A stretch of DNA of 56,506 bases from an uncultured Paracoccaceae bacterium (GTDB lineage: Bacteria > Pseudomonadota > Alphaproteobacteria > Rhodobacterales > Rhodobacteraceae), in assembly GCA_947499715.1 (NCBI GenBank), contig CANMPL010000008.1, positions 1 to 56,506 of the forward strand, written 5' to 3'. The notes under the pieces were generated by a model. The model made no database searches and had not been told where the DNA came from. It worked only from the letters and a program-made list of their open reading frames with translations. The translations under genes were made by a program, and so were the position numbers. Of this stretch, positions 1 to 56,506 are shown piece by piece. Positions within the stretch are counted from its first letter, which is position 1. Each line of letters opens with the position of its first letter.

Positions 1-50
1 AGCGATTTGCAAAGCAAATGGCGGAGTCCGCCTCTCAACCAGTTCGACAT

Positions 51-78
51 AAAAAAAGGGGCGACCCGAAGGCCGCCC
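51..78 (-). terminator. Intrinsic terminator with UUCG tetraloop
   Basis: Read on the minus strand this is an 8-bp GC-rich stem with one G-U pair, closed by a UUCG tetraloop and followed by seven U residues. It would end transcription coming from the small gene at 224-367. Two more hairpins lie upstream of it on the same strand (near 146-172 and at 189-210). Confidence 0.85.
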
Positions 79-188
79 TTTAGTTTCGCTGATCAGGCTC
101 GTGTTTATGTACCGCCCGGTTTATTGCCTGCGGCCCGATCCGCGCCTGAAACGACCTCAGCCGTTTCGGGTCTCGGTAATCTTGGTTT

Positions 189-210
189 GGAGGGCCAAAT
201 CTGGCCCTCC
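189..210. repeat. Perfect 9-bp inverted repeat after the 47-residue gene
   Basis: GGAGGGCCA and TGGCCCTCC flank a four-base loop. It lies 13 bases beyond the stop codon of the 224-367 gene on the minus strand and has no T-tract, so it is more likely a 3' stabilising hairpin or part of a structured 3' UTR than the terminator, which is at 51-78. The stretch 79-188 holds a weaker hairpin (CCCGAAACG paired with CGTTTCAGG on the minus strand) and no convincing gene. Confidence 0.55.
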
Positions 211-223
211 GGGAAGCATGGCT

Positions 224-367
224 TCACTTTTTGTTTGGGCGCTGAGTTAACGCCGATGCTGCAGCAGTCTTCTGCGCCTTGGTTGATTTGGGATCGCTAA
301 GCACTTTTGCAGCAGCGCTAGCAGCTTTTGCGCTTGTGACTTCGCTATTCCCTTTCCTTCGGGCCAT
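224..367 (-). CDS. Small conserved basic Lys/Ala-rich protein (47 aa)
   Basis: A 47-residue protein beginning MARRKGNSEV and ending TQRPNKK. The gene has a strong ribosome binding site (GGAGGTCC, three bases before ATG) and is followed by hairpins and a canonical terminator at 51-78, so it is expressed as a short transcript. The product is rich in Lys, Ala, Ser and Thr, with no cysteine and no membrane segment. Its pattern (positive N-terminus, then alternating Ala/Ser/Lys helix) resembles small conserved hypothetical proteins widespread in Proteobacteria whose function I do not know. A nucleic-acid-binding role would fit the charge but is a guess. It lies downstream of nrdJ on the same strand, 215 bases apart. 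Confidence 0.75.
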   Translation of the reverse strand: MARRKGNSEVTSAKAASAAAKVLSDPKSTKAQKTAAASALTQRPNKK

Positions 368-537
368 ATTGGACCTCCAGTTTTCCACAGGCCCCCCCCA
401 GGTTTTTGTGGGTAACCCATGTATTTCTCAGCACGCTATTGATCCCCAGATTGGACCGTGTTCCTTCTCTGTCAGACGACCTGAAAAGGCCGATCTGGTT
501 TATCCCGAAGCGTACTAGGCGATTTCGGGTAGGCCTT

Positions 538-563
538 GGGCTCGGTGTTGGCGCACCGGGCCC
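538..563. terminator. Hairpin just downstream of nrdJ
   Basis: A 10-bp stem with one G-T pair (GGGCTCGGTG against CACCGGGCCC) and a six-base loop lies 20 bases past the nrdJ stop. No T-tract follows on the minus strand, so termination here would be weak or factor-assisted. Confidence 0.4.
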
Positions 564-582
564 GACCCTCAATAATTCTCCA

Positions 583-3500
583 TCAGCTACACCCGCTCGT
601 CCCGCCGCAGGTGTTGCACTTCATGCACGTCCCGTTGCGCACCAGCGTGTAGTTGCCGCATTCGCCACACGGGTCGCCCTCGTAGCCTTGCATCTTTGCC
701 TTGTCGCGCAGGGTCAGGCTGGCGGTCGTTGCAGTCACCGCCTCGGCCACGGCCGTATCGGCAACCTCTGGCACCAGCGTGTTCAGTGCCGCAACCGGGT
801 TCATGCCGCCATCCAGCACCATCAACCCTTGCGGTGCGCGATTGCGCAGATAGCCGGTCGAGACCACTTTCTTGAGCACATCAACCTGGCTGGATGCACG
901 GGTGCCCTGCAACTCGGTGAAGTTGGACACGCCCTCTTCCTCGCCCCGGCCCAGCTCGTCAAAGCTGACGCCTTCTGGCTTGACGTGCGCCAGATCGGTG
1001 CGGTCCAGATAGGACACAGCCAATTCGCGGAAGATGTAATCAAGGATCGACGTCGCGGTCTTGATGCTGTCGTTGCCCTGCACCATGCCAGCCGGTTCGA
1101 ACTTGGTGAAGGTAAAGGCATCCACGAACTCTTCCAACGGCACGCCGTATTGCAGACCAACCGACACCGCGATGGCAAAGTTGTTCATCATCGCGCGGAA
1201 GCCCGCACCCTCTTTGTGCATGTCGATAAAGATCTCGCCCAGATTGCCGTTCTCGTATTCGCCGGTCCGCAGGTAAACCTTGTGCCCGCCCACGATGGCC
1301 TTTTGGGTATAGCCGCGACGCCGCTGCGGCATCTTGGTGCGCTCATGCTCTTTGAGCACTTCTTTGATGATGATCTTCTCAACGATCTTTTCGGCCAGCA
1401 CAGCGGATTTTTCGTGCGGTGTGCCGCTTTCAAGGATCTCTTGCGCTTCCTCATCGTCCTCGACCAAAGCAGCCGCCAAAGGCTGGCTCAGCTTGGACCC
1501 ATCACGATAAAGCGCGTTGGCCTTGATGCCCAGCGACCACGACAGCTCGTAAGCCTTTTGGCAGTCTTCAATCGTCGCATCGTTTGGCATGTTGATCGTC
1601 TTGGAGATCGCGCCAGAGATGAACGATTGCGCCGCGGCCATCATGTAGATGTGGCTATCGACGGACAGGAAACGCTTGCCCTTCTTGCCGCAGGGGTTGG
1701 CGCAGTCAAAGACGCTCAGATGCTCGTCCTTCAGGAACGGCGCACCTTCCAGCGTCATGGTCCCGCAGACGTGGTCGTTGGCGGCATCAATGTCCTTCTT
1801 CGAGAACCCAAGATGGCGCAGCAGATCAAACGTCGGATCGTTCAGCTTGGCGGCCGGAATGCCCAGCGTTTGCGTGCAGAACTCTTCGCCCAACGTCCAC
1901 TGGTTGAACACGAACCGGATATCGAACGCGGATTTCAGCGCGCCTTCGATTTTTTCCAGCTCGGCCTGCCCAAACCCATGCCCAATCAGGCTGGTGTGGT
2001 TGATCGCAGGGGCTTGGCCCAGTGACCCATGGCCAACGGCATAGGCAATGATCTCTTCGATCTGCGCAGACCCATAGCCCAGCTTTTCAAGTGCTGCTGG
2101 CACCGACTGGTTGATGATCTTGAAGTAACCGCCACCGGCCAATTTCTTGAATTTCACCAGCGCAAAGTCAGGCTCGATCCCTGTGGTGTCGCAATCCATC
2201 ACCAGACCAATGGTCCCGGTTGGCGCAATCACAGACACCTGCGCATTGCGGTAGCCGTGCTTTTTGCCCAGCTTCAGCGCCTCGTCCCAGGCTTCCACCG
2301 CCATCTTGCACAGGCGATCATCGGGGCAGTTGGCGTGGTCCAGTGCCACTGGCTTAATGTCCAGATCGTCGTAACCGTCGGTCTTGCCCAAGGCCGCCTG
2401 ACGGTGGTTCTTGATCACACGCAGCATGTGCTTGGCGTTCTTTTTGTAACCGGGGAAGGCACCCAACTCGCCCGCCATCTCGGCAGAGGTCGCGTAGGAC
2501 ACGCCCGTCAGGATCGCGGTCAGCGCCGCACCCATGCTGCGGCCTTCAGCACTGTCGTAACCATAGCCCATGTTCATCAGCAGCCCGCCGATGTTGGCAT
2601 AGCCCAAACCCAGTGTGCGGAAATCATAAGACCGCTGCGCGATTTCCTTAGATGGGAACTGCGCCATCATCACGGATACTTCCAGCGTCACAGTCCACAA
2701 ACGGGTCGCGTGGATGTAATCCTCAACCTGAAACGCACCGTCCTTGTAGAAGGTCAGCAGGTTCATCGACGCAAGGTTACAGGCCGTGTCGTCAAGGAAC
2801 ATGTATTCAGAACAGGGGTTTGAACCACGGATCGCGCCGTCTTCGGGGCATGTGTGCCAAGCGTTGACGGTGTCGTGGTACTGAATGCCCGGATCGGCAC
2901 AGGCCCATGCGGCGTGGCCCACTTTTTCCCACAACTCGCGGGCGTCGATCACCTTGGCGACCTCACCGTTCTTGCGATTGCGCAGCTTCCACTGCTCGCC
3001 ATTCTCAACCGCTTTCAGGAAAGCATCGGTGACGCGGATCGAGTTGTTGGAGTTCTGGCCAGAAACGCTCGAATAGGCCTCCGAATCCCAATCGGTATCA
3101 TATGTCGGGAACTCAATGCTCGTGTGTCCCTGCTTGGCATAATCCAGCACGCGCTTGATATATGTCTCGGGGATCATCACCTTTTTCGCATCGCGAACAG
3201 CGGCTTGCAGGGTGTTGTTCACCTTAGGATCATAGGCATCAGCCTCGGACCCGTCCCAAGCCTTGATGGCTGCAAAGATCGCATTCAGCTTCTGCTCGTG
3301 CATCTTGGAACCTGCGACGATCGACGCCACTTTCTGCTCTTCGATGACCTTCCAGTTGATGAATTCTTCGATATCGGGGTGGTCCGCATCGACGATCACC
3401 ATCTTCGCTGCACGACGTGTCGTGCCGCCCGATTTGATCGCGCCAGCTGCGCGGTCACCGATTTTCAGGAACCCCATCAGGCCCGATGATTTACCACCAC

Positions 3501-4215
3501 CGGACAGTGGCTCACCCTCGCCGCGCAGCGACGAAAAGTTTGTGCCAGTGCCAGAGCCATATTTGAATAGACGCGCTTCACGCACCCAAAGGTCCATAAT
3601 CCCACCGTCATTCACCAGATCGTCAGACACGGACTGAATGAAACAAGCGTGCGGCTGCGGATGCTCATAAGAGGACGCGGATTTGGTCAACTCTTTGGTC
3701 TGATAATCAACGTAGTAATGGCCCTGCGCTGGCCCATCGATGCCGTAGGCCCAGTGCAGGCCGGTGTTGAACCACTGCGGACTGTTTGGTGCCGCACGCT
3801 GTGTCGCCAGCATGTAGCGCATCTCGTCGTAGTAAGCGCGTGCATCTTCCTCGGTGGTGAAATAGCCACCTTTCCAGCCCCAATAGGCCCAAGCCCCGGC
3901 CAAACGGTCAAACACCTGCTTGGCGGAGGTCTCGCCCCCCATGGTGGCCCCTTTGGCGGGCTCCGAACGCCACAGGAACTCTGGCACGCCCTTTTCCTTC
4001 ACCCGCTTCAGCGCAGATGGCACACCTGCCTTGCGGAAATACTTCTGGGCGATCACATCACTTGCGACCTGACTCCAATTTTCGGGGATCTCGCAATTCT
4101 CCAGCTTGAAGACGATTGTCCCATCAGGATTGCGAATCTCAGATGTCGCGCTCCGAAATCCGATGCCCGCATAAGCGTCTTCGGTTGCCTTGGTGAAATT
4201 GCGTTCGATTTTCAT
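583..4215 (-). CDS. nrdJ: Vitamin B12-dependent (class II) ribonucleotide reductase
   Basis: Reduces ribonucleotides to deoxyribonucleotides using adenosylcobalamin as radical source, so dNTP supply needs neither oxygen nor an NrdB partner. The 1210 residues match full-length NrdJ. The catalytic NPCSE motif is at 466-470 (radical Cys468, with Asn466 and Glu470), and Cys191 in HACF is the likely redox partner cysteine. The C-terminal tail carries clustered cysteines (CGECG, then CMKCNTCGG), the family's redox or zinc tail. The start MKIERNF is preceded by ATAC-rich leader and only a weak purine tract. The gene stands alone with a 665-base leader or intergenic region upstream. I could not recognise a cobalamin riboswitch or convincing NrdR boxes there. 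Confidence 0.97.
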
Positions 4216-4880
4216 CGCGTATCGCCCCGTTTCTTTGCCGTCGTTGCGGCCTCGTTATCAAAACCTGCCCCGGTTTCACCGGTGCCCTACCTCGGGTCGG
4301 AAGATGTGAAAGACAAAGCAATCGACATCGCTTGCCTGACAGCAAACGCGTGCAAACCTTGCAACGTCCGGACCTCCCCGATCCCAGCTGACCCCACATG
4401 TTGTGGTATCCCGATCAGCCTGCACAATCTGGCGCAACTACACCTAGTGGGTCAAACGCTTTATTCACTAAATGTTGGGATTTTGCGGTTGACCGGGACG
4501 GCACATGCCACCCGCAAACAGCGCACCCGATTCCCCCACAAAGTTCTCCACATGCAAAACCGAATAAACCCGCACCCTTAGGCCAGATCGTTAAGACATT
4601 GAGTGAACTTTGAAGCGCCGCGTACACTGATCCGCCCGGCAAGATTTTTTGTGGCTTACGCACAACGCCCCTACCCGTGATAGTGTGCGAACACACCAAG
4701 ACCCCCCATATATAGCGGGCCATATCTTCTTTTGGCCAAAAATATCCCCGCCGGAGGCTCCGACCCACACTACAATCGCAACCACCAGATTCGCGCGCAA
4801 CATCGCCACGCGTCCCCGCGCAAAAGCACAGCAGGACCGTCACGCCCGCGTTTCTCGCAATGTGATGAAAGTGGTGGATG
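4216..4880. other. Long intergenic/leader region upstream of nrdJ
   Basis: 665 bases between nrdJ and tRNA-Pro, both on the minus strand, without a believable gene; the open frames here either run through the tRNA or lack a ribosome binding site. It holds the nrdJ promoter and leader. Visible features are a small CCGGT-GAA-ACCGG hairpin near 4270-4285 in the leader, the interrupted palindrome CCACATGTTGTGG near 4397-4409, and one copy of a dispersed repeat at 4724-4758. Confidence 0.6.
4724..4758 (-). repeat. Dispersed intergenic repeat, copy A
   Basis: On the minus strand it reads GCCTCCGGCGGGGATATTTT and continues TGGCCAAAAGAAGAT. It shares the same start and the AAAAGAA tail with copy B at 8266-8299. 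Both copies are intergenic. I infer a small non-coding repeat family of this genome. Confidence 0.6.
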
Positions 4881-4957
4881 TGGTCGGGGCGGAGAGATTC
4901 GAACTCCCGACCCTCTGTTCCCAAAACAGATGCGCTACCAGGCTGCGCTACGCCCCG
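4881..4957 (-). tRNA. tRNA-Pro (TGG anticodon)
   Basis: A 77-nt cloverleaf on the minus strand. The acceptor arms are CGGGGCG and CGCCCCG with discriminator A and an encoded CCA end. The anticodon stem is TCTGT/ACAGA with loop TTTGGGA, giving anticodon TGG, and the T-arm contains GTTCGAATC. It reads proline codons CCN/CCA. It lies between nrdJ and the DUF192 gene, 23 bases downstream of the latter on the same strand, and could be co-transcribed with the cold-shock operon. Confidence 0.97.
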
Positions 4958-4980
4958 ACTGCGGGTTCTCTAAACCGCAA

Positions 4981-5436
4981 TTATTGGCAGGGCAAGACCG
5001 CATTCGCACCAAATGCAGGATGTTGTAGCTGATCGCCCACTTCAATGCCCAAACGCGCGCTCAAACCGCCGTTAATTTCAAGAATTGTCAGCACATCATC
5101 GCCACCATTGATGGTGGTCTCATCCAGAGGAATCGCATTTTCGTGGATATGGGTGATCACCCCGGTCGCATCGGTGAAAATCATATCGAGGGGAATCAGC
5201 GTATTGCGCATCCAAAAGGTCGCATTGCGTGGCGCTTCATAGACAAACAACATGCCCTGCATGGTCGCCATCTCTTCCACGAACATCAGACCCTGCGCGC
5301 GTTCCTCGGGATCATCGGCCAGATCAATGTTGAAATGCGCCTGCCCGAAATCACCGCGCACCGTCACCTTGTCATCGCTGCAGGCCGCTGCCGCCGCCTG
5401 CCCGCAGATCACAAACGCCAGCACCAGCCGGATCAT
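4981..5436 (-). CDS. DUF192 family exported protein
   Basis: 151 residues with a cleavable signal peptide at the N-terminus (hydrophobic segment RLVLAFVICGQAAAAA, likely cut near residue 19), so probably periplasmic. The body carries DUF192 signatures: ERAQGLMF, GMLFVY and FWMRNTLIPLDMIF, followed by the glycine-containing VGDQ region near the end. The biochemical role of DUF192 is not established. The start codon overlaps the end of the cold-shock gene by four bases, so the two are translationally coupled, an arrangement I believe is common in this order. tRNA-Pro follows 23 bases downstream. Confidence 0.88.
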   Translation of the reverse strand: MIRLVLAFVICGQAAAAACSDDKVTVRGDFGQAHFNIDLADDPEERAQGLMFVEEMATMQGMLFVYEAPRNATFWMRNTLIPLDMIFTDATGVITHIHENAIPLDETTINGGDDVLTILEINGGLSARLGIEVGDQLQHPAFGANAVLPCQ

Positions 5437-5960
5437 GCGTCAGATGCTTCCCAGCCGCTGACCTCAATCGCCATCAACCCGCGATTGCCTTCCATGACGC
5501 GCAGGCCCACGGCCTCACCGGTGGCAAGATCCGCCAGACCGGACCGGCGCACAACTTCGATATGCACAAACACGTCGCGATTGTCGCCAAACACATTGGC
5601 AAAGCCAAAGCCCTTGCCCTTGTCAAACCACTTCACCCGCGCCGGTTTCACCGTGTAGGTCGCAATCTCCTCGGCCGACACGGTCTCCATGTCTGCCAGA
5701 TGCACATTTTCATCCGGCGGCGGCGGCGTGATATCCAGCACCTCAGAGGCCTGCAGCCCACGCGGCGTGCGCTGCACAACAATCTGCACCTCGGACCCGT
5801 CCGCAACCGATCCCTGCCCGTAGTTGCGCAGAACATTGGCGTGCAACAGCACATCGGGCCCCTCAGGTTCGGTGGTTACAAACCCAAAGCCCTTCACCGG
5901 ATCGAACCATTTGATTCGCCCGGTGACCGTTTCGCCTTCTTGTCCGTCGCTCTCTTGCAT
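5433..5960 (-). CDS. Double cold-shock-domain RNA-binding protein
   Basis: 175 residues containing two cold-shock domains, about 11-77 and 104-168, joined by an acidic proline-rich linker. Each has the RNP1-like core (KGFGFV at 23-28, KGFGFA at 116-121) and WFD before it; the second also keeps VFVHIEV (RNP2). Such proteins bind single-stranded RNA or DNA and melt secondary structure. The two-domain form is an alphaproteobacterial variant of CspA. The first domain has the divergent RNP2 VLLHANV, so the halves may differ in affinity. Overlaps the DUF192 gene by four bases; divergent intergenic space of 111 bases separates it from pdxH upstream, which is on the same strand. Confidence 0.92.
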   Translation of the reverse strand: MQESDGQEGETVTGRIKWFDPVKGFGFVTTEPEGPDVLLHANVLRNYGQGSVADGSEVQIVVQRTPRGLQASEVLDITPPPPDENVHLADMETVSAEEIATYTVKPARVKWFDKGKGFGFANVFGDNRDVFVHIEVVRRSGLADLATGEAVGLRVMEGNRGLMAIEVSGWEASDA

Positions 5961-6071
5961 CGTCGTCCATTACCGGATCTGGCCGGTTTCCGTTATCATT
6001 TCGTTCTGACCATTCACTCGCAAACGCTTCGGTACCTGCGGCACCGTTCACAATCTACACCTTAATGCAGA

Positions 6072-6677
6072 TCAGGGTGAGAGCCGATTAACAACCCATT
6101 TTTCGCCCACCGATCCACGCGTCCACCGAAACCTGTCATGCAGGCGGAACGTGCCATCGGCCCAAAACTCGATCTCAAGGGGGGTAATCCGGTATCCGCC
6201 CCAAAAGGGCGGCCGCGCCGGGTCGGTTCCATGTGTGGCCGTCATCTTTGCCACATCCGCCATCAGGGCGGCACGACTGGCCAACGGTTGCGACTGACGC
6301 GAGGCCCAGGCCCCCAGTCTACTTTTCAACGACCGCGAGGCATAATAGGCGTCCGCTTTGGGGCCATCTTCTTTTGAGACATGGCCCCGCACCCGGATCT
6401 GCCGCGCGATTGATTTCCAGTGTAACACAAAAGCGCACTTGCCCGCGCCATCTAATTCGCGGGCCTTTTGACTTTCGTAATTTGTATAAAAGACAAAGGC
6501 TTCAGGCTCAATTTCTTTCAAAAGAACCATGCGGGCATTGGGCATGCCAGCCGCATCGACAGTGGAAAGTGCGATTGCGTTGGGATCATTCGGTTCCACG
6601 GCACTCGCTTCACGCAGCCAACGCTGCGCGATTGCAAAGGGATCTTCCCCCGCAAAAATGCCGTCCCGTCCATCCAT
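6072..6677 (-). CDS. pdxH: Pyridoxamine/pyridoxine 5'-phosphate oxidase
   Basis: FMN-dependent enzyme that oxidises pyridoxine or pyridoxamine phosphate to pyridoxal phosphate, the last step of vitamin B6 synthesis and salvage. 201 residues, the usual family size. Recognisable blocks are the N-terminal [21 protein letters not shown] (split here), [26 protein letters not shown], the FMN-phosphate region [40 protein letters not shown], and the C-terminal RLSP. The start at 6677 precedes MDGRDGIF. It faces fabI across a 213-base divergent intergenic region. Confidence 0.95.
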
Positions 6678-6890
6678 CTTGACGTGATTGTCCCAATCCC
6701 TTGAAGGGACTGCTTAATGCAGCGCCCGGATCGCCGCAAGCGTCACATAACGGAAGCCACAGCGGCACTGCCCGAACGGCGGAATTCGGCCTACCGTCAA
6801 TTGCAGGGCTTTCCACGCCCCCGCTTGCCGCTGTGTCAGACTTGGCCTAAACCCATTCCTACCGGCAAACCGGAGCAGGAGAATACACCG

Positions 6891-7697
6891 ATGTCCAACC
6901 AACTGATGGCAGGAAAACGCGGCCTGATAATGGGTCTTGCGAATGACAAATCAATCGCATGGGGTATCGCAAAAGCCTGTGCTGATGCGGGTGCGGAACT
7001 CGCGTTCTCTTATCAGGGCGAGGCGCTGAAGAAGCGCGTGGGCCCGCTGGCCGAAAGCGTCGGCTCTGACATCGTGCTTCCCTGTGATGTGGCCGACATG
7101 GACAGCGTCGATGCGATGTTCGCCGCCCTCGAAGAAAAATGGGGCAAGCTTGACTTCATCGTGCACGCCATTGGTTTTTCAGACAAATCCGAATTGCGCG
7201 GCCGTTACGTCGATACCTCGCGTCAGAACTTCCTGACCTCGATGGATATCTCGGTCTATTCCTTTACGGCCGTGGTGAACCGTGCTGAAAAGATGATGAA
7301 CGAAGGCGGATCCTGCCTGACCCTCACCTATTACGGTGCCGAACGCGTCATGCCGCATTACAATGTAATGGGCGTCTGCAAGGCCGCATTGGAGGCCTCC
7401 GTGCGCTACCTCGCCGAGGACCTGGGCAAGGACGGCATCCGCGTCAACGCGATCTCTGCGGGGCCGATCAAGACCCTGGCCGCCTCCGGCATCGGTGACT
7501 TCCGCTACATCCTGAAATGGAATGAATACAACTCTCCTCTGCGCCGCACCGTCACAATCGAAGACGTCGGCAAATCCGCGCTTTACCTGTTGTCCGATCT
7601 TGGCTCCGGCACCACCGGTGAGGTTCTGCACGTCGATGCGGGCTACCATGTCGTTGGCATGAAAGCCGTCGATGCCCCCGACATCACCAAAGACTAA
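6891..7697 (+). CDS. fabI: Enoyl-[acyl-carrier-protein] reductase (NADH), FabI
   Basis: Catalyses the last reduction of each fatty-acid elongation cycle in the cytoplasm. 268 residues of the short-chain dehydrogenase fold. The FabI active site Y-x9-Y-x6-K is exact (Tyr147, Tyr157, Lys164). The N-terminal GLIMGLANDKSIAWGIA matches the FabI nucleotide-binding loop. I place the start at MSNQLMAG because it has a GGAGCAGGAG ribosome site just before; an open frame extends 58 codons further upstream without one. gpt follows after 39 bases. It is the likely triclosan target type of enzyme. Confidence 0.96.
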   Translation: MSNQLMAGKRGLIMGLANDKSIAWGIAKACADAGAELAFSYQGEALKKRVGPLAESVGSDIVLPCDVADMDSVDAMFAALEEKWGKLDFIVHAIGFSDKSELRGRYVDTSRQNFLTSMDISVYSFTAVVNRAEKMMNEGGSCLTLTYYGAERVMPHYNVMGVCKAALEASVRYLAEDLGKDGIRVNAISAGPIKTLAASGIGDFRYILKWNEYNSPLRRTVTIEDVGKSALYLLSDLGSGTTGEVLHVDAGYHVVGMKAVDAPDITKD

Positions 7698-7736
7698 GCC
7701 GCGCCCACCCCGCGCACCGATTTGAAAGGCCCCGCC

Positions 7737-8255
7737 ATGACCGACCGTCTGCCCCATGAAAAAGGCTTCCACATCAGCTGGGACCAGATCCACCGCGACA
7801 GCCGCGCCCTCGCCTGGCGGCTTGACGGACGCGGCCCGGATGACGGCGCGTGGAAGGCCGTTGTCGCCATCACCCGCGGCGGCATGGCCCCTGCGATGAT
7901 CGTGGCGCGCGAACTCGACATTCGCACGGTCGATACAATCTCTGTGGTGTCCTACCACTCTGGTGGCGGCAAAGCCGATCAACGACGCGAGGCGAAAGTC
8001 CTCAAATCCCCCGACGCCGACATCATGGGCGACGGCACTGGCGTCCTGATCATCGACGATCTGGTTGACAGCGGCAAAACCCTCGAACTTGTCCGCCAGC
8101 TTTACCCGCAGGCCCATTTTGCCACCGTCTACGCCAAACCCGAAGGCGAACCACAGGTCGATACCTTCATCACCGGTGTCTCTCAGGACACGTGGATCTT
8201 TTTCCCTTGGGATATGGCCCTGCAATACGTTGAACCCTACCGTGGCAAGGATTGA
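7737..8255 (+). CDS. gpt: Xanthine-guanine phosphoribosyltransferase
   Basis: Purine salvage enzyme that joins guanine, xanthine or hypoxanthine to PRPP. 172 residues, close to the 150-180 of the Gpt family. The PRPP-binding loop [12 protein letters not shown] is at about 104-115, and [14 protein letters not shown] at 47-60 is the preceding conserved stretch. C-terminal WIFFPWD is typical of Gpt. The ATG at 7737 has GAAAGG seven bases ahead and was preferred to a TTG five codons upstream. It follows fabI closely and is ended by a strong hairpin at 8337-8357. Confidence 0.9.
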
Positions 8256-8265
8256 GACGACAGAT

Positions 8266-8299
8266 GCCTCCGGCGGGCATATTTTCATTCAAAAGAAAA
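8266..8299 (+). repeat. Dispersed intergenic repeat, copy B
   Basis: GCCTCCGGCGGGCATATTTT followed by a CAAAAGAAAA tail, matching copy A at 4724-4758. Here GCATATTTT (8277-8285) is also inverted as AAAATATGC at 8316-8324, so the transcript could fold into a stem of nine pairs around a 30-base loop. Confidence 0.6.
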
Positions 8300-8336
8300 C
8301 GCATTCTTCCGAATAAAAATATGCGCGGGGGTGTTT

Positions 8337-8357
8337 GAGGGGGCCGCCAGCCCCCTC
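8337..8357 (+). terminator. GC-rich hairpin after gpt
   Basis: GAGGGGGC and GCCCCCTC form an 8-bp stem with loop CGCCA, 81 bases past the gpt stop and 53 bases before the aminotransferase start. There is no U-tract, so efficiency is uncertain. Confidence 0.45.
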
Positions 8358-8410
8358 ACCCCAAATAAAATAGCGTGCGGCGCAAGCCGCCCCTTTTGGA
8401 AAGACACCCG

Positions 8411-9583
8411 ATGACGTCTCGTACAGCAACGACTTTCCCGCCCCCCGTGATGGAGGCCCGCCGCTGGCTTGATGGCGTCACTCACCCCGCAAATCGACCG
8501 CTCTTGAACGTCAGTCAGGCCGCCCCGGTCGATCCGCCCCCCGCGCCGATGCTGCAAGCCATGGCTGAAATTGTCCTGACAGAGCCCGAGGCGCATCTTT
8601 ACGGCCCCGTTCTGGGCCTGCCTGACCTGCGCGCCGAAGTGGCCACGCAGTTCAGCGCCGCCTATGAAGGTGATATTTCGCCCGACCATGTGGCAATTAC
8701 TTCGGGCTGCAATCAGGCCTTTGCCGCCGCCATCGCGGCCATCTGCGGCGAGGGCGACAATATCATTCTGCCGACGCCCTATTACTTCAACCACGCCATG
8801 TGGCTTGATATGGCCGGCGTCACCACGCTGCCCCTGCCCGCAGGCCCCGGCCTGATCCCCAGCGCGGATGACGCAGCCAAGCTGATCACCGACAAGACCC
8901 GCGCCATCGCGCTCGTCAGCCCCAACAACCCCGGCGGCGTTGAATACCCGGCCGCCACCCTGACCGCCTTTCGCGACCTCTGCCGCGCCCGCGGGCTCAA
9001 GCTGATCGTGGATGAAACCTACCGCGACTTCGACAGCCGCACCGGCGCGCCCCACACCCTGTTCCAGGACGCAGGCTGGGACGACACGCTGATCCAGCTT
9101 TATTCCTTTTCCAAGGCCTACCGCCTGACCGGCCACCGGGTCGGCGCGATCACCACCAACCCCGCCTTGCTGGCAGAGGTCGAGAAATTTCTCGATACCG
9201 TCACCATCTGCCCCAACCAATTGGGCCAACGCGCCGCCCTTTGGGGGATGCGTAACCTTGGCGACTGGCTTGCGGGCGAACGGTTGGAAATCCTAGATCG
9301 CCGCGCCGCGATCACCGATCACTTCCCCGCTCTTGCCGACAAGGGCTGGGAATTGCTGGGTGTCGGCGCCTACTTTGCATATGTCCGACACCCCTTTGAC
9401 ATGCCCTCTGATGCGCTGGCCCAGCGGCTGGTGCAGAACGCCTCTGTGCTGACCCTTCCCGGCACCATGTTCCGGCCCGGCTCTGACCCCACAGGCGCGC
9501 AGGAATTGCGCATCGCATTTGCCAATATCGACCGCGCGGGTATCGCAGAATTGTTCGACCGGCTGGCGGCATTTCAGCCCTAA
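8411..9583 (+). CDS. Class I/II PLP-dependent aminotransferase
   Basis: 390-residue fold-type I aminotransferase. Landmarks are YGPVLGLPDLR (about 64-74), NNPGG (172-176), DETY (201-204) whose Asp and Tyr hold the PLP ring, and SFSKAYRLTGHRVG with Lys235 as Schiff-base lysine and Arg243 for the phosphate. The amino donor and acceptor cannot be read from sequence; the family includes aspartate, aromatic and branched amino acid enzymes. The start MTSRTATTF has GGAAAGAC upstream and is preferred over a GTG 12 codons earlier. It lies ahead of ppiD and trpE, which does not prove a role in tryptophan metabolism. Confidence 0.88.
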   Translation: MTSRTATTFPPPVMEARRWLDGVTHPANRPLLNVSQAAPVDPPPAPMLQAMAEIVLTEPEAHLYGPVLGLPDLRAEVATQFSAAYEGDISPDHVAITSGCNQAFAAAIAAICGEGDNIILPTPYYFNHAMWLDMAGVTTLPLPAGPGLIPSADDAAKLITDKTRAIALVSPNNPGGVEYPAATLTAFRDLCRARGLKLIVDETYRDFDSRTGAPHTLFQDAGWDDTLIQLYSFSKAYRLTGHRVGAITTNPALLAEVEKFLDTVTICPNQLGQRAALWGMRNLGDWLAGERLEILDRRAAITDHFPALADKGWELLGVGAYFAYVRHPFDMPSDALAQRLVQNASVLTLPGTMFRPGSDPTGAQELRIAFANIDRAGIAELFDRLAAFQP

Positions 9584-9654
9584 GGCTTGCACCTTCTTGG
9601 CCGCTTCCATACACATCTGCGAAACCGCTCAACCGGGTGAAAAAGGAACGTCAA

Positions 9655-11496
9655 ATGGCTGCGAAAAAAGGCAGGAACCCCTTTGTCTGGATCATCATGA
9701 TCCTGCTCTTTGTCGGCCTTTTGGGCTTTGGCACCGGCGGTCTTGGCGGCAATATCCGCAGCCTTGGCACCGTGGGCGACAAAGACGTCTCCATCGCGGC
9801 CTATCAAAACGGCCTGAACCAGCAGTTGCGCGCGTTTGAGGCGCAAACTGGTCAGCGTGTCACCTTCTCCGAGGCGCGGCAACTGGGCATCGACCAGGCC
9901 GTGCTGCAACAGCTGATCGCCGAACGCACACTGGATCACGAAGTGACCGAACTGGGCATCTCCGTGGGCGATGAACGGGTCCGTGAAGAGGTGCTGCGCG
10001 TCCCCGCCTTTCAGGATCTCTCCGGCAATTTTGACCGCGAAGGCTATCGGCTGACGCTGGAACGCTCTGGCCTGACAGAGGCCGATTTCGAAGCCTCGAT
10101 CCGCGACGAGGTGGCCCGCACATTGCTGCAAGGTGCCGTTGTTGGCGGTGTGCCCGCACCCGACGCCTATGCCGACACGATCATCAACTTCATGGCAGAG
10201 ACCCGCGATATCACCTATGCGCCTGTCACCGCCGATATGTTGACGGCACCGCTGCCCGGCCCAACGGACGCCGATCTGCAATCGTTCTACGACGCCAACC
10301 CTGACCTCTTCACCGCGCCTGAATCGCGCGACATCACCTATGTCTGGATGACGCCAGAGATGATTCAAGACGGCATCACCGTCGACGAAGAAGAGCTACG
10401 CGCGCTCTACGACACACGGCTGGCGGACTTTATCCGCCCCGAACGCCGCCTTGTGGAACGCCTCGTCTATGTCGGTGAAACCCCCGCCGCAGAGGCTATC
10501 GCCCGGATTGCAAATGGCGAAGCTGATTTTGATAGCCTCGTCGCGGAGCGTGGCCTTTCGCTTTCTGACGTAGACATGGGCGATGTGGCCCAAGACGATC
10601 TGGGTGCCGCAGGCGAAGCTGTCTTTGCCGCCGTCCCCGGCGATGTGGTCGGCCCCTTTAACACCTCGCTGGGTCCGGCGCTCTTTCGGATGAACGCGGT
10701 GCTTGCCGCGACCGAAATCCCGTTTGAAGAGGCCCGCGAGGACCTCAACATGGAACTTTCGGCACAACGCGCGATCCGCCAGATTGACGCCGCCTCCGAA
10801 GGAATCAACGATCTGATCGCCGGTGGTGCGACGCTTGAAGATCTCGCCGCACAGACCGATTTGACCCTTGGCACCATCGCCTGGACGCCCGAGACTCAAG
10901 ACGGCATTGCCGCCTATGACAACTTCCGCGCTGCTGCCGCCGCGGCCTCCGAAGGTGGCTTCCCCACACTCGAAGGGCTTGCGGACGGCGGGATCTTTGC
11001 GCTGCGGCTTGATAGCGTGACACCCCCCGCCGTGCGCCCGTTCGAGGACGTCCGCGATGCGGTCACCGCCGCATGGTCCGCACAGAACACCCAAGACGCC
11101 GTGCTGGTCGAGGCGGAATCGCTTGCCGCGCAAGTCAGCCCGCTGACCAGCTTTGAAACGCTGGGCCTCACCCCGATCGAGGCAGATACCCTGACCCGCA
11201 CCACCTTTGTCGAAGGCACGCCCGAAGGCTTCCTGACCCAGATCTTTGAGATGGAAGTGTCAGAGGTCCGCGTGATCGACAATGAAGACGGCGCGCTGAT
11301 TGTCCGGCTGGATCGCACCGCGGCCCCGGACCCTGAAAACCCGCAGGTTGCCGCCCAGTTGGAACAGGCAGGCGCACAAGGGGCGCAGGGCATTGCGCAA
11401 GATATCTTTGATGCCTTCAACGCCGCCGTGCAAACCCGCACCGATGTTTCGATCAATCAAGCGGCTGTTGATGCGGTCAACGCCCAGCTTCAGTAA
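9655..11496 (+). CDS. PpiD-like membrane-anchored peptidyl-prolyl isomerase / periplasmic chaperone
   Basis: 613 residues: a short basic N-terminus, one transmembrane anchor (FVWIIMILLFVGLLGFG, about 10-26), a SurA_N-type chaperone domain up to about residue 190, a parvulin-type PPIC region around 230-345, and a C-terminal chaperone portion. This is the architecture of PpiD, which helps newly exported proteins fold at the inner-membrane side of the periplasm. The parvulin part is divergent, so isomerase activity is not assured. ATG at 9655 follows AAAGGAACG; an upstream GTG is less likely. The stop overlaps the trpE start by one base (TAATG), coupling the two genes, a link also seen in related genomes as far as I recall. 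Confidence 0.88.
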   Translation: MAAKKGRNPFVWIIMILLFVGLLGFGTGGLGGNIRSLGTVGDKDVSIAAYQNGLNQQLRAFEAQTGQRVTFSEARQLGIDQAVLQQLIAERTLDHEVTELGISVGDERVREEVLRVPAFQDLSGNFDREGYRLTLERSGLTEADFEASIRDEVARTLLQGAVVGGVPAPDAYADTIINFMAETRDITYAPVTADMLTAPLPGPTDADLQSFYDANPDLFTAPESRDITYVWMTPEMIQDGITVDEEELRALYDTRLADFIRPERRLVERLVYVGETPAAEAIARIANGEADFDSLVAERGLSLSDVDMGDVAQDDLGAAGEAVFAAVPGDVVGPFNTSLGPALFRMNAVLAATEIPFEEAREDLNMELSAQRAIRQIDAASEGINDLIAGGATLEDLAAQTDLTLGTIAWTPETQDGIAAYDNFRAAAAAASEGGFPTLEGLADGGIFALRLDSVTPPAVRPFEDVRDAVTAAWSAQNTQDAVLVEAESLAAQVSPLTSFETLGLTPIEADTLTRTTFVEGTPEGFLTQIFEMEVSEVRVIDNEDGALIVRLDRTAAPDPENPQVAAQLEQAGAQGAQGIAQDIFDAFNAAVQTRTDVSINQAAVDAVNAQLQ

Positions 11497-13004
11497 TGGC
11501 GCTGCTTCCTGATATCGACAGTTTCGCGCGCGGCTTTGGCGCGGGCGAAAGTCAGGTGGTCTACACCCGTGTGGCCGCCGACCTCGACACGCCCGTTTCG
11601 CTGATGCTCAAGCTTGGCGATGCGGGCCACAATACCTTCATGCTCGAATCCGTCACCGGGGGCGAGGTCCGTGGCCGTTATTCCATCATCGGCCTGAACC
11701 CTGATCTGATCTGGGAATGTCGCGGCACCACCAGCCGCACTAACCGCAACGCCCGCTTTGATGCCGACGCCTGGACCGACAACGCTGACGATCCCTTGAC
11801 CGCGCTGCGGGCCCTGATCGCGGAAAGCCGCATTGATCTGCCCGCCGATCTGCCCGGCGCTGCGGCAGGCCTCTATGGCTATCTGGGCTATGACATGATC
11901 CGGCTGGTGGAACATCTGCCCGATGTGAACCCCGATCCGCTTGGCCTGCCTGATGCGGTGATGCTGCGTCCTTCGGTGGTGGCCGTTTTGGACGGTGTCA
12001 AAGGCGACGTGATCCTTGTAGCACCTGCATGGGCCGACAGCGGCCTTTCGGCCAAGGCTGCCTATGCCCAAGCCGCGGAACGCGTGATGGATGCCGAACG
12101 CGCCCTGACCCGCGCTGTGGCCGAACCGCGCACACTGTCAGATCCGGCCCCGGTGGCCCCGCCGCAATCGAACTTCACCCATCAGGGTTATCTTGATGCG
12201 GTGGAAACCGCCAAGGACTACATCAAGGCCGGTGACATCTTTCAGGTCGTGCCGTCGCAGCGCTGGACGCAGGATTTCCGCGAACCACCCTTCGCGCTCT
12301 ACCGCTCTTTGCGCCGCACCAACCCCTCGCCGTTCATGTTCTATTTCAACTTCGGCGGCTTTCAGGTCATCGGCGCAAGCCCCGAAATCCTCGTGCGCGT
12401 CTTCGGAAACGAAGTCACCATCCGCCCCATCGCAGGCACCCGCCCCCGTGGCGCCACCCCGGCAGAAGACGCAGCACACGAGGCCGATCTGCTGGCCGAC
12501 AAGAAAGAACTGGCAGAGCATTTGATGCTGCTTGATCTGGGCCGCAACGACACCGCCAAGGTCACCAAGGTTGGCACCATGCGCCCGACCGAACAATTCA
12601 TCATCGAACGCTACAGCCATGTGATGCACATCGTCTCCAACGTGGTGGGCGAACTGGCCGACGACCAAGACGCGCTGTCTGCCTTCTTTGCGGGGATGCC
12701 CGCGGGCACCGTGTCGGGTGCGCCCAAGGTCCGCGCGATGGAAATCATTGATGAGCTTGAGCCCGAAAAGCGCGGCGTCTACGGCGGCGGCTGTGGCTAC
12801 TTTTCGGCTAATGGCGACATGGACATGTGCATCGCTTTGCGCACCGCCGTGTTGCAGGACCAGAAACTCTATATCCAGGCCGGTGGCGGCGTCGTCTACG
12901 ACAGCGACCCAGAGGCCGAGTATCAAGAGACGGTCCACAAAAGCAACGCCATCCGCAAAGCTGCGGCAGATGCTGCCATGTTCACCGGTCGCGGCAATAG
13001 CTAA
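11496..13004 (+). CDS. trpE: Anthranilate synthase component I
   Basis: Converts chorismate plus ammonia (delivered by TrpG) to anthranilate, first step of tryptophan synthesis. 502 residues. The feedback-site motif LES is at 50-52, and the chorismate-binding domain has IAGTRPRG, DLGRNDxGxV-like LDLGRNDTAKV, AGTVSGAPKVRAMEIIDELE and GGCGYFSANGDMDMCIALRT. The presence of the LES motif suggests tryptophan feedback inhibition. It is read in coupling with ppiD and lies 4.5 kb from trpGDC, with three minus-strand genes between. No leader peptide or attenuator can exist directly ahead because the start overlaps ppiD. Confidence 0.97.
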   Translation: MALLPDIDSFARGFGAGESQVVYTRVAADLDTPVSLMLKLGDAGHNTFMLESVTGGEVRGRYSIIGLNPDLIWECRGTTSRTNRNARFDADAWTDNADDPLTALRALIAESRIDLPADLPGAAAGLYGYLGYDMIRLVEHLPDVNPDPLGLPDAVMLRPSVVAVLDGVKGDVILVAPAWADSGLSAKAAYAQAAERVMDAERALTRAVAEPRTLSDPAPVAPPQSNFTHQGYLDAVETAKDYIKAGDIFQVVPSQRWTQDFREPPFALYRSLRRTNPSPFMFYFNFGGFQVIGASPEILVRVFGNEVTIRPIAGTRPRGATPAEDAAHEADLLADKKELAEHLMLLDLGRNDTAKVTKVGTMRPTEQFIIERYSHVMHIVSNVVGELADDQDALSAFFAGMPAGTVSGAPKVRAMEIIDELEPEKRGVYGGGCGYFSANGDMDMCIALRTAVLQDQKLYIQAGGGVVYDSDPEAEYQETVHKSNAIRKAAADAAMFTGRGNS

Positions 13005-13102
13005 AACCTCTGCCGCGCCGGGTGCGTGATCTCACGCACCTTTCCTGAAACCATCGCAACCACCCGTAGGCCGGGCTTCAGACCGGCACCCCCCAAACGA
13101 AA

Positions 13103-13126
13103 CGGGCGCAGCAATCGCTGCGCCCG
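13103..13126. terminator. Bidirectional hairpin between trpE and the symporter gene
   Basis: A perfect 10-bp stem (CGGGCGCAGC / GCTGCGCCCG) with loop AATC in the 144-base gap between two convergent genes. The minus strand continues TTTCGTTT, so it favours ending the symporter transcript; it may also end trpE. Confidence 0.7.
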
Positions 13127-13148
13127 CCCCAATCCTAACTCACGCCAC

Positions 13149-14690
13149 TTAATGCGTGAACGGCTTGATCTCGCCTGACTTCAAACGCCCGGCATAAGAC
13201 GCCAACTCTGTCCGCACCAGCTTCATCAGGAAGTAGAGGCAGAAGATGTTGACCACAGCCATCGCAAAGATTGCCGCATCCGAGAAGTCGATGACCGGAC
13301 CAAGCGAAGCCGCCGCACCAATCACGATGAAGATGCAGAAGATGATCTTGAAGACCAGCTCTGTCGTCTTGCCCTCACCGAACAGGTAGGTCCAGGCCTT
13401 CAACCCATAGTAGGACCACGAAATCATCGTGGAGAAGGCGAACAGGATCACCGCAATCGCCAGCACAAACGGGAACCAGCTGATCGCTGACCCAAAGGCC
13501 GCCGAGGTCAGCGCCACACCGGAATTGCCATCAACCGTGGCGATGGCTGTGCCTGCTTCGTTCAGCATGTAGTTGCCTGTTGCCTGATCGACCAGCAACT
13601 GCTGGCTGATGATGATCACAAGCGCCGTCATCGTGCAGATGACCACGGTGTCGATCAACGGCTCCAGCAGGGACACGAACCCTTCGGTGATCGGCTCTTT
13701 GGTTTTCACCGCAGAGTGTGCAATCGCCGCAGAACCCACGCCCGCTTCGTTCGAGAACGCCGCCCGCTTGAAGCCCTGGATCAGCGCACCGACCATACCG
13801 CCCGCAACACCAAGCCCGGTAAAGGCGCCTGCAAAGATCTGACCAAAGGCCCAGCCAATCATGTTGAAGTTGACGATCAGCACAACCAGCGCCGCACCGA
13901 CGTAAAGCACACCCATGAACGGCACGACCTTTTCGGTCACCCGAGCAATGGACTTGATCCCGCCAACGATCACCGCAAAGACCACAGCGGCAAAGATGAT
14001 GCCCGTGATCCAGCCGGGATAATCACCGGTAATCTGTGTGATCTGCGCATGCGCCTGATTGGCCTGGAACATGTTCCCGCCACCCAATGCACCCAAGATA
14101 CAAAAGATCGAAAAGAGCACAGCCAGGATCTTGCCACCGGGCAAGCCAAGCTCATTAAAGCCCTTAGAGATATAATACATCGGACCACCAGAGACGGTGC
14201 CATCCGGGTATTCATTGCGATATTTCACGCCCAGCGTACATTCGGTGAACTTCGACGCCATGCCCAAAAGACCCGCAAGGATCATCCAGAACGTGGCCCC
14301 CGGCCCACCAATGCCCACGGCCACAGCAACACCCGCGATGTTACCCAAGCCCACGGTGCCTGACAGCGCCGTTGCAAGCGCTTGGAAGTGACTGACCTCA
14401 CCCGCATCATTGGGATCAGAATAGTCGCCCTTGACCAGCTTGATCGCATGGCCAAAGAACCGGAACTGCACCGCACCAAAGTAAACGGTAAAGATCGTGG
14501 CACCAATCACCAGCCACATCACAATCCAAGGGAATGATGTGCCGGGGATGGGCGCGAAGATAAAGCTCACGAAGGGGCCTGTTGCGGTGGCAAAGGCTTC
14601 GTTGACGCGGGCATCAAGGCTTTGCGCTTCTTGCGCTAGCGCCGGCGATGCCATGGCCATCAGGGCCGCGGATAATCCTAGTTTTTTCAT
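13149..14690 (-). CDS. Sodium:alanine/glycine symporter, AGCS family
   Basis: 513-residue inner-membrane carrier with about ten hydrophobic segments. The AGCS signature region HFQALATALSGTVGLGNIAG is at about 100-120, and NEAGVGSAAIAHSA near 315-330 is the other conserved loop. The N-terminus looks like a signal peptide (MKKLGLSAALMAMASPALAQ), a feature many alphaproteobacterial members share. Likely co-transports alanine or glycine with sodium. The universal stress protein gene ends ten bases upstream on the same strand, so the two form an operon; UspA-transporter pairs of this type are frequent in Rhodobacterales. Confidence 0.93.
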   Translation of the reverse strand: MKKLGLSAALMAMASPALAQEAQSLDARVNEAFATATGPFVSFIFAPIPGTSFPWIVMWLVIGATIFTVYFGAVQFRFFGHAIKLVKGDYSDPNDAGEVSHFQALATALSGTVGLGNIAGVAVAVGIGGPGATFWMILAGLLGMASKFTECTLGVKYRNEYPDGTVSGGPMYYISKGFNELGLPGGKILAVLFSIFCILGALGGGNMFQANQAHAQITQITGDYPGWITGIIFAAVVFAVIVGGIKSIARVTEKVVPFMGVLYVGAALVVLIVNFNMIGWAFGQIFAGAFTGLGVAGGMVGALIQGFKRAAFSNEAGVGSAAIAHSAVKTKEPITEGFVSLLEPLIDTVVICTMTALVIIISQQLLVDQATGNYMLNEAGTAIATVDGNSGVALTSAAFGSAISWFPFVLAIAVILFAFSTMISWSYYGLKAWTYLFGEGKTTELVFKIIFCIFIVIGAAASLGPVIDFSDAAIFAMAVVNIFCLYFLMKLVRTELASYAGRLKSGEIKPFTH

Positions 14691-14700
14691 GCCAGCGCTC

Positions 14701-15138
14701 CTAGTTGACGACCGTGACAGGGACCGAAGCGCCCATCACAAGGTTAGATGTTGCACTGCCGAACAACCGGCTTGCGAACCCACCGTCAGAGGCGCGCGCG
14801 ACGATAATCTGGTCGCCCTTTTCCTCTTTGGTGATCGCATCCAGCGTGTCGGCCACGTCGCCGTGACGCACTTTGCCAGCGGCCTTCAGCCCGGCCTCTT
14901 CAACCGCCTTCACCGCAGGCGCGACGATCCGATCCTGCGCGAGCGCGATCTCTTCTTCGCGGCGCTTGTGACGCATGGCGTTCTCTTCGGCTGTATGGAA
15001 CGAATAAGGCGACCACTCGATGATATGCACCACCAGTATCTCTGCCCCTCCGGCCATCTTGGCGAGGGCGATCGCATGCGATAGCGCCTTCTCACCGGTT
15101 GCGTGACCATCAAGGCCCACCACTAGTTTCATTGACAT
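14701..15138 (-). CDS. Universal stress protein, UspA family
   Basis: 145 residues, one USP domain: VVGLDGHATGEKALSHAI at the start (first strand with Asp), HIIEW, and the C-terminal nucleotide loop ARASDGGFASRLFGSATSN followed by VPVTVV. The loop keeps the G-x-x-S and G-S parts of the ATP-binding pattern. ATG at 15138 is five bases from AGGAGGG; a second in-frame ATG two codons later is less well spaced. It leads a two-gene operon with the AGCS symporter and may tune its activity or sense energy state. Confidence 0.9.
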   Translation of the reverse strand: MSMKLVVGLDGHATGEKALSHAIALAKMAGGAEILVVHIIEWSPYSFHTAEENAMRHKRREEEIALAQDRIVAPAVKAVEEAGLKAAGKVRHGDVADTLDAITKEEKGDQIIVARASDGGFASRLFGSATSNLVMGASVPVTVVN

Positions 15139-15441
15139 ATGTCCCTCCTGAAAGCTTGCGACGCTTCATTTTTGTCGGGCCAAGCGATGCTGGAGTTGCC
15201 CGTTTTCTGTCGCATTAGATCAAAACGCTTGTACTGGTAACAATACGGGCGAACACCTATTCGGTTTGCCTCAATACACTTCGAAAATCGGCCAAATACC
15301 GCTCAAAATAAATCATTGGCGGTCAAATTGACTACAGCCCCTCAATACCCCAATCCAATCAACCTTTCGCCAGATCAAGAGGTTGCGTAAACCGTGGCAC
15401 GTCCAAACCTTCTTGTCGATGCAGTTTTTGAGACTCCGTCA

Positions 15442-15510
15442 CGCGTGGGCCGCTTCACGCGAACCGGCAGACCGCACGCCGCCTTAAGGGTTTCACCGTG
15501 CGGTCCGGTT
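15442..15510. ncRNA. Candidate structured RNA or regulatory element: two adjacent hairpins
   Basis: Hairpin 1 is CGCGTG (15442-15447) paired with CACGCG. Hairpin 2 pairs AACCGG (15462-15467) and ACCGCACG (15471-15478) with CGTGCGGT (15497-15504) and CCGGTT (15505-15510), that is 14 pairs with a three-base bulge and an 18-base loop containing CCTTAAGG or its near copy. This is far more structure than the neighbouring intergenic DNA. Strand and function are unknown; on the minus strand it would sit in the uspA leader or the 3' region of the upstream gene. Confidence 0.35.
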
Positions 15511-15540
15511 AATTTTCTTAAGACTTTCGTCCGCACACAA

Positions 15541-15580
15541 TGTGTATGGAATGTGCATGAGGTGTGTATGGTTTGTGCAT
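15541..15580. repeat. Two direct repeats with 22-base period
   Basis: TGTGTATGG (15541-15549) and TGTGCAT (15552-15558) recur exactly 22 bases later (15563-15571 and 15574-15580). Two helical turns of spacing suggests binding of a protein to one face of the DNA. Confidence 0.5.
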
Positions 15581-15616
15581 ATGCGTTTTTAGGCGCAGCC
15601 GCGATTGCGCCAAAGA

Positions 15617-17365
15617 TTAACGCGCCGCGTTGTCCTCGGTCATCAAGGCCGACACAGGCGCCATACTGACCTGCCCTGCACGGTTCGCGGTGCCCCACAG
15701 AATCAACGCCGACAAGGTATCGGCCCGCATCCGTCCCATGACCACGACGCCACTATTCTGGCGCGCCCGAAAGGCCGCCTGGTCCAGAAACCGCCGGATC
15801 ACCCGCGCATCCTGCCCGTCGCCATCAAGGTCGCGAAAGATCTCGACCGCGGGCACACCGGCCGCATCAGCCGCACGAAGACCGCTGCTCAAGCCGCTGG
15901 AAAGACTGACAAAACCGCGCCCACCTTCGGACAGTGCTGCCAGAATTTGACCGGTCGCAGCGCGGCTTGTTGTGCCCATATCGGCCAGCACCACCGACTG
16001 CGGCAAGGCCGCAAAACTTGCTTCAAGTGCGACCTCAACATCCGAGGGGGTCGCACCCTCTGGCAGGGTCAGCGCAGTCCCCACTTCAATCCCTTCGGCA
16101 CGATACGCGGCCATCCGGTCCGCCGCACCAGCGCTTGCCGGGTCAATCAGGACCGTTACCGAAAACGGCACCTCTGCCAAGGCGCGTGGCGCTTCGACAA
16201 AGCTGGGGTCATCCAATAAAACAAGCGCCATCAATGGCTTACCCTCTGGGTTAGTAAACTCAGAGGCATAGATTTCAAGCGCCGGACCATCCAGATTTTC
16301 GGGCGCTGGTGTCGGTGTTTCGACCGGATCGGCCTCAGGCTCTGACGCCCCAACGCGATTGATCTTCACCCCGCTATCGCCTTGTGGCAAGGCTGTTGCC
16401 GGGGCGTCGATGATGCTCACCACGACGGGGGCTTTGGGGGCCTCTGGCGCGAGCGCGCTGTCATTTTCAGGCGTGTTTTCAACGACTTCTACGTCGTCCT
16501 CTGGCGGTTCGGGCAGCGCCTCTACCACGTCTGGTGTGGTGGTCTGCGGCGTTTCCGCAGGGGCCAGTTCCGGCAGTTCGGCAGCCACGTCGGGGACCGT
16601 CTCCGCCGGGGGCTGCGGCGCTTCCTCGGCCACCTCCGCCATCGCGATTTCTTCAACGGGTTCAGCGACTTGCGCCTCTTCGCTTGGCACCTCAGCCACC
16701 TCTGCCACGTCGCTGGCGCTTGGCGTAATTACCTCTGCCTCAGTCGCTTCGACCGGGTCTGCAGCGCTGGCATCCTCAGCTTCTGCGACATCCGTCGCGA
16801 CCGGATCAGGCGTCTCAACGTCCGCCGGTTCTTGCGGTTCTGCCACATCAGGGGCGACAGGCTGCGGCGTCTCAACGACCAGCACCTCTTGCGGATCCGG
16901 CGTCACCTCGACCGGCTCAGAGGGCACCGTCTCAATGACCAGATTACCTTCGTTTTCAGGCACTTGCGGGGCCAACGTCTGCGGATTTGGCAAGACGGGT
17001 TCTTCGTTGGTCAGCGCCAGTTCAGGCACGTCCGGCGCTTCGGGCAGGTCCAATGTCACGCCGATATCGGGGGTTTGCGGCACCTCGAGCGGGGTGCTGT
17101 CGGCCACGGGGCTTGTGATCTCTTGCAGCGGTGTCGCAACCTGCGGCGCGGCGGCCACGTCAGTTTCGTCGATGCTGATCTCTGGTTCCGGTGTGGTGGC
17201 ATCGGGTGTTGCGACAGCTGCGGTCTCTGGCACCTCAAGCAGGGGGCGTTCTGGCGGGGTATTGCCAGCGGGCTGCGGTGCCACAAGCGATGCTGACACA
17301 ACCCCAGCCCCGCCAAGGACCAAACCCCAAACCGTCCCGCGAATGACGCCTTTTGCCACGATCAC
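15617..17365 (-). CDS. Divergent polysaccharide deacetylase family protein with long acidic linker
   Basis: 582 residues in three parts. Residues about 8-28 form a membrane anchor or uncleaved signal. Residues about 30-330 are low complexity: Pro, Glu, Val, Ala and Thr in PEV/ETP runs, strongly acidic. Residues about 340-580 form a divergent polysaccharide deacetylase fold (MALVLLDDPSF, PFSVTVLIDPAS, GIEVGTALTLPEGA, VVLADMGTTS, GVVVMGRMRADTLSALILWG). The catalytic NodB metal triad is not evident, as usual for this divergent family, so enzymatic action is doubtful. The linker is suited to spanning the periplasm or peptidoglycan. It is transcribed divergently from trpG. Confidence 0.82.
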   Translation of the reverse strand: MIVAKGVIRGTVWGLVLGGAGVVSASLVAPQPAGNTPPERPLLEVPETAAVATPDATTPEPEISIDETDVAAAPQVATPLQEITSPVADSTPLEVPQTPDIGVTLDLPEAPDVPELALTNEEPVLPNPQTLAPQVPENEGNLVIETVPSEPVEVTPDPQEVLVVETPQPVAPDVAEPQEPADVETPDPVATDVAEAEDASAADPVEATEAEVITPSASDVAEVAEVPSEEAQVAEPVEEIAMAEVAEEAPQPPAETVPDVAAELPELAPAETPQTTTPDVVEALPEPPEDDVEVVENTPENDSALAPEAPKAPVVVSIIDAPATALPQGDSGVKINRVGASEPEADPVETPTPAPENLDGPALEIYASEFTNPEGKPLMALVLLDDPSFVEAPRALAEVPFSVTVLIDPASAGAADRMAAYRAEGIEVGTALTLPEGATPSDVEVALEASFAALPQSVVLADMGTTSRAATGQILAALSEGGRGFVSLSSGLSSGLRAADAAGVPAVEIFRDLDGDGQDARVIRRFLDQAAFRARQNSGVVVMGRMRADTLSALILWGTANRAGQVSMAPVSALMTEDNAAR

Positions 17366-17497
17366 TGCCCTCTGACGCTAAAACACTGCCTGCCCCGGCC
17401 TTGACGCTTACCCGCCCCTTGGCCATGAATACGGCATGTATACCGTTTCTCTTACCCAGAACGGTAGCCCCCATTTTCCAAACCGGCGAAGGCCCGC

Positions 17498-18079
17498 ATG
17501 CTTCTTCTGATCGATAACTATGACAGTTTTACCTACAACCTTGTCCACTACCTGGGCGAGCTTGGTGCGGATGTGGTTGTGCGCCGCAATGATGCGCTGG
17601 ACGTGCAAGAGGCGATGGGGATGAACCCTTCGGCCATTCTGCTGTCACCGGGGCCGTGTGACCCCGCGCAGGCGGGCATTTGCCTAGCCCTGACCAAGGC
17701 CGCAGCAGAGACCAAGACGCCGCTGATGGGCGTTTGCTTGGGGCACCAGACCATTGGCGAGGCCTTTGGCGGCAAGGTGGTGCGCTGCCACGAGATTGTG
17801 CACGGCAAGATGGGCAGCATGAAGCATACCGGTAAAGGCCTGTTTCGCGACTTGCCCAGCCCGTTTGAGGCGACCCGGTATCATTCACTGATCGTGGAAC
17901 GCGAAAGCCTGCCAGACGTGCTTGAGGTCACGGCAGAGTTGGAAGACGGCACCATTATGGGGTTGCAACATCGCAGTCTGCCGATCCACGGCGTGCAGTT
18001 TCACCCTGAAAGCATCAAGTCGGAATATGGGCATAAGCTTTTGCAGAACTTCCTAGATGTCGTGCCGGTGACAGCATGA
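17498..18079 (+). CDS. trpG: Anthranilate synthase component II (glutamine amidotransferase)
   Basis: Releases ammonia from glutamine for TrpE. 193 residues of class I amidotransferase: [19 protein letters not shown] at the start, nucleophile Cys80 in GVCLGHQ, His169 and Glu171 in FHPES. The oxyanion loop LSPGPCDP is at 49-56. First gene of a tight operon; its stop overlaps trpD by four bases (ATGA). TrpE is encoded 4.5 kb upstream. The 132-base divergent region before it includes the inverted pair ACCGTT (17442) and AACGGT (17460). Confidence 0.97.
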
Positions 18080-19092
18080 GCGACGCGATGAAACCACTAA
18101 TCTTTGCGGCAAGCGAAGGTCCCCTGTCCCGCACCCAGGCCGAAGAGGCCTTTGGCATCCTGTTTCGCGGCGAAGCAACCCCGGCGCAAACAGGTGGATT
18201 GCTGATGGCGATGCGGGCGCGCGGCGAATCTGTCGCCGAATATGCCGCAGCGGCCCAGGTCATGCGCGAGCATTGCGTGCCGGTCAAAGCGCCCGAAGGC
18301 GCGATGGATATCGTCGGCACCGGCGGCGACGGCAAGCACACGCTCAATATCTCGACCGCGACGGCATTCGTTGTGGCGGGGGCCGGTGTTCCGGTGGCAA
18401 AACACGGCAACAAGAACCTGTCGTCAAAGTCTGGCACCGCTGATGTGCAGGGCGCGATGGGCATCAACGTGATGGTCGGGCCAGAAGTGGTGGAACGCGC
18501 CATTGCAGAGGCCGGCATCGGTTTCATGATGGCCCCGATGCACCATCCAGCGATGAAGCACGTAGGGCCCGTGCGGGTAGAGCTTGGATCAAAGACGATC
18601 TTTAACATCTTGGGGCCGCTGACAAATCCGGCAGGTGTCAAACGCCAATTGACCGGTGCATTTGCACCAGACTTGATCTTTCCCATGGCCGAAACCCTGC
18701 GCGATCTGGGGTCAGAGGCCGCGTGGCTGGTCCACGGGTCTGATGGCACCGATGAGATCACGATCTGCGGCCCCACGGCCGTTGCCGCATTGGCGGAGGG
18801 CAAGATCACGTCGATGGAAGTGCATCCAGAAGACGCAGGCCTGCCGGTGCATCCGTTCAAGGACCTCATCGGCGGTACACCAGAAGAAAACGCAGCGGCC
18901 TTCCGCGCGTTGCTGGACGGCGCGACGGGTGCTTATCGCGATGCGGTCTTGCTGAATGCAGCGGCAGCTTTGATTGTGGCTGGACGGGTCGCGACCCTCA
19001 AGGACGGTGTTGAGATCGCAAGAGACAGCATTGACTCCGGGCGCGCCAAAGAGGCGCTGCGCAAGATGGCAGAGATCACGATTGCCGCCTGA
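18076..19092 (+). CDS. trpD: Anthranilate phosphoribosyltransferase
   Basis: Transfers phosphoribose from PRPP to anthranilate. 338 residues, standard length. GTGGD (81-85) binds [20 protein letters not shown] and LGPLTNPAG-containing stretches are conserved. Translation is coupled to trpG upstream (four-base overlap) and to ung downstream (TGATG overlap). Confidence 0.97.
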
Positions 19093-19739
19093 TGTTTGAC
19101 CTGTCCCGCCTTGGCGCTTGGGGCGATCTGCCGTTTTTCACAACCGACCTGCCCGCCATCACAGCGGTATTGGCGGCAGAGACCCGTCCAGTCTTTCCAC
19201 CCGTTGACCGGATATTTCATGCGTTGGAAAGGTGCCAGCCCGCGGCCACGCGCGTAGTGATCTTGGGTCAAGATCCCTATCACACGCCGGGAAAGGCAGA
19301 TGGGTTGGCGTTTTCAATCCCGCAGGGCTTTCCCGGCAAACTGGACAGTTTAGGAAATATTTTCAAAGAGATAGAAAGCGACCTGCACCTCTCCCGCAGC
19401 CGGTCAGAGCTTGACGATTGGGCAGATCAGGGCGTCTTGCTGCTGAATACGGCCCTGACGGTGCCACAGGGCGCGGCAAAGGCCCATGCGCGGCTGGGCT
19501 GGTCGGCGTTGACGCGGCAGGTTGTGGCCAGGCTGTCGGACCGGCCCCGGGCGTTCGTTTTGTGGGGCAAACCGGCGCAGTCCTTTGCGCCGAAGCAAGG
19601 CGATCATCTGGTGCTGCAATCGGCGCATCCTTCGCCCTTATCCGCTTACCGCGGGTTTTTCGGGTCGCGCCCGTTTTCAACGGTCAATCAATGGCTTATT
19701 GAACGGGGCGACACTCCAATACACTGGGCAGATCCATGA
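19092..19739 (+). CDS. ung: Uracil-DNA glycosylase, family 1
   Basis: Removes uracil from DNA at the start of base-excision repair. 215 residues. The water-activating loop GQDPYH is at about 58-63, [11 protein letters not shown] forms the uracil-binding strand, and the DNA-intercalating loop [11 protein letters not shown] is near 180. These identify family 1 (UNG) rather than the iron-sulfur families. It overlaps trpD at TGATG and trpC at the four-base ATGA, so it is fully built into the tryptophan operon, a placement unrelated to its chemistry. Base use looks like its neighbours; I see no sign of recent transfer. Confidence 0.95.
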
Positions 19740-20548
19740 CCGCCACGATCCTTGATAAAATCAAAGCCTATAAGCTAGAAGAAGTTGCGGCTGCAAAGGC
19801 CGCAACACCGCTGGCGGATATCGAATCCATGGCCAGAGATGCACCACCCGTGCGCGGCTTTGCAGAGGCGCTGATGGCGGCCTCCAGAGAGGGGTATGGC
19901 CTGATCGCCGAGATCAAAAAGGCCAGCCCGTCCAAAGGGTTGATCCGCCCCGACTTTGACCCGCCTGCTTTGGCGCAGGCCTATGCAGAAGGCGGCGCGA
20001 CCTGTTTGTCTGTGCTGACGGATGGGCCATCGTTTCAAGGTGACAACAGCTATCTGGCGGCGGCACGGGGGGCGTGTGACCTGCCTGCGCTACGCAAGGA
20101 TTTCATGTATGACACCTATCAGGTGGCAGAAGCCCGCGCGCTGCATGCCGATTGCATTCTGATCATCATGGCCAGTGTTTCAGACGCGCAAGCGGCAGAG
20201 CTTGAGGATGCAGCGATCGGCTGGGGCATGGATGTCCTGCTGGAGGTGCATGACGCCCAGGAATTGGAGCGGGCGAGCCACCTCAAAAGCCCGCTGATGG
20301 GGATCAACAATCGCAACCTGCACACGTTTGAGACGACGTTGGATACCACACGCACGTTGTCCAAGCGGGTCCCGGCGGATCGCTTGATCGTTTGCGAAAG
20401 CGGGCTGAATGAACCGGCAGAGCTGGCGGATATGGCACGCTATGGCGCGCGGTCCTTCCTGATTGGCGAAAGCCTGATGCGGCACGAGGATGTGGCGGCC
20501 GCGACCCGCAGGATCCTGTCCAGCCCGCTGACCGGTGGGGGTCTTTAG
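19736..20548 (+). CDS. trpC: Indole-3-glycerol-phosphate synthase
   Basis: Closes the indole ring from the CdRP intermediate. 270 residues, a single-domain TIM barrel not fused to Trp[13 protein letters not shown] (about 58-69) holds the catalytic lysines; [20 protein letters not shown] and SESG-like CESGLNEP are the other barrel loops. Coupled to ung upstream; moaC starts two bases after the stop. Confidence 0.96.
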
Positions 20549-20550
20549 CC

Positions 20551-21021
20551 ATGCCACTGAGCCATTTTGATGCCGCTGGAAAGGCGCATATGGTTGATGT
20601 CTCTGACAAAGAGGTCACGTCGCGGATCGCTGTGGCAGAGGCGCATATCACCATGAATACAGACACTTTGGCCTTGGTGCAGGATGGCACCGCCGCCAAG
20701 GGCGATGTGCTGGGAACTGCCCGGTTGGCGGGGATCATGGCGGCCAAGCAGACCGCCAATCTGATCCCGCTGTGCCATCCGCTGCCCATTACCAAGGTCA
20801 GCGTGGATCTGACGGTGGACGCGGATTTGCCAGGCGTGCAGATCAAGGCGACGGTCAAGACTACGGGCAAAACGGGGGTCGAGATGGAGGCACTGACGGC
20901 GGCCTCTGTCGCCGCATTGACGGTGCATGACATGGTCAAGGCGGTGCAAAAGGACATGGTCATTGGCGGGCTGCGCGTGACGTTCAAAGATGGCGGCAAG
21001 TCGGGCCGGTTCGAGGCATGA
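20551..21021 (+). CDS. moaC: Cyclic pyranopterin monophosphate synthase
   Basis: Second step of molybdenum cofactor synthesis, making cPMP from the MoaA product. 156 residues. All residues known to be catalytic in E. coli MoaC have counterparts one position earlier: Lys50, His76, Glu111, Glu113, Asp127 and Lys130. LCHPLPIT and [17 protein letters not shown] are the family blocks. It is coupled to moeA by a four-base overlap and follows trpC by two bases. Confidence 0.97.
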
Positions 21022-22187
21022 TTTCTGTCGCAGAGGCGCTTGAGGCGCTTTTTGCGCTGGCAGAGCCACTGGGCGTGGAAGAGGTGCCGTTGCGCGAGGC
21101 AGCTGGGCGCGTTTTGGCGCAAGAGGTGCGGGCAAGCCGGACACAGCCGCCCTTTGCGGCCTCTGCGATGGATGGCTACGCAGTGCCTGATGCGCAGGTC
21201 AGTGCGGGCCAAACCTATGATGTGATTGGCGAATCTGCCGCTGGGCATGGATTTGCAGGCGCCGTTGGGCCGGGGCAAGCCACGCGGATCTTCACCGGCG
21301 CTCCGATGCCCAAGGGCAGCCAAAGGGTTGTGATCCAAGAGGACGTGACCCGGACCGGCGACACGATCACCGTCCAGCCCGGCTTTGACACCAAGGATTA
21401 TGTGCGCCCCGCGGGGGCCGATTTTGCCAAGGGCGATCCATTGGGGCCAAGAGTGCTGCGCCCGTCAGACCTCGCGCTGCTGGCGGCGATGAATATTGCG
21501 CAGGTACCGGTGGCGCGCAAACCGCAGGTTGCCATCATCGCCACCGGTGATGAGCTGGTGCAGCCGGGCGAGGCCCCCGGCCCTGACCAGATCATCGCGT
21601 CCAATAGTTATGGCCTTGCGGCCCTGATCGCACAGCACGGCGGCGCACCGCGCATCTTGCCCATTGCGCGCGATAACGAAGCGGCGCTGAACCTTGCATT
21701 TGAGCTTGCGCAAGGCACTGATTTGATTGTGACAATCGGCGGCGCGTCGGTTGGGGACCATGACCTTGTGGCCGGGATTACGGCCGCACGCGGCATGGCG
21801 CGGTCGTTTTACAAGATCGCAATGCGCCCCGGTAAACCACTGATGGCGGGACGGCTGGGTGATGCCACGATGATCGGACTGCCGGGCAATCCGGTGTCGG
21901 CCATGGTTTGTGGCCATGTCTTTGTGCTGCCGGTTCTGCGCAAGATGCTGGGATTGGGCGCAGCCCCTGCCCCGCGCCAACAGGCCCGCCTTGGCCATGA
22001 CCTGAGCGCCAATGGCCCGCGCGAACATTATATGCGCGCCAAGCTGACCGGCGACACGGTTGAGGTCTTTCCCCGCCAAGATAGCGCCTTGTTGACGGTT
22101 TTGGCCGCTGCCAATGTTCTGGTCGTGCGCCCCCCGCGCGACGGGCCGCGCGAGGCCGGTGAGATGATCGATATCATCCACCTTTAA
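21018..22187 (+). CDS. moeA: Molybdopterin molybdenumtransferase
   Basis: Inserts molybdate into adenylated molybdopterin, completing Moco. 389 residues with the MoeA order: N-terminal domains with SAMDGYAV and [10 protein letters not shown], the MoCF-binding domain ([48 protein letters not shown]), and a short C-terminal beta domain. Last gene of the trp-moa operon; lexA follows with its own promoter. Confidence 0.96.
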
Positions 22188-22196
22188 CCAACATTG

Positions 22197-22225
22197 TTGA
22201 CACAAAACGGGAACATGCGTAGAAC
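22197..22225 (+). promoter_or_regulatory. lexA promoter with overlapping LexA (SOS) box
   Basis: TTGACA at 22197-22202 and TAGAAC at 22220-22225 are spaced by 17 bases and make a good sigma-70 type promoter. GAACATGCGTAGAAC at 22211-22225, read on the other strand, is GTTC-N7-GTTC, the alphaproteobacterial LexA box. It covers the -10 element, so bound LexA would shut off its own gene. Confidence 0.9.
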
Positions 22226-22271
22226 ATACGCAAAACGTGCCGCCACACGTGACCCGAATTGTGAGGTTCTG

Positions 22272-22958
22272 ATGCTGACGAAAAAACAACTCGACCTGTT
22301 AGAGTTCATCCACAAGCGCGTGCAGCGCGATGGGGTGCCGCCAAGCTTTGACGAGATGAAAGAGGCGCTGGATCTGCGGTCGAAATCCGGGATCCACCGT
22401 CTGATCACCGCGCTGGAAGAACGCGGGTTCATCCGCCGTCTGGCGCATCGCGCACGGGCGCTGGAAATCGTGAAGCTGCCGGACGCGATGGCGAATAAGC
22501 CGGGGTTCTCGCCAAGGGTGATTGACGGGGATAAGCCTGACAGTATCCCGGCAAAATCCAAGCGGGTCGAAGTGGCCGCGATTGAGATTGATGTGATGGG
22601 CCAGATCGCAGCGGGTGTGCCGATTGCCGCCATCTCTGAGGTGTCACACAGTGTGGCCGTCCCGCATACGATGCTGGGCCAAGGTGAACATTATGCCCTT
22701 GAGGTCAAAGGCGATTCGATGATCGACGCGGGCATCAATGACGGTGATGTCGTGGTGATCCGCGAAACCAACACAGCCGACAACGGCGATATCGTCGTGG
22801 CACTGGTGGAAGATCAAGAGGCGACGCTGAAACGGTTCCGCCGGAATGGATCAACCATTGCGCTTGAAGCGGCGAACCCGGCCTATGAAACGCGGTTTCT
22901 GGACCACAACAAGGTGAAGGTTCAGGGGCGCTTGGTCGGGTTGATCCGCACCTATTGA
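22272..22958 (+). CDS. lexA: SOS-response repressor LexA
   Basis: Represses DNA-damage genes and is cleaved by RecA-stimulated self-proteolysis. 228 residues: winged helix domain 1-70, hinge, then the S24 peptidase-like domain. The cleavage bond is Ala114-Gly115 in QIAAGVP; catalytic Ser149 lies in KGDSM and Lys187 in ATLKRF. I start it at [12 protein letters not shown], the family's N-terminus; an open frame 26 codons longer would begin inside the operator. Autoregulation is shown by the box at 22211-22225. Its 3' end overlaps comEC on the other strand by seven bases. Confidence 0.97.
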
Positions 22959-25084
22959 CCCAATGCCACAAGGGGTTCGGGGGCTGCATCTTGCGGCCCC
23001 TTTTTGATGAGATCCACAAGGGCTTCACCGGGGCGCGGGGCCGCATGTGCGTTCCACGGGCGGGTGCCCGTGATGTCGCGGGCGCTGGTGATTTGCAGGT
23101 CACCTGACGCATTGACCGACATCCCCACCGCCCCATTGCGCCGCAGGGACGGCACGTCCAGCACAAGGCAAGGGCGCAGGTCGGACACCGTTTGGTTGCT
23201 GATCAGCACATCCGCGCCGCCGCAACCAGACAGATCGGCCAATGCGGTTTTGCCAGAGACTTGCACGACCGCAAACTCACCAATGTCGGCCCGAACCGTG
23301 CGCCCCGATATATTCAGCCCCGGTCGGCTTGCGGCCACGTCCTGCGGCACCGGGCCGCCGTCGTTTTCAAGCCAGATGCCTGCGACAAAGCCTGCCCCTT
23401 TGGGTTTGGACAGCGCCCTGCCCTCTGGTGTCATCAGGCCGATCAGTGATCCGCTGTCTGCGATCAAAAGCGCGGGTCGTTCGACGTTTGCCCACAGCAC
23501 GAAAGCCAGCGCGGCAAACGCGACGCCGCCCCACCGCGCAGCGCCCCGCCAAAGGATCAGCCACAGCAGCCCCAGCGTCAGAACGCCCAGCACGATCCCG
23601 CTGGGCGTTGGCACATGACTGAGCGCCCCATCCAGCGCGGCCACGCGATGCGCCACCCACATGATCCAAAGCAGCCCCTTTTCCATGATCCAAAGCCCGA
23701 TCTCCCAAAGGCCAAAGGGTGCCAGACAAACCGCAAGCACGGCGGCGGGCATCACCAAAGCGCCCATCAATGGCACGGAAAGCACATTGGCGATCAATCC
23801 GTAATGCGCAATCTGGTTGAAGTGCGCAGCCGCAATTGGGGCCGTGGCCAAACCCGCCACAAAGGATGAAATCACCACGGAAATCACGGGCCGGGTCCAA
23901 TTTGGCAGACGCGACATATCAACGTGACGCATCTGCCCAAACACCACCACAAGGGCCGTGGTGGCGGCAAAGGACATCTGGAAACCGGGGCCCAAGAGCG
24001 CCTCTGGATGCAAGAAAAGCACAAGGATCGCCGCCATGGCAACCGCCCGCAGCGTCAGGGCGCGTCGATCCAGAAGGATTGCGACGAACATCACGCTGAC
24101 CATGATAAACGCGCGTTCGGTGGCGACATTGCCGCCCGAGAGTGCGAGGTAAAAGGCTCCGATCACAATGGCGCAGATCGCGGCGATTTTCTTGGTGGGC
24201 CAGCGCAGGGCGATACCGGGGATCAGCGCCAGCCCATAGCGGATCACCGCAAAAACAAAGCCGGTCAGCAGTCCCATATGCAACCCCGAAATCGCTAGAA
24301 GATGCGCGAGGTTCGAGGCACGCAGGTCCTGCAAGGTCGCCTGCCCCATGCCGGATCTGTCGCCGGTCATGATGGCAGCGGCAAATGCACCAGGCTCACC
24401 CGGCATGGCCGCTTGCACCGCCCGAGAGATCGCCATGCGTTGCGCAAATATCCACTGTCGAAAGCTGCTTGGGCCGGCGAGCTCTGCCCGCAAGACCGGG
24501 GTGCGGGTGTAGCCCACAGCACCAAGCTGGTCGAAGAATGCGTGGCGCTGAAAGTCAAACCCGCCCGGTTCGGCCGGGCCAGAAGGCGGCGAAAGATGGC
24601 CGGTCGTCATGATCACGTCACCGGGCATATAGAGGGCAAGCGGCTGGTCTCCATGGACAGAGATGCGCACGCGCGCGGGCATCCTGTCGGGGCTGATGCG
24701 GTCCATGCGCACCTGATCCAGCGTCAAGCGCGGCGCATCGCTGGCGGATCTGTCGATATTAACGACGCGGCCCTCGATCGGGCCGTAGTAGCGAAATGAC
24801 AGAACCGGGGCGTCTACGGCGACCGCCTGCCATTTGGCCAGCATCGCACCACCAAGGACCAGCGCAAGGCCAAGCACGACGGGCTGAATGAACGGAGGGG
24901 TGATCCGGGATGCCACAAGCAGGCAGACGGTCAAGGCGGCAACGGCGAGCCAGACAATCAGGTCCGGTTCGAAACGCAGCGCAAAGTATCCCGCAATGCC
25001 AAGGCCAAGGCAGACCGGTACCCAGCCGAACAAACCGCCCCGCTGTGCCATCATCGTCTCTTGCAATCGTGTCAGGACCTGCAC
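22952..25084 (-). CDS. comEC: ComEC/Rec2 family DNA-uptake channel protein
   Basis: 710-residue inner-membrane protein, predicted to form the channel through which single-stranded DNA enters during transformation. It has an N-terminal hydrophobic and OB-like domain (DUF4131 type), then the competence domain with [15 protein letters not shown] (about 265-280) and several membrane helices to about 520. The C-terminal part resembles the metallo-beta-lactamase-like region ([13 protein letters not shown]) but lacks the HxHxDH metal motif, so nuclease function there is unlikely. Start at MQVLTRL, or at Met11. In Rhodobacterales comEC commonly sits between lexA and gltX. Divergent from gltX by 74 bases. 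Confidence 0.9.
22980..23005 (+). terminator. lexA terminator inside the comEC 3' coding region
   Basis: GGGGCTGC and GCGGCCCC (one G-U pair) with loop ATCTT, then TTTTT. It lies 22 bases past the lexA stop but within the last codons of the convergent comEC gene, so the same bases encode the comEC C-terminus. Confidence 0.8.
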
Positions 25085-25158
25085 TTGTCACCGCCCTTTC
25101 AAATGCGTATCCCGCGCCTCAGACTGCCCCAATTTCGGTAAACCAAAGGTTAACGCTC

Positions 25159-26553
25159 ATGTCCGTTGTCACTCGCTTCGCGCCTTCACCGACCGGTGCC
25201 CTGCATATTGGCGGCGCGCGCACGGCGCTGTTCAACTGGCTTTATGCCCGTGGGCGCGGCGGCAAATTCGTGTTGCGGATCGAGGATACTGACAAGGCCC
25301 GGTCCACCGCCGAGAACCGGCAGGCCATTCTGGATGGGCTCACATGGCTGGGTCTGGATTGGGACGGAGAACCGGTCAGCCAGGCCGCGCAGGCGGCACG
25401 GCACGCAGAGGTGGCCCATCAGATGTTGGCCGACGGCACGGCCTACAAGTGCTTTTCAACGCCAGAAGAAATCGAAGCCTTTCGCGAAAAAGCGCGGGCC
25501 GAGAAGACTTCAACGCTGTTTCGATCCCCCTGGCGCGACGTGCCTGCGGATCAACACCCCGATGCGCCCTTTGTGGTCCGGGTCAAGGCCCCGCGCGACG
25601 GTGAAACGACGCTGCACGATGAGGTGCAGGGTGATGTAACCTGGGCGAACGACCAGTTGGATGACATGATCCTGCTGCGGTCGGACGGGTCGCCAGTCTA
25701 TATGCTGGCGGTCGTCGTGGATGACCACGATATGGGCGTGACCCATGTGATCCGGGGCGATGACCATCTGGCGAACGCCTTTCGTCAGAACATGATTTAC
25801 AGCGCCATGGGCTGGGACGCGCCTGTCTTGGCGCATATCCCGTTGATCTTTGGACCGGATGGCAAAAAGCTGTCAAAGCGCCACGGTGCAACCGGTGCCG
25901 CCGAGTATCAGGCGATGGGTTATCCTGCCGCGGGGATGCGCAACTATCTGGCCCGTCTGGGGTGGAGCCATGGCGACGACGAATTCTTTAGCGATGCACA
26001 GGCCAAGGCATGGTTTGATCTGGGCGGAATCGGCAAATCGCCGGCGCGTTTTGATACCAAAAAGCTCGAAAATATCTGTGGTCAGCACATTGCCGTGGCA
26101 GAGGATGCTGCACTGCTGCATGAAATCAAAGGATTTCTGGCCGCGACCGATGCAGAGCCGCTGACTGACGCGCAGTCAGATGGCTTATTGCGGGCGATGT
26201 ACTGCCTGAAAGAACGCGCAAAGATCATGCCGGAGTTGATTGAAAAGGCAGCGTTTATTTTGAATTCTCGCCCCATTCAGCCTGATGAAAAAGCGGCGAA
26301 ACACCTTGATGCGGTATCCCGTGGTATACTCTCTGAATTGACGCCGCACCTGCAAAATGCTAGCTGGGACCGTGATACGCTAAACGAGACCTGCGTTGCC
26401 TTTGCCGACAGCAAAGAAACCAAATTTGGCAAGCTAGCCGGGCCGCTGCGCGCAGCCCTCGCAGGGCGCGCTGTCTCACCAAGTGTTTTCGACATGATGC
26501 TGGTCCTTGGGCGGGATGAAACACTCGCCCGGCTTCAGGATGCTTCGGTCTGA
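25159..26553 (+). CDS. gltX: Glutamyl-tRNA synthetase
   Basis: Charges tRNA-Glu (and possibly tRNA-Gln for later transamidation). 464 residues, class I. The HIGH motif appears as [12 protein letters not shown] near residue 10-20 and KMSKS as KLSKRHG near 237. The anticodon-binding C-terminal domain follows. The start [13 protein letters not shown] is the family's N-terminus; an open frame extends much further upstream but overlaps comEC and its promoter. The ATG lies directly after GGTTAACGCTC without a strong ribosome site. Confidence 0.96.
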
Positions 26554-26641
26554 AACCTTTTCGTTACCTTTTCAGGGTTAACGGTTGGCGGATCGCACGA
26601 CACTAACGCCGGGTTCGCCCGCGCTGACATGGGGAATGAAC

Positions 26642-27937
26642 ATGGCCGACACCACCAAGACTGCAACGCTGAGCATTGACGGACAGAACTACGAATTGCC
26701 TGTCCTTTCCCCAACGGCGGGGCCTGACGTGATCGATATCCGCAAGCTTTATGGCCAGGCGGGTGTCTTTACCTATGATCCGGGCTTTACCTCGACCGCG
26801 TCGACCGACAGCACGATCACCTTTATCGACGGCGGCAAGGGCGAGCTGTTGCACCGAGGCTATCCGATCGACCAATTGGCGGGCAAGTCGCACTACCTCG
26901 AAGTGTGTTATCTGCTGCTTTACGGTGAATTGCCGACCGCGGCACAGCTTGAGGATTTCGAGAGCCGTGTGACCAACCACACCATGCTGCACGAGCAGAT
27001 GATGAACTTTTTCCGCGGCTTCCGCCGTGACGCGCACCCGATGGCCATTATGGTCGGTGTGGTCGGCGCGATGTCTGCGTTCTACCACGATTCCACCGAT
27101 ATCAATGACCCGTGGCAGCGCGAAGTTGCATCGATCCGGTTGATCGCGAAGATGCCGACGATTGCGGCGATGGCCTATAAATATCACATCGGCCAGCCGT
27201 TCGTTTATCCGCGCAACAACCTTGATTACGCGTCGAACTTTTTGAACATGTGCTTCAGCGTCCCGGCCGAAGACTATCAGCCAAGCCCGATCCTTGCCCG
27301 CGCGATGGACCGGATTTTCACACTGCATGCGGATCACGAACAGAACGCATCGACATCAACGGTCCGTTTGGCGTCGTCTTCTGGTGCCAACCCGTTTGCC
27401 TGTATCGCGGCCGGTATTGCCTGCCTTTGGGGGCCCGCGCATGGCGGTGCGAACCAAGCGTGTCTGGAAATGTTGCGCGAGATCGGGACCGTCGACCGGA
27501 TCCCTGAATATATCGCGCGCGCCAAGGATAAGGACGATCCGTTCCGCCTGATGGGCTTTGGCCACCGCGTCTACAAAAACTTTGACCCCCGTGCGACCGT
27601 GATGAAGGAAAGCGCCGACGAGGTGCTTGACCTGCTGGGGGTCGAGAATAACCCTGTGTTGCAGGTCGCCAAAGAGCTTGAGGCCGCAGCCTTGGCTGAT
27701 CCTTACTTTGCAGAGAAAAAGCTGTTCCCGAATGTCGACTTCTATTCCGGCATCATCCTTGAGGCGATGGGTTTCCCGACCTCGATGTTCACGCCGATCT
27801 TTGCGCTCAGTCGGACGGTTGGCTGGATTTCTCAGTGGAAAGAACAGTTGAGCGATCCACAGTTGAAGATTGGTCGCCCCCGGCAGCTTTATATGGGCAG
27901 CACGGCGCGCGATTATATCGACATCGAAGATCGCTAA
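26642..27937 (+). CDS. gltA: Citrate synthase (type II)
   Basis: Condenses oxaloacetate and acetyl-CoA at the entry of the TCA cycle. 431 residues, the length of hexameric NADH-sensitive GltA. Catalytic His lies in [11 protein letters not shown], a second in [15 protein letters not shown], and the catalytic Asp in [11 protein letters not shown]-terminal extra domain ([16 protein letters not shown]) is typical of type II. The ATG at 26642 follows GGGGAATG; a longer frame begins 19 codons earlier. It ends in a hairpin terminator at 27944-27967. Confidence 0.97.
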
Positions 27938-27943
27938 GATCTG

Positions 27944-27967
27944 GGGCCGCCATTGCGCGGCCCTTTT
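27944..27967 (+). terminator. gltA terminator
   Basis: GGGCCGC and GCGGCCC enclose loop CATTGC and are followed by TTTT. The T-tract ends three bases before the ATG of the acetyltransferase gene, so read-through transcripts would carry the hairpin over that gene's ribosome site. Confidence 0.85.
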
Positions 27968-27970
27968 GCC

Positions 27971-28462
27971 ATGCTGAAGACCGAACGATTGACTCTGCGG
28001 GCTGCGCGGCCAGATGACCTTGATGATCTGTTTGCGATCTACAGCGACAGGCGGGCCATGCGGTATTGGTCAACGCCGCCGCACCCAGACAAGACCACGA
28101 CGCAAGGCAATCTGGACCGGTTGATCGCATCGGCGCGCGATAGGCTTGTCTACTTTGTCTTTGAACATCAGGGCCGCGTCATCGGCTTAGGCGGTATGCA
28201 CAAGGGCGACGAAATCGGGTTTCTGCTGCACCCCGACTATTGGCGGCAAGGTCTGGTCCGCGAGGCGATGCAGGCGATCATTCCGCATCTTTTTGAGGTG
28301 ACTGACGTGCAGCAACTGACGGCAGACGTTGATCCACGCAATGCCGCATCAGTTGGATTGCTGATCGCGCTTGGATTCGAAGAGACCCATCGCGCCAAGA
28401 ATACCTTTTGTATCAATGGCGAATGGTCGGACAGCGTGTATTTCCGACTGAACCGTGGCTAA
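27971..28462 (+). CDS. GNAT family N-acetyltransferase (RimJ/RimL-like)
   Basis: 163 residues starting MLKTERLTLRAARPDDLDDLF, the usual opening of RimJ/RimL-type acetyltransferases that modify N-terminal amines of proteins or small molecules. The acetyl-CoA loop is PDYWRQGLVREAMQAII (Gln/Gly-x-Gly type variant R-Q-G-L-V), and DVDPRNAASVGLLIALGFEE is the conserved C-terminal strand. The substrate is unknown. It has no separate ribosome site because the gltA terminator occupies that space, so expression may be low or depend on read-through. An upstream GTG would start within the terminator. Confidence 0.85.
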   Translation: MLKTERLTLRAARPDDLDDLFAIYSDRRAMRYWSTPPHPDKTTTQGNLDRLIASARDRLVYFVFEHQGRVIGLGGMHKGDEIGFLLHPDYWRQGLVREAMQAIIPHLFEVTDVQQLTADVDPRNAASVGLLIALGFEETHRAKNTFCINGEWSDSVYFRLNRG

Positions 28463-28594
28463 TCCACGAGAACTTCGTACATTCCCCCAATTTTAGAAAC
28501 AAGTCTTGATGAAGCGCCGAATTGACCTGTTTTCGGCCTCATTTCCGCCGCGTCAGCCATTCAACCCTCCGTTAGCAAACCTGGAGATACAAAC

Positions 28595-29551
28595 ATGGCA
28601 ACCGATTCATTCATCATTTATGGCGACGTCAACATTGAAGTGACGATCACCGAAAACTTGGACGGCACACTGACATTCACCACGTCGGTGATCACCGAAG
28701 GCGAAAACGCAACCGGCCTGATTGGCGACATCAACGCGATTTTCTTTGACGTGGCGGATAACGTCGACGTCAGCCTGCTTGAGACCAGCGAAGGCACCGA
28801 CCTTAATACGTCTGAGGCTGTCGTGCTTGAGGATGTTTTCAAAGAAGAAAGCGTGACCAAGGTCGACAGCTACACCAACATGAATGGTGAAGTGGTTAAG
28901 GAATCGGGCAAATTCGACGGCGGCGTACAGTTCGGCACCCAAGGAATTGGCGAAGATGACTATCAGTCGGTATCCTTTACGCTGTCCACTTCGGACGGTT
29001 CCCCGCTGACCCTTGCGGACTTTAGTCTGCAGGACTTTGGTGTGCGCCTGACCTCTGTTGGCGAAGAAGGCGGCAGCCGCGATGGATCTTTGAAGCTAGG
29101 CGGTACCGCGCCAGAGTTTCCCGAAGATCCACCCGTCATGGGCTGCGACGACATCTACATCACAACCGAGGCGGATATTTCTGCCCCATTGCTGCCTGGC
29201 TTTCCACCACTGCCCGGCGACCAGATCGTGGACCCAGACACGCAGGACGCGTTCTTTAGCCTTCTGTACAACAACGACATGGGCAGCACGGTCACATCCG
29301 TCGGCGGCGACGCGGCCAATGTGGGACAGGTCATCACGGGCAGCAATGGCGGCACGATTGTGATCTATGCCGATGGCACGTTCGACTTCTCTGCGCTGAA
29401 CACCAATTTCGAAAACGACTTTGCCGATCTGAACGATGGCGATGTGGAAACGACCACATTCGTTTACGAAGTGGACGGATTGGAACAGACGCTCTGCGTT
29501 GAGGTGAACGGTATCACCGGTGACGGTGGCACCGGCGGCCCAATCGGCTAG
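28595..29551 (+). CDS. Acidic VCBS-like surface/secreted protein, function unknown
   Basis: 318 residues, markedly acidic, rich in Asp, Glu, Thr, Gly, Ser and Val, with only two cysteines (MGCDD and TLCVE). There is no signal peptide. About 240-305 resembles a VCBS/cadherin-like repeat: NGGTIVIYADGTFDFSAL, NFENDFADLNDG, TFVYEVDG. The N-terminal 170 residues are beta-rich and begin with a repeat-like VTITENLDGTLTF. Ends in a glycine-rich GDGGTGGPIG tail. These traits are those of type I secreted adhesins or their single-domain relatives, although no RTX nonapeptide GGxGxDxxx is present. Good ribosome site (GGAGATAC). A strong hairpin at 29562-29587 ends the unit. Alone between gltA-GNAT and the DUF2087 gene. 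Confidence 0.75.
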   Translation: MATDSFIIYGDVNIEVTITENLDGTLTFTTSVITEGENATGLIGDINAIFFDVADNVDVSLLETSEGTDLNTSEAVVLEDVFKEESVTKVDSYTNMNGEVVKESGKFDGGVQFGTQGIGEDDYQSVSFTLSTSDGSPLTLADFSLQDFGVRLTSVGEEGGSRDGSLKLGGTAPEFPEDPPVMGCDDIYITTEADISAPLLPGFPPLPGDQIVDPDTQDAFFSLLYNNDMGSTVTSVGGDAANVGQVITGSNGGTIVIYADGTFDFSALNTNFENDFADLNDGDVETTTFVYEVDGLEQTLCVEVNGITGDGGTGGPIG

Positions 29552-29561
29552 GAAAAACGAG

Positions 29562-29587
29562 GCGCGCCTTGCACAGTCAAGGCGCGC
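29562..29587. terminator. Perfect 10-bp hairpin after the VCBS-like gene
   Basis: GCGCGCCTTG and CAAGGCGCGC with loop CACAGT, ten bases after the stop. The T-tract is on the minus-strand side (CGTTTTTCC), so it may act mainly as a processing barrier for the plus transcript. Confidence 0.6.
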
Positions 29588-29747
29588 ACGCTAAGCAGCG
29601 GCAGGGCTGACAGGATGCCCAGTCGCCGCCAGCCCGTATGGGCCACGCTAAACCTGTCATCTGACCGATCTGACCGTTCAGCCATTGACGCTGCGGTCGA
29701 CAAGGGCGGCTCTCGACCACTTCACGCGTCTGAATTGGAGGAACCCC

Positions 29748-30275
29748 ATGTCACGGTCACCACTGCCTCTTGTGATTGAGGATCTATCGGCCTTTGCGAC
29801 GCAATTGCGCAAAAGCTGGCCCGCAGAGCCACCTGGCCAATCGCAAACCCTTAGCCTGATTGCCCGCGCCGCGGGCTATCGCAATCATCAGCATCTGCGC
29901 GCCGATGTCGAAGACGACGGAGCGCCTGATCGGAATGCGCAAAAGCGTATCACCGATGCGCTGCGTGTCTTTGATGACAACGGCGTCATGCAACGCTGGC
30001 CAAAGAAGACCAGCGTCCAGCGGCTGTGCCTGCTGTGGTTCTGGTCGCGACTGCCGGCCAAGCGCGACCTGTCAGAGGCCGAAGTCAATGAGGTGTTGCA
30101 AGCAGGTGAAGCCTTTGGCGATCATGTGCTTTTGCGACGCTCATTGATTGATGGACGGCTTGTTACCCGCACCAACGACGGGCAGGTCTATCGCCGCCTT
30201 GAGGCAGCACCGACGCCTGAGGAACGACAGGTCATTCGCGCCCTGTCAGAACGGCAACTGGCTGCAAAGGTCTAA
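29748..30275 (+). CDS. DUF2087 domain-containing protein
   Basis: 175 residues. The N-terminal third (LPLVIEDLSAFATQLRKSW, then LSLIARAAGYRNHQHLRAD) resembles a small helical domain found next to DUF2087. About 80-160 is DUF2087 (MQRWPKKTSVQRLCLLWFWS, LSEAEVNEVL, GDHVLLRRSLIDGRLVTRTNDG, VYRRLE), a winged-helix-like domain thought to bind nucleic acid or act in regulation; its function is not established. ATG at 29748 has GGAGGA six bases before; a 21-codon upstream extension has none. It converges with the enoyl-CoA hydratase gene, three bases apart. Confidence 0.85.
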   Translation: MSRSPLPLVIEDLSAFATQLRKSWPAEPPGQSQTLSLIARAAGYRNHQHLRADVEDDGAPDRNAQKRITDALRVFDDNGVMQRWPKKTSVQRLCLLWFWSRLPAKRDLSEAEVNEVLQAGEAFGDHVLLRRSLIDGRLVTRTNDGQVYRRLEAAPTPEERQVIRALSERQLAAKV

Positions 30276-30278
30276 GGA

Positions 30279-31055
30279 TCAGCGCCCCTCGAACTTTGCG
30301 GGGCGCTTTTCCAGGAAAGCGACGACGCCTTCTTGAAAGTCGCGGGTCTGGCCGCATTTGCCTTGCAGTTTGGCCTCGAGCGTCAATTGCGCGGCCATGT
30401 CGTTGTCAAAGGATGCGCGCATGGCCTCCTTGAGGTAGGCATAGGTCTGTGTTGGCCCGACGGCCAGTTGTGCCGCCCGCGCCTGCCAATGGGCGGTGAA
30501 TTCCGCGGCTGGTGCCGTTTCATAGATCATGCCCCAGTCGGCCGCTTGAATGGCGGTGACCTTATCTGCAAAAAGGGTCGCACCCATCGCACGCGCAAGC
30601 CCGACTTGACGTGGCAAAAGCCATGTGCCGCCTGCGTCCGGGATCAGCCCGATCCGGGTGAAGGCCTGCACGAAATAGGCGTCGTAGGATGCCATCACCA
30701 CGTCTGCCGCCAACGCAAGGTTCGCCCCGGCGCCTGCTGCTGGCCCATTGACCGCACTGATGGTTGGGATCGTACAATCGGTGATCGCGCGCAGCATGGG
30801 CACATATTCGTCCCGCAACGTCCGCTCTAGATCAATACTAGCGGCAGAGCCGCCGTCGCCCAAATCCTGACCCGAGCAGAAGGCCTTGCCAGCACCGGTA
30901 ATAACGAGGACGCGGGCCTCTGACTGTGCGGCTTTGACGGCATGGGTGATCTCGGCCCGCATCTGCGTGTTGAGCGCGTTCATCACCTCTGGCCGGTTGA
31001 GCGTGATCACGGCGACATCGTTGCGGATCACAAGAGTGATTGCGGAATATTCCAT
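30279..31055 (-). CDS. Enoyl-CoA hydratase/isomerase, PaaG-like
   Basis: 258-residue crotonase-fold enzyme. The oxyanion hole is formed by GKAFCSGQDLGDG and NGPAAGAGANLALAADVVMAS; the IGLIPDAGGTWLLPRQVG block carries the Asp typical of PaaG (ring-1,2-epoxyphenylacetyl-CoA isomerase) and related hydratases. The C-terminal EKRPAKFEGR is usual in this subgroup. No other phenylacetate genes are near, so a general short-chain enoyl-CoA role is possible. The start MEYSAITL with AAAGGACG upstream was chosen over one ten codons earlier. Confidence 0.85.
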   Translation of the reverse strand: MEYSAITLVIRNDVAVITLNRPEVMNALNTQMRAEITHAVKAAQSEARVLVITGAGKAFCSGQDLGDGGSAASIDLERTLRDEYVPMLRAITDCTIPTISAVNGPAAGAGANLALAADVVMASYDAYFVQAFTRIGLIPDAGGTWLLPRQVGLARAMGATLFADKVTAIQAADWGMIYETAPAAEFTAHWQARAAQLAVGPTQTYAYLKEAMRASFDNDMAAQLTLEAKLQGKCGQTRDFQEGVVAFLEKRPAKFEGR

Positions 31056-31124
31056 CGGGCGCGTCCTTTGTTGTGTTGCCGACAACTTAGTGAACTGAAC
31101 AGTTCAGGAAAGAGCGCCATAGCG

Positions 31125-31568
31125 TCACGAACCGATTATTTTATCCAATGCGGCCTTTTCTTCGGCGCTGAGCGCCTTTGGCCCCGCGACATCGCGGCGT
31201 CGGATCGTTGTCCAACCGATTCCGAGCCCCAAAAGCAGCAGAACAGGTGCTGCAAGCCAAAGGATCAGATTGCTGCCGTCCGTGCTGGGGCGCATCAACA
31301 CAAATTCACCAAATCGGGCGACCATGTAATCCATGATTTCGGCGTCAGTGTCCCCGGCCACCAGCCGTTCCCGCAAGACGATCCGCAATTCGCGGGCCAC
31401 CGGTGCATGGGATTCGTCGATGCTTTCGTTTTGACACACAGGGCAACGCAAAAGCGTCGAGATCTCGCGCGCACGCGCTTCGAGCGCGGGATCATCAAGC
31501 ACTTCGTCAGGTTGCACGGCCCATAGCGGCGCCGCACACAAAATCAGGATGCAAAGCAGCCGCTTCAT
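31125..31568 (-). CDS. ccmH: Cytochrome c maturation protein CcmH (CcmL/Ccl2 type)
   Basis: Periplasm-facing, membrane-anchored thiol protein that prepares apocytochrome c CXXCH cysteines for heme attachment with CcmF. 147 residues: signal peptide (MKRLLCILILCAAPLWA), the redox motif LRCPVCQ with Cys42 and Cys45, and a C-terminal membrane helix (LILWLAAPVLLLLGLGIGW). It is the short form without the TPR extension, as in Rhodobacter where Ccl2 is separate from CycH/CcmI. Start overlaps the ccmF stop by four bases. Last gene of the murI-ccm unit. Confidence 0.96.
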   Translation of the reverse strand: MKRLLCILILCAAPLWAVQPDEVLDDPALEARAREISTLLRCPVCQNESIDESHAPVARELRIVLRERLVAGDTDAEIMDYMVARFGEFVLMRPSTDGSNLILWLAAPVLLLLGLGIGWTTIRRRDVAGPKALSAEEKAALDKIIGS

Positions 31569-33526
31569 TCCGCTGGCACCGCTTTTGCGGCCCCCGCGCC
31601 AATGCGCAGGCGACGATCTGTGAGAGACAAGAACCCACCAAATGCCATGAGGATGCAGCCGCCCCAAATCCAATTGGCCAGCGGCTTGATATAGACGCGA
31701 ACAGTATGGCCACCCTGGGGCTGCGGATCACCGATCACGACGTAGATGTCGCGCAGGAAACCATTGCGAATTGCGGCCTCTGTCGTTGGCATCTGCGCGA
31801 CGGGGTAGAATCGTTTTTCAGGATATAGCACATCGATATCACGGCCGTTCTGTGCCATCGCGATCTGGGCCATGGTGGTCTGGTAATTGGGACCCAGGTC
31901 GCGCGTGACGTCCTGCAAGGTGAATTCATAAGCCCCGACTTCATAGGTTTCGCCCGGTTGCGCGACGCGGATATCCTCGACCTGCCATGCCAAGATGCCT
32001 GATACCCCCAAGATTGTGACGCCCATGCCAGCGTGGGCCAGGGCCTTGCCCCAATCCGCGCGTGGCAACCGCAGGATCCGCCGCAGCCGGTCAGACACGT
32101 CACCGCGACCGCTGCGCAGCCATAGATCCAATGCAGCACCGCCAATGACCCAAATCCCAAGCGCGATCCCAATCGGGCCAAGCGCGGAACGACCGCTTTG
32201 CACTGCGTAGGCTGTTCCCGCGACGGCCACGGCCAAGATCGCGAGGGCCCCAAGCAGACCTTTCGCCTTGTTCAGACGGCCGCGTTTCCAAGCCAGCAAG
32301 GATCCCAAAGGCATGACGACTGCGAGCGCGACCATGAATGGTGTGAAAGCCGCATTAAAGAACGGCGGTCCGACGGACATGGTGCGGTCAAACAACAGCT
32401 CTGCCACCAGCGGCCAGATGGTGCCGATGAAAACCACAAAGCAGCTGACAGCCAAAAGGATGTTGTTGAGGACAAGCGCGCTTTCCCGGCTGACGGTGCC
32501 AAAGACGCCCTGAGCCTGCATCGCACTCGCGCGGATCGCAAAAAGGATCAACGCACCACCCAAAAAGAAACCCAGGATGGCAAGGATGAAAACGCCCCGC
32601 TCTGGATCATTTGCAAAAGCGTGCACGCTTGTCAGCACGCCCGAGCGGACGATGAATGTGCCCAAAAGCGAGAAGCCAAATGCGAGGATGGCCAAGAGGA
32701 TCGTCCAGCTTTTCAACGCTTCGCGCTTTTCCACCACGATGGCGGAATGCAGCAAGGCGGCCGCAATCAGCCACGGCATGAAGCTTGCGTTTTCTACCGG
32801 ATCCCAAAACCAGAACCCGCCCCAGCCAAGTTCATAGTAGGCCCACCACGACCCCAGCGCGATGCCGACGGTCAGGAACATCCATGCGGCCAATGTCCAA
32901 GGCCGCACCCACCGGCCCCAAGCGGCATCGACGCGCCCCTCGATCAAGGCAGCGACGGCAAAGCTGAACGTCATGCTCAGCCCAACGTAGCCGAGGTAAA
33001 GAAAGGGCGGATGAAACGCGAGACCGGGATCCTGCAAAAGCGGGTTGAGGTCACGCCCGTTCAGCGGCACAAAATCCAGCCGGTTGAACGGGTTCGACGT
33101 GAACAGAATAAAGGCATAAAACGCGACAGAGACGGATCCTTGCACAGCCAGCACCCGCGCCCGCAAACGCTGCGGTAAATCGTCGCCAAACCATGCTGCA
33201 CAGGCCCCAAAGATCGCGAGGATTAACACCCAAAGCAGCAATGATCCTTCGTGATTGCCCCAAACGCCGCTGACCTTGTAAAGCATCGGCTTATCGGTGT
33301 GGGAATTGAGGTAAACCAGCTCAACCGAGAAGTCCGAGACCACAAAGGCCCAGGTGAGGACAGCAAAGCTAAAGCCGACGAGGATCACCTGCAAGGTTGC
33401 CGCAGGTTCTGCCACCGACATCCACGCGCGCCGACCGGTCTGCGCACCAACAAGCGGCAAAACGGTCTGGGCGATGGCGACAGCAAAGGCCAGAATCAGG
33501 GTGAAATGTCCAAGCTCTATCAGCAT
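31565..33526 (-). CDS. ccmF: Cytochrome c heme lyase subunit CcmF
   Basis: Multi-spanning inner-membrane core of the cytochrome c synthetase, attaching heme brought by CcmE. 653 residues with about 13-15 membrane helices. The heme-handling WWD domain WGGFWFWDPVENASFMPW is at about 235-252, and the conserved His residues in NHEGSLLLW (90s) and FHPPFLYLGY (about 171-180) are present. The ATG at 33526 (MLIELGHF) is the family start. No ccmG lies here; in Rhodobacter that gene is in the separate helABCDX cluster. A small cassette of lysis genes separates it from ccmE. Confidence 0.97.
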   Translation of the reverse strand: MLIELGHFTLILAFAVAIAQTVLPLVGAQTGRRAWMSVAEPAATLQVILVGFSFAVLTWAFVVSDFSVELVYLNSHTDKPMLYKVSGVWGNHEGSLLLWVLILAIFGACAAWFGDDLPQRLRARVLAVQGSVSVAFYAFILFTSNPFNRLDFVPLNGRDLNPLLQDPGLAFHPPFLYLGYVGLSMTFSFAVAALIEGRVDAAWGRWVRPWTLAAWMFLTVGIALGSWWAYYELGWGGFWFWDPVENASFMPWLIAAALLHSAIVVEKREALKSWTILLAILAFGFSLLGTFIVRSGVLTSVHAFANDPERGVFILAILGFFLGGALILFAIRASAMQAQGVFGTVSRESALVLNNILLAVSCFVVFIGTIWPLVAELLFDRTMSVGPPFFNAAFTPFMVALAVVMPLGSLLAWKRGRLNKAKGLLGALAILAVAVAGTAYAVQSGRSALGPIGIALGIWVIGGAALDLWLRSGRGDVSDRLRRILRLPRADWGKALAHAGMGVTILGVSGILAWQVEDIRVAQPGETYEVGAYEFTLQDVTRDLGPNYQTTMAQIAMAQNGRDIDVLYPEKRFYPVAQMPTTEAAIRNGFLRDIYVVIGDPQPQGGHTVRVYIKPLANWIWGGCILMAFGGFLSLTDRRLRIGAGAAKAVPAE

Positions 33527-33608
33527 GTTGCAAGTATAGAGCAGGCAGACTTGAAGCGACAGCGCCACACACACAAAAGTGCCTGCGGCAAATGCGGCAA
33601 CGCTGACC

Positions 33609-33812
33609 CTACGGGATTAAACCGCCGCGCAGGATATAGGTGATCATCCCCAAGATGAGGCCCCCGATCACCAAACGAACCAACCACTTCAGCATATCCT
33701 CGATATTGCTCAGCCGGTTGGAGACGTTGTTGTGATGAACGGCGGTCACTGCATTGTGGGTTTCAAGTGCAGTGATCCGCATCTCGATTGATGTGGCCCA
33801 ATCATCCGCCAT
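33609..33812 (-). CDS. Small coiled-coil membrane protein, XhlA-like lysis accessory (inferred)
   Basis: 67 residues from MADDWATSIEM (a 79-residue version starting at 33848 is possible). Residues about 5-40 form an amphipathic coiled-coil helix (EMRITALETHN, NRLSNIEDMLKW), followed by one membrane helix (VRLVIGGLILGMITYIL, about 46-62). This soluble-helix-then-anchor layout is that of XhlA, a protein encoded with the holin and endolysin in the Bacillus PBSX lysis cassette. The start overlaps the holin stop by 11 bases, so it is translated with it. Family membership is my inference from topology and position, not from sequence identity. Confidence 0.65.
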   Translation of the reverse strand: MADDWATSIEMRITALETHNAVTAVHHNNVSNRLSNIEDMLKWLVRLVIGGLILGMITYILRGGLIP

Positions 33813-34314
33813 GGCGCGACCACCATTCTGCGAGGGCGGCATTGTCACCGTCTTGCGGTGCCGCCGCAGGATCGGGCGTCGTGATGGCTTGGGTCAACGC
33901 GACGGACTGGACAACTGATCGTTGAAAGTCTTGTCCTTTTGCCTGATGACGCGCGCCAAAATAAAAGCTGACAATGGCCCCCATGAGCCACCAAAGCGGT
34001 TCCGGTATCAAGGCGACGCCAACCATCCGGTCCGCGAACCACACCGGCTCTTTCATCGCAGCGACAAAAAGCGCAATCGTGCCAAGTGCCAATGCCGGGC
34101 GCGGCAGGCGGTTCAGCGCGTCGACAAAGCGGTCAAAGAGCCCTTTGCGGGGCTGTGCAAACTCTGTCGCGAATTGCGCCAAAGCCGCAGATTTTCCATC
34201 GGCGGCGCGCACGGCTGCCTTTTCGGCATTCTCCCGGAAGACCTCGACCGTTTCAGTGACTGTATTGCGGCCGTCGCCAAAAAGCAGTGACATCATGCCT
34301 GTGATCAACCCCAT
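33802..34314 (-). CDS. Holin of the GTA_holin_3TM type
   Basis: 170 residues: an amphipathic N-terminus, a basic segment, a first membrane helix at about 72-88 (PALALGTIALFVAAMKEP), a short second hydrophobic stretch around 94-103, and a third (WWLMGAIVSFYFGARHQAKG) at about 108-122. This is the pattern of the Pfam family GTA_holin_3TM, holins that open the inner membrane to release gene transfer agents in Rhodobacterales. It overlaps the endolysin gene upstream by ten bases and the XhlA-like gene downstream by eleven. In Rhodobacter capsulatus a holin-endolysin pair outside the main GTA cluster is needed for GTA release. Confidence 0.88.
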   Translation of the reverse strand: MGLITGMMSLLFGDGRNTVTETVEVFRENAEKAAVRAADGKSAALAQFATEFAQPRKGLFDRFVDALNRLPRPALALGTIALFVAAMKEPVWFADRMVGVALIPEPLWWLMGAIVSFYFGARHQAKGQDFQRSVVQSVALTQAITTPDPAAAPQDGDNAALAEWWSRHGG

Positions 34315-34916
34315 GATGCGATCCTTTGCTGGTGTTGCTGGTGGCTCAGGTGATAGCGCGGTGCGATGAATTCTTCAGCGCGGCGTATCCAGCCGCCCTT
34401 ACCGCCGTCGCGCCGCCGTGCGTATTTACGGCTGGCCGGGCGGCGGTCTGCCAATGCGTAGTAGTAATTGCGACGTGCAATTCCGTAGGCGTCCGCAAGG
34501 TGATCGGGTGCCGCAGCAAAAGCCTTTTCCGCTGCAGCGGCCGTTTGCGGACCGATTACACCGTCGACACTGCAATCGATGCGCATCTGGTTCAGCAGAC
34601 GCTGCAGGATCTTCACCGCATGGCTGCCGGCATTCACGTACATATCGAAAACACTGGCCTGCAGGGGTTGCGGCAGCAAATTGATACGAGGGCCATCAAA
34701 ATAGTGTTTGACGAAGATGTCCTCTGCCTGTTGGCGCGTGAGCCGCCGCACGTCGGCGGTGCTGATCTGGCCGTCTCCATCCAGATCAAGCCCAAGTCGG
34801 CGCATGGTGTGAATGGTAACGCCAAAGTTGGTGGCACCACCGGGATCAGAGGGGTCATTCACATAACCGCCTTCCCGGGCCACGATCTCGGCCGCGATTT
34901 GCCTGACTGTCTGCAT
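34305..34916 (-). CDS. Endolysin, glycoside hydrolase 108 family, with EF-hand loop
   Basis: 203 residues, a peptidoglycan-cutting muramidase. The GH108 catalytic motif is REGGYVNDPSDPGGATNFGV with Glu15. Inserted at 44-55 is a textbook calcium loop (DLDGDGQISTAD: Asp at 1, 3 and 5, Gly6, Ile8, Asp12). The C-terminal half carries a peptidoglycan-binding domain 3 signature (DGVIGPQTAAA, then YYYALADRRP). No signal peptide, so exit depends on the adjacent holin. It lies 41 bases after ccmE on the same strand. Homologous to the GTA endolysin of Rhodobacter by family; exact orthology was not tested. Confidence 0.9.
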   Translation of the reverse strand: MQTVRQIAAEIVAREGGYVNDPSDPGGATNFGVTIHTMRRLGLDLDGDGQISTADVRRLTRQQAEDIFVKHYFDGPRINLLPQPLQASVFDMYVNAGSHAVKILQRLLNQMRIDCSVDGVIGPQTAAAAEKAFAAAPDHLADAYGIARRNYYYALADRRPASRKYARRRDGGKGGWIRRAEEFIAPRYHLSHQQHQQRIASWG

Positions 34917-34957
34917 CTCAATCCCCTATGTTGAAGGGGCAAAATGCGAGGGGATGG

Positions 34958-35416
34958 TTAATTCGTCGCTTCAGCACCGTCCGGTGCGACGTAGGTTCCC
35001 TGTTCTTTCAGCGCGTCGATGACCTCTTTCGGCATGTAGGTTTCATCGTGTTTCGCAAGAATTTCAACAGCTTCAAAGGTGCCATTGATGTAACGCCCCT
35101 GCCCGACCATGCCTTCACCTTCGTTGAAGAGATCCGGCAGGATCCCATCGTAGGTGACCGGGATTGTGGCACCACCGTCTGTCACGGCAAAGGACACGCG
35201 CGTCCCCTCACCACGTTGAATCGAGCCTTCGGCGACAAGCCCACCAATGCGAAAAAGTTCTGTTTCTTGCGGCGGGTTCTCAGCAACTTCCGTGGGCGAG
35301 CGAAAGAACTGAAAGGAATCGTCCGGCAGAAGCGCCAGAATGACCAGCACTGCCGCAATGCAAACACCTGAAAGCGCCAGGATCTGTATGCGCCGCTTTT
35401 TCTTCAGGCTTTTCAT
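34958..35416 (-). CDS. ccmE: Cytochrome c maturation heme chaperone CcmE
   Basis: Carries heme covalently in the periplasm from CcmABCD to CcmF. 152 residues: a short basic N-terminus, a membrane anchor ([20 protein letters not shown]), a beta-barrel (OB) domain with [44 protein letters not shown], and the heme-binding His of [12 protein letters not shown]. Start overlaps the argC stop by four bases. Next genes on the strand are the lysis cassette, not ccmF as usual. Confidence 0.97.
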
Positions 35417-36441
35417 GGGAACATCGCCGGTTGCATCAGGCCGGTTGTCTCAGGGATGCCAAGCATCAAATTGGCATTTTGCAAAGCCTGCCCGCTGGAC
35501 CCTTTGCAGAGGTTATCAAGCGTCGACACGACCAGTGTGCGGCCAGAGATCCGGTCGCCAGTCACCCCGATATGGCAGAAGTTTGAGCCTGCAACATGTC
35601 CGGTTCCGGGCGTTTGCCCAAACGGAAGTACGATGACAAAGGGTTCGTCAGCGTAACGCGCCGCCAAAGCAGCATGGACGGCCTTCGCATCGCCTTTTAA
35701 GTAGCAGGACGCCAAAATACCGCGGCTCATCGGAACAAGGTGCGGCGTGAATTGGATTTCAATCTTCCGTCCCGCAAGCGCGCTGAATTCCTGATCGAAT
35801 TCACCCAAATGCCGATGTTTGCCACCTTCGGCGTAGCCCTTTGCATCTGTCGCACGTTCAGTGAACAACATGTTTTCTTTCAACGCCCGGCCCGCACCCG
35901 AAACCCCGTTCTTGAGATCACAAATGATGTCATCCAGATCGATCAGGTCGCCAGACATCAACGGCCGCAACGCAAATTGCACCGTCGCCGCATTGCACCC
36001 GGTTCCGGCCACAAGCCGTGCTGTGCCAATGTCATCGCGGTAGAATTCGGTCAGGCCGTAGACCGCTTCTTTTTGAAGCTCTGTGGCAACATGCGGCGCG
36101 CCGTACCATTTTTCATAGGCCGCAGGATCACGAAGTCTGAAATCAGCACCAAGGTCGACAACTTTGACATGCGGCGGCAGGTCCCGCACCAAGGCTTGGC
36201 TAAGCCCATGCGGCAGGGCCGCAAAGACGAGATCAATTTCGTCAAAATTGATATCCGCGACTTTGACCAGCTTTGGCAGATCAAGGTGGCGCAGTTGTGG
36301 GAAGACCTCTGCCATCTCCAGCCCAGCTTTGCGTTCAGCGGCAAGGGCGGTGATCGTCAGCGACGGGTGGGTGGCGATAAGCCGGACAAGTTCGGCGCCC
36401 GTGTAACCGGATGCGCCCAGAATGGCGACGTTGTGGGTCAT
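35413..36441 (-). CDS. argC: N-acetyl-gamma-glutamyl-phosphate reductase
   Basis: Third step of arginine synthesis, reducing acetylglutamyl phosphate with NADPH. 342 residues. NADP loop [15 protein letters not shown] at the start; catalytic Cys149 in [25 protein letters not shown] and the His-containing [14 protein letters not shown] follow. The start MTHNVAIL was chosen because the upstream Met lies before a run of GGGGTTCC that fits a ribosome site region. It precedes ccmE with a four-base overlap; this argC-ccmE link recurs in alphaproteobacteria as far as I recall. Confidence 0.95.
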
Positions 36442-36493
36442 ATGAGGAACCCCTTTCAATTCGAATATATAGGTAGGCCCCGCAGGGCATCAA

Positions 36494-37306
36494 TCAGGCT
36501 GCTTCGAATGTGATTTTTCGTCGCAGAAACTGCGTGGCCCTGTCGGAAACACGGCGCGGATCACCGGTCGTCAGGAATACGCTGTCTTTGCCCGGCCCGA
36601 CCATTTCGGGCCGCCGGCCCAGATAGTCAGCCAAACTATCGGCGACAAGATTGGCTTGACTAAAGACCCGTACATCATCCCCCAGCGCGTCCTGAAAAAT
36701 CTTCGCCATCAATGGGTAATGCGTGCAGCCCAGCACAGCAGCGTCAGGTGCCGGCATCTTCCGCTTGAGGGCGTCCACATGGGAACGAACAAGCGCCTCA
36801 GCCAGGATCATGTCACCGTCTTCAATAGCGTCCACAACGCCACCGCAGGCCTGCGCTTCAACGTCAACGCCGATGGCGCGGAATGCAAGTTCCCGCTGGA
36901 AGGCCCGGCTACTGACGGTGGCGGGCGTTGCAAACAGGGCGACATGCTTTGTTGCGACCTCGCGCGGAGGAGAATTATCGCCCCACTGCCGTTCTGTCAG
37001 CGCCTCGATCAATGGCACGAAGACACCCAAAACGCGTTTTCCTTCAGGGACCCAACCCTCTTGCATCCGCCGCAGGGCCGCAGCTGACGCGGTGTTGCAC
37101 GCCAGGATCACGAGGTCACAACCGGCATCGAACAGCCGCTGGGTTGCAGCGGTGGTCAGATCATAGATGTTTTCGGCATCACGCACGCCGTAGGGGGTAT
37201 GGGCGCTGTCCCCAAGATACACCAGCGGGACGTCAGGCAGGCGCTTTTGAACTGCGTCCAGAACCGTCAGCCCACCTAATCCGCTATCAAAAATGCCGAC
37301 CGCCAT
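36494..37306 (-). CDS. murI: Glutamate racemase
   Basis: Makes D-glutamate for peptidoglycan. 270 residues. GIFDSGLGG at the N-terminus gives the Asp-Ser of the active site, [10 protein letters not shown] the first catalytic Cys and GCTHYPL the second. Upstream gene of the argC-ccmE-lysis-ccmFH series, 52 bases before argC. A single perfect DnaA-box-like TTATCCACA lies in its upstream gap (37359-37367) and is probably incidental. Confidence 0.95.
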
Positions 37307-37427
37307 GCGCCTTGCCTTTCAACACTCCTGCGACCGGATATTCCAGATATGGCCGCATTTATCCACAGCCATACGCCGCTTTGTTACGGAAATCCATGCG
37401 GGAAATGCCGGGTTTATGGATCACCGA

Positions 37428-40400
37428 TTACTCTGCGGCTTGCGGCACGCGTGTTGGGTTGCGCAAGTGCGCCAAAAGCTCTTCGCGCCGCTTGGCACAT
37501 TTTAACGCATTGGCCTCTTTCACCGGGCCAAATCCGCGAATGTCGAGCGGTAAGCGCGCAAGAGCGATGGCGGCATCAAGTGTCTGAGGCGTTACGATGC
37601 GCAGGACTTCTGCCATGTCGTTTTCGAATTGCACGATCAGCGCCCGTTCCATCTTGCGTTCTGAATTATATCCGAATGGGTCAAAAGGTGTTCCGCGCAG
37701 GCGTTTGAATCGCGCCAACCACGGTAGCATGCGCGCCATGCGCTGGCCGTAAGTCTTTTTGGTTGGGCGACCATCCGGCCCTGTTTTGGACATCAGCGGC
37801 GGCGCCAGGTGATAGCTTAGCTTGAGCTCGCCATCAAAAACCGCCTGCGCCTTTTCAACAGTGGATTGAAGCAAACGGGCGACTTCGTATTCATCCTTGT
37901 AGGCCAATAGCTTGTGGTATCCTTCGGCCACAGCAAGCTGAAGTGGGTCATCAAATTTATCGACCATTTGGCGATAGCGCGCTGCCAGCCGTTTGCCTTG
38001 ATAGGCAACAAGATGATCGGCGCGAAACGTGATCTTTTCAGCCGTCGTCTTGGGCAAGGTGGTGACCTTTGGCGTCAAAAGGGCGCTTGCGGCGTCAGGC
38101 TGCTCCATTGCCCAACGGCCAAGCTCAAACGCGCGTTTGTTGCGGTCCACTGCAGTACCGTTCAATTCGATCGCACGCAAAATACTATCCAACGACAAGG
38201 GCACGGCGCCCTTCTGCCAGGCTGCACCAAAGATCATCATATTCGAATAGATACTGTCGCCCATCAGCGTTTTTGCCAGTTCGCTTGCATCAAACATGGC
38301 CAGTCCGTCGCGCAATCGTGCCTCTAGCGAAAGTTTTAGCTGCTCAATGGGGAGCTTGAATTCCGTGTCGCGGGTAAAATCCCCCGTGACGATTTCGTGG
38401 CTGTTCACAACGCCAAGCGTTTTGCCGCTGCGCATCAGCCCCAGCGTCTTTGCACCTGCGCTGACGACCAGATCACCGCCGATCAAAGCGTCACATTCGC
38501 CGGTGCTCACGCGGATCGCGGCGATATCCTCAGGGCCGTTGGCCAATCTGCAATGAATGTGAACCGCACCGCCTTTTTGGGCAAGCCCGGCCATTTCCAT
38601 CATGCCAGCACCTTTGCCATCCAAATGCGCGGCCATCGCCATCACCGCACCAATGGTAACAACACCTGTGCCACCAACCCCGGTGATCACGACGTTATGG
38701 GTTCCATTGATGACCGGCAGTTCTGGCAATGGCAAATCACCTACCTCGACATCGGCCGTCGCCTGTTTCTTGACCTGCGCACCTTCAATGGTGACAAAGG
38801 ACGGGCAAAATCCATTTACGCAGGAAAAATCCTTGTTGCAGGTTGATTGATCAATGGCGCGTTTGCGCCCCAACTCTGTCTCAACCGGCACGATCGAGAC
38901 GCAATTTGATTGCACACCACAATCGCCGCAGCCTTCGCAGACATCGGTATTGATAAAGACCCGCTTGTCAGGATCAGGAAAAAGACCACGTTTGCGGCGT
39001 CTGCGCTTTTCGGCGGCACAGGTCTGAATATAGACCAAGGCACTGACACCTTCGACTTTTGCCAGATCCTGCTGGACTTGCTGAAGGGCCGCGCGTTCGG
39101 AAAAGTTTACGTCCTTGGGGAAAAGTTCCGCGTGCACGTCTTCCTTGTCATCGAAAACGACCTCAACACGTTTGACCCCCATTGCCACAAGTTCACTGCA
39201 GATCTGATCGGCGGTAAGCCCGCCATCATTGCCCTGCCCGCCTGTCATAGCCACGGCATCATTGAACAGGATCTTATACGTGACGGTCGTGCCAGCCATC
39301 AGGGCAAATCGGATCGCCTGCACGCCGGAATGGTTATAGGTGCCGTCACCGAGGTTTTGGAAAACGTGCTGGGTTTCGCTGAACGGCGCCTCGCCGACCC
39401 AATTGGCACCTTCGCCCCCCATTTGGGTGAATCCCACCGTGTCGCGATCCATCCACTGGACCATGTAGTGGCACCCGATACCTGCATAGGCGCGGCTGCC
39501 TGCTGGCACCTTGGTCGATGAATTATGCGGGCACCCCGAGCAAAAGTAAGGCACCCTTGCCGCCAATTCGGGGGCATTGTCAGCCTTGTGTGCCGCTGCA
39601 ATCGCATCCAGGCCCGCTGTCACCCCATCAGAGCCGCAGCCCTCTTCAATCAGGATGCCACCGATTTTTTCGGCAATCAAAATCGGATTGAGATCACCTT
39701 TCGTGGGAAAAACTTCCTCTCGGCGGCCATCTTTGAACGCATCACCCTTATGCCAGCCATAGACCCGGCGGCCATTGCGATCATCAAACAGTGCTTCTTT
39801 GACCTGCACCTCGATCAATTTGCGTTTTTCTTCAACCACAACGATCAGATCAAGCCCCTCGGCCCAGTCATGAAAGCTTTGCGTATCCAATGGCCAAACC
39901 TGCCCGACCTTATAGGTCGTAAGGCCAAGACGCTCGGCCGCCGCCTCATCAATTCCCAAGAGCGATAGCGCATGGACCAGATCAAGATAGTTCTTGCCCG
40001 CTGCAACAAATCCTATCTTTGCCCCCGCATTACCCCATTTGCGTTGGTCCATCTTGTTGGCGCGGGAAAACGCCTCTGCCGCAAAGCGCTTGTGGTCAAT
40101 CATCCGCGCTTCTTGCAATTGCGGGGTATCAACTAAGCGGATGTTCAGCCCCCCTTCGGGGAGCGCCATTGTGGGTGTCTCAAAGGTCAAACGATGGGGA
40201 TCGCCGTCCACCACGGAAGTCACCTCGACGGTGTCTTTCATGGTCTTGAGACCAACCCAGACACCCGCGTAGCGGCTCAATGCCCAAGCATAAAGGCCAT
40301 AGTCCAAGATCTCTTGCACGCCCGCGGGACTTACAATCGGCATATAGGCGTCCAGCATCGCCCAGTCAGATTGGTGCAATGTGGTCGAACTTTCGCCGGT

Positions 40401-40844
40401 GTGGTCATCGCCCATGGCCATGATGACACCGCCGTATGGGCTGCTGCCGGCCATGTTGGCGTGGCGCATCACATCGCCTGAACGATCGACGCCCGGCCCT
40501 TTGCCATACCACAGCCCAAAGACGCCGTCGTGCTTACCTTCGCCGCGCAGTTCCGCCTGCTGGCTGCCCCAAAGGGCGGTCGCTGCAAGATCTTCGTTCA
40601 ATCCCGGCTGAAAGGTGATCTGGTTTTCCACCAAAATCTTTGACGCGCGGGTCATTTGCATATCAACCGCGCCCAAGGGCGACCCACGATAGCCCGTCAC
40701 ATATCCCGCCGTATCAAGACCCGCTTTTTCATCCCGCGCGCGTTGCATCAGCATCAATCGGACCAATGCTTGGGTGCCGTTCAAAAGAACGTGGCGTTTG
40801 CTGAGATCGTAGCGATCATTTAGCGAAATCTGTTCCCGGCCCAT
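37428..40844 (-). CDS. Indolepyruvate ferredoxin oxidoreductase, fused form
   Basis: 1138 residues combining the subunits that are separate (IorA, IorB) in archaea. Order: N-terminal pyruvate-oxidoreductase pyrimidine-type domain with GYRGSPLGAVDMQM; a TPP-binding part with GIGCHYMVQWMDRDT, GGEGANWVGEAPF and NDAVAMTGGQGNDG; a ferredoxin-like 4Fe-4S loop CEGCGDCGVQSNC (about 640); a gamma domain with GVGGTGVVTIGAVMAMAAHLDGKG; and a C-terminal extension (DUF6537). It would decarboxylate aryl-pyruvates from aromatic amino acid transamination to aryl-acetyl-CoA, reducing ferredoxin. Strong ribosome site (GGGGAGGTG). Divergent from a LysR regulator that likely controls it. Confidence 0.93.
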   Translation of the reverse strand: MGREQISLNDRYDLSKRHVLLNGTQALVRLMLMQRARDEKAGLDTAGYVTGYRGSPLGAVDMQMTRASKILVENQITFQPGLNEDLAATALWGSQQAELRGEGKHDGVFGLWYGKGPGVDRSGDVMRHANMAGSSPYGGVIMAMGDDHTGESSTTLHQSDWAMLDAYMPIVSPAGVQEILDYGLYAWALSRYAGVWVGLKTMKDTVEVTSVVDGDPHRLTFETPTMALPEGGLNIRLVDTPQLQEARMIDHKRFAAEAFSRANKMDQRKWGNAGAKIGFVAAGKNYLDLVHALSLLGIDEAAAERLGLTTYKVGQVWPLDTQSFHDWAEGLDLIVVVEEKRKLIEVQVKEALFDDRNGRRVYGWHKGDAFKDGRREEVFPTKGDLNPILIAEKIGGILIEEGCGSDGVTAGLDAIAAAHKADNAPELAARVPYFCSGCPHNSSTKVPAGSRAYAGIGCHYMVQWMDRDTVGFTQMGGEGANWVGEAPFSETQHVFQNLGDGTYNHSGVQAIRFALMAGTTVTYKILFNDAVAMTGGQGNDGGLTADQICSELVAMGVKRVEVVFDDKEDVHAELFPKDVNFSERAALQQVQQDLAKVEGVSALVYIQTCAAEKRRRRKRGLFPDPDKRVFINTDVCEGCGDCGVQSNCVSIVPVETELGRKRAIDQSTCNKDFSCVNGFCPSFVTIEGAQVKKQATADVEVGDLPLPELPVINGTHNVVITGVGGTGVVTIGAVMAMAAHLDGKGAGMMEMAGLAQKGGAVHIHCRLANGPEDIAAIRVSTGECDALIGGDLVVSAGAKTLGLMRSGKTLGVVNSHEIVTGDFTRDTEFKLPIEQLKLSLEARLRDGLAMFDASELAKTLMGDSIYSNMMIFGAAWQKGAVPLSLDSILRAIELNGTAVDRNKRAFELGRWAMEQPDAASALLTPKVTTLPKTTAEKITFRADHLVAYQGKRLAARYRQMVDKFDDPLQLAVAEGYHKLLAYKDEYEVARLLQSTVEKAQAVFDGELKLSYHLAPPLMSKTGPDGRPTKKTYGQRMARMLPWLARFKRLRGTPFDPFGYNSERKMERALIVQFENDMAEVLRIVTPQTLDAAIALARLPLDIRGFGPVKEANALKCAKRREELLAHLRNPTRVPQAAE

Positions 40845-40955
40845 CTGGCACCTCCCCGCGCTTCTGAACTGCTGCCATGATAGGTCAAACTTTCTGACCT
40901 ATAAAGCATCAATTCATAAACTGGTGCATTTGCAATTTGTGACCCAATCAGCGTA

Positions 40956-41906
40956 ATGATCGACAAGAATATGAGTGAACTCGATTTCGGCGGGCATCAG
41001 ATGGACTGGGACAAGCTAAGAATATTTCACGCCGTCGCAGACGCGGGATCGCTGACTCATGCGGGCGACACGCTGCATCTGTCGCAATCTGCCGTCAGCA
41101 GGCAAGTGCGCGCCCTGGAAGAATCACTCAATACGACGTTGTTCCACCGCCACGCACGTGGGCTGATTCTGACGGAACAGGGTGAACTTCTGTTTGATGC
41201 GACCAAATCGATGAACAAGCGGTTGGAGGCGGCATCTGCACGTATCCGCGACAGCGAGGAAGAAGTATTTGGTGAGCTGCGGGTCACGACGACTACCGGA
41301 TTTGGGACACTTTGGCTCGCGCCCCGCCTGCCTAAGCTTTATGAACTTTACCCAGACCTCAAAATTGACCTGATGCTGGAAGAGCGTGTGCTTGACCTGC
41401 CGATGCGCGAAGCAGACGTCGCCATCCGCATGAAAGAGCCAAGCCAGGCGGATCTGATCCGCAAACGCCTGATGTCGGTTCGGATGCGGCTTTATGCGTC
41501 GCGCAGCTATCTGGAAGAGGTCGGCAGCTTTGACAACATCGAAGACGTCGCCAATCACAGGCTGATTTGCCAAAGCCCGTCGTCGACACAGGTCGCCGCC
41601 GGGGCCGCAATGGTGCAGCACCTATTGTCGTATGATGTGAAGTCGCTTTTGACCGTCAACAACTACTTTGGTGTTTTGCAGGGCGTGCTGAACAAACTCG
41701 GTGTCGGTGTCTTGCCTGACTACGTCACAGAGGATTTCCCAGAGCTCGTGCGCATCCTGCCTGATGTGGAATCAGGTGAAGTGCCAGTGTTCCTTGCCTA
41801 TCCGGAAGAATTGCGGCAATCCAAGCGCATCAGCGCCTTCCGGGATTTTGTGCAGGACGAAATCATCGCTCATCGCCGGAAAATCCGAGAATCTGCGGCG
41901 AGTTAA
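40956..41906 (+). CDS. LysR-type transcriptional regulator
   Basis: 316 residues (starts at codons 6 and 16 are also possible, the last giving MDWDKLRIF). The winged HTH covers about 16-75 (LRIFHAVADAGSLTHAGDTL, LSQSAVSRQVRALEESLN), followed by a periplasmic-binding-like effector domain with FGTLWLAPRLPKLYELYPDLKIDL and GVGVLPDYV. It is divergent from the indolepyruvate oxidoreductase gene with 111 bases between, the usual layout for LysR control; the ligand could be an aromatic acid but this is a guess. A terminator is at 42060-42088, some 150 bases downstream of the stop. Confidence 0.9.
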   Translation: MIDKNMSELDFGGHQMDWDKLRIFHAVADAGSLTHAGDTLHLSQSAVSRQVRALEESLNTTLFHRHARGLILTEQGELLFDATKSMNKRLEAASARIRDSEEEVFGELRVTTTTGFGTLWLAPRLPKLYELYPDLKIDLMLEERVLDLPMREADVAIRMKEPSQADLIRKRLMSVRMRLYASRSYLEEVGSFDNIEDVANHRLICQSPSSTQVAAGAAMVQHLLSYDVKSLLTVNNYFGVLQGVLNKLGVGVLPDYVTEDFPELVRILPDVESGEVPVFLAYPEELRQSKRISAFRDFVQDEIIAHRRKIRESAAS

Positions 41907-42010
41907 CCGTAGTGGCGGCCAAGCTATGCGCCATGCGCATACCGGGATTGCACCGAAATCTGCCCAATTTTTCTTGAATGGTCAAAAATCCACCCCTATG
42001 TGGAACCACG

Positions 42011-42088
42011 AGGCAGTTGATGCTTTTGCGCTCATTGCCTCACCTCCCTGTTGGACTTTGCCGGGCCTTGTGCCCGGCATTTTTTTTG
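42011..42088 (+). ncRNA. Candidate small RNA with CCUCCC motif and own terminator
   Basis: The stretch 42011-42040 can fold as AGGCA...TGCCT with an inner GATG/CAT pair. It is followed by unpaired CACCTCCCTG (42041-42050), which contains an anti-Shine-Dalgarno-like CCTCCC, and then by the strong terminator at 42060-42088. Hairpin, CCUCC motif, terminator is the layout of several alphaproteobacterial sRNAs (for example the CcsR RNAs of Rhodobacter). No promoter is obvious, so it may instead be the 3' UTR of the LysR gene. Confidence 0.3.
42060..42088 (+). terminator. Strong intrinsic terminator downstream of the LysR gene
   Basis: GCCGGGC and GCCCGGC around loop CTTGT, followed by A and eight T. 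It is 153 bases beyond the LysR stop. Confidence 0.9.
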
Positions 42089-42139
42089 GCGGGATCAGGG
42101 GGGGATGTGTTCTCAGCCCAGACATCTTTCAACCCCAGA

Positions 42140-42382
42140 TCATCCCTCCGATTTCTTTGCATTGACCAGCGCGCCGTTGCGATCCAAGGCATTTGTCAAA
42201 ATCGGCATCTTCGCCGCCTGCCCGATCACATTCCGCTGCCAATAGGGGGCAAAGAAATCACGGCGCTGACCACCTGCCCGGATGCCACGGTCAGTCTAAA
42301 CCCCGTCGGACCAAGTCCGACCATCGGCGCGCCCGTTGAAGATGACCCCATCAACATCCAGCATCAGCACAAAATTGGTCAT
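42140..42382 (-). pseudogene. Remnant of a HAD-family hydrolase gene
   Basis: On the minus strand a frame opens [20 protein letters not shown], which carries HAD motif I (DVDGV, Asp9 and Asp11). After 28 codons it meets TAG at 42296-42298. The same frame then continues with HAD-like residues (RDFFAPYWQRNVIGQAA, then ILTNALDRNGALVNAKK) to TGA at 42140. A whole HAD phosphatase of this kind has about 200 residues, so the 3' two-thirds, with the Lys and C-terminal Asp motifs, are gone as well. The gene lies between LysR and purL, which are both intact. I read this as a decayed gene; recoding at the TAG is possible but nothing supports it. Confidence 0.7.
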
Positions 42383-42444
42383 CAAACCTGCCTTCCACTT
42401 CTTGCCACCCTGCCCTAAAAGCACATCGAGTCGAGGGGGAAACT

Positions 42445-44604
42445 ATGTCCGATCCAGAAATCACCGCAGACATCATCGCCGCACATGGCTTTACTCCGGA
42501 AGAATACGCGGAGGTCAAAAAGATCCTGAACCGCGATCCCAACTTCACCGAAATGGGCATCTTCTCGGCGATGTGGAACGAACATTGTTCCTACAAGTCT
42601 TCCAAAAAGTGGTTGCGCACATTGCCGACCGAAGGCCCTCAGGTCATCTGCGGCCCCGGCGAAAACGCGGGTGTTGTTGATATCGGCGATGGGCAGGCTG
42701 TGATCTTCAAAATGGAAAGCCACAACCACCCCAGCTACATCGAACCCTATCAGGGTGCCGCAACCGGCGTTGGTGGCATCCTGCGGGATGTCTTCACCAT
42801 GGGCGCACGCCCCATTGCGGCAATGAATTCGCTGTCGTTTGGCGCACCTGATCACCCCAAGACGCGCCAGCTTGTGAATGGCGTGGTGGCTGGTATTGGC
42901 GGTTATGGCAACTGCTTTGGGGTGCCGACCGTTGGCGGCGAAGTCCGTTTTGATCCGGCATATAACGGCAATTGTCTTGTGAATGCCTTTGCTGCGGGCC
43001 TCGCTGATACTGACAAGATCTTCTATTCCGCCGCCTCTGGCGTTGGGATGCCTGTTGTCTACCTTGGTGCCAAGACGGGGCGCGATGGCGTTGGTGGAGC
43101 GACGATGGCCTCGGCCGAATTTGACGACACGATCGAAGAAAAACGCCCCACCGTGCAGGTCGGTGATCCCTTCACTGAAAAGCGGTTGATGGAAGCGACG
43201 CTGGAACTGATGGCGACCGGTGCTGTGATCTCTATCCAAGACATGGGTGCTGCTGGCTTGACCTGCTCGGCCGTTGAAATGGGCGACAAAGGCGGGCTGG
43301 GTGTGCGCCTTGATCTGGAAAAGGTGCCGCAACGCGAAGAGAATATGACAGCCTATGAAATGATGCTGTCTGAATCGCAGGAACGGATGCTCATGGTTCT
43401 CAAACCAGAGCTTGAGGCCGAAGCCCGCGCCGTGTTTGACAAATGGGACCTCGATTTTGCCATTGTGGGTGAAACACTGCCCGAAGACCGGTTCTTGATC
43501 GTCCACAACGGGGAAGTGAAAGCGGACCTGCCGCTGTCGAAACTGTCGTCCACGGCCCCGGAATATGATCGCCCTTGGGTGCCGACCCCACCTGCGGAAC
43601 CACTTGGCGACATTGTTGGTGTCGATCCGATTGACGGCCTCAAGGCGCTGATCAGCAGCCCGAATTATGCAGCCAAGCAATGGGTTTACGAACAATACGA
43701 CAGTCAGGTGATGGGCGACACAGCCCGCATTCCCGGCCTTGGTGCAGGCGTCGTGCGTGTCCACGGAACGCCCAAATCGCTCGCTTTCACGTCTGACGTG
43801 ACACCGCGTTATGTCAAAGCCAACCCAATCGAAGGCGGGAAACAAGCGGTCGCAGAGGCTTATCGCAATCTGACATCTGTTGGCGCGACGCCACTGGCAA
43901 CTACCGACAACATGAACTTTGGCAACCCTGAAAAGCCAAACATTATGGGGCAATTCGTCGGGGCCATCCAAGGCATTGGTGAAGCCGTGAGCGCACTCGA
44001 TATGCCAATCGTTTCTGGCAACGTCTCGCTCTACAACGAAACCGATGGGACCGGCATCTTGCCAACGCCGACGATCGGCGCTGTTGGCCTGATCGCCGAC
44101 CCAGACCACATGATCAATGGACAGCTACGCGAAGGTCACGTGCTGCTTCTTGTTGGTGAAACGCAAGGGCACCTTGGTCAGTCCGCCCTCTTGGCAGAGG
44201 TTTATGACCGCGCTGAGGGTGACGCCCCGCCCGTCGATCTGGCCGCCGAAAAACGCAACGGGGACTTTATTCGTGCGAACCACGCCCTAATCCGCGCCTG
44301 TACTGATCTGTCGGACGGCGGACTTGCCTTGGCCGCATTTGAGATGGCCGAAGCAGCAGGCGTCGGCATTACACTCGACGTTGCCGACACGCCAACTCTC
44401 TTTGGGGAAGATCAGGCGCGCTATCTGGTCGCCTGCAACTTTGATCAGGCAGAGGCGCTGATGATTTCAGCCGGGCAATGTGGCGTCCAACTGTCAACCG
44501 TTGGCAAGGTTGGCGGTGAAGCGGTGACATTCGGTACCGCGTCTGCACCGCTGGCCGAGCTCACCCAGATCTATCGTTCGTCCTTCGCCAAAGCGGTTGC
44601 CTAA
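42445..44604 (+). CDS. purL: Phosphoribosylformylglycinamidine synthase subunit II (PurL, small type)
   Basis: Catalyses the ATP-dependent conversion of FGAR to FGAM in purine synthesis, together with PurQ and PurS. 719 residues, the size of the short PurL that needs the separate partners. Blocks include [12 protein letters not shown] (33-44 region), [48 protein letters not shown] and [21 protein letters not shown]. Ribosome site GAGGGGGAAAC. A bolA-grxD block follows; purL-bolA-grxD is a common alphaproteobacterial order. PurQ and PurS genes are not in this window. Confidence 0.97.
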
Positions 44605-44706
44605 GCATTCGTAACCTGTTTGCTGCTCAACTCACGGCACCCGGCCCCACTTGCCGCAGGGGCGATCGCTGCTTAGGTTGAAGACAACCCGAAAAAGAGA
44701 GCCGTC

Positions 44707-44940
44707 ATGATCACAGCCCACGACATCGAAACCCTGTTGCGCGAAAGTTTTCCGAATGCCCAGATTGCCGTGCAAGGCGATGACGGCGCACATTTTGCAG
44801 CCGAAGTGATCGACGAAAGCTTTCGGGGCAAAAACCGGGTGCAGCAGCAACGCGCAGTCTATGCCGCCTTGAAGGGCAAGATGGATGGCGCGAATGGTGA
44901 ATTGCATGCCCTCGCGCTGACCACCAAGGCTCCTGACTAG
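44707..44940 (+). CDS. BolA family protein
   Basis: 77 residues. The BolA core is complete: HDIETLLRESFPNAQIAVQG, GAHFAAEVIDESFRGKNRVQQQRAVYAAL, and the C-terminal His of ELHALALTTKAP. BolA proteins pair with monothiol glutaredoxins to hold a [2Fe-2S] cluster and act in iron-sulfur trafficking or iron sensing. The grxD gene is two genes downstream, which fits that partnership. The stop codon TAG shares one base with the GTG start of the next gene. Confidence 0.95.
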   Translation: MITAHDIETLLRESFPNAQIAVQGDDGAHFAAEVIDESFRGKNRVQQQRAVYAALKGKMDGANGELHALALTTKAPD

Positions 44941-45230
44941 TGTCGGGCACCGAACTCGCGCTGGCAGTCATCGCCATCTGCGTGTTCTTGATGCTTTATT
45001 TCCGCAACCGTCGTCGCACCTACCGGCCGCTTTCGTCCTACCGGCCAGAGATGCCACAAGAAGAACCGCAGCGGGAACTTGGCCTCGAAGCCATCGATAT
45101 GGATGCAATTGATGATGTAAACCGGCGTAATGACGCCTTGTCATCCATGACCGGTGCCCATCATTCACAAAGCCGTCACACCAAAAACCACGCTGAGCGC
45201 TGGAAACCCCGGTCACAAGACAATAAATGA
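44940..45230 (+). CDS. Small single-pass membrane protein of unknown function
   Basis: 96 residues starting at GTG that overlaps the bolA stop. The N-terminus has one membrane helix (ALAVIAICVFLMLYF, about 6-20) followed by a basic RNRRRTYRPL stretch, so the rest lies in the cytoplasm. The tail is polar, with an acidic part (IDMDAIDDVN) and a His/Lys-rich end, and is probably disordered. I do not recognise a family. Its coupling to bolA and place before grxD suggest a link to that pair, but this is only position. Confidence 0.65.
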   Translation: MSGTELALAVIAICVFLMLYFRNRRRTYRPLSSYRPEMPQEEPQRELGLEAIDMDAIDDVNRRNDALSSMTGAHHSQSRHTKNHAERWKPRSQDNK

Positions 45231-45362
45231 AGCACAAGACCAGTCCAGCCGCCTGAGATGACATTGGGGGCTTGGACCATTTGATGATTGGCTTACCCCG
45301 CCTGATCATTCATGAATACCGCAAATGGCGATTGCGCCACGCACGTGCAAAGGACAACGACA

Positions 45363-45722
45363 ATGACCGCAGAGACCCAAATCAAAGAAACCGTCACTAC
45401 CAATGATGTTGTGCTTTTCATGAAAGGCACCAAGTCCATGCCGCAATGCGGGTTCTCGTCACGTGTTGCAGGTGTGCTGAACTTCATGGGCGTCGAATTT
45501 GCGGACGTGAACGTGCTGGCCGACGAAGAGATCCGCCAAGGCATCAAGGATTTCTCTGATTGGCCGACGATCCCGCAACTATACGTCAAAGGCGAATTCG
45601 TCGGCGGCTGCGACATCATTACAGAGATGACGCTGTCGGGCGAACTTGATACTCTGTTCGCTGAACAAGGTGTCGCATTTGACAAAGATGCCGCCGACAA
45701 GATCCGCGAAGCCAACGCATAA
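45363..45722 (+). CDS. grxD: Monothiol glutaredoxin, Grx4/GrxD type
   Basis: 119 residues. The CGFS active site is at 29-32 after [11 protein letters not shown]; the glutathione-binding WPTIPQLYV and VGGCDI loops are intact. Such proteins carry a [2Fe-2S] cluster with glutathione and pass it on, often with BolA. ATG at 45363 follows AAGGACAACGAC. The next gene starts six bases after the stop and encodes a degenerate relative. Confidence 0.96.
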
Positions 45723-45728
45723 CCCGCG

Positions 45729-46280
45729 TTGTCTTTAGAAGAACTTATCGTCAAAACCGTTGTGGTGCTCATTATCGCCCGGATCATTTACCGGGTGATC
45801 AGGGCACCTGTCGGCCGACACGCGCGGTTTGGGCCAAATCACGATGGCCACGACCTGAATCAGCGGCTCGAGGATTCGTTACAACGCATGGCGCAGCCTG
45901 CGCCACATCATGTGCAGCAATCCGACGATGATGACGCGCTGACTTTTCTCAATGCGCTCATCACACATTACCCCGTCGTCTTGTTTCATGCCGGTGAGAT
46001 CAGCGATCTAGCAGACGATCATTCAAAGATCCTACTCGACACACTGACGACATTGGGCATGACGCCCAAAACCATTGATATCAAAACAGATATTACGCTG
46101 TCACGCGCCTTCAATGATCCGATCACCGTTCCGCAGGTCTACATCCGAGCCAACCATGTGGGCGGCTTTGACGCCGTGATGCAGGCCATCAAAGATGGTT
46201 CATTCGCGCGCACCGCGCGCGCACTGAAACCACCGATGGATGAAACGGCCTACGCCGCGCTCCGCGAGTCCTTGCGATAG
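45729..46280 (+). CDS. Membrane-anchored glutaredoxin-like protein lacking the active cysteine
   Basis: 183 residues starting from TTG (a start at GTG codon 11 or 12 is less likely). Residues about 7-22 form a membrane helix (IVKTVVVLIIARIIYRV). A polar His/Asp-rich linker reaches residue 70, then about 75-165 aligns with the adjacent GrxD: YPVVLFHAGE for [27 protein letters not shown] for [16 protein letters not shown]. The CGFS tetrad is replaced (DDHS) and the glutathione-contact GGCD is GGFD; the protein has no cysteine at all. It therefore cannot do thiol chemistry or bind a cluster through Cys. It may act as a scaffold or decoy for GrxD or BolA at the membrane, an inference from sequence and adjacency. 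Confidence 0.75.
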   Translation: MSLEELIVKTVVVLIIARIIYRVIRAPVGRHARFGPNHDGHDLNQRLEDSLQRMAQPAPHHVQQSDDDDALTFLNALITHYPVVLFHAGEISDLADDHSKILLDTLTTLGMTPKTIDIKTDITLSRAFNDPITVPQVYIRANHVGGFDAVMQAIKDGSFARTARALKPPMDETAYAALRESLR

Positions 46281-46296
46281 CACCAGACGGGCGAGA

Positions 46297-46680
46297 TCAT
46301 CCCGCCTTTTGTTCAACCTGATCTGCCAGCGCTTCGGCCCGGGCAGCTATCTCAGCAAGAGTGTCGGTGATCTCGCTGGGCACGACAGGCACCTCGATTT
46401 TTTCGGGCTGACGCGATTGCAATTGGTCGATCTGCGCTTGCAAACCCGCCATCCGCGTTTCCGCATCTTTCAGCTTTTCTTCGAGCCCTGCGGTCTTGTC
46501 CGCCAACATAAGCCCCGACATCAGCAGCATCCGCGCCTCTGGCATCCTGCCGATCTGGCCGGACAAATGCGCCGCTTCGCTGTCCAGCATCTGTGCGGCT
46601 GAATACAGGAAATGCTCCTCGCCTTCCTGACAGGCAACTTCGAATGTGCGGCCTCCGATGGCTACTTCAACCTGTGGCAT
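46297..46680 (-). CDS. zapA: Cell-division protein ZapA
   Basis: 127 residues. ZapA starts with VEVAIGGRTFEVACQEGEE, then the helical MLDSEAAHLSG and a coiled-coil tail (EEKLKDAETRMAGLQAQIDQL). ZapA bundles FtsZ protofilaments at the division site. The stop of the upstream coiled-coil gene abuts its start by sharing one base, so both are translated together. The gene is convergent with the glutaredoxin-like gene, 16 bases apart, leaving no room for a 6S RNA, which follows zapA in many Proteobacteria. Confidence 0.93.
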   Translation of the reverse strand: MPQVEVAIGGRTFEVACQEGEEHFLYSAAQMLDSEAAHLSGQIGRMPEARMLLMSGLMLADKTAGLEEKLKDAETRMAGLQAQIDQLQSRQPEKIEVPVVPSEITDTLAEIAARAEALADQVEQKAG

Positions 46681-47147
46681 CAGGACGCCTCCTCGATCAG
46701 GGGTTTCAGTTCAGCAAGGATCGCATCAACTTCTGCGGCGTCCGCACCCCGTTGGGCTGTCAGCGCATCAATCTCGGCGATCAATGCCCGATTGATCAGC
46801 TCAGGATCCGCCGCGCCTTCGGTTGCGACGCTGCGCAATTGTGCGTTCATTTCGCGCAGATCCGCGTGGGACGCCCGCGTCCTTTGCAATTCTCCATCCA
46901 ATTGAGCCAATTGATCGGCTTGCGCGGAAACCCGCGCTTCAAGTTCCGCAATCTTCGTATCCTGCCGCTCTTTCAGCACCCGCACCCGCTCGACCAGCTG
47001 CGCATTTGCCGTGCGCTCCTCGTCCAACTGCGTTTGCAAGCCAGTGTCGTCCGACGCACCCTCGCTATTGCCCAATTGGACAACCTGGGCGCTGATCCGT
47101 TCAAGTGCTGCCGTAATACGACCTTCTAACGCATTGATATCGCTCAT
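46680..47147 (-). CDS. Coiled-coil protein coupled to zapA
   Basis: 155 residues, almost entirely helical and acidic. Heptad-like stretches run through about 5-130 (ALEGRITAALERISAQV, DEERTANAQLVERVRVLKER, QLDGELQRTRASHADLREMNAQL). No membrane segment, no cysteine. ATG at 47147 has AAAGGACAG upstream; a longer frame upstream lacks a site. Shared base with zapA and the same coiled-coil character suggest it works with ZapA in the divisome (a role like ZapB), but sequence similarity to ZapB was not established. Divergent from tkt. Confidence 0.75.
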   Translation of the reverse strand: MSDINALEGRITAALERISAQVVQLGNSEGASDDTGLQTQLDEERTANAQLVERVRVLKERQDTKIAELEARVSAQADQLAQLDGELQRTRASHADLREMNAQLRSVATEGAADPELINRALIAEIDALTAQRGADAAEVDAILAELKPLIEEAS

Positions 47148-47434
47148 TTGCCTGTCCTTTCTCAGGTGTCTCTCCGCCACCTTGAACGCTAACCGAGGGG
47201 ATCCCCCCACAAACGCTCTACCGTCGACCATGCAAGGGTATGCCTATTCCCATATTCACAGCCGAATCGTGCCTCTTCCAACTCAGCCTAAGCGATACGA
47301 TGATCTGTCGCAAACCAGATGAAGCGCTTTATTCTGAACCGCTTATCGGGCGCGCCTCATCCTTTGTTCCGCGACGCTTGAACTATAGCACCGCCCTGAT
47401 ATGACGTGCGGCAACAATCGCCTTAAAAAACAGG
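47148..47434. other. Divergent regulatory region between the zapA pair and tkt
   Basis: 287 bases with no gene. A half-match to the GAPDH palindrome (TTGAACGCTAAC near 47194-47205; right half fits GTTANCGNTAAC) is the only motif I see. Confidence 0.4.
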
Positions 47435-49462
47435 ATGAGACCCTTGGATATTGCGACCCTCCGCGCCCAGCACCCCAACCATTGGATGAAAGCCGCAGCG
47501 ATCCGCACGCTGACGCTGGACGCCGTTGCCGCCGCGAACTCCGGCCACTCCGGCATGCCCATGGGCATGGCAGACGTTGCGACGGTCCTCTATGAAAAGC
47601 ACCTGAATTTCGATCCTGCCGCACCAAATTGGCCGGATCGCGATCGTTTCATTCTGTCTGCGGGCCACGGGTCAATGCTGCTTTATTCCCTGCTGCATCT
47701 CACCGGCTATGCCGACATGACGCTTCAGCAGATCAAGGATTTTCGCCAGTGGGGTGCCAAGACGGCTGGTCACCCAGAATATGGCCATGCCACCGGTATC
47801 GAGACGACAACAGGGCCGCTTGGTCAGGGTATCGCCAATTCAGTTGGCTTTGCGATTGCCGAGGAAATTCAGCGCGCACGCTACGGCAAGAATATCGTCG
47901 ACCACTATACTTACGTGATTGCGGGCGACGGCTGCCTTATGGAAGGCGTCAGCCAAGAGGCGATTGGCCTTGCTGGGATGCAAAAGCTGTCTCACTTGGT
48001 TGTCTTCTTTGACGACAACAACATCACAATCGACGGCACCGTCGACATGGCCGACATCACCGACCAACCTGCCCGCTTTGCGGCCTCTGGCTGGCATGTG
48101 CAGGCGATTGACGGACATGACCCAGACGCGATTGATGCGGCCATCATTGCCGCCAAGAAAGACCCGCGCCCCTCGATGATCGCCTGCAAGACCCACATCG
48201 CCTTGGGCCATGCTGCACAGGACACGTCCAAGGGCCACGGCGCATTGACGGATGCAGAACAACTGGCAGCGGCAAAAAAGACCTATGGTTGGGATCACGG
48301 CGCGTTTGAAATTCCCGCTGACGTAAAGTCCGCTTGGGAAGCAACATCCGCGCGCGGCAAAGCCGCAAGAGCGGCTTGGGAAGATCGGTTTGCCAAACTT
48401 TCGGGCACCAAGCAGGCAGAGTTTAACCGCGCCTACGCTGGCGAGGCCCCTAAGAAGCTCGCAGCAACTATCCGTGCATTCAAAAAACAGATGTCGGAAG
48501 ACGCCCCAAAGCTGGCAACCCGGGCATCGTCCGAGAAAGCGTTACAGGTCATCAACCCTGTCATGGCGGAAACCATCGGCGGCTCTGCCGACCTGACCGG
48601 ATCAAACAATACCAAGACACCTGATATGGGTGTCTTTCACCCGGACAACCGCAAGGGCCGCTACATCCACTATGGCGTGCGTGAACACGGCATGGCAGCC
48701 GCTATGAACGGTATGGCACTGCACGGCGGCGCACGCGCATATGGTGGCACATTCATGTGCTTTACCGACTATGCGCGCGGTGCAATGCGCCTGTCCGCCC
48801 TTATGGGGGTGCCGACCACATATGTCATGACACATGACAGCATCGGCCTTGGTGAAGACGGCCCGACCCACCAACCAGTCGAACACCTCGCCCTGTTGCG
48901 TGCCACGCCAAACACAAACGTCTTCCGCCCCGCAGACGCGGTTGAAGTTGCCGAAGCATGGGAACTGGCTTTGACCTCGCAATCGACGCCGCATGTATTG
49001 TGCTTGTCGCGCCAAGGGCTGCCAACCGTGCGGGCCGACCACAAGACCAAGAACCTGTCCGCCCAGGGCGCTTATGTTCTGGCAGATGCGATTGGCAAAC
49101 GTCAGGCTATCCTGATGGCCACCGGATCAGAAGTTTCGGTCGCCCTCGCCGCCCGCGACATCCTCCAAGCCGAAGGCATCGGCACTCGCGTCGTATCCAT
49201 GCCCTGCTGGGAATTGTTCGACGCACAAGACGAAAAGATCCGCAAGCGCGTCCTGCCTGCGGGCCCGGTGCGCGTCGCGATTGAGGCGGGCGTCAACATG
49301 GGTTGGGATCGTTATCTTTTGGGCGAGCGTGGCAACGCTAAAAAGGCTGCTTTCGTCGGCATGGACAGCTTTGGTGCTTCGGCCCCTGCTGGCACATTGT
49401 TCGAAAAATTCGGAATCACGGCCGAGAATACCGCGCAAAAAGTGCGCGATCTGCTGGCTTAA
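47435..49462 (+). CDS. tkt: Transketolase
   Basis: Moves two-carbon units between sugar phosphates in the pentose phosphate and Calvin-type pathways using TPP. 675 residues, full length. N-terminal [16 protein letters not shown]-magnesium loop [22 protein letters not shown] and [15 protein letters not shown]; the second domain has [44 protein letters not shown]; the C-terminal domain ends [16 protein letters not shown]. Start at MRPLDIAT, three bases from CAGG only; a TTG three codons later is an alternative. Followed by a 12-bp hairpin, then gap. Confidence 0.97.
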
Positions 49463-49471
49463 AGCGATTTC

Positions 49472-49500
49472 GGAACGAGCCCCTTTGCGGGGCTCGTTCC
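49472..49500 (+). terminator. tkt terminator hairpin
   Basis: GGAACGAGCCCC and GGGGCTCGTTCC form a perfect 12-bp stem with loop TTTGC, nine bases after the stop. No T-tract follows. Confidence 0.7.
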
Positions 49501-49550
49501 ACCACTTGATTCGTCGACGAACAAGCCTGCGCGAATTGTTGGCGCAAACG

Positions 49551-49592
49551 GTTAGCGTTAACGCCCCAGACTACGGGGCCGTTAACGATAAC
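49551..49592 (+). promoter_or_regulatory. Two LacI-type palindromes upstream of the first gap gene
   Basis: GTTAGCGTTAAC (49551-49562) and GTTAACGATAAC (49581-49592) both fit GTTANCGNTAAC, a palindrome centred on CG as bound by LacI-family regulators. Centres are 30 bases apart, three helical turns, allowing cooperative binding. A near copy lies before the second gap gene at 52067. This resembles sites of the central-carbon regulator CceR of Rhodobacter as I remember them; the match was not verified. Confidence 0.65.
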
Positions 49593-49680
49593 ATGCTGAT
49601 CCAATTGACGTTTTTTCTTTCCGCACATCACCTCACCCCCTAAAACTTGCGGCCAAGAGCAAAGGCGTTAGGGGAAGAGC

Positions 49681-50682
49681 ATGACGGTCACATTGGGCAT
49701 CAACGGATTTGGCCGCATTGGGCGTTGCACGCTCGCGCATATCGCAGAGGCCGCGCGCAATGACGTGCAGGTCGTCAAGATCAACGCAACCGGCCCAATT
49801 GAGACCAATGCGCATCTTCTCAAATACGACAGCATCCATGGCCGCTTTGGCCGTGAGATCAAAGTCACCGACAATACGCTTGATCTGGGCAATGGCCCGA
49901 TCCTCGTTCAATCCAACTATGACCCTCAGGAATTGGATTGGTCAGGCTGTGACGTGGTGCTGGAATGTACTGGCAAATTCAATGATGGCGAAAAATCCGC
50001 CGTTCATCTTGAACGTGGCGCCAAGAAGGTCCTGATTTCGGCCCCTGCCAAGAATGTTGACCGCACTGTTGTCTACGGCGTGAACCATCGCGACATGTTG
50101 GCGACAGAGAACATGATCTCGAACGGGTCCTGCACGACCAACTGCCTGGCACCACTTGCTAAGGTTCTCAATGACGCGATCGGGATCGAACGTGGGATCA
50201 TGACCACCATCCACAGCTACACCGGCGACCAGCCAACGCTTGATCGCCGCCACGCTGATCTTTACCGCGCGCGCGCTGCTGCGATGGCAATGATACCGAC
50301 CTCAACGGGTGCAGCCAAAGCCTTGGGTGAAGTGCTGCCTGAACTTGCAGGCCGTCTTGACGGCACCGCAATGCGGGTGCCAACGCCAAATGTCTCGGCT
50401 GTGGATCTGACATTTGAGGCCTCAAAATCCGTAACCGTTGAAGACGTAAATGCCGCCGTCGCCGAAGCTGCAAATGGCTATATGGGCATGGTCATGGCTT
50501 ATGATGCAGAGGCAAAAGTCTCTATCGATTTTAACCACACCACCCAATCTTCGATCTTTGCGCCTGACCAAACCAAGGTCGTCGGCGGCAAGACCGTGCG
50601 TGTTTTGGCATGGTATGATAACGAATGGGGATTCTCGGCACGTATGGCCGATGTTGCAGGCACCATGGGCCGTTTGAATTAG
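49681..50682 (+). CDS. gap: Glyceraldehyde-3-phosphate dehydrogenase, first paralog (Asp-less cofactor pocket)
   Basis: 333 residues. [10 protein letters not shown] nucleotide loop; catalytic Cys151 in NGSCTTNCLAPLAKVLND; substrate-site stretch [18 protein letters not shown] and STGAAKALG. At residue 36 the usual NAD-selecting aspartate (present in the second paralog, NDLGP) is alanine (NATGP). Loss of this Asp is typical of NADP-using, anabolic GAPDHs such as Bacillus GapB. I infer NADP preference and a gluconeogenic role. Good ribosome site GGGGAAGAG. Preceded by two GTTANCGNTAAC palindromes. The stop overlaps the convergent DUF2061 gene. Confidence 0.95.
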   Translation: MTVTLGINGFGRIGRCTLAHIAEAARNDVQVVKINATGPIETNAHLLKYDSIHGRFGREIKVTDNTLDLGNGPILVQSNYDPQELDWSGCDVVLECTGKFNDGEKSAVHLERGAKKVLISAPAKNVDRTVVYGVNHRDMLATENMISNGSCTTNCLAPLAKVLNDAIGIERGIMTTIHSYTGDQPTLDRRHADLYRARAAAMAMIPTSTGAAKALGEVLPELAGRLDGTAMRVPTPNVSAVDLTFEASKSVTVEDVNAAVAEAANGYMGMVMAYDAEAKVSIDFNHTTQSSIFAPDQTKVVGGKTVRVLAWYDNEWGFSARMADVAGTMGRLN

Positions 50683-50885
50683 GGTCGCGCCCGTCCCCAG
50701 GCCACCTTGGCCCAAATCAACTCATGCACGAAAAAGAACACAAAACCGCTGGCCATACCGCCAGCGGCGATGCTGAGGCTTGCTGTGAATGAACCGCTGA
50801 CAACATAGCTGATCATCCCCATGGCAAAGAACCCGGTCGCCTGCCATGTCAGCGACTTCAACAGCAACCTTTTCTTCGTTTCCAT
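50679..50885 (-). CDS. DUF2061 small membrane protein
   Basis: 68 residues. METKKRLLLKSLTWQATGF is the family N-terminus, followed by two hydrophobic helices (ATGFFAMGMISYVVSGSF and SLSIAAGGMASGFVFFFVHEL) and the HELIWAKVAWGR tail typical of DUF2061. Function unknown; some relatives are called chlorhexidine- or antimicrobial-efflux-linked, which I cannot support here. Start at METKKR with AAGGAGC upstream; the open frame further upstream has no site. Convergent and overlapping with gap by four bases, divergent from the XRE regulator. Confidence 0.85.
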   Translation of the reverse strand: METKKRLLLKSLTWQATGFFAMGMISYVVSGSFTASLSIAAGGMASGFVFFFVHELIWAKVAWGRARP

Positions 50886-50953
50886 CGTAAGCTCCTTCGT
50901 CTGTTGCCACGGGTTTAGACCACCAAGCGGCGCGCGGGAATTATGAGTTTTTG

Positions 50954-50975
50954 CTGCACAAACTTTACTTTGCAG
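50954..50975. promoter_or_regulatory. Candidate operator between DUF2061 and XRE-regulator genes
   Basis: CTGCA-CAAA...TTTG-CAG forms an interrupted inverted repeat over about 22 bases in the 115-base divergent region. It is placed where an XRE-type autoregulator could bind. Only imperfect symmetry. Confidence 0.3.
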
Positions 50976-51000
50976 ATAAAAATCACCACAATGATGAGTT

Positions 51001-51843
51001 ATGGACAGAAGAGACCGCGCAGCGCTTTTCCGCGACAGACTTGTTGTCGCGATGACAGCCAAAGATACCAATCGCAGCGCCTTGGCGCGCAACACAGGCA
51101 CGGATCGGTCCACCATTGGCCAGCTTTTGAACACGCAAAGCCCGCGCCTGCCCAACGCGCAATTAATCGCAGAGATCGCTGCAGACCTTGGCACCAGCAC
51201 CGATTGGCTGCTGGGGCTGACCGACAGGCCAGAGCGCCCCGGCGATCTTGTCGCTTCTGCCCTGTCGCTCAGCCCGGCAAAGCGTACGTCAGCAGACAGC
51301 CAGCTGATGAAATGGCACCACGAGGCACGCGGCCACAAAATCCGCCATGTTCCGGCCACCCTGCCCGATATGCTCAAGACCGAAGCGCTGATTGATTGGG
51401 AATATGTGACGCACCGGCCTGACGGTTCGGATTCAGCGTTGCAAGCCTTGCACGATCAACGCGAGTGGTTGTTGCAGGGCGATACAGATCTAGAGATCGC
51501 CTTGCCATTGCATGAGCTGGCAAGTTGCGCTGCTGGCACGGGTTACTACGCCGATTTGCCGCGCGCGACCCGTGCTGCGCAACTCGAGACAATCGCCGAT
51601 TACGCTGAAACGCTTTATCCCCGGCTGCGCATGTTCTTGTTTGACGCCCATAACGTCTTTAGTGCCCCGATCTCTGTCTTTGGGCCGTCGATTGCCGTCA
51701 TTTATGTCGGCAAATTCTACCTCGCCTTCCGAGAGGCGGAACGGATACGCACAATCGCCAACCAATTTGACTGGCTCGTCAGAGAGGCCGAAATCGACGG
51801 ACGCGCCATACCCCGCCACATCAGAGGGCTAGAAGTCAGCTGA
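51001..51843 (+). CDS. XRE-type HTH transcriptional regulator
   Basis: 280 residues. The helix-turn-helix spans about 15-70 (NRSALARNTGTDRSTIGQLL, then LPNAQLIAEIAADLGTSTDWLLGLT). The larger C-terminal part (LFDAHNVFSAPISVFGPSIAVIYVGKFYLAFRE) looks like a sensor domain of unknown ligand; DLPRATRAAQLETIADYAETLYPRL precedes it. Start at MDRRDRAALFRDRL. Divergent from DUF2061 and followed closely by a small membrane protein and the second gap gene, so it may control one of these. Confidence 0.85.
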   Translation: MDRRDRAALFRDRLVVAMTAKDTNRSALARNTGTDRSTIGQLLNTQSPRLPNAQLIAEIAADLGTSTDWLLGLTDRPERPGDLVASALSLSPAKRTSADSQLMKWHHEARGHKIRHVPATLPDMLKTEALIDWEYVTHRPDGSDSALQALHDQREWLLQGDTDLEIALPLHELASCAAGTGYYADLPRATRAAQLETIADYAETLYPRLRMFLFDAHNVFSAPISVFGPSIAVIYVGKFYLAFREAERIRTIANQFDWLVREAEIDGRAIPRHIRGLEVS

Positions 51844-51882
51844 CCCTCGCGTTTGGCGCAGGCACGGGCTACTAACGAAGAT

Positions 51883-52026
51883 ATGACCAATACGATCGCC
51901 ATCTGGCTCTTTATCTTGATTGTCGCTTTCTTCGTCGCGGACATCTATCTGCTGCATTGGGACGTCCACGTTTTGCTGATGCGTGGACTGGGCGACTTGA
52001 TCGGATGGCTCGCTTTCTGGCGCTAA
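51883..52026 (+). CDS. Small membrane protein, 47 aa, upstream of the second gap gene
   Basis: 47 residues with one strong membrane helix at about 5-22 (IAIWLFILIVAFFVAD) and a shorter amphipathic end (LGDLIGWLAFWR). Short gene with frame preserved and no in-frame alternative. No strong ribosome site; GAAG precedes ATG. It is 82 bases before gap2, and a short protein ending WLAFWR directly ahead of gap is something I recall from related genomes, so it is likely real. Function unknown. Confidence 0.65.
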   Translation: MTNTIAIWLFILIVAFFVADIYLLHWDVHVLLMRGLGDLIGWLAFWR

Positions 52027-52066
52027 ATCCGCCACCAGCGCTTGACCTTTCGCGCCAAATCGCAAT

Positions 52067-52078
52067 GTTAGCGCCAAC
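52067..52078 (+). promoter_or_regulatory. LacI-type palindrome upstream of the second gap gene
   Basis: GTTAGCGCCAAC, flanked to give TGTTAGCGCCAACA, differs from GTTANCGNTAAC at one position. It lies 31 bases before the gap2 ATG, so bound protein would block a promoter or elongation there. Confidence 0.5.
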
Positions 52079-52108
52079 ATTAGCCTTCACTCCCAAAGGA
52101 GACCTCCC

Positions 52109-53110
52109 ATGGCCGTAAAAGTAGCAATCAACGGATTTGGACGCATCGGACGCAATGTCTTGCGCGCAATTATTGAATCTGGCCGCACCGACATTGACGT
52201 CATCGCCATTAACGATCTTGGTCCGGTCGAAACCAACGCGCATTTGCTGCGCTTCGATTCCGTTCACGGCCGCTTTCCCGCAACGGTAACCACAACCGAA
52301 GACACCATCGACGTCGGCCGCGGCCCGATGAAAGTCACCGCCATTCGCAACCCTGCCGATCTGCCATGGTCTGATGTCGACGTCGTGTTGGAATGCACGG
52401 GCATCTTCACCAGCAAAGAAGCTTGCCAGGCGCACCTTGATAACGGCTCTAGCCGCGTGTTGATTTCTGCCCCTGGCAAAGACGCGGACAAGACCATTGT
52501 GTTCGGTGTGAATGATAGCGCCCTGACGAAAGACGACATCGTCGTCTCAAACGCGTCCTGCACGACCAACTGCCTGTCACCCGTGGCCAAAGTGCTGAAT
52601 GACGCCGTGGGCATCACCAAGGGCTTTATGACCACGATTCACAGCTATACCGGCGACCAGCCGACGCTGGACACAATGCACAAGGACCTTTACCGCGCCC
52701 GCGCGGCGGCATTGTCGATGATCCCAACCTCGACCGGCGCTGCAAAGGCCGTTGGGCTCGTCCTGCCAGAGCTCAACGGAAAACTGGATGGCGTTGCTAT
52801 CCGCGTGCCGACGCCAAATGTCTCTGTCGTTGACCTCACGTTTGAAGCCTCCCGCGCGACCACCGTGGAAGAAATCAACGCTGCAATCATCGCCGCCGCT
52901 GACGGTCCGTTGAAAGGCGTTTTGGGATACACCGATCTACCGATGGTCAGCTCTGACTTCAACCACGACCCGCATTCGTCGATCTTCCACCTCGATCAAA
53001 CCAAGGTGCTTGATGGCAATATGGTGCGGATCTTGTCCTGGTATGACAACGAATGGGGCTTCTCCAACCGGATGTCTGACACCGCAGTCGCTATGGGAAA
53101 ACTCATCTAA
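52109..53110 (+). CDS. gap: Glyceraldehyde-3-phosphate dehydrogenase, second paralog (NAD type)
   Basis: 333 residues, colinear with the first paralog. NAD-selecting Asp36 is present (INDLGP) and catalytic Cys151 lies in [51 protein letters not shown] and [14 protein letters not shown] are standard. I infer the glycolytic NAD-dependent enzyme. Strong ribosome site AAAGGAG. A LacI-type palindrome is at 52067-52078 and a terminator at 53135-53164. Confidence 0.96.
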
Positions 53111-53134
53111 CGCAGCGCAATACACGACACAAAA

Positions 53135-53164
53135 GGGCCGTGCCATAAGGCGCGGCCCTTTTTG
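53135..53164 (+). terminator. gap2 terminator
   Basis: GGGCCGTGCC and GGCGCGGCCC (one G-U pair) around loop ATAA, then TTTTT. Confidence 0.9.
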
Positions 53165-53184
53165 CATGACTTCAGATAACATGC

Positions 53185-53205
53185 TGAAATTTTATACAAA
53201 TTTCA
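53185..53205. promoter_or_regulatory. 8-bp perfect inverted repeat upstream of the DUF1127 gene
   Basis: TGAAATTT and AAATTTCA with the five-base spacer TATAC, 124 bases before the DUF1127 start. Operator-like; the binding protein is unknown. Further down, CTTGCG (about 53250) and CATAGCTAAG (about 53267) could form a heat-shock sigma-factor promoter, as DUF1127 genes in Rhodobacter have. Confidence 0.4.
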
Positions 53206-53328
53206 AAGGGTGCCATGCAATTCATGCAACTGTGCCTTTCGTTTTGATCGCTTGCGCTGCGCTGCGGCATAGCTAAGTGTTGTGGTAAGAGGAGCAGACA
53301 ATACCGTGAACCTTGAAAGGAGCACACA

Positions 53329-53487
53329 ATGAACATCATGAATTCCGTTCGCAGCGCCATGCAGAAGCGCGCGCTCTATCTGCGCACAAAGCACGAGTTG
53401 GAAATGATGCCGCTGAATGTGGCGCTCGACCTCGATATCTATCGTGGCGACGCAGCCCGGATCGCATCCCGCGCCGTATACGGCTAA
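53329..53487 (+). CDS. DUF1127 small basic protein
   Basis: 52 residues, beginning MNIMNSVRSAMQKRALYL. The DUF1127 pattern is clear: R-x-L-x-L-R-T-K-x-E-L near the middle (RTKHELEMMP), then ALDLDIYRGDAARIASRAVYG at the end. Some members (CcaF1 of Rhodobacter) bind RNA and help process stress sRNAs. Ribosome site AAAGGAG seven bases ahead. It is a monocistronic gene with its own strong terminator (53512-53535), which suits high, stress-induced expression. Confidence 0.85.
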   Translation: MNIMNSVRSAMQKRALYLRTKHELEMMPLNVALDLDIYRGDAARIASRAVYG

Positions 53488-53511
53488 GACGGCTTCAAAT
53501 GCCTGACAATC

Positions 53512-53535
53512 AAAGCCGCCCTTTGGGGCGGCTTT
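53512..53535 (+). terminator. DUF1127-gene terminator
   Basis: AAAGCCGCCC and GGGCGGCTTT with loop TTTG, 24 bases after the stop; the stem's own TTT ends it. Confidence 0.85.
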
Positions 53536-53541
53536 CGCGTC

Positions 53542-54318
53542 TTAGGGGGCCAAGAATGCGGCGACGCGATCCCAATATCCGTCAGTTCGGAAAATGTTGT
53601 TATGCGTCCCACCGGGAACAAGGTGAAAGATCACCTCGATCCCTGCCCCTTCCATCGCCTGCGCCAGTCGTTGCCCGTCGCTGGCAGGAATCAAACTGTC
53701 CGCGTCGCCATGCTGGATCTGAACCGGCGCTGTGATCCCGTTCAGATCGCGCAACGAATCCCATCGCTGCACGGCGGGTAAAAAACAGGCCGGTAAGGCG
53801 GATTGACGCGCCATAACATCACACATCCGCGCAAATGGAGCATCCAGCAGGACACCGCTCACACCGCGTCTTGCCGCCACATGAACTGCCAGACCTGTGC
53901 CCAACGAATAACCGTGCAGGTAAATCGGGCGATCCGTCTTGCCAGCAAGCCAATCATGCGCATCTAGGGCAAGCGCTTTTAATCCGCCCTCGCTCGGTGC
54001 CCCCGACACACCGCCGCCTCCCGGATACTGCAGTGCCACCACCATGCGCCCTGCCGCCTGATGCTGCGTCGTTGAGGTCGGAAATCGGTCCAACGACCCG
54101 GTATTGCCCATGAAAAACAAAACAGCGGGCTCGCCCGGGCGGCCTTCTGACACGGATAGAGTCAGTTGCCTTGCGTCACCGTCAACGATGACCGTCTCAT
54201 ACCCTGCCATTTCAAACCGCGTTGGATCGAATGGATAGATGAAACCGGGATGCAACCAGACAGAGACAGCCGCATAGATCGCGTATAAGCCAAGCAAATA
54301 GCCAACCGCCTTTTTCAA
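53542..54318 (-). CDS. Alpha/beta hydrolase, membrane-anchored
   Basis: 258 residues: an N-terminal hydrophobic segment (GYLLGLYAIYAAVSVWL) acting as anchor or signal, then an alpha/beta-hydrolase fold. The nucleophile elbow is HGYSLGTGLAV (Gly-x-Ser-x-Gly), the acid lies near IQHGDADSLIPASDG and the His in VPGGTHNNIF. These place the active site on the periplasmic side if the segment is an anchor. Substrate unknown; ABHD13-like bem46 proteins share this form. Ends one base after coaD's stop in reverse, so they form an operon (coaD first). Confidence 0.88.
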   Translation of the reverse strand: MKKAVGYLLGLYAIYAAVSVWLHPGFIYPFDPTRFEMAGYETVIVDGDARQLTLSVSEGRPGEPAVLFFMGNTGSLDRFPTSTTQHQAAGRMVVALQYPGGGGVSGAPSEGGLKALALDAHDWLAGKTDRPIYLHGYSLGTGLAVHVAARRGVSGVLLDAPFARMCDVMARQSALPACFLPAVQRWDSLRDLNGITAPVQIQHGDADSLIPASDGQRLAQAMEGAGIEVIFHLVPGGTHNNIFRTDGYWDRVAAFLAP

Positions 54319-54319
54319 G

Positions 54320-54811
54320 TTACTTCAGTCGCTCCAACAGCGCACTTTTCACCGCAGGGCTGACGAACTTGCCGACGTCGCCACCAAGCCTCGCAATCTC
54401 TTTGACCAGTTTGCTCGCAATCGCCTGATGCTGGGCCTCGGCCATCAAAAACACGGTTTCAACGCTGTCATCAAGCGCGCGGTTCATGCCAACCATCTGA
54501 TATTCATACTCAAAATCCGCGACGGCACGCAGCCCGCGAATAATAACACTGGCCCCGACATCGCGCGCGCAATCAATCAGAAGGTTTTCAAACGGATGCA
54601 CGACAATCTCGCATCCCGCTTTGTCACCCAATGGTCCAGCTTCGGCCTCGACCATCGCGACACGTTCTTCCAACGTGAACATTGGCCCCTTGTCGCGATT
54701 TATCGCAACCCCGATCACAAGCTTGTCCACCAATGAACATGCCCTGCGAATGATGTCGCTGTGACCGTGGGTCAACGGGTCAAAAGTGCCGGGATACAGT
54801 CCAGTGCGCAT
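54320..54811 (-). CDS. coaD: Phosphopantetheine adenylyltransferase
   Basis: Penultimate step of coenzyme A synthesis. 163 residues. T/HxGH motif as YPGTFDPLTHGHSDII at the start; IIRGLRAVADFEYEYQMVGMNR and FVSPAVKSALLERL follow. The alpha/beta hydrolase gene starts one base after it, so the two are co-transcribed. Confidence 0.97.
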   Translation of the reverse strand: MRTGLYPGTFDPLTHGHSDIIRRACSLVDKLVIGVAINRDKGPMFTLEERVAMVEAEAGPLGDKAGCEIVVHPFENLLIDCARDVGASVIIRGLRAVADFEYEYQMVGMNRALDDSVETVFLMAEAQHQAIASKLVKEIARLGGDVGKFVSPAVKSALLERLK

Positions 54812-54883
54812 GGGCCACCTCTTTTCGCTTTCTTAGGCGGCACGCAACAATATTGCGCCGCCTTCGACAAGCCCTCTTTGGCC

Positions 54884-55321
54884 TCAATGCCCCATGATCA
54901 TGCCTTGCAGCGCATCTTTTTCCATCGAAAGCTCTGCTAGGCGGGCCTTCACGACGTCACCAATCGAAATCAGCCCAATCAATTTGCCATCGTCAACGAC
55001 CGGCAAATGGCGGAAACGACCGTCGGTCATCATTTTCAGAACACCGTCTGCCGTATCCTGCGGTGTGCAGGTCACCAGTTTTGAGGTCATCATGCCATCA
55101 ACCGTTTCGTTGAGACAGCCAGCACCGCGTTTGCCCAACTCTCTCACGATATCGCGCTCTGACAGGATCCCATCCAGTGCGTTGCCATCGCTTGAGACGA
55201 CGACCGTGCCGATCCGCTTGGATGACAAAAGCTGCGCGACATCGGCAACTTTCGCGTCCGGGGTTACGGATATAACACCACCCTCGCCCCCTTTGGATGT
55301 CAGAATCTGTTGAACCAGCAT
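54884..55321 (-). CDS. CBS-domain-pair protein
   Basis: 145 residues, consisting of two CBS motifs at about 8-70 and 75-135 (VADVAQLLSSKRIGTVVVSSDGN with GILSERDIVRELGKRG; and KLVTCTPQDTADGVLKMMTDGRFRHLPVVDDGKLIGLISIGDVV). Together they form a Bateman module that binds adenosine nucleotides; there is no attached catalytic domain. Likely a free regulatory module. ATG at 55321 follows GGGAGGT; the upstream Met is less favoured. Confidence 0.9.
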   Translation of the reverse strand: MLVQQILTSKGGEGGVISVTPDAKVADVAQLLSSKRIGTVVVSSDGNALDGILSERDIVRELGKRGAGCLNETVDGMMTSKLVTCTPQDTADGVLKMMTDGRFRHLPVVDDGKLIGLISIGDVVKARLAELSMEKDALQGMIMGH

Positions 55322-55343
55322 GGCGACCTCCCTTTTCAATAAC

Positions 55344-56258
55344 TCAAGCGTCCCTCACTGCGCCCCCTTCTGTCAAGACAACCTCTTGTTCTAAACGCAA
55401 AACTTCTGCACGAAGTCGGCTTTGAATGGCATCTGCCAATTTTGTCAGCCGCTCGGACGGGCGATCCGCTTCGTGGCGCACAAGATAAAATGATCTTCGA
55501 AGGGTCACGACATCCGTCAGGACCCGGCGCAATTCCGGTGCAAACGGCAATGCAAAATCATGCACCATGCCCACGCCAGCGCCCTGCCTTAGCATTTGCA
55601 GCTGGACCGAGACCGAATTGCTGGCCAATTGCACCCCCTCAGCAGACAGCCCGCCAAGATAGTCCAACGCGCGGTCAAAAATCATATCGGGGATATAGCC
55701 AACCACAGGACGCCCTTTCAGATCGGCCAGCACGCGGGGGCTTTCCTGATCACGGCGCATAGCGAGGTGAAGCTTGTAGTCCGAAATCTTCTGAACCGTC
55801 AGCCTGCCGGTTTCGGGTGGGCTGACAGTTATCGCCATGTCCGCCTCGCGCTGTGACAGGTTCACGACCCGTGGCAGGGCAAGGATCTGCAATTCCAGCC
55901 CCGGATTGTCGCGCTGTAGCCCGGCGCAGACCTGCGGCAGTAGGTAGTTCGCGCATCCGTCGGGCGCGCCAATCCGAACCTGTCCGGCCAATCCCTGATC
56001 CGTATCCTCTCCCTGCTCAAGCGCACGGTTCAGCGGCCCCTCTGCGGCCTCTGCCTCAGCCAGGACGCGCAGACCGGTATCGGTCAACTGGTAGCCCTGT
56101 GGCGACTTGAGAAACAACGCAGCACCGAGTGCGGCCTCAAACCGCGCAATTCTGCGGCTGACGGTCGCAGGATCCATCCTCAACCCCGGCGCGGCCCCCG
56201 TCAGTCCGCGCGCGCGCGCAACGGCCAGAAAGACTCGGACATCATCCCAATTGCGCAT
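55344..56258 (-). CDS. LysR-type transcriptional regulator (likely mmsA regulator)
   Basis: 304 residues. HTH at about 1-60 ([40 protein letters not shown]), effector domain with AGQVRIGAPDGCANYLLPQV and GAGVGMVHDFALPF. The start with GGAGGGG upstream was taken; nine codons further upstream lie in the operator. It is divergent from mmsA with 104 bases between; LysR control of methylmalonate-semialdehyde dehydrogenase is common in related genomes. Confidence 0.9.
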   Translation of the reverse strand: MRNWDDVRVFLAVARARGLTGAAPGLRMDPATVSRRIARFEAALGAALFLKSPQGYQLTDTGLRVLAEAEAAEGPLNRALEQGEDTDQGLAGQVRIGAPDGCANYLLPQVCAGLQRDNPGLELQILALPRVVNLSQREADMAITVSPPETGRLTVQKISDYKLHLAMRRDQESPRVLADLKGRPVVGYIPDMIFDRALDYLGGLSAEGVQLASNSVSVQLQMLRQGAGVGMVHDFALPFAPELRRVLTDVVTLRRSFYLVRHEADRPSERLTKLADAIQSRLRAEVLRLEQEVVLTEGGAVRDA

Positions 56259-56281
56259 CGCCCCTCCACACAGACAAAAAT

Positions 56282-56296
56282 GCAAAATATAATTGC
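56282..56296. promoter_or_regulatory. Candidate LysR operator between lysR and mmsA
   Basis: GCAA-N7-TTGC in an A/T-rich stretch of the divergent region (56259-56362), matching the dyad form of LysR boxes. Extended arms ATGCAA / TTGCCAT are imperfect. Confidence 0.35.
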
Positions 56297-56362
56297 CATC
56301 TTGCCTCTTTTACAGACAAATACGCAAGGCTATCCTACGACAAACCCAAAGCGGAGGATCCC

Positions 56363-56506
56363 ATGCAAGAGCTTACCCACTACATCAACGGTGCCCATGT
56401 CAAAGGCACATCAGGTCGGTTCGCTGACGTCTATAACCCCGCCATCGGCGAAATTGTCGCACGCGTCCCGCTGGCCTCGGCGGATGAATTGAACCAAGCC
56501 GTTGCC
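56363..56506 (+). CDS. mmsA: Methylmalonate-semialdehyde dehydrogenase (start only)
   Basis: The first 48 codons, cut by the window end. MQELTHYINGAHVKGTSGRF and DVYNPAIGEIVARVPLASADE are the typical N-terminus of CoA-acylating methylmalonate-semialdehyde dehydrogenase, an aldehyde dehydrogenase of valine and myo-inositol breakdown. Active site lies beyond the window. Strong ribosome site GGAGGATCCC. Confidence 0.85.
   Translation, partial: MQELTHYINGAHVKGTSGRFADVYNPAIGEIVARVPLASADELNQAVA

Follow-up and report, generated by a model that had tools for sequence, protein, structure and literature searches.

A GTA-type lysis cassette between ccmE and ccmF with a putative promoter of its own and a predicted read-through lock

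By their published descriptions, two endolysin–holin pairs come closest to the one analyzed here. In Rhodobacter capsulatus, rcc00555/rcc00556 lie away from the main GTA cluster and are reported to be controlled through a CtrA half-site and GafA (parts of PMC6363796 and PMC9638019), and they are co-expressed with the GTA cluster as members of a GTA co-expression module (part of PMC4158056). Dinoroseobacter shibae has the pair Dshi_1756/1757, which is also located apart from the GTA cluster (part of PMC6473078). For R. capsulatus, the cited part of PMC6363796 further describes TTAAC as the half-site for CtrA in the gafA promoter, the binding of GafA to the lysis-cassette promoter, and a CtrA-dependent induction of the endolysin, and putative CtrA half-sites at the lysis promoter are noted in the cited part of PMC9638019. 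According to passages of PMC11150451, the GafA binding elements of R. capsulatus have not been mapped at nucleotide resolution.

With respect to translation, a likeness exists to phage T4, where the Shine-Dalgarno (SD) sequences of the lysozyme gene e, and also of soc and I-TevI, are masked in transcripts that are initiated upstream (parts of PMC3014915 and PMC2988022). As the late promoter of gene e lies in the DNA coding for the 5′ arm, the transcripts from this promoter lack that arm (PMC3014915, in part), and I-TevI likewise combines SD masking in read-through RNA with a late promoter in the 5′-arm DNA (PMC2988022, in part). In the open-access literature searched, we found no mention of a position in ccm, of a CGNACG box, or of an SD-masking hairpin as described below.

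The cassette and its place in the family

The window is a stretch of 56,506 nucleotides from an uncultured Paracoccaceae bacterium, and all cassette features are on its minus strand. The endolysin (34305-34916, 203 aa) is a GH108 N-acetylmuramidase with a PG_binding_3 domain, with matches to PF05838 (Glyco_hydro_108, 94.3 bits) and PF09374 (PG_binding_3, 79 bits) and a match to PDB 2nr7 (E 1.2e-19), and it passes the NCBIfam equivalog NF040573 "holin-associated N-acetylmuramidase" with 368.7 bits at a curated cut-off of 240. It is followed by a holin of the GTA_holin_3TM type (33802-34314, 170 aa; PF11351, 93 bits, gathering cut-off 24.8) and by a third gene for an XhlA-like coiled-coil membrane protein (33609-33812, 67 aa from an internal ATG at 33812), which was scanned in its longer 79-aa GTG form and matched XhlA PF10779 with 37.5 bits (gathering cut-off 34.7) and phrog_1193 with 2.9e-12. 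The minus-strand housekeeping gene ccmE (34958-35416) ends 41 bp upstream of the endolysin, and ccmF (31565-33526, minus, start taken at MLIELGHF) lies downstream. Family matches identified CcmF, CcmH, and CcmE in the flanks and, further out, two proteins that we take for ArgC (a semialdehyde dehydrogenase) and MurI (a member of the Asp/Glu racemase family).

The initial annotation had described an endolysin, a holin, and a 67-residue ORF on one strand between ccmE and ccmF, and both coordinates and family matches agree with this. The claimed overlaps of 10 and 11 bases are found between endolysin and holin (34305-34314) and between holin and third gene (33802-33812), respectively, and the assignment as GTA-type lysis genes is upheld by the NF040573 and PF11351 matches over cut-off at a position between ccmE and ccmF. 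A single transcript may possibly span the cassette and its ccm neighbors. The XhlA-like protein, taken as 33609-33848, also has a weak similarity, below cut-off (E 7e-4), to NF048001, the family of the GTA head formation protein RCAP_rcc01685. Elsewhere in the window, Rfam detected the SorX sRNA (singlet oxygen resistance RNA X) at 42004-42085 on the plus strand (59.2 bits, gathering 46.6), flanked on one side by a gene of the LysR family (40956-41906) and on the other by one (42445-44604) that encodes two AIRS domains and a FGAR-AT linker.

A survey of 199 family genomes, with each genus represented once, showed that the ccm position is the family norm and not special to the source genome. 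NF040573 was matched in 175 of the 199 genomes and exceeded its cut-off in 168, and in 145 of these 168 the best endolysin copy was directly behind ccmE, with the ccmE end at most 260 bp upstream on the same strand. Near the best copy, ccmE or ccmF was seen in 160/168 genomes and neither in 8/168, counts in which ccmF was missed where the fetched stretch ended early; in one of the eight (G171), a second copy (L141) does follow ccmE. In a biased set of 80 named best-hit loci, 72 had the order CcmE-endolysin-holin, a few of them with the genes at a distance, and the 10-bp endolysin/holin overlap was kept in 122 of 165 genomes. As this order recurs family-wide and the overlap is kept so often, the arrangement is not a matter of chance, and the comparison of gene order in relatives that had been suggested initially gave ccmE-endolysin-holin as the common position in the family. 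Among the 31 genomes without an over-cut-off endolysin, the ccmF locus was fetched in 30 (two stretches end at contig ends), and 11 of these 30 loci showed an empty site with ccmE next before ccmF, 5 to 275 bp apart. As part of our best explanation, we regard the cassette as RcGTA-type GTA lysis genes long settled between ccmE and ccmF. Such a near-fixed chromosomal home is useful for locating the GTA lysis genes in this family.

The third gene is optional in the family. With a profile made from the window protein, an XhlA-like ORF after the holin was found in 17/165 survey genomes and in 22/80 named loci, so that the "complete" three-gene cassette of the initial annotation does not hold as a general unit and the third gene is ruled out as a standard part.

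Two variants of the neighborhood are worth recording. In 11 survey genomes (L005, L009, L020, L198, and seven others), a divergent gene with an HPEGG motif, whose product we take to be cupin-like, replaces ccmE upstream of the cassette. A class-wide draw of 192 genomes yielded five over the NF040573 cut-off, three from the same family and two from one genus of another family; in these two (L349 and L350 of G361 and G264), a holin adjoins the same endolysin equivalog, and no ccm gene was matched within the short stretch fetched.

Promoter elements and a predicted hairpin before the endolysin

The endolysin is preceded by the two-box element CGNACG-N16-TTAAC. In the window, box 1 is CGGACG (34978-34983, minus) inside the coding end of ccmE, and box 2 is TTAACC (34956-34961, minus), which shares the ccmE stop TAA (34958-34960) and matches the CtrA half-site. 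Survey leaders contained TTAAC at -70..-30 in 104 of 147 cases, 79 of them as TTAACC, and TTAAC was not found within -90..-30 in 39/147. The control windows had no TTAAC before ccmF (0/111), holin (0/143), ccmE (0/147), and argC (0/88); of these, the ccmF and argC windows are the fairer controls, since those before holin and ccmE consist largely of coding DNA. CGNACG stood exactly 16 bp before TTAAC in 57/147 leaders, compared with a total of 8 counts over the remaining spacings between 0 and 40. The box starts within ccmE in 41 of the 57, always in the same codon frame, and lies wholly behind ccmE in the other 16; the pair also occurs in 6 of 23 cassettes that are not close behind ccmE, so a constraint on the CcmE protein does not explain it. 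In the empty ccmE-ccmF junctions, the pair was present in 0/11 and TTAAC in 2.

Downstream of TTAAC, the 104 aligned leaders had A in 73% at +16 and T in 82% at +20, which corresponds to a -10-like CANNNT. In the window, this putative -10 is CATTTT (34941-34946, minus), it overlaps the left arm of the hairpin described below, and the start of the cassette's own promoter is predicted at 34934 (minus), that is TTAAC+27, in the hairpin loop. By its sequence match, TTAACC qualifies as a CtrA half-site at which CtrA probably binds, and GafA is the candidate reader of CGNACG, which therewith offers a nucleotide-level candidate for the partner site at the lysis promoter. The initial annotation had thought of an internal promoter in the 41-base gap; putative promoter elements are indeed present there, but they are not confined to the gap and lie partly inside ccmE. 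As a predictor of a regulon, the two-box element was discarded, as the source genome has 4 matches to it and 13 to the pattern in reverse. Inspection by eye of the ORFs near the other three matches revealed no GTA gene, the element is absent from the GTA structural cluster of the same genome, and at 20 mixed DUF2793 loci, which presumably contain head-spike candidates, the strict pattern was found in 0/20 and a loosened pattern in one.

A hairpin is predicted to cover the SD sequence and start codon of the endolysin (34913-34947, minus), with an inner stem in which 34935-34939 pairs with 34923-34927, the latter being the SD sequence AGGGG (minus) that forms the right arm. The leader of the window folds with a z of -2.18 and is equaled or surpassed by 5 of 200 shuffles. 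When the leader was cut to the own-promoter start, no hairpin resembling that of the full leader was obtained. Across the survey, leaders from -45 to +6 reached z < -2 against dinucleotide shuffles in 82/168 genomes, and the controls did so in 5/165 (holin), 8/146 (ccmE), 17/125 (ccmF), and 11/89 (argC). A hairpin of at least 5 pairs was found in 114 of 116 TTAAC-bearing leaders, by a loose test without control, with median arm positions of about +14..+29 from TTAAC (left) and about -17..-2 from the start codon (right). The predicted mean exposure of the SD sequence rose from 0.17 in read-through RNA to 0.51 for a start at TTAAC+27 and was higher in 91 of 100 genomes; for the window, the predicted unpaired probability rose from 0.006 to 0.66.

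These data suggest the following mechanism. The cassette's own promoter would consist of CGNACG, for which GafA may be the reader, of the CtrA half-site TTAACC 16 bp further downstream, and then of the -10-like CANNNT. mRNA reading through from ccmE would fold the hairpin over the endolysin SD sequence, and its translation would be blocked, whereas mRNA from the own promoter would start inside the hairpin, lack the left arm, and be translated to give endolysin and holin and thus lysis. The start site and the effect of the hairpin on translation are model-based predictions here. Among the three ways of silencing raised initially, the internal promoter finds its counterpart in the CtrA-type half-site and the blocked translation in the SD-masking hairpin, and both may apply at once: we think it probable that an RcGTA-type cassette is kept silent by two layers, namely its own regulated promoter and a translational lock.

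The hairpin was related to the position behind ccmE. With refined starts, 80 of the 145 best copies behind ccmE had z < -2 versus 0 of the 23 other best copies, which comprise 0/15 with ccmF but no close ccmE (one of them, G196, with ccmE 404 bp upstream) and 0/8 with neither gene; the remaining 65/145 leaders behind ccmE fall short of this value. A repeat with 200 shuffles gave 78/145 behind ccmE and 0/11 with the divergent cupin-like gene upstream. Hairpin strength also fell with the distance from ccmE (Spearman 0.27, p 0.001). The contrast between ccmE-linked and divergent-neighbor leaders is suggestive only, as an independent-pairs test of it contained only 3 tree changes, which is too few. 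For five genomes (L130/L141 of G171; L239, L253, L259, L265), a second endolysin copy was also retrieved, and three of these five copies reached z < -2, with L141 behind ccmE and the other two elsewhere. Within G171, the copy behind ccmE had a strong hairpin (z -2.38) and the other copy none (z 0.74). The idea that terminators stand in for the hairpin in genomes with long gaps was rejected, as there was no trade-off with hairpin strength (p 0.32, in the wrong direction); terminator-like hairpins were present in 21/44 long-gap genomes by a loose test without chance control.

It is conceivable that the hairpin forms in all transcripts, including those from the own promoter, and that it only lowers translation or needs a trans-acting factor to open it, without any lock against read-through. 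Any start from TTAAC to TTAAC+18 would indeed keep the hairpin, with a predicted SD exposure of 0.18-0.23, and the two second copies away from ccmE fold strongly. Nevertheless, we hold this to be unlikely, as the -10-like CANNNT at +15..+20 would place the start near +27, and as none of the 23 best copies that are not close behind ccmE reach z < -2.

Association of the cassette with GTA genes

The GTA structural cluster on whose presence elsewhere in the genome the initial annotation had made its reading depend exists in the source genome at G000:C4, where GTA_TIM was matched. A 19.9-kb stretch (L326) contains in a row the genes for portal, prohead protease, HK97 capsid, head-tail connector, major tail protein, distal tail protein, baseplate hub (g13), and NlpC/P60; 2 of the 10 ORFs scanned had no NCBIfam match, including the ORF in the terminase position. 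The endolysin–holin pair is thus located outside the GTA cluster of a GTA-bearing genome, which is one of the features of an RcGTA-type lysis cassette.

Across the 199 family genomes, the presence of the endolysin tracked both GTA markers, in agreement with the initial assignment. For GTA_TIM, 156 genomes had both, 12 only the endolysin, 16 only the marker, and 15 neither (Fisher p 1.4e-7, not kinship-corrected), and for g13, the respective numbers were 142, 26, 15, and 16 (Fisher p 3.5e-5, not kinship-corrected). GTA_TIM as the sole marker was abandoned, partly by elimination, as 14 genomes whose best match had an E of only 1e-36 to 1e-46 were without over-cut-off g13, and g13 was therefore adopted as an additional marker. 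The cassette probably has a role in GTA release.

The 26 of 168 cassette-bearing genomes without g13 over its cut-off could also speak for a programmed lysis that is independent of GTA, with GTA particles merely making use of the cassette. In these genomes, all 26 endolysin frames are free of internal stops (two are cut by contig ends), 23/26 holins have at least 120 aa, and TTAAC is retained in 21/26 versus 97/142 in the remainder. However, the presence of the cassette goes with the GTA markers, and the g13 losses are scattered over the endolysin tree (24 changes versus a mean of 24.4 after shuffling), which fits recent loss. In addition, a search with the own capsid in 16 of the 26 genomes, which also missed the g13-bearing genome G003, found a full-length relative in G062 and broken pieces in G096 and G029. 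We therefore consider a GTA-independent function quite improbable. At G096:C243 and G029:C23, the GTA capsid relatives are truncated or broken by stops, and the endolysin of the lysis cassette is still open there.

Complementarity of the hairpin arms and comparison with known systems

The letters of the hairpin arms vary between genomes, with complementarity being kept. When right arms were swapped among 100 genomes, own arms gave -16.5 kcal/mol versus -11.8 for permuted arms (sd 0.28, best of 2000 -12.7), so that 0/2000 permutations reached the own-arm value, a distance of 16.5 sd, and the own right arm was among the best 5% of partners in 37/100 genomes. The holin and ccmE controls were flat, and those of argC (-10.06 versus -9.06, sd 0.30, 3.3 sd) and, slightly, ccmF (-11.48 versus -11.03, sd 0.25, about 1.8 sd) were not. 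Column-fixed covariation was weak (best z 3.4 among 164 geometries), as the stem slides between genomes; from 15 leaders, RNAalifold predicted 4 pairs, 2 with two-sided change, and Rfam had no family at the cassette locus.

An inverted repeat that overlaps the inferred promoter region could in principle be a DNA operator for a dimeric regulator and not an RNA structure. This is very unlikely, as arm letters differ among genomes while complementarity is kept, as G-U accounts for 11.9% of the hairpin pairs, which RNA allows, and as the end of the right arm is close to the start codon, with a median of -2. An ordinary prophage remnant that landed by chance in the source genome is refuted, even though GH108, holin, and XhlA are phage families too, by the same site in 145/168 genomes, one per genus, and by the equivalog exceeding its cut-off in only 5/192 class genomes, 3 of them of the same family. 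From sequence comparison, the two-layer control of the cassette is supported by its position, the two boxes, and the arm complementarity, and a T4-like read-through lock is strongly indicated.

Among known systems, LypABC of the Caulobacter GTA also represents host lysis genes for GTA release, but there a CARD-NLR-like system lyses the cells, and no holin-endolysin homologues were found in Caulobacter according to the cited part of PMC13236601. XhlA (PF10779) is represented by the third gene, which is over the family cut-off and is here optional and placed after the holin. As to phage T4, the SD sequence is, by prediction only, sequestered in upstream-initiated RNA as in gene e. Unlike gene e, the endolysin here belongs to a bacterial chromosome, where it lies within a housekeeping operon behind a putative CtrA-type and not a T4 late promoter, and the lock is a predicted one. 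On balance, we lean towards the reading that a lethal cassette is carried in an essential respiratory operon thanks to a lock of the T4 lysozyme kind, which depends on transcript origin; a single stretch would then serve as ccmE end, CtrA-plus-partner promoter, and masking arm, and only own-promoter mRNA would yield endolysin. If true, this would explain in concrete and testable terms how lethal GTA lysis genes are kept off although the operon around them is in constant use, and it would extend the control logic of phage T4 to a bacterial chromosome.
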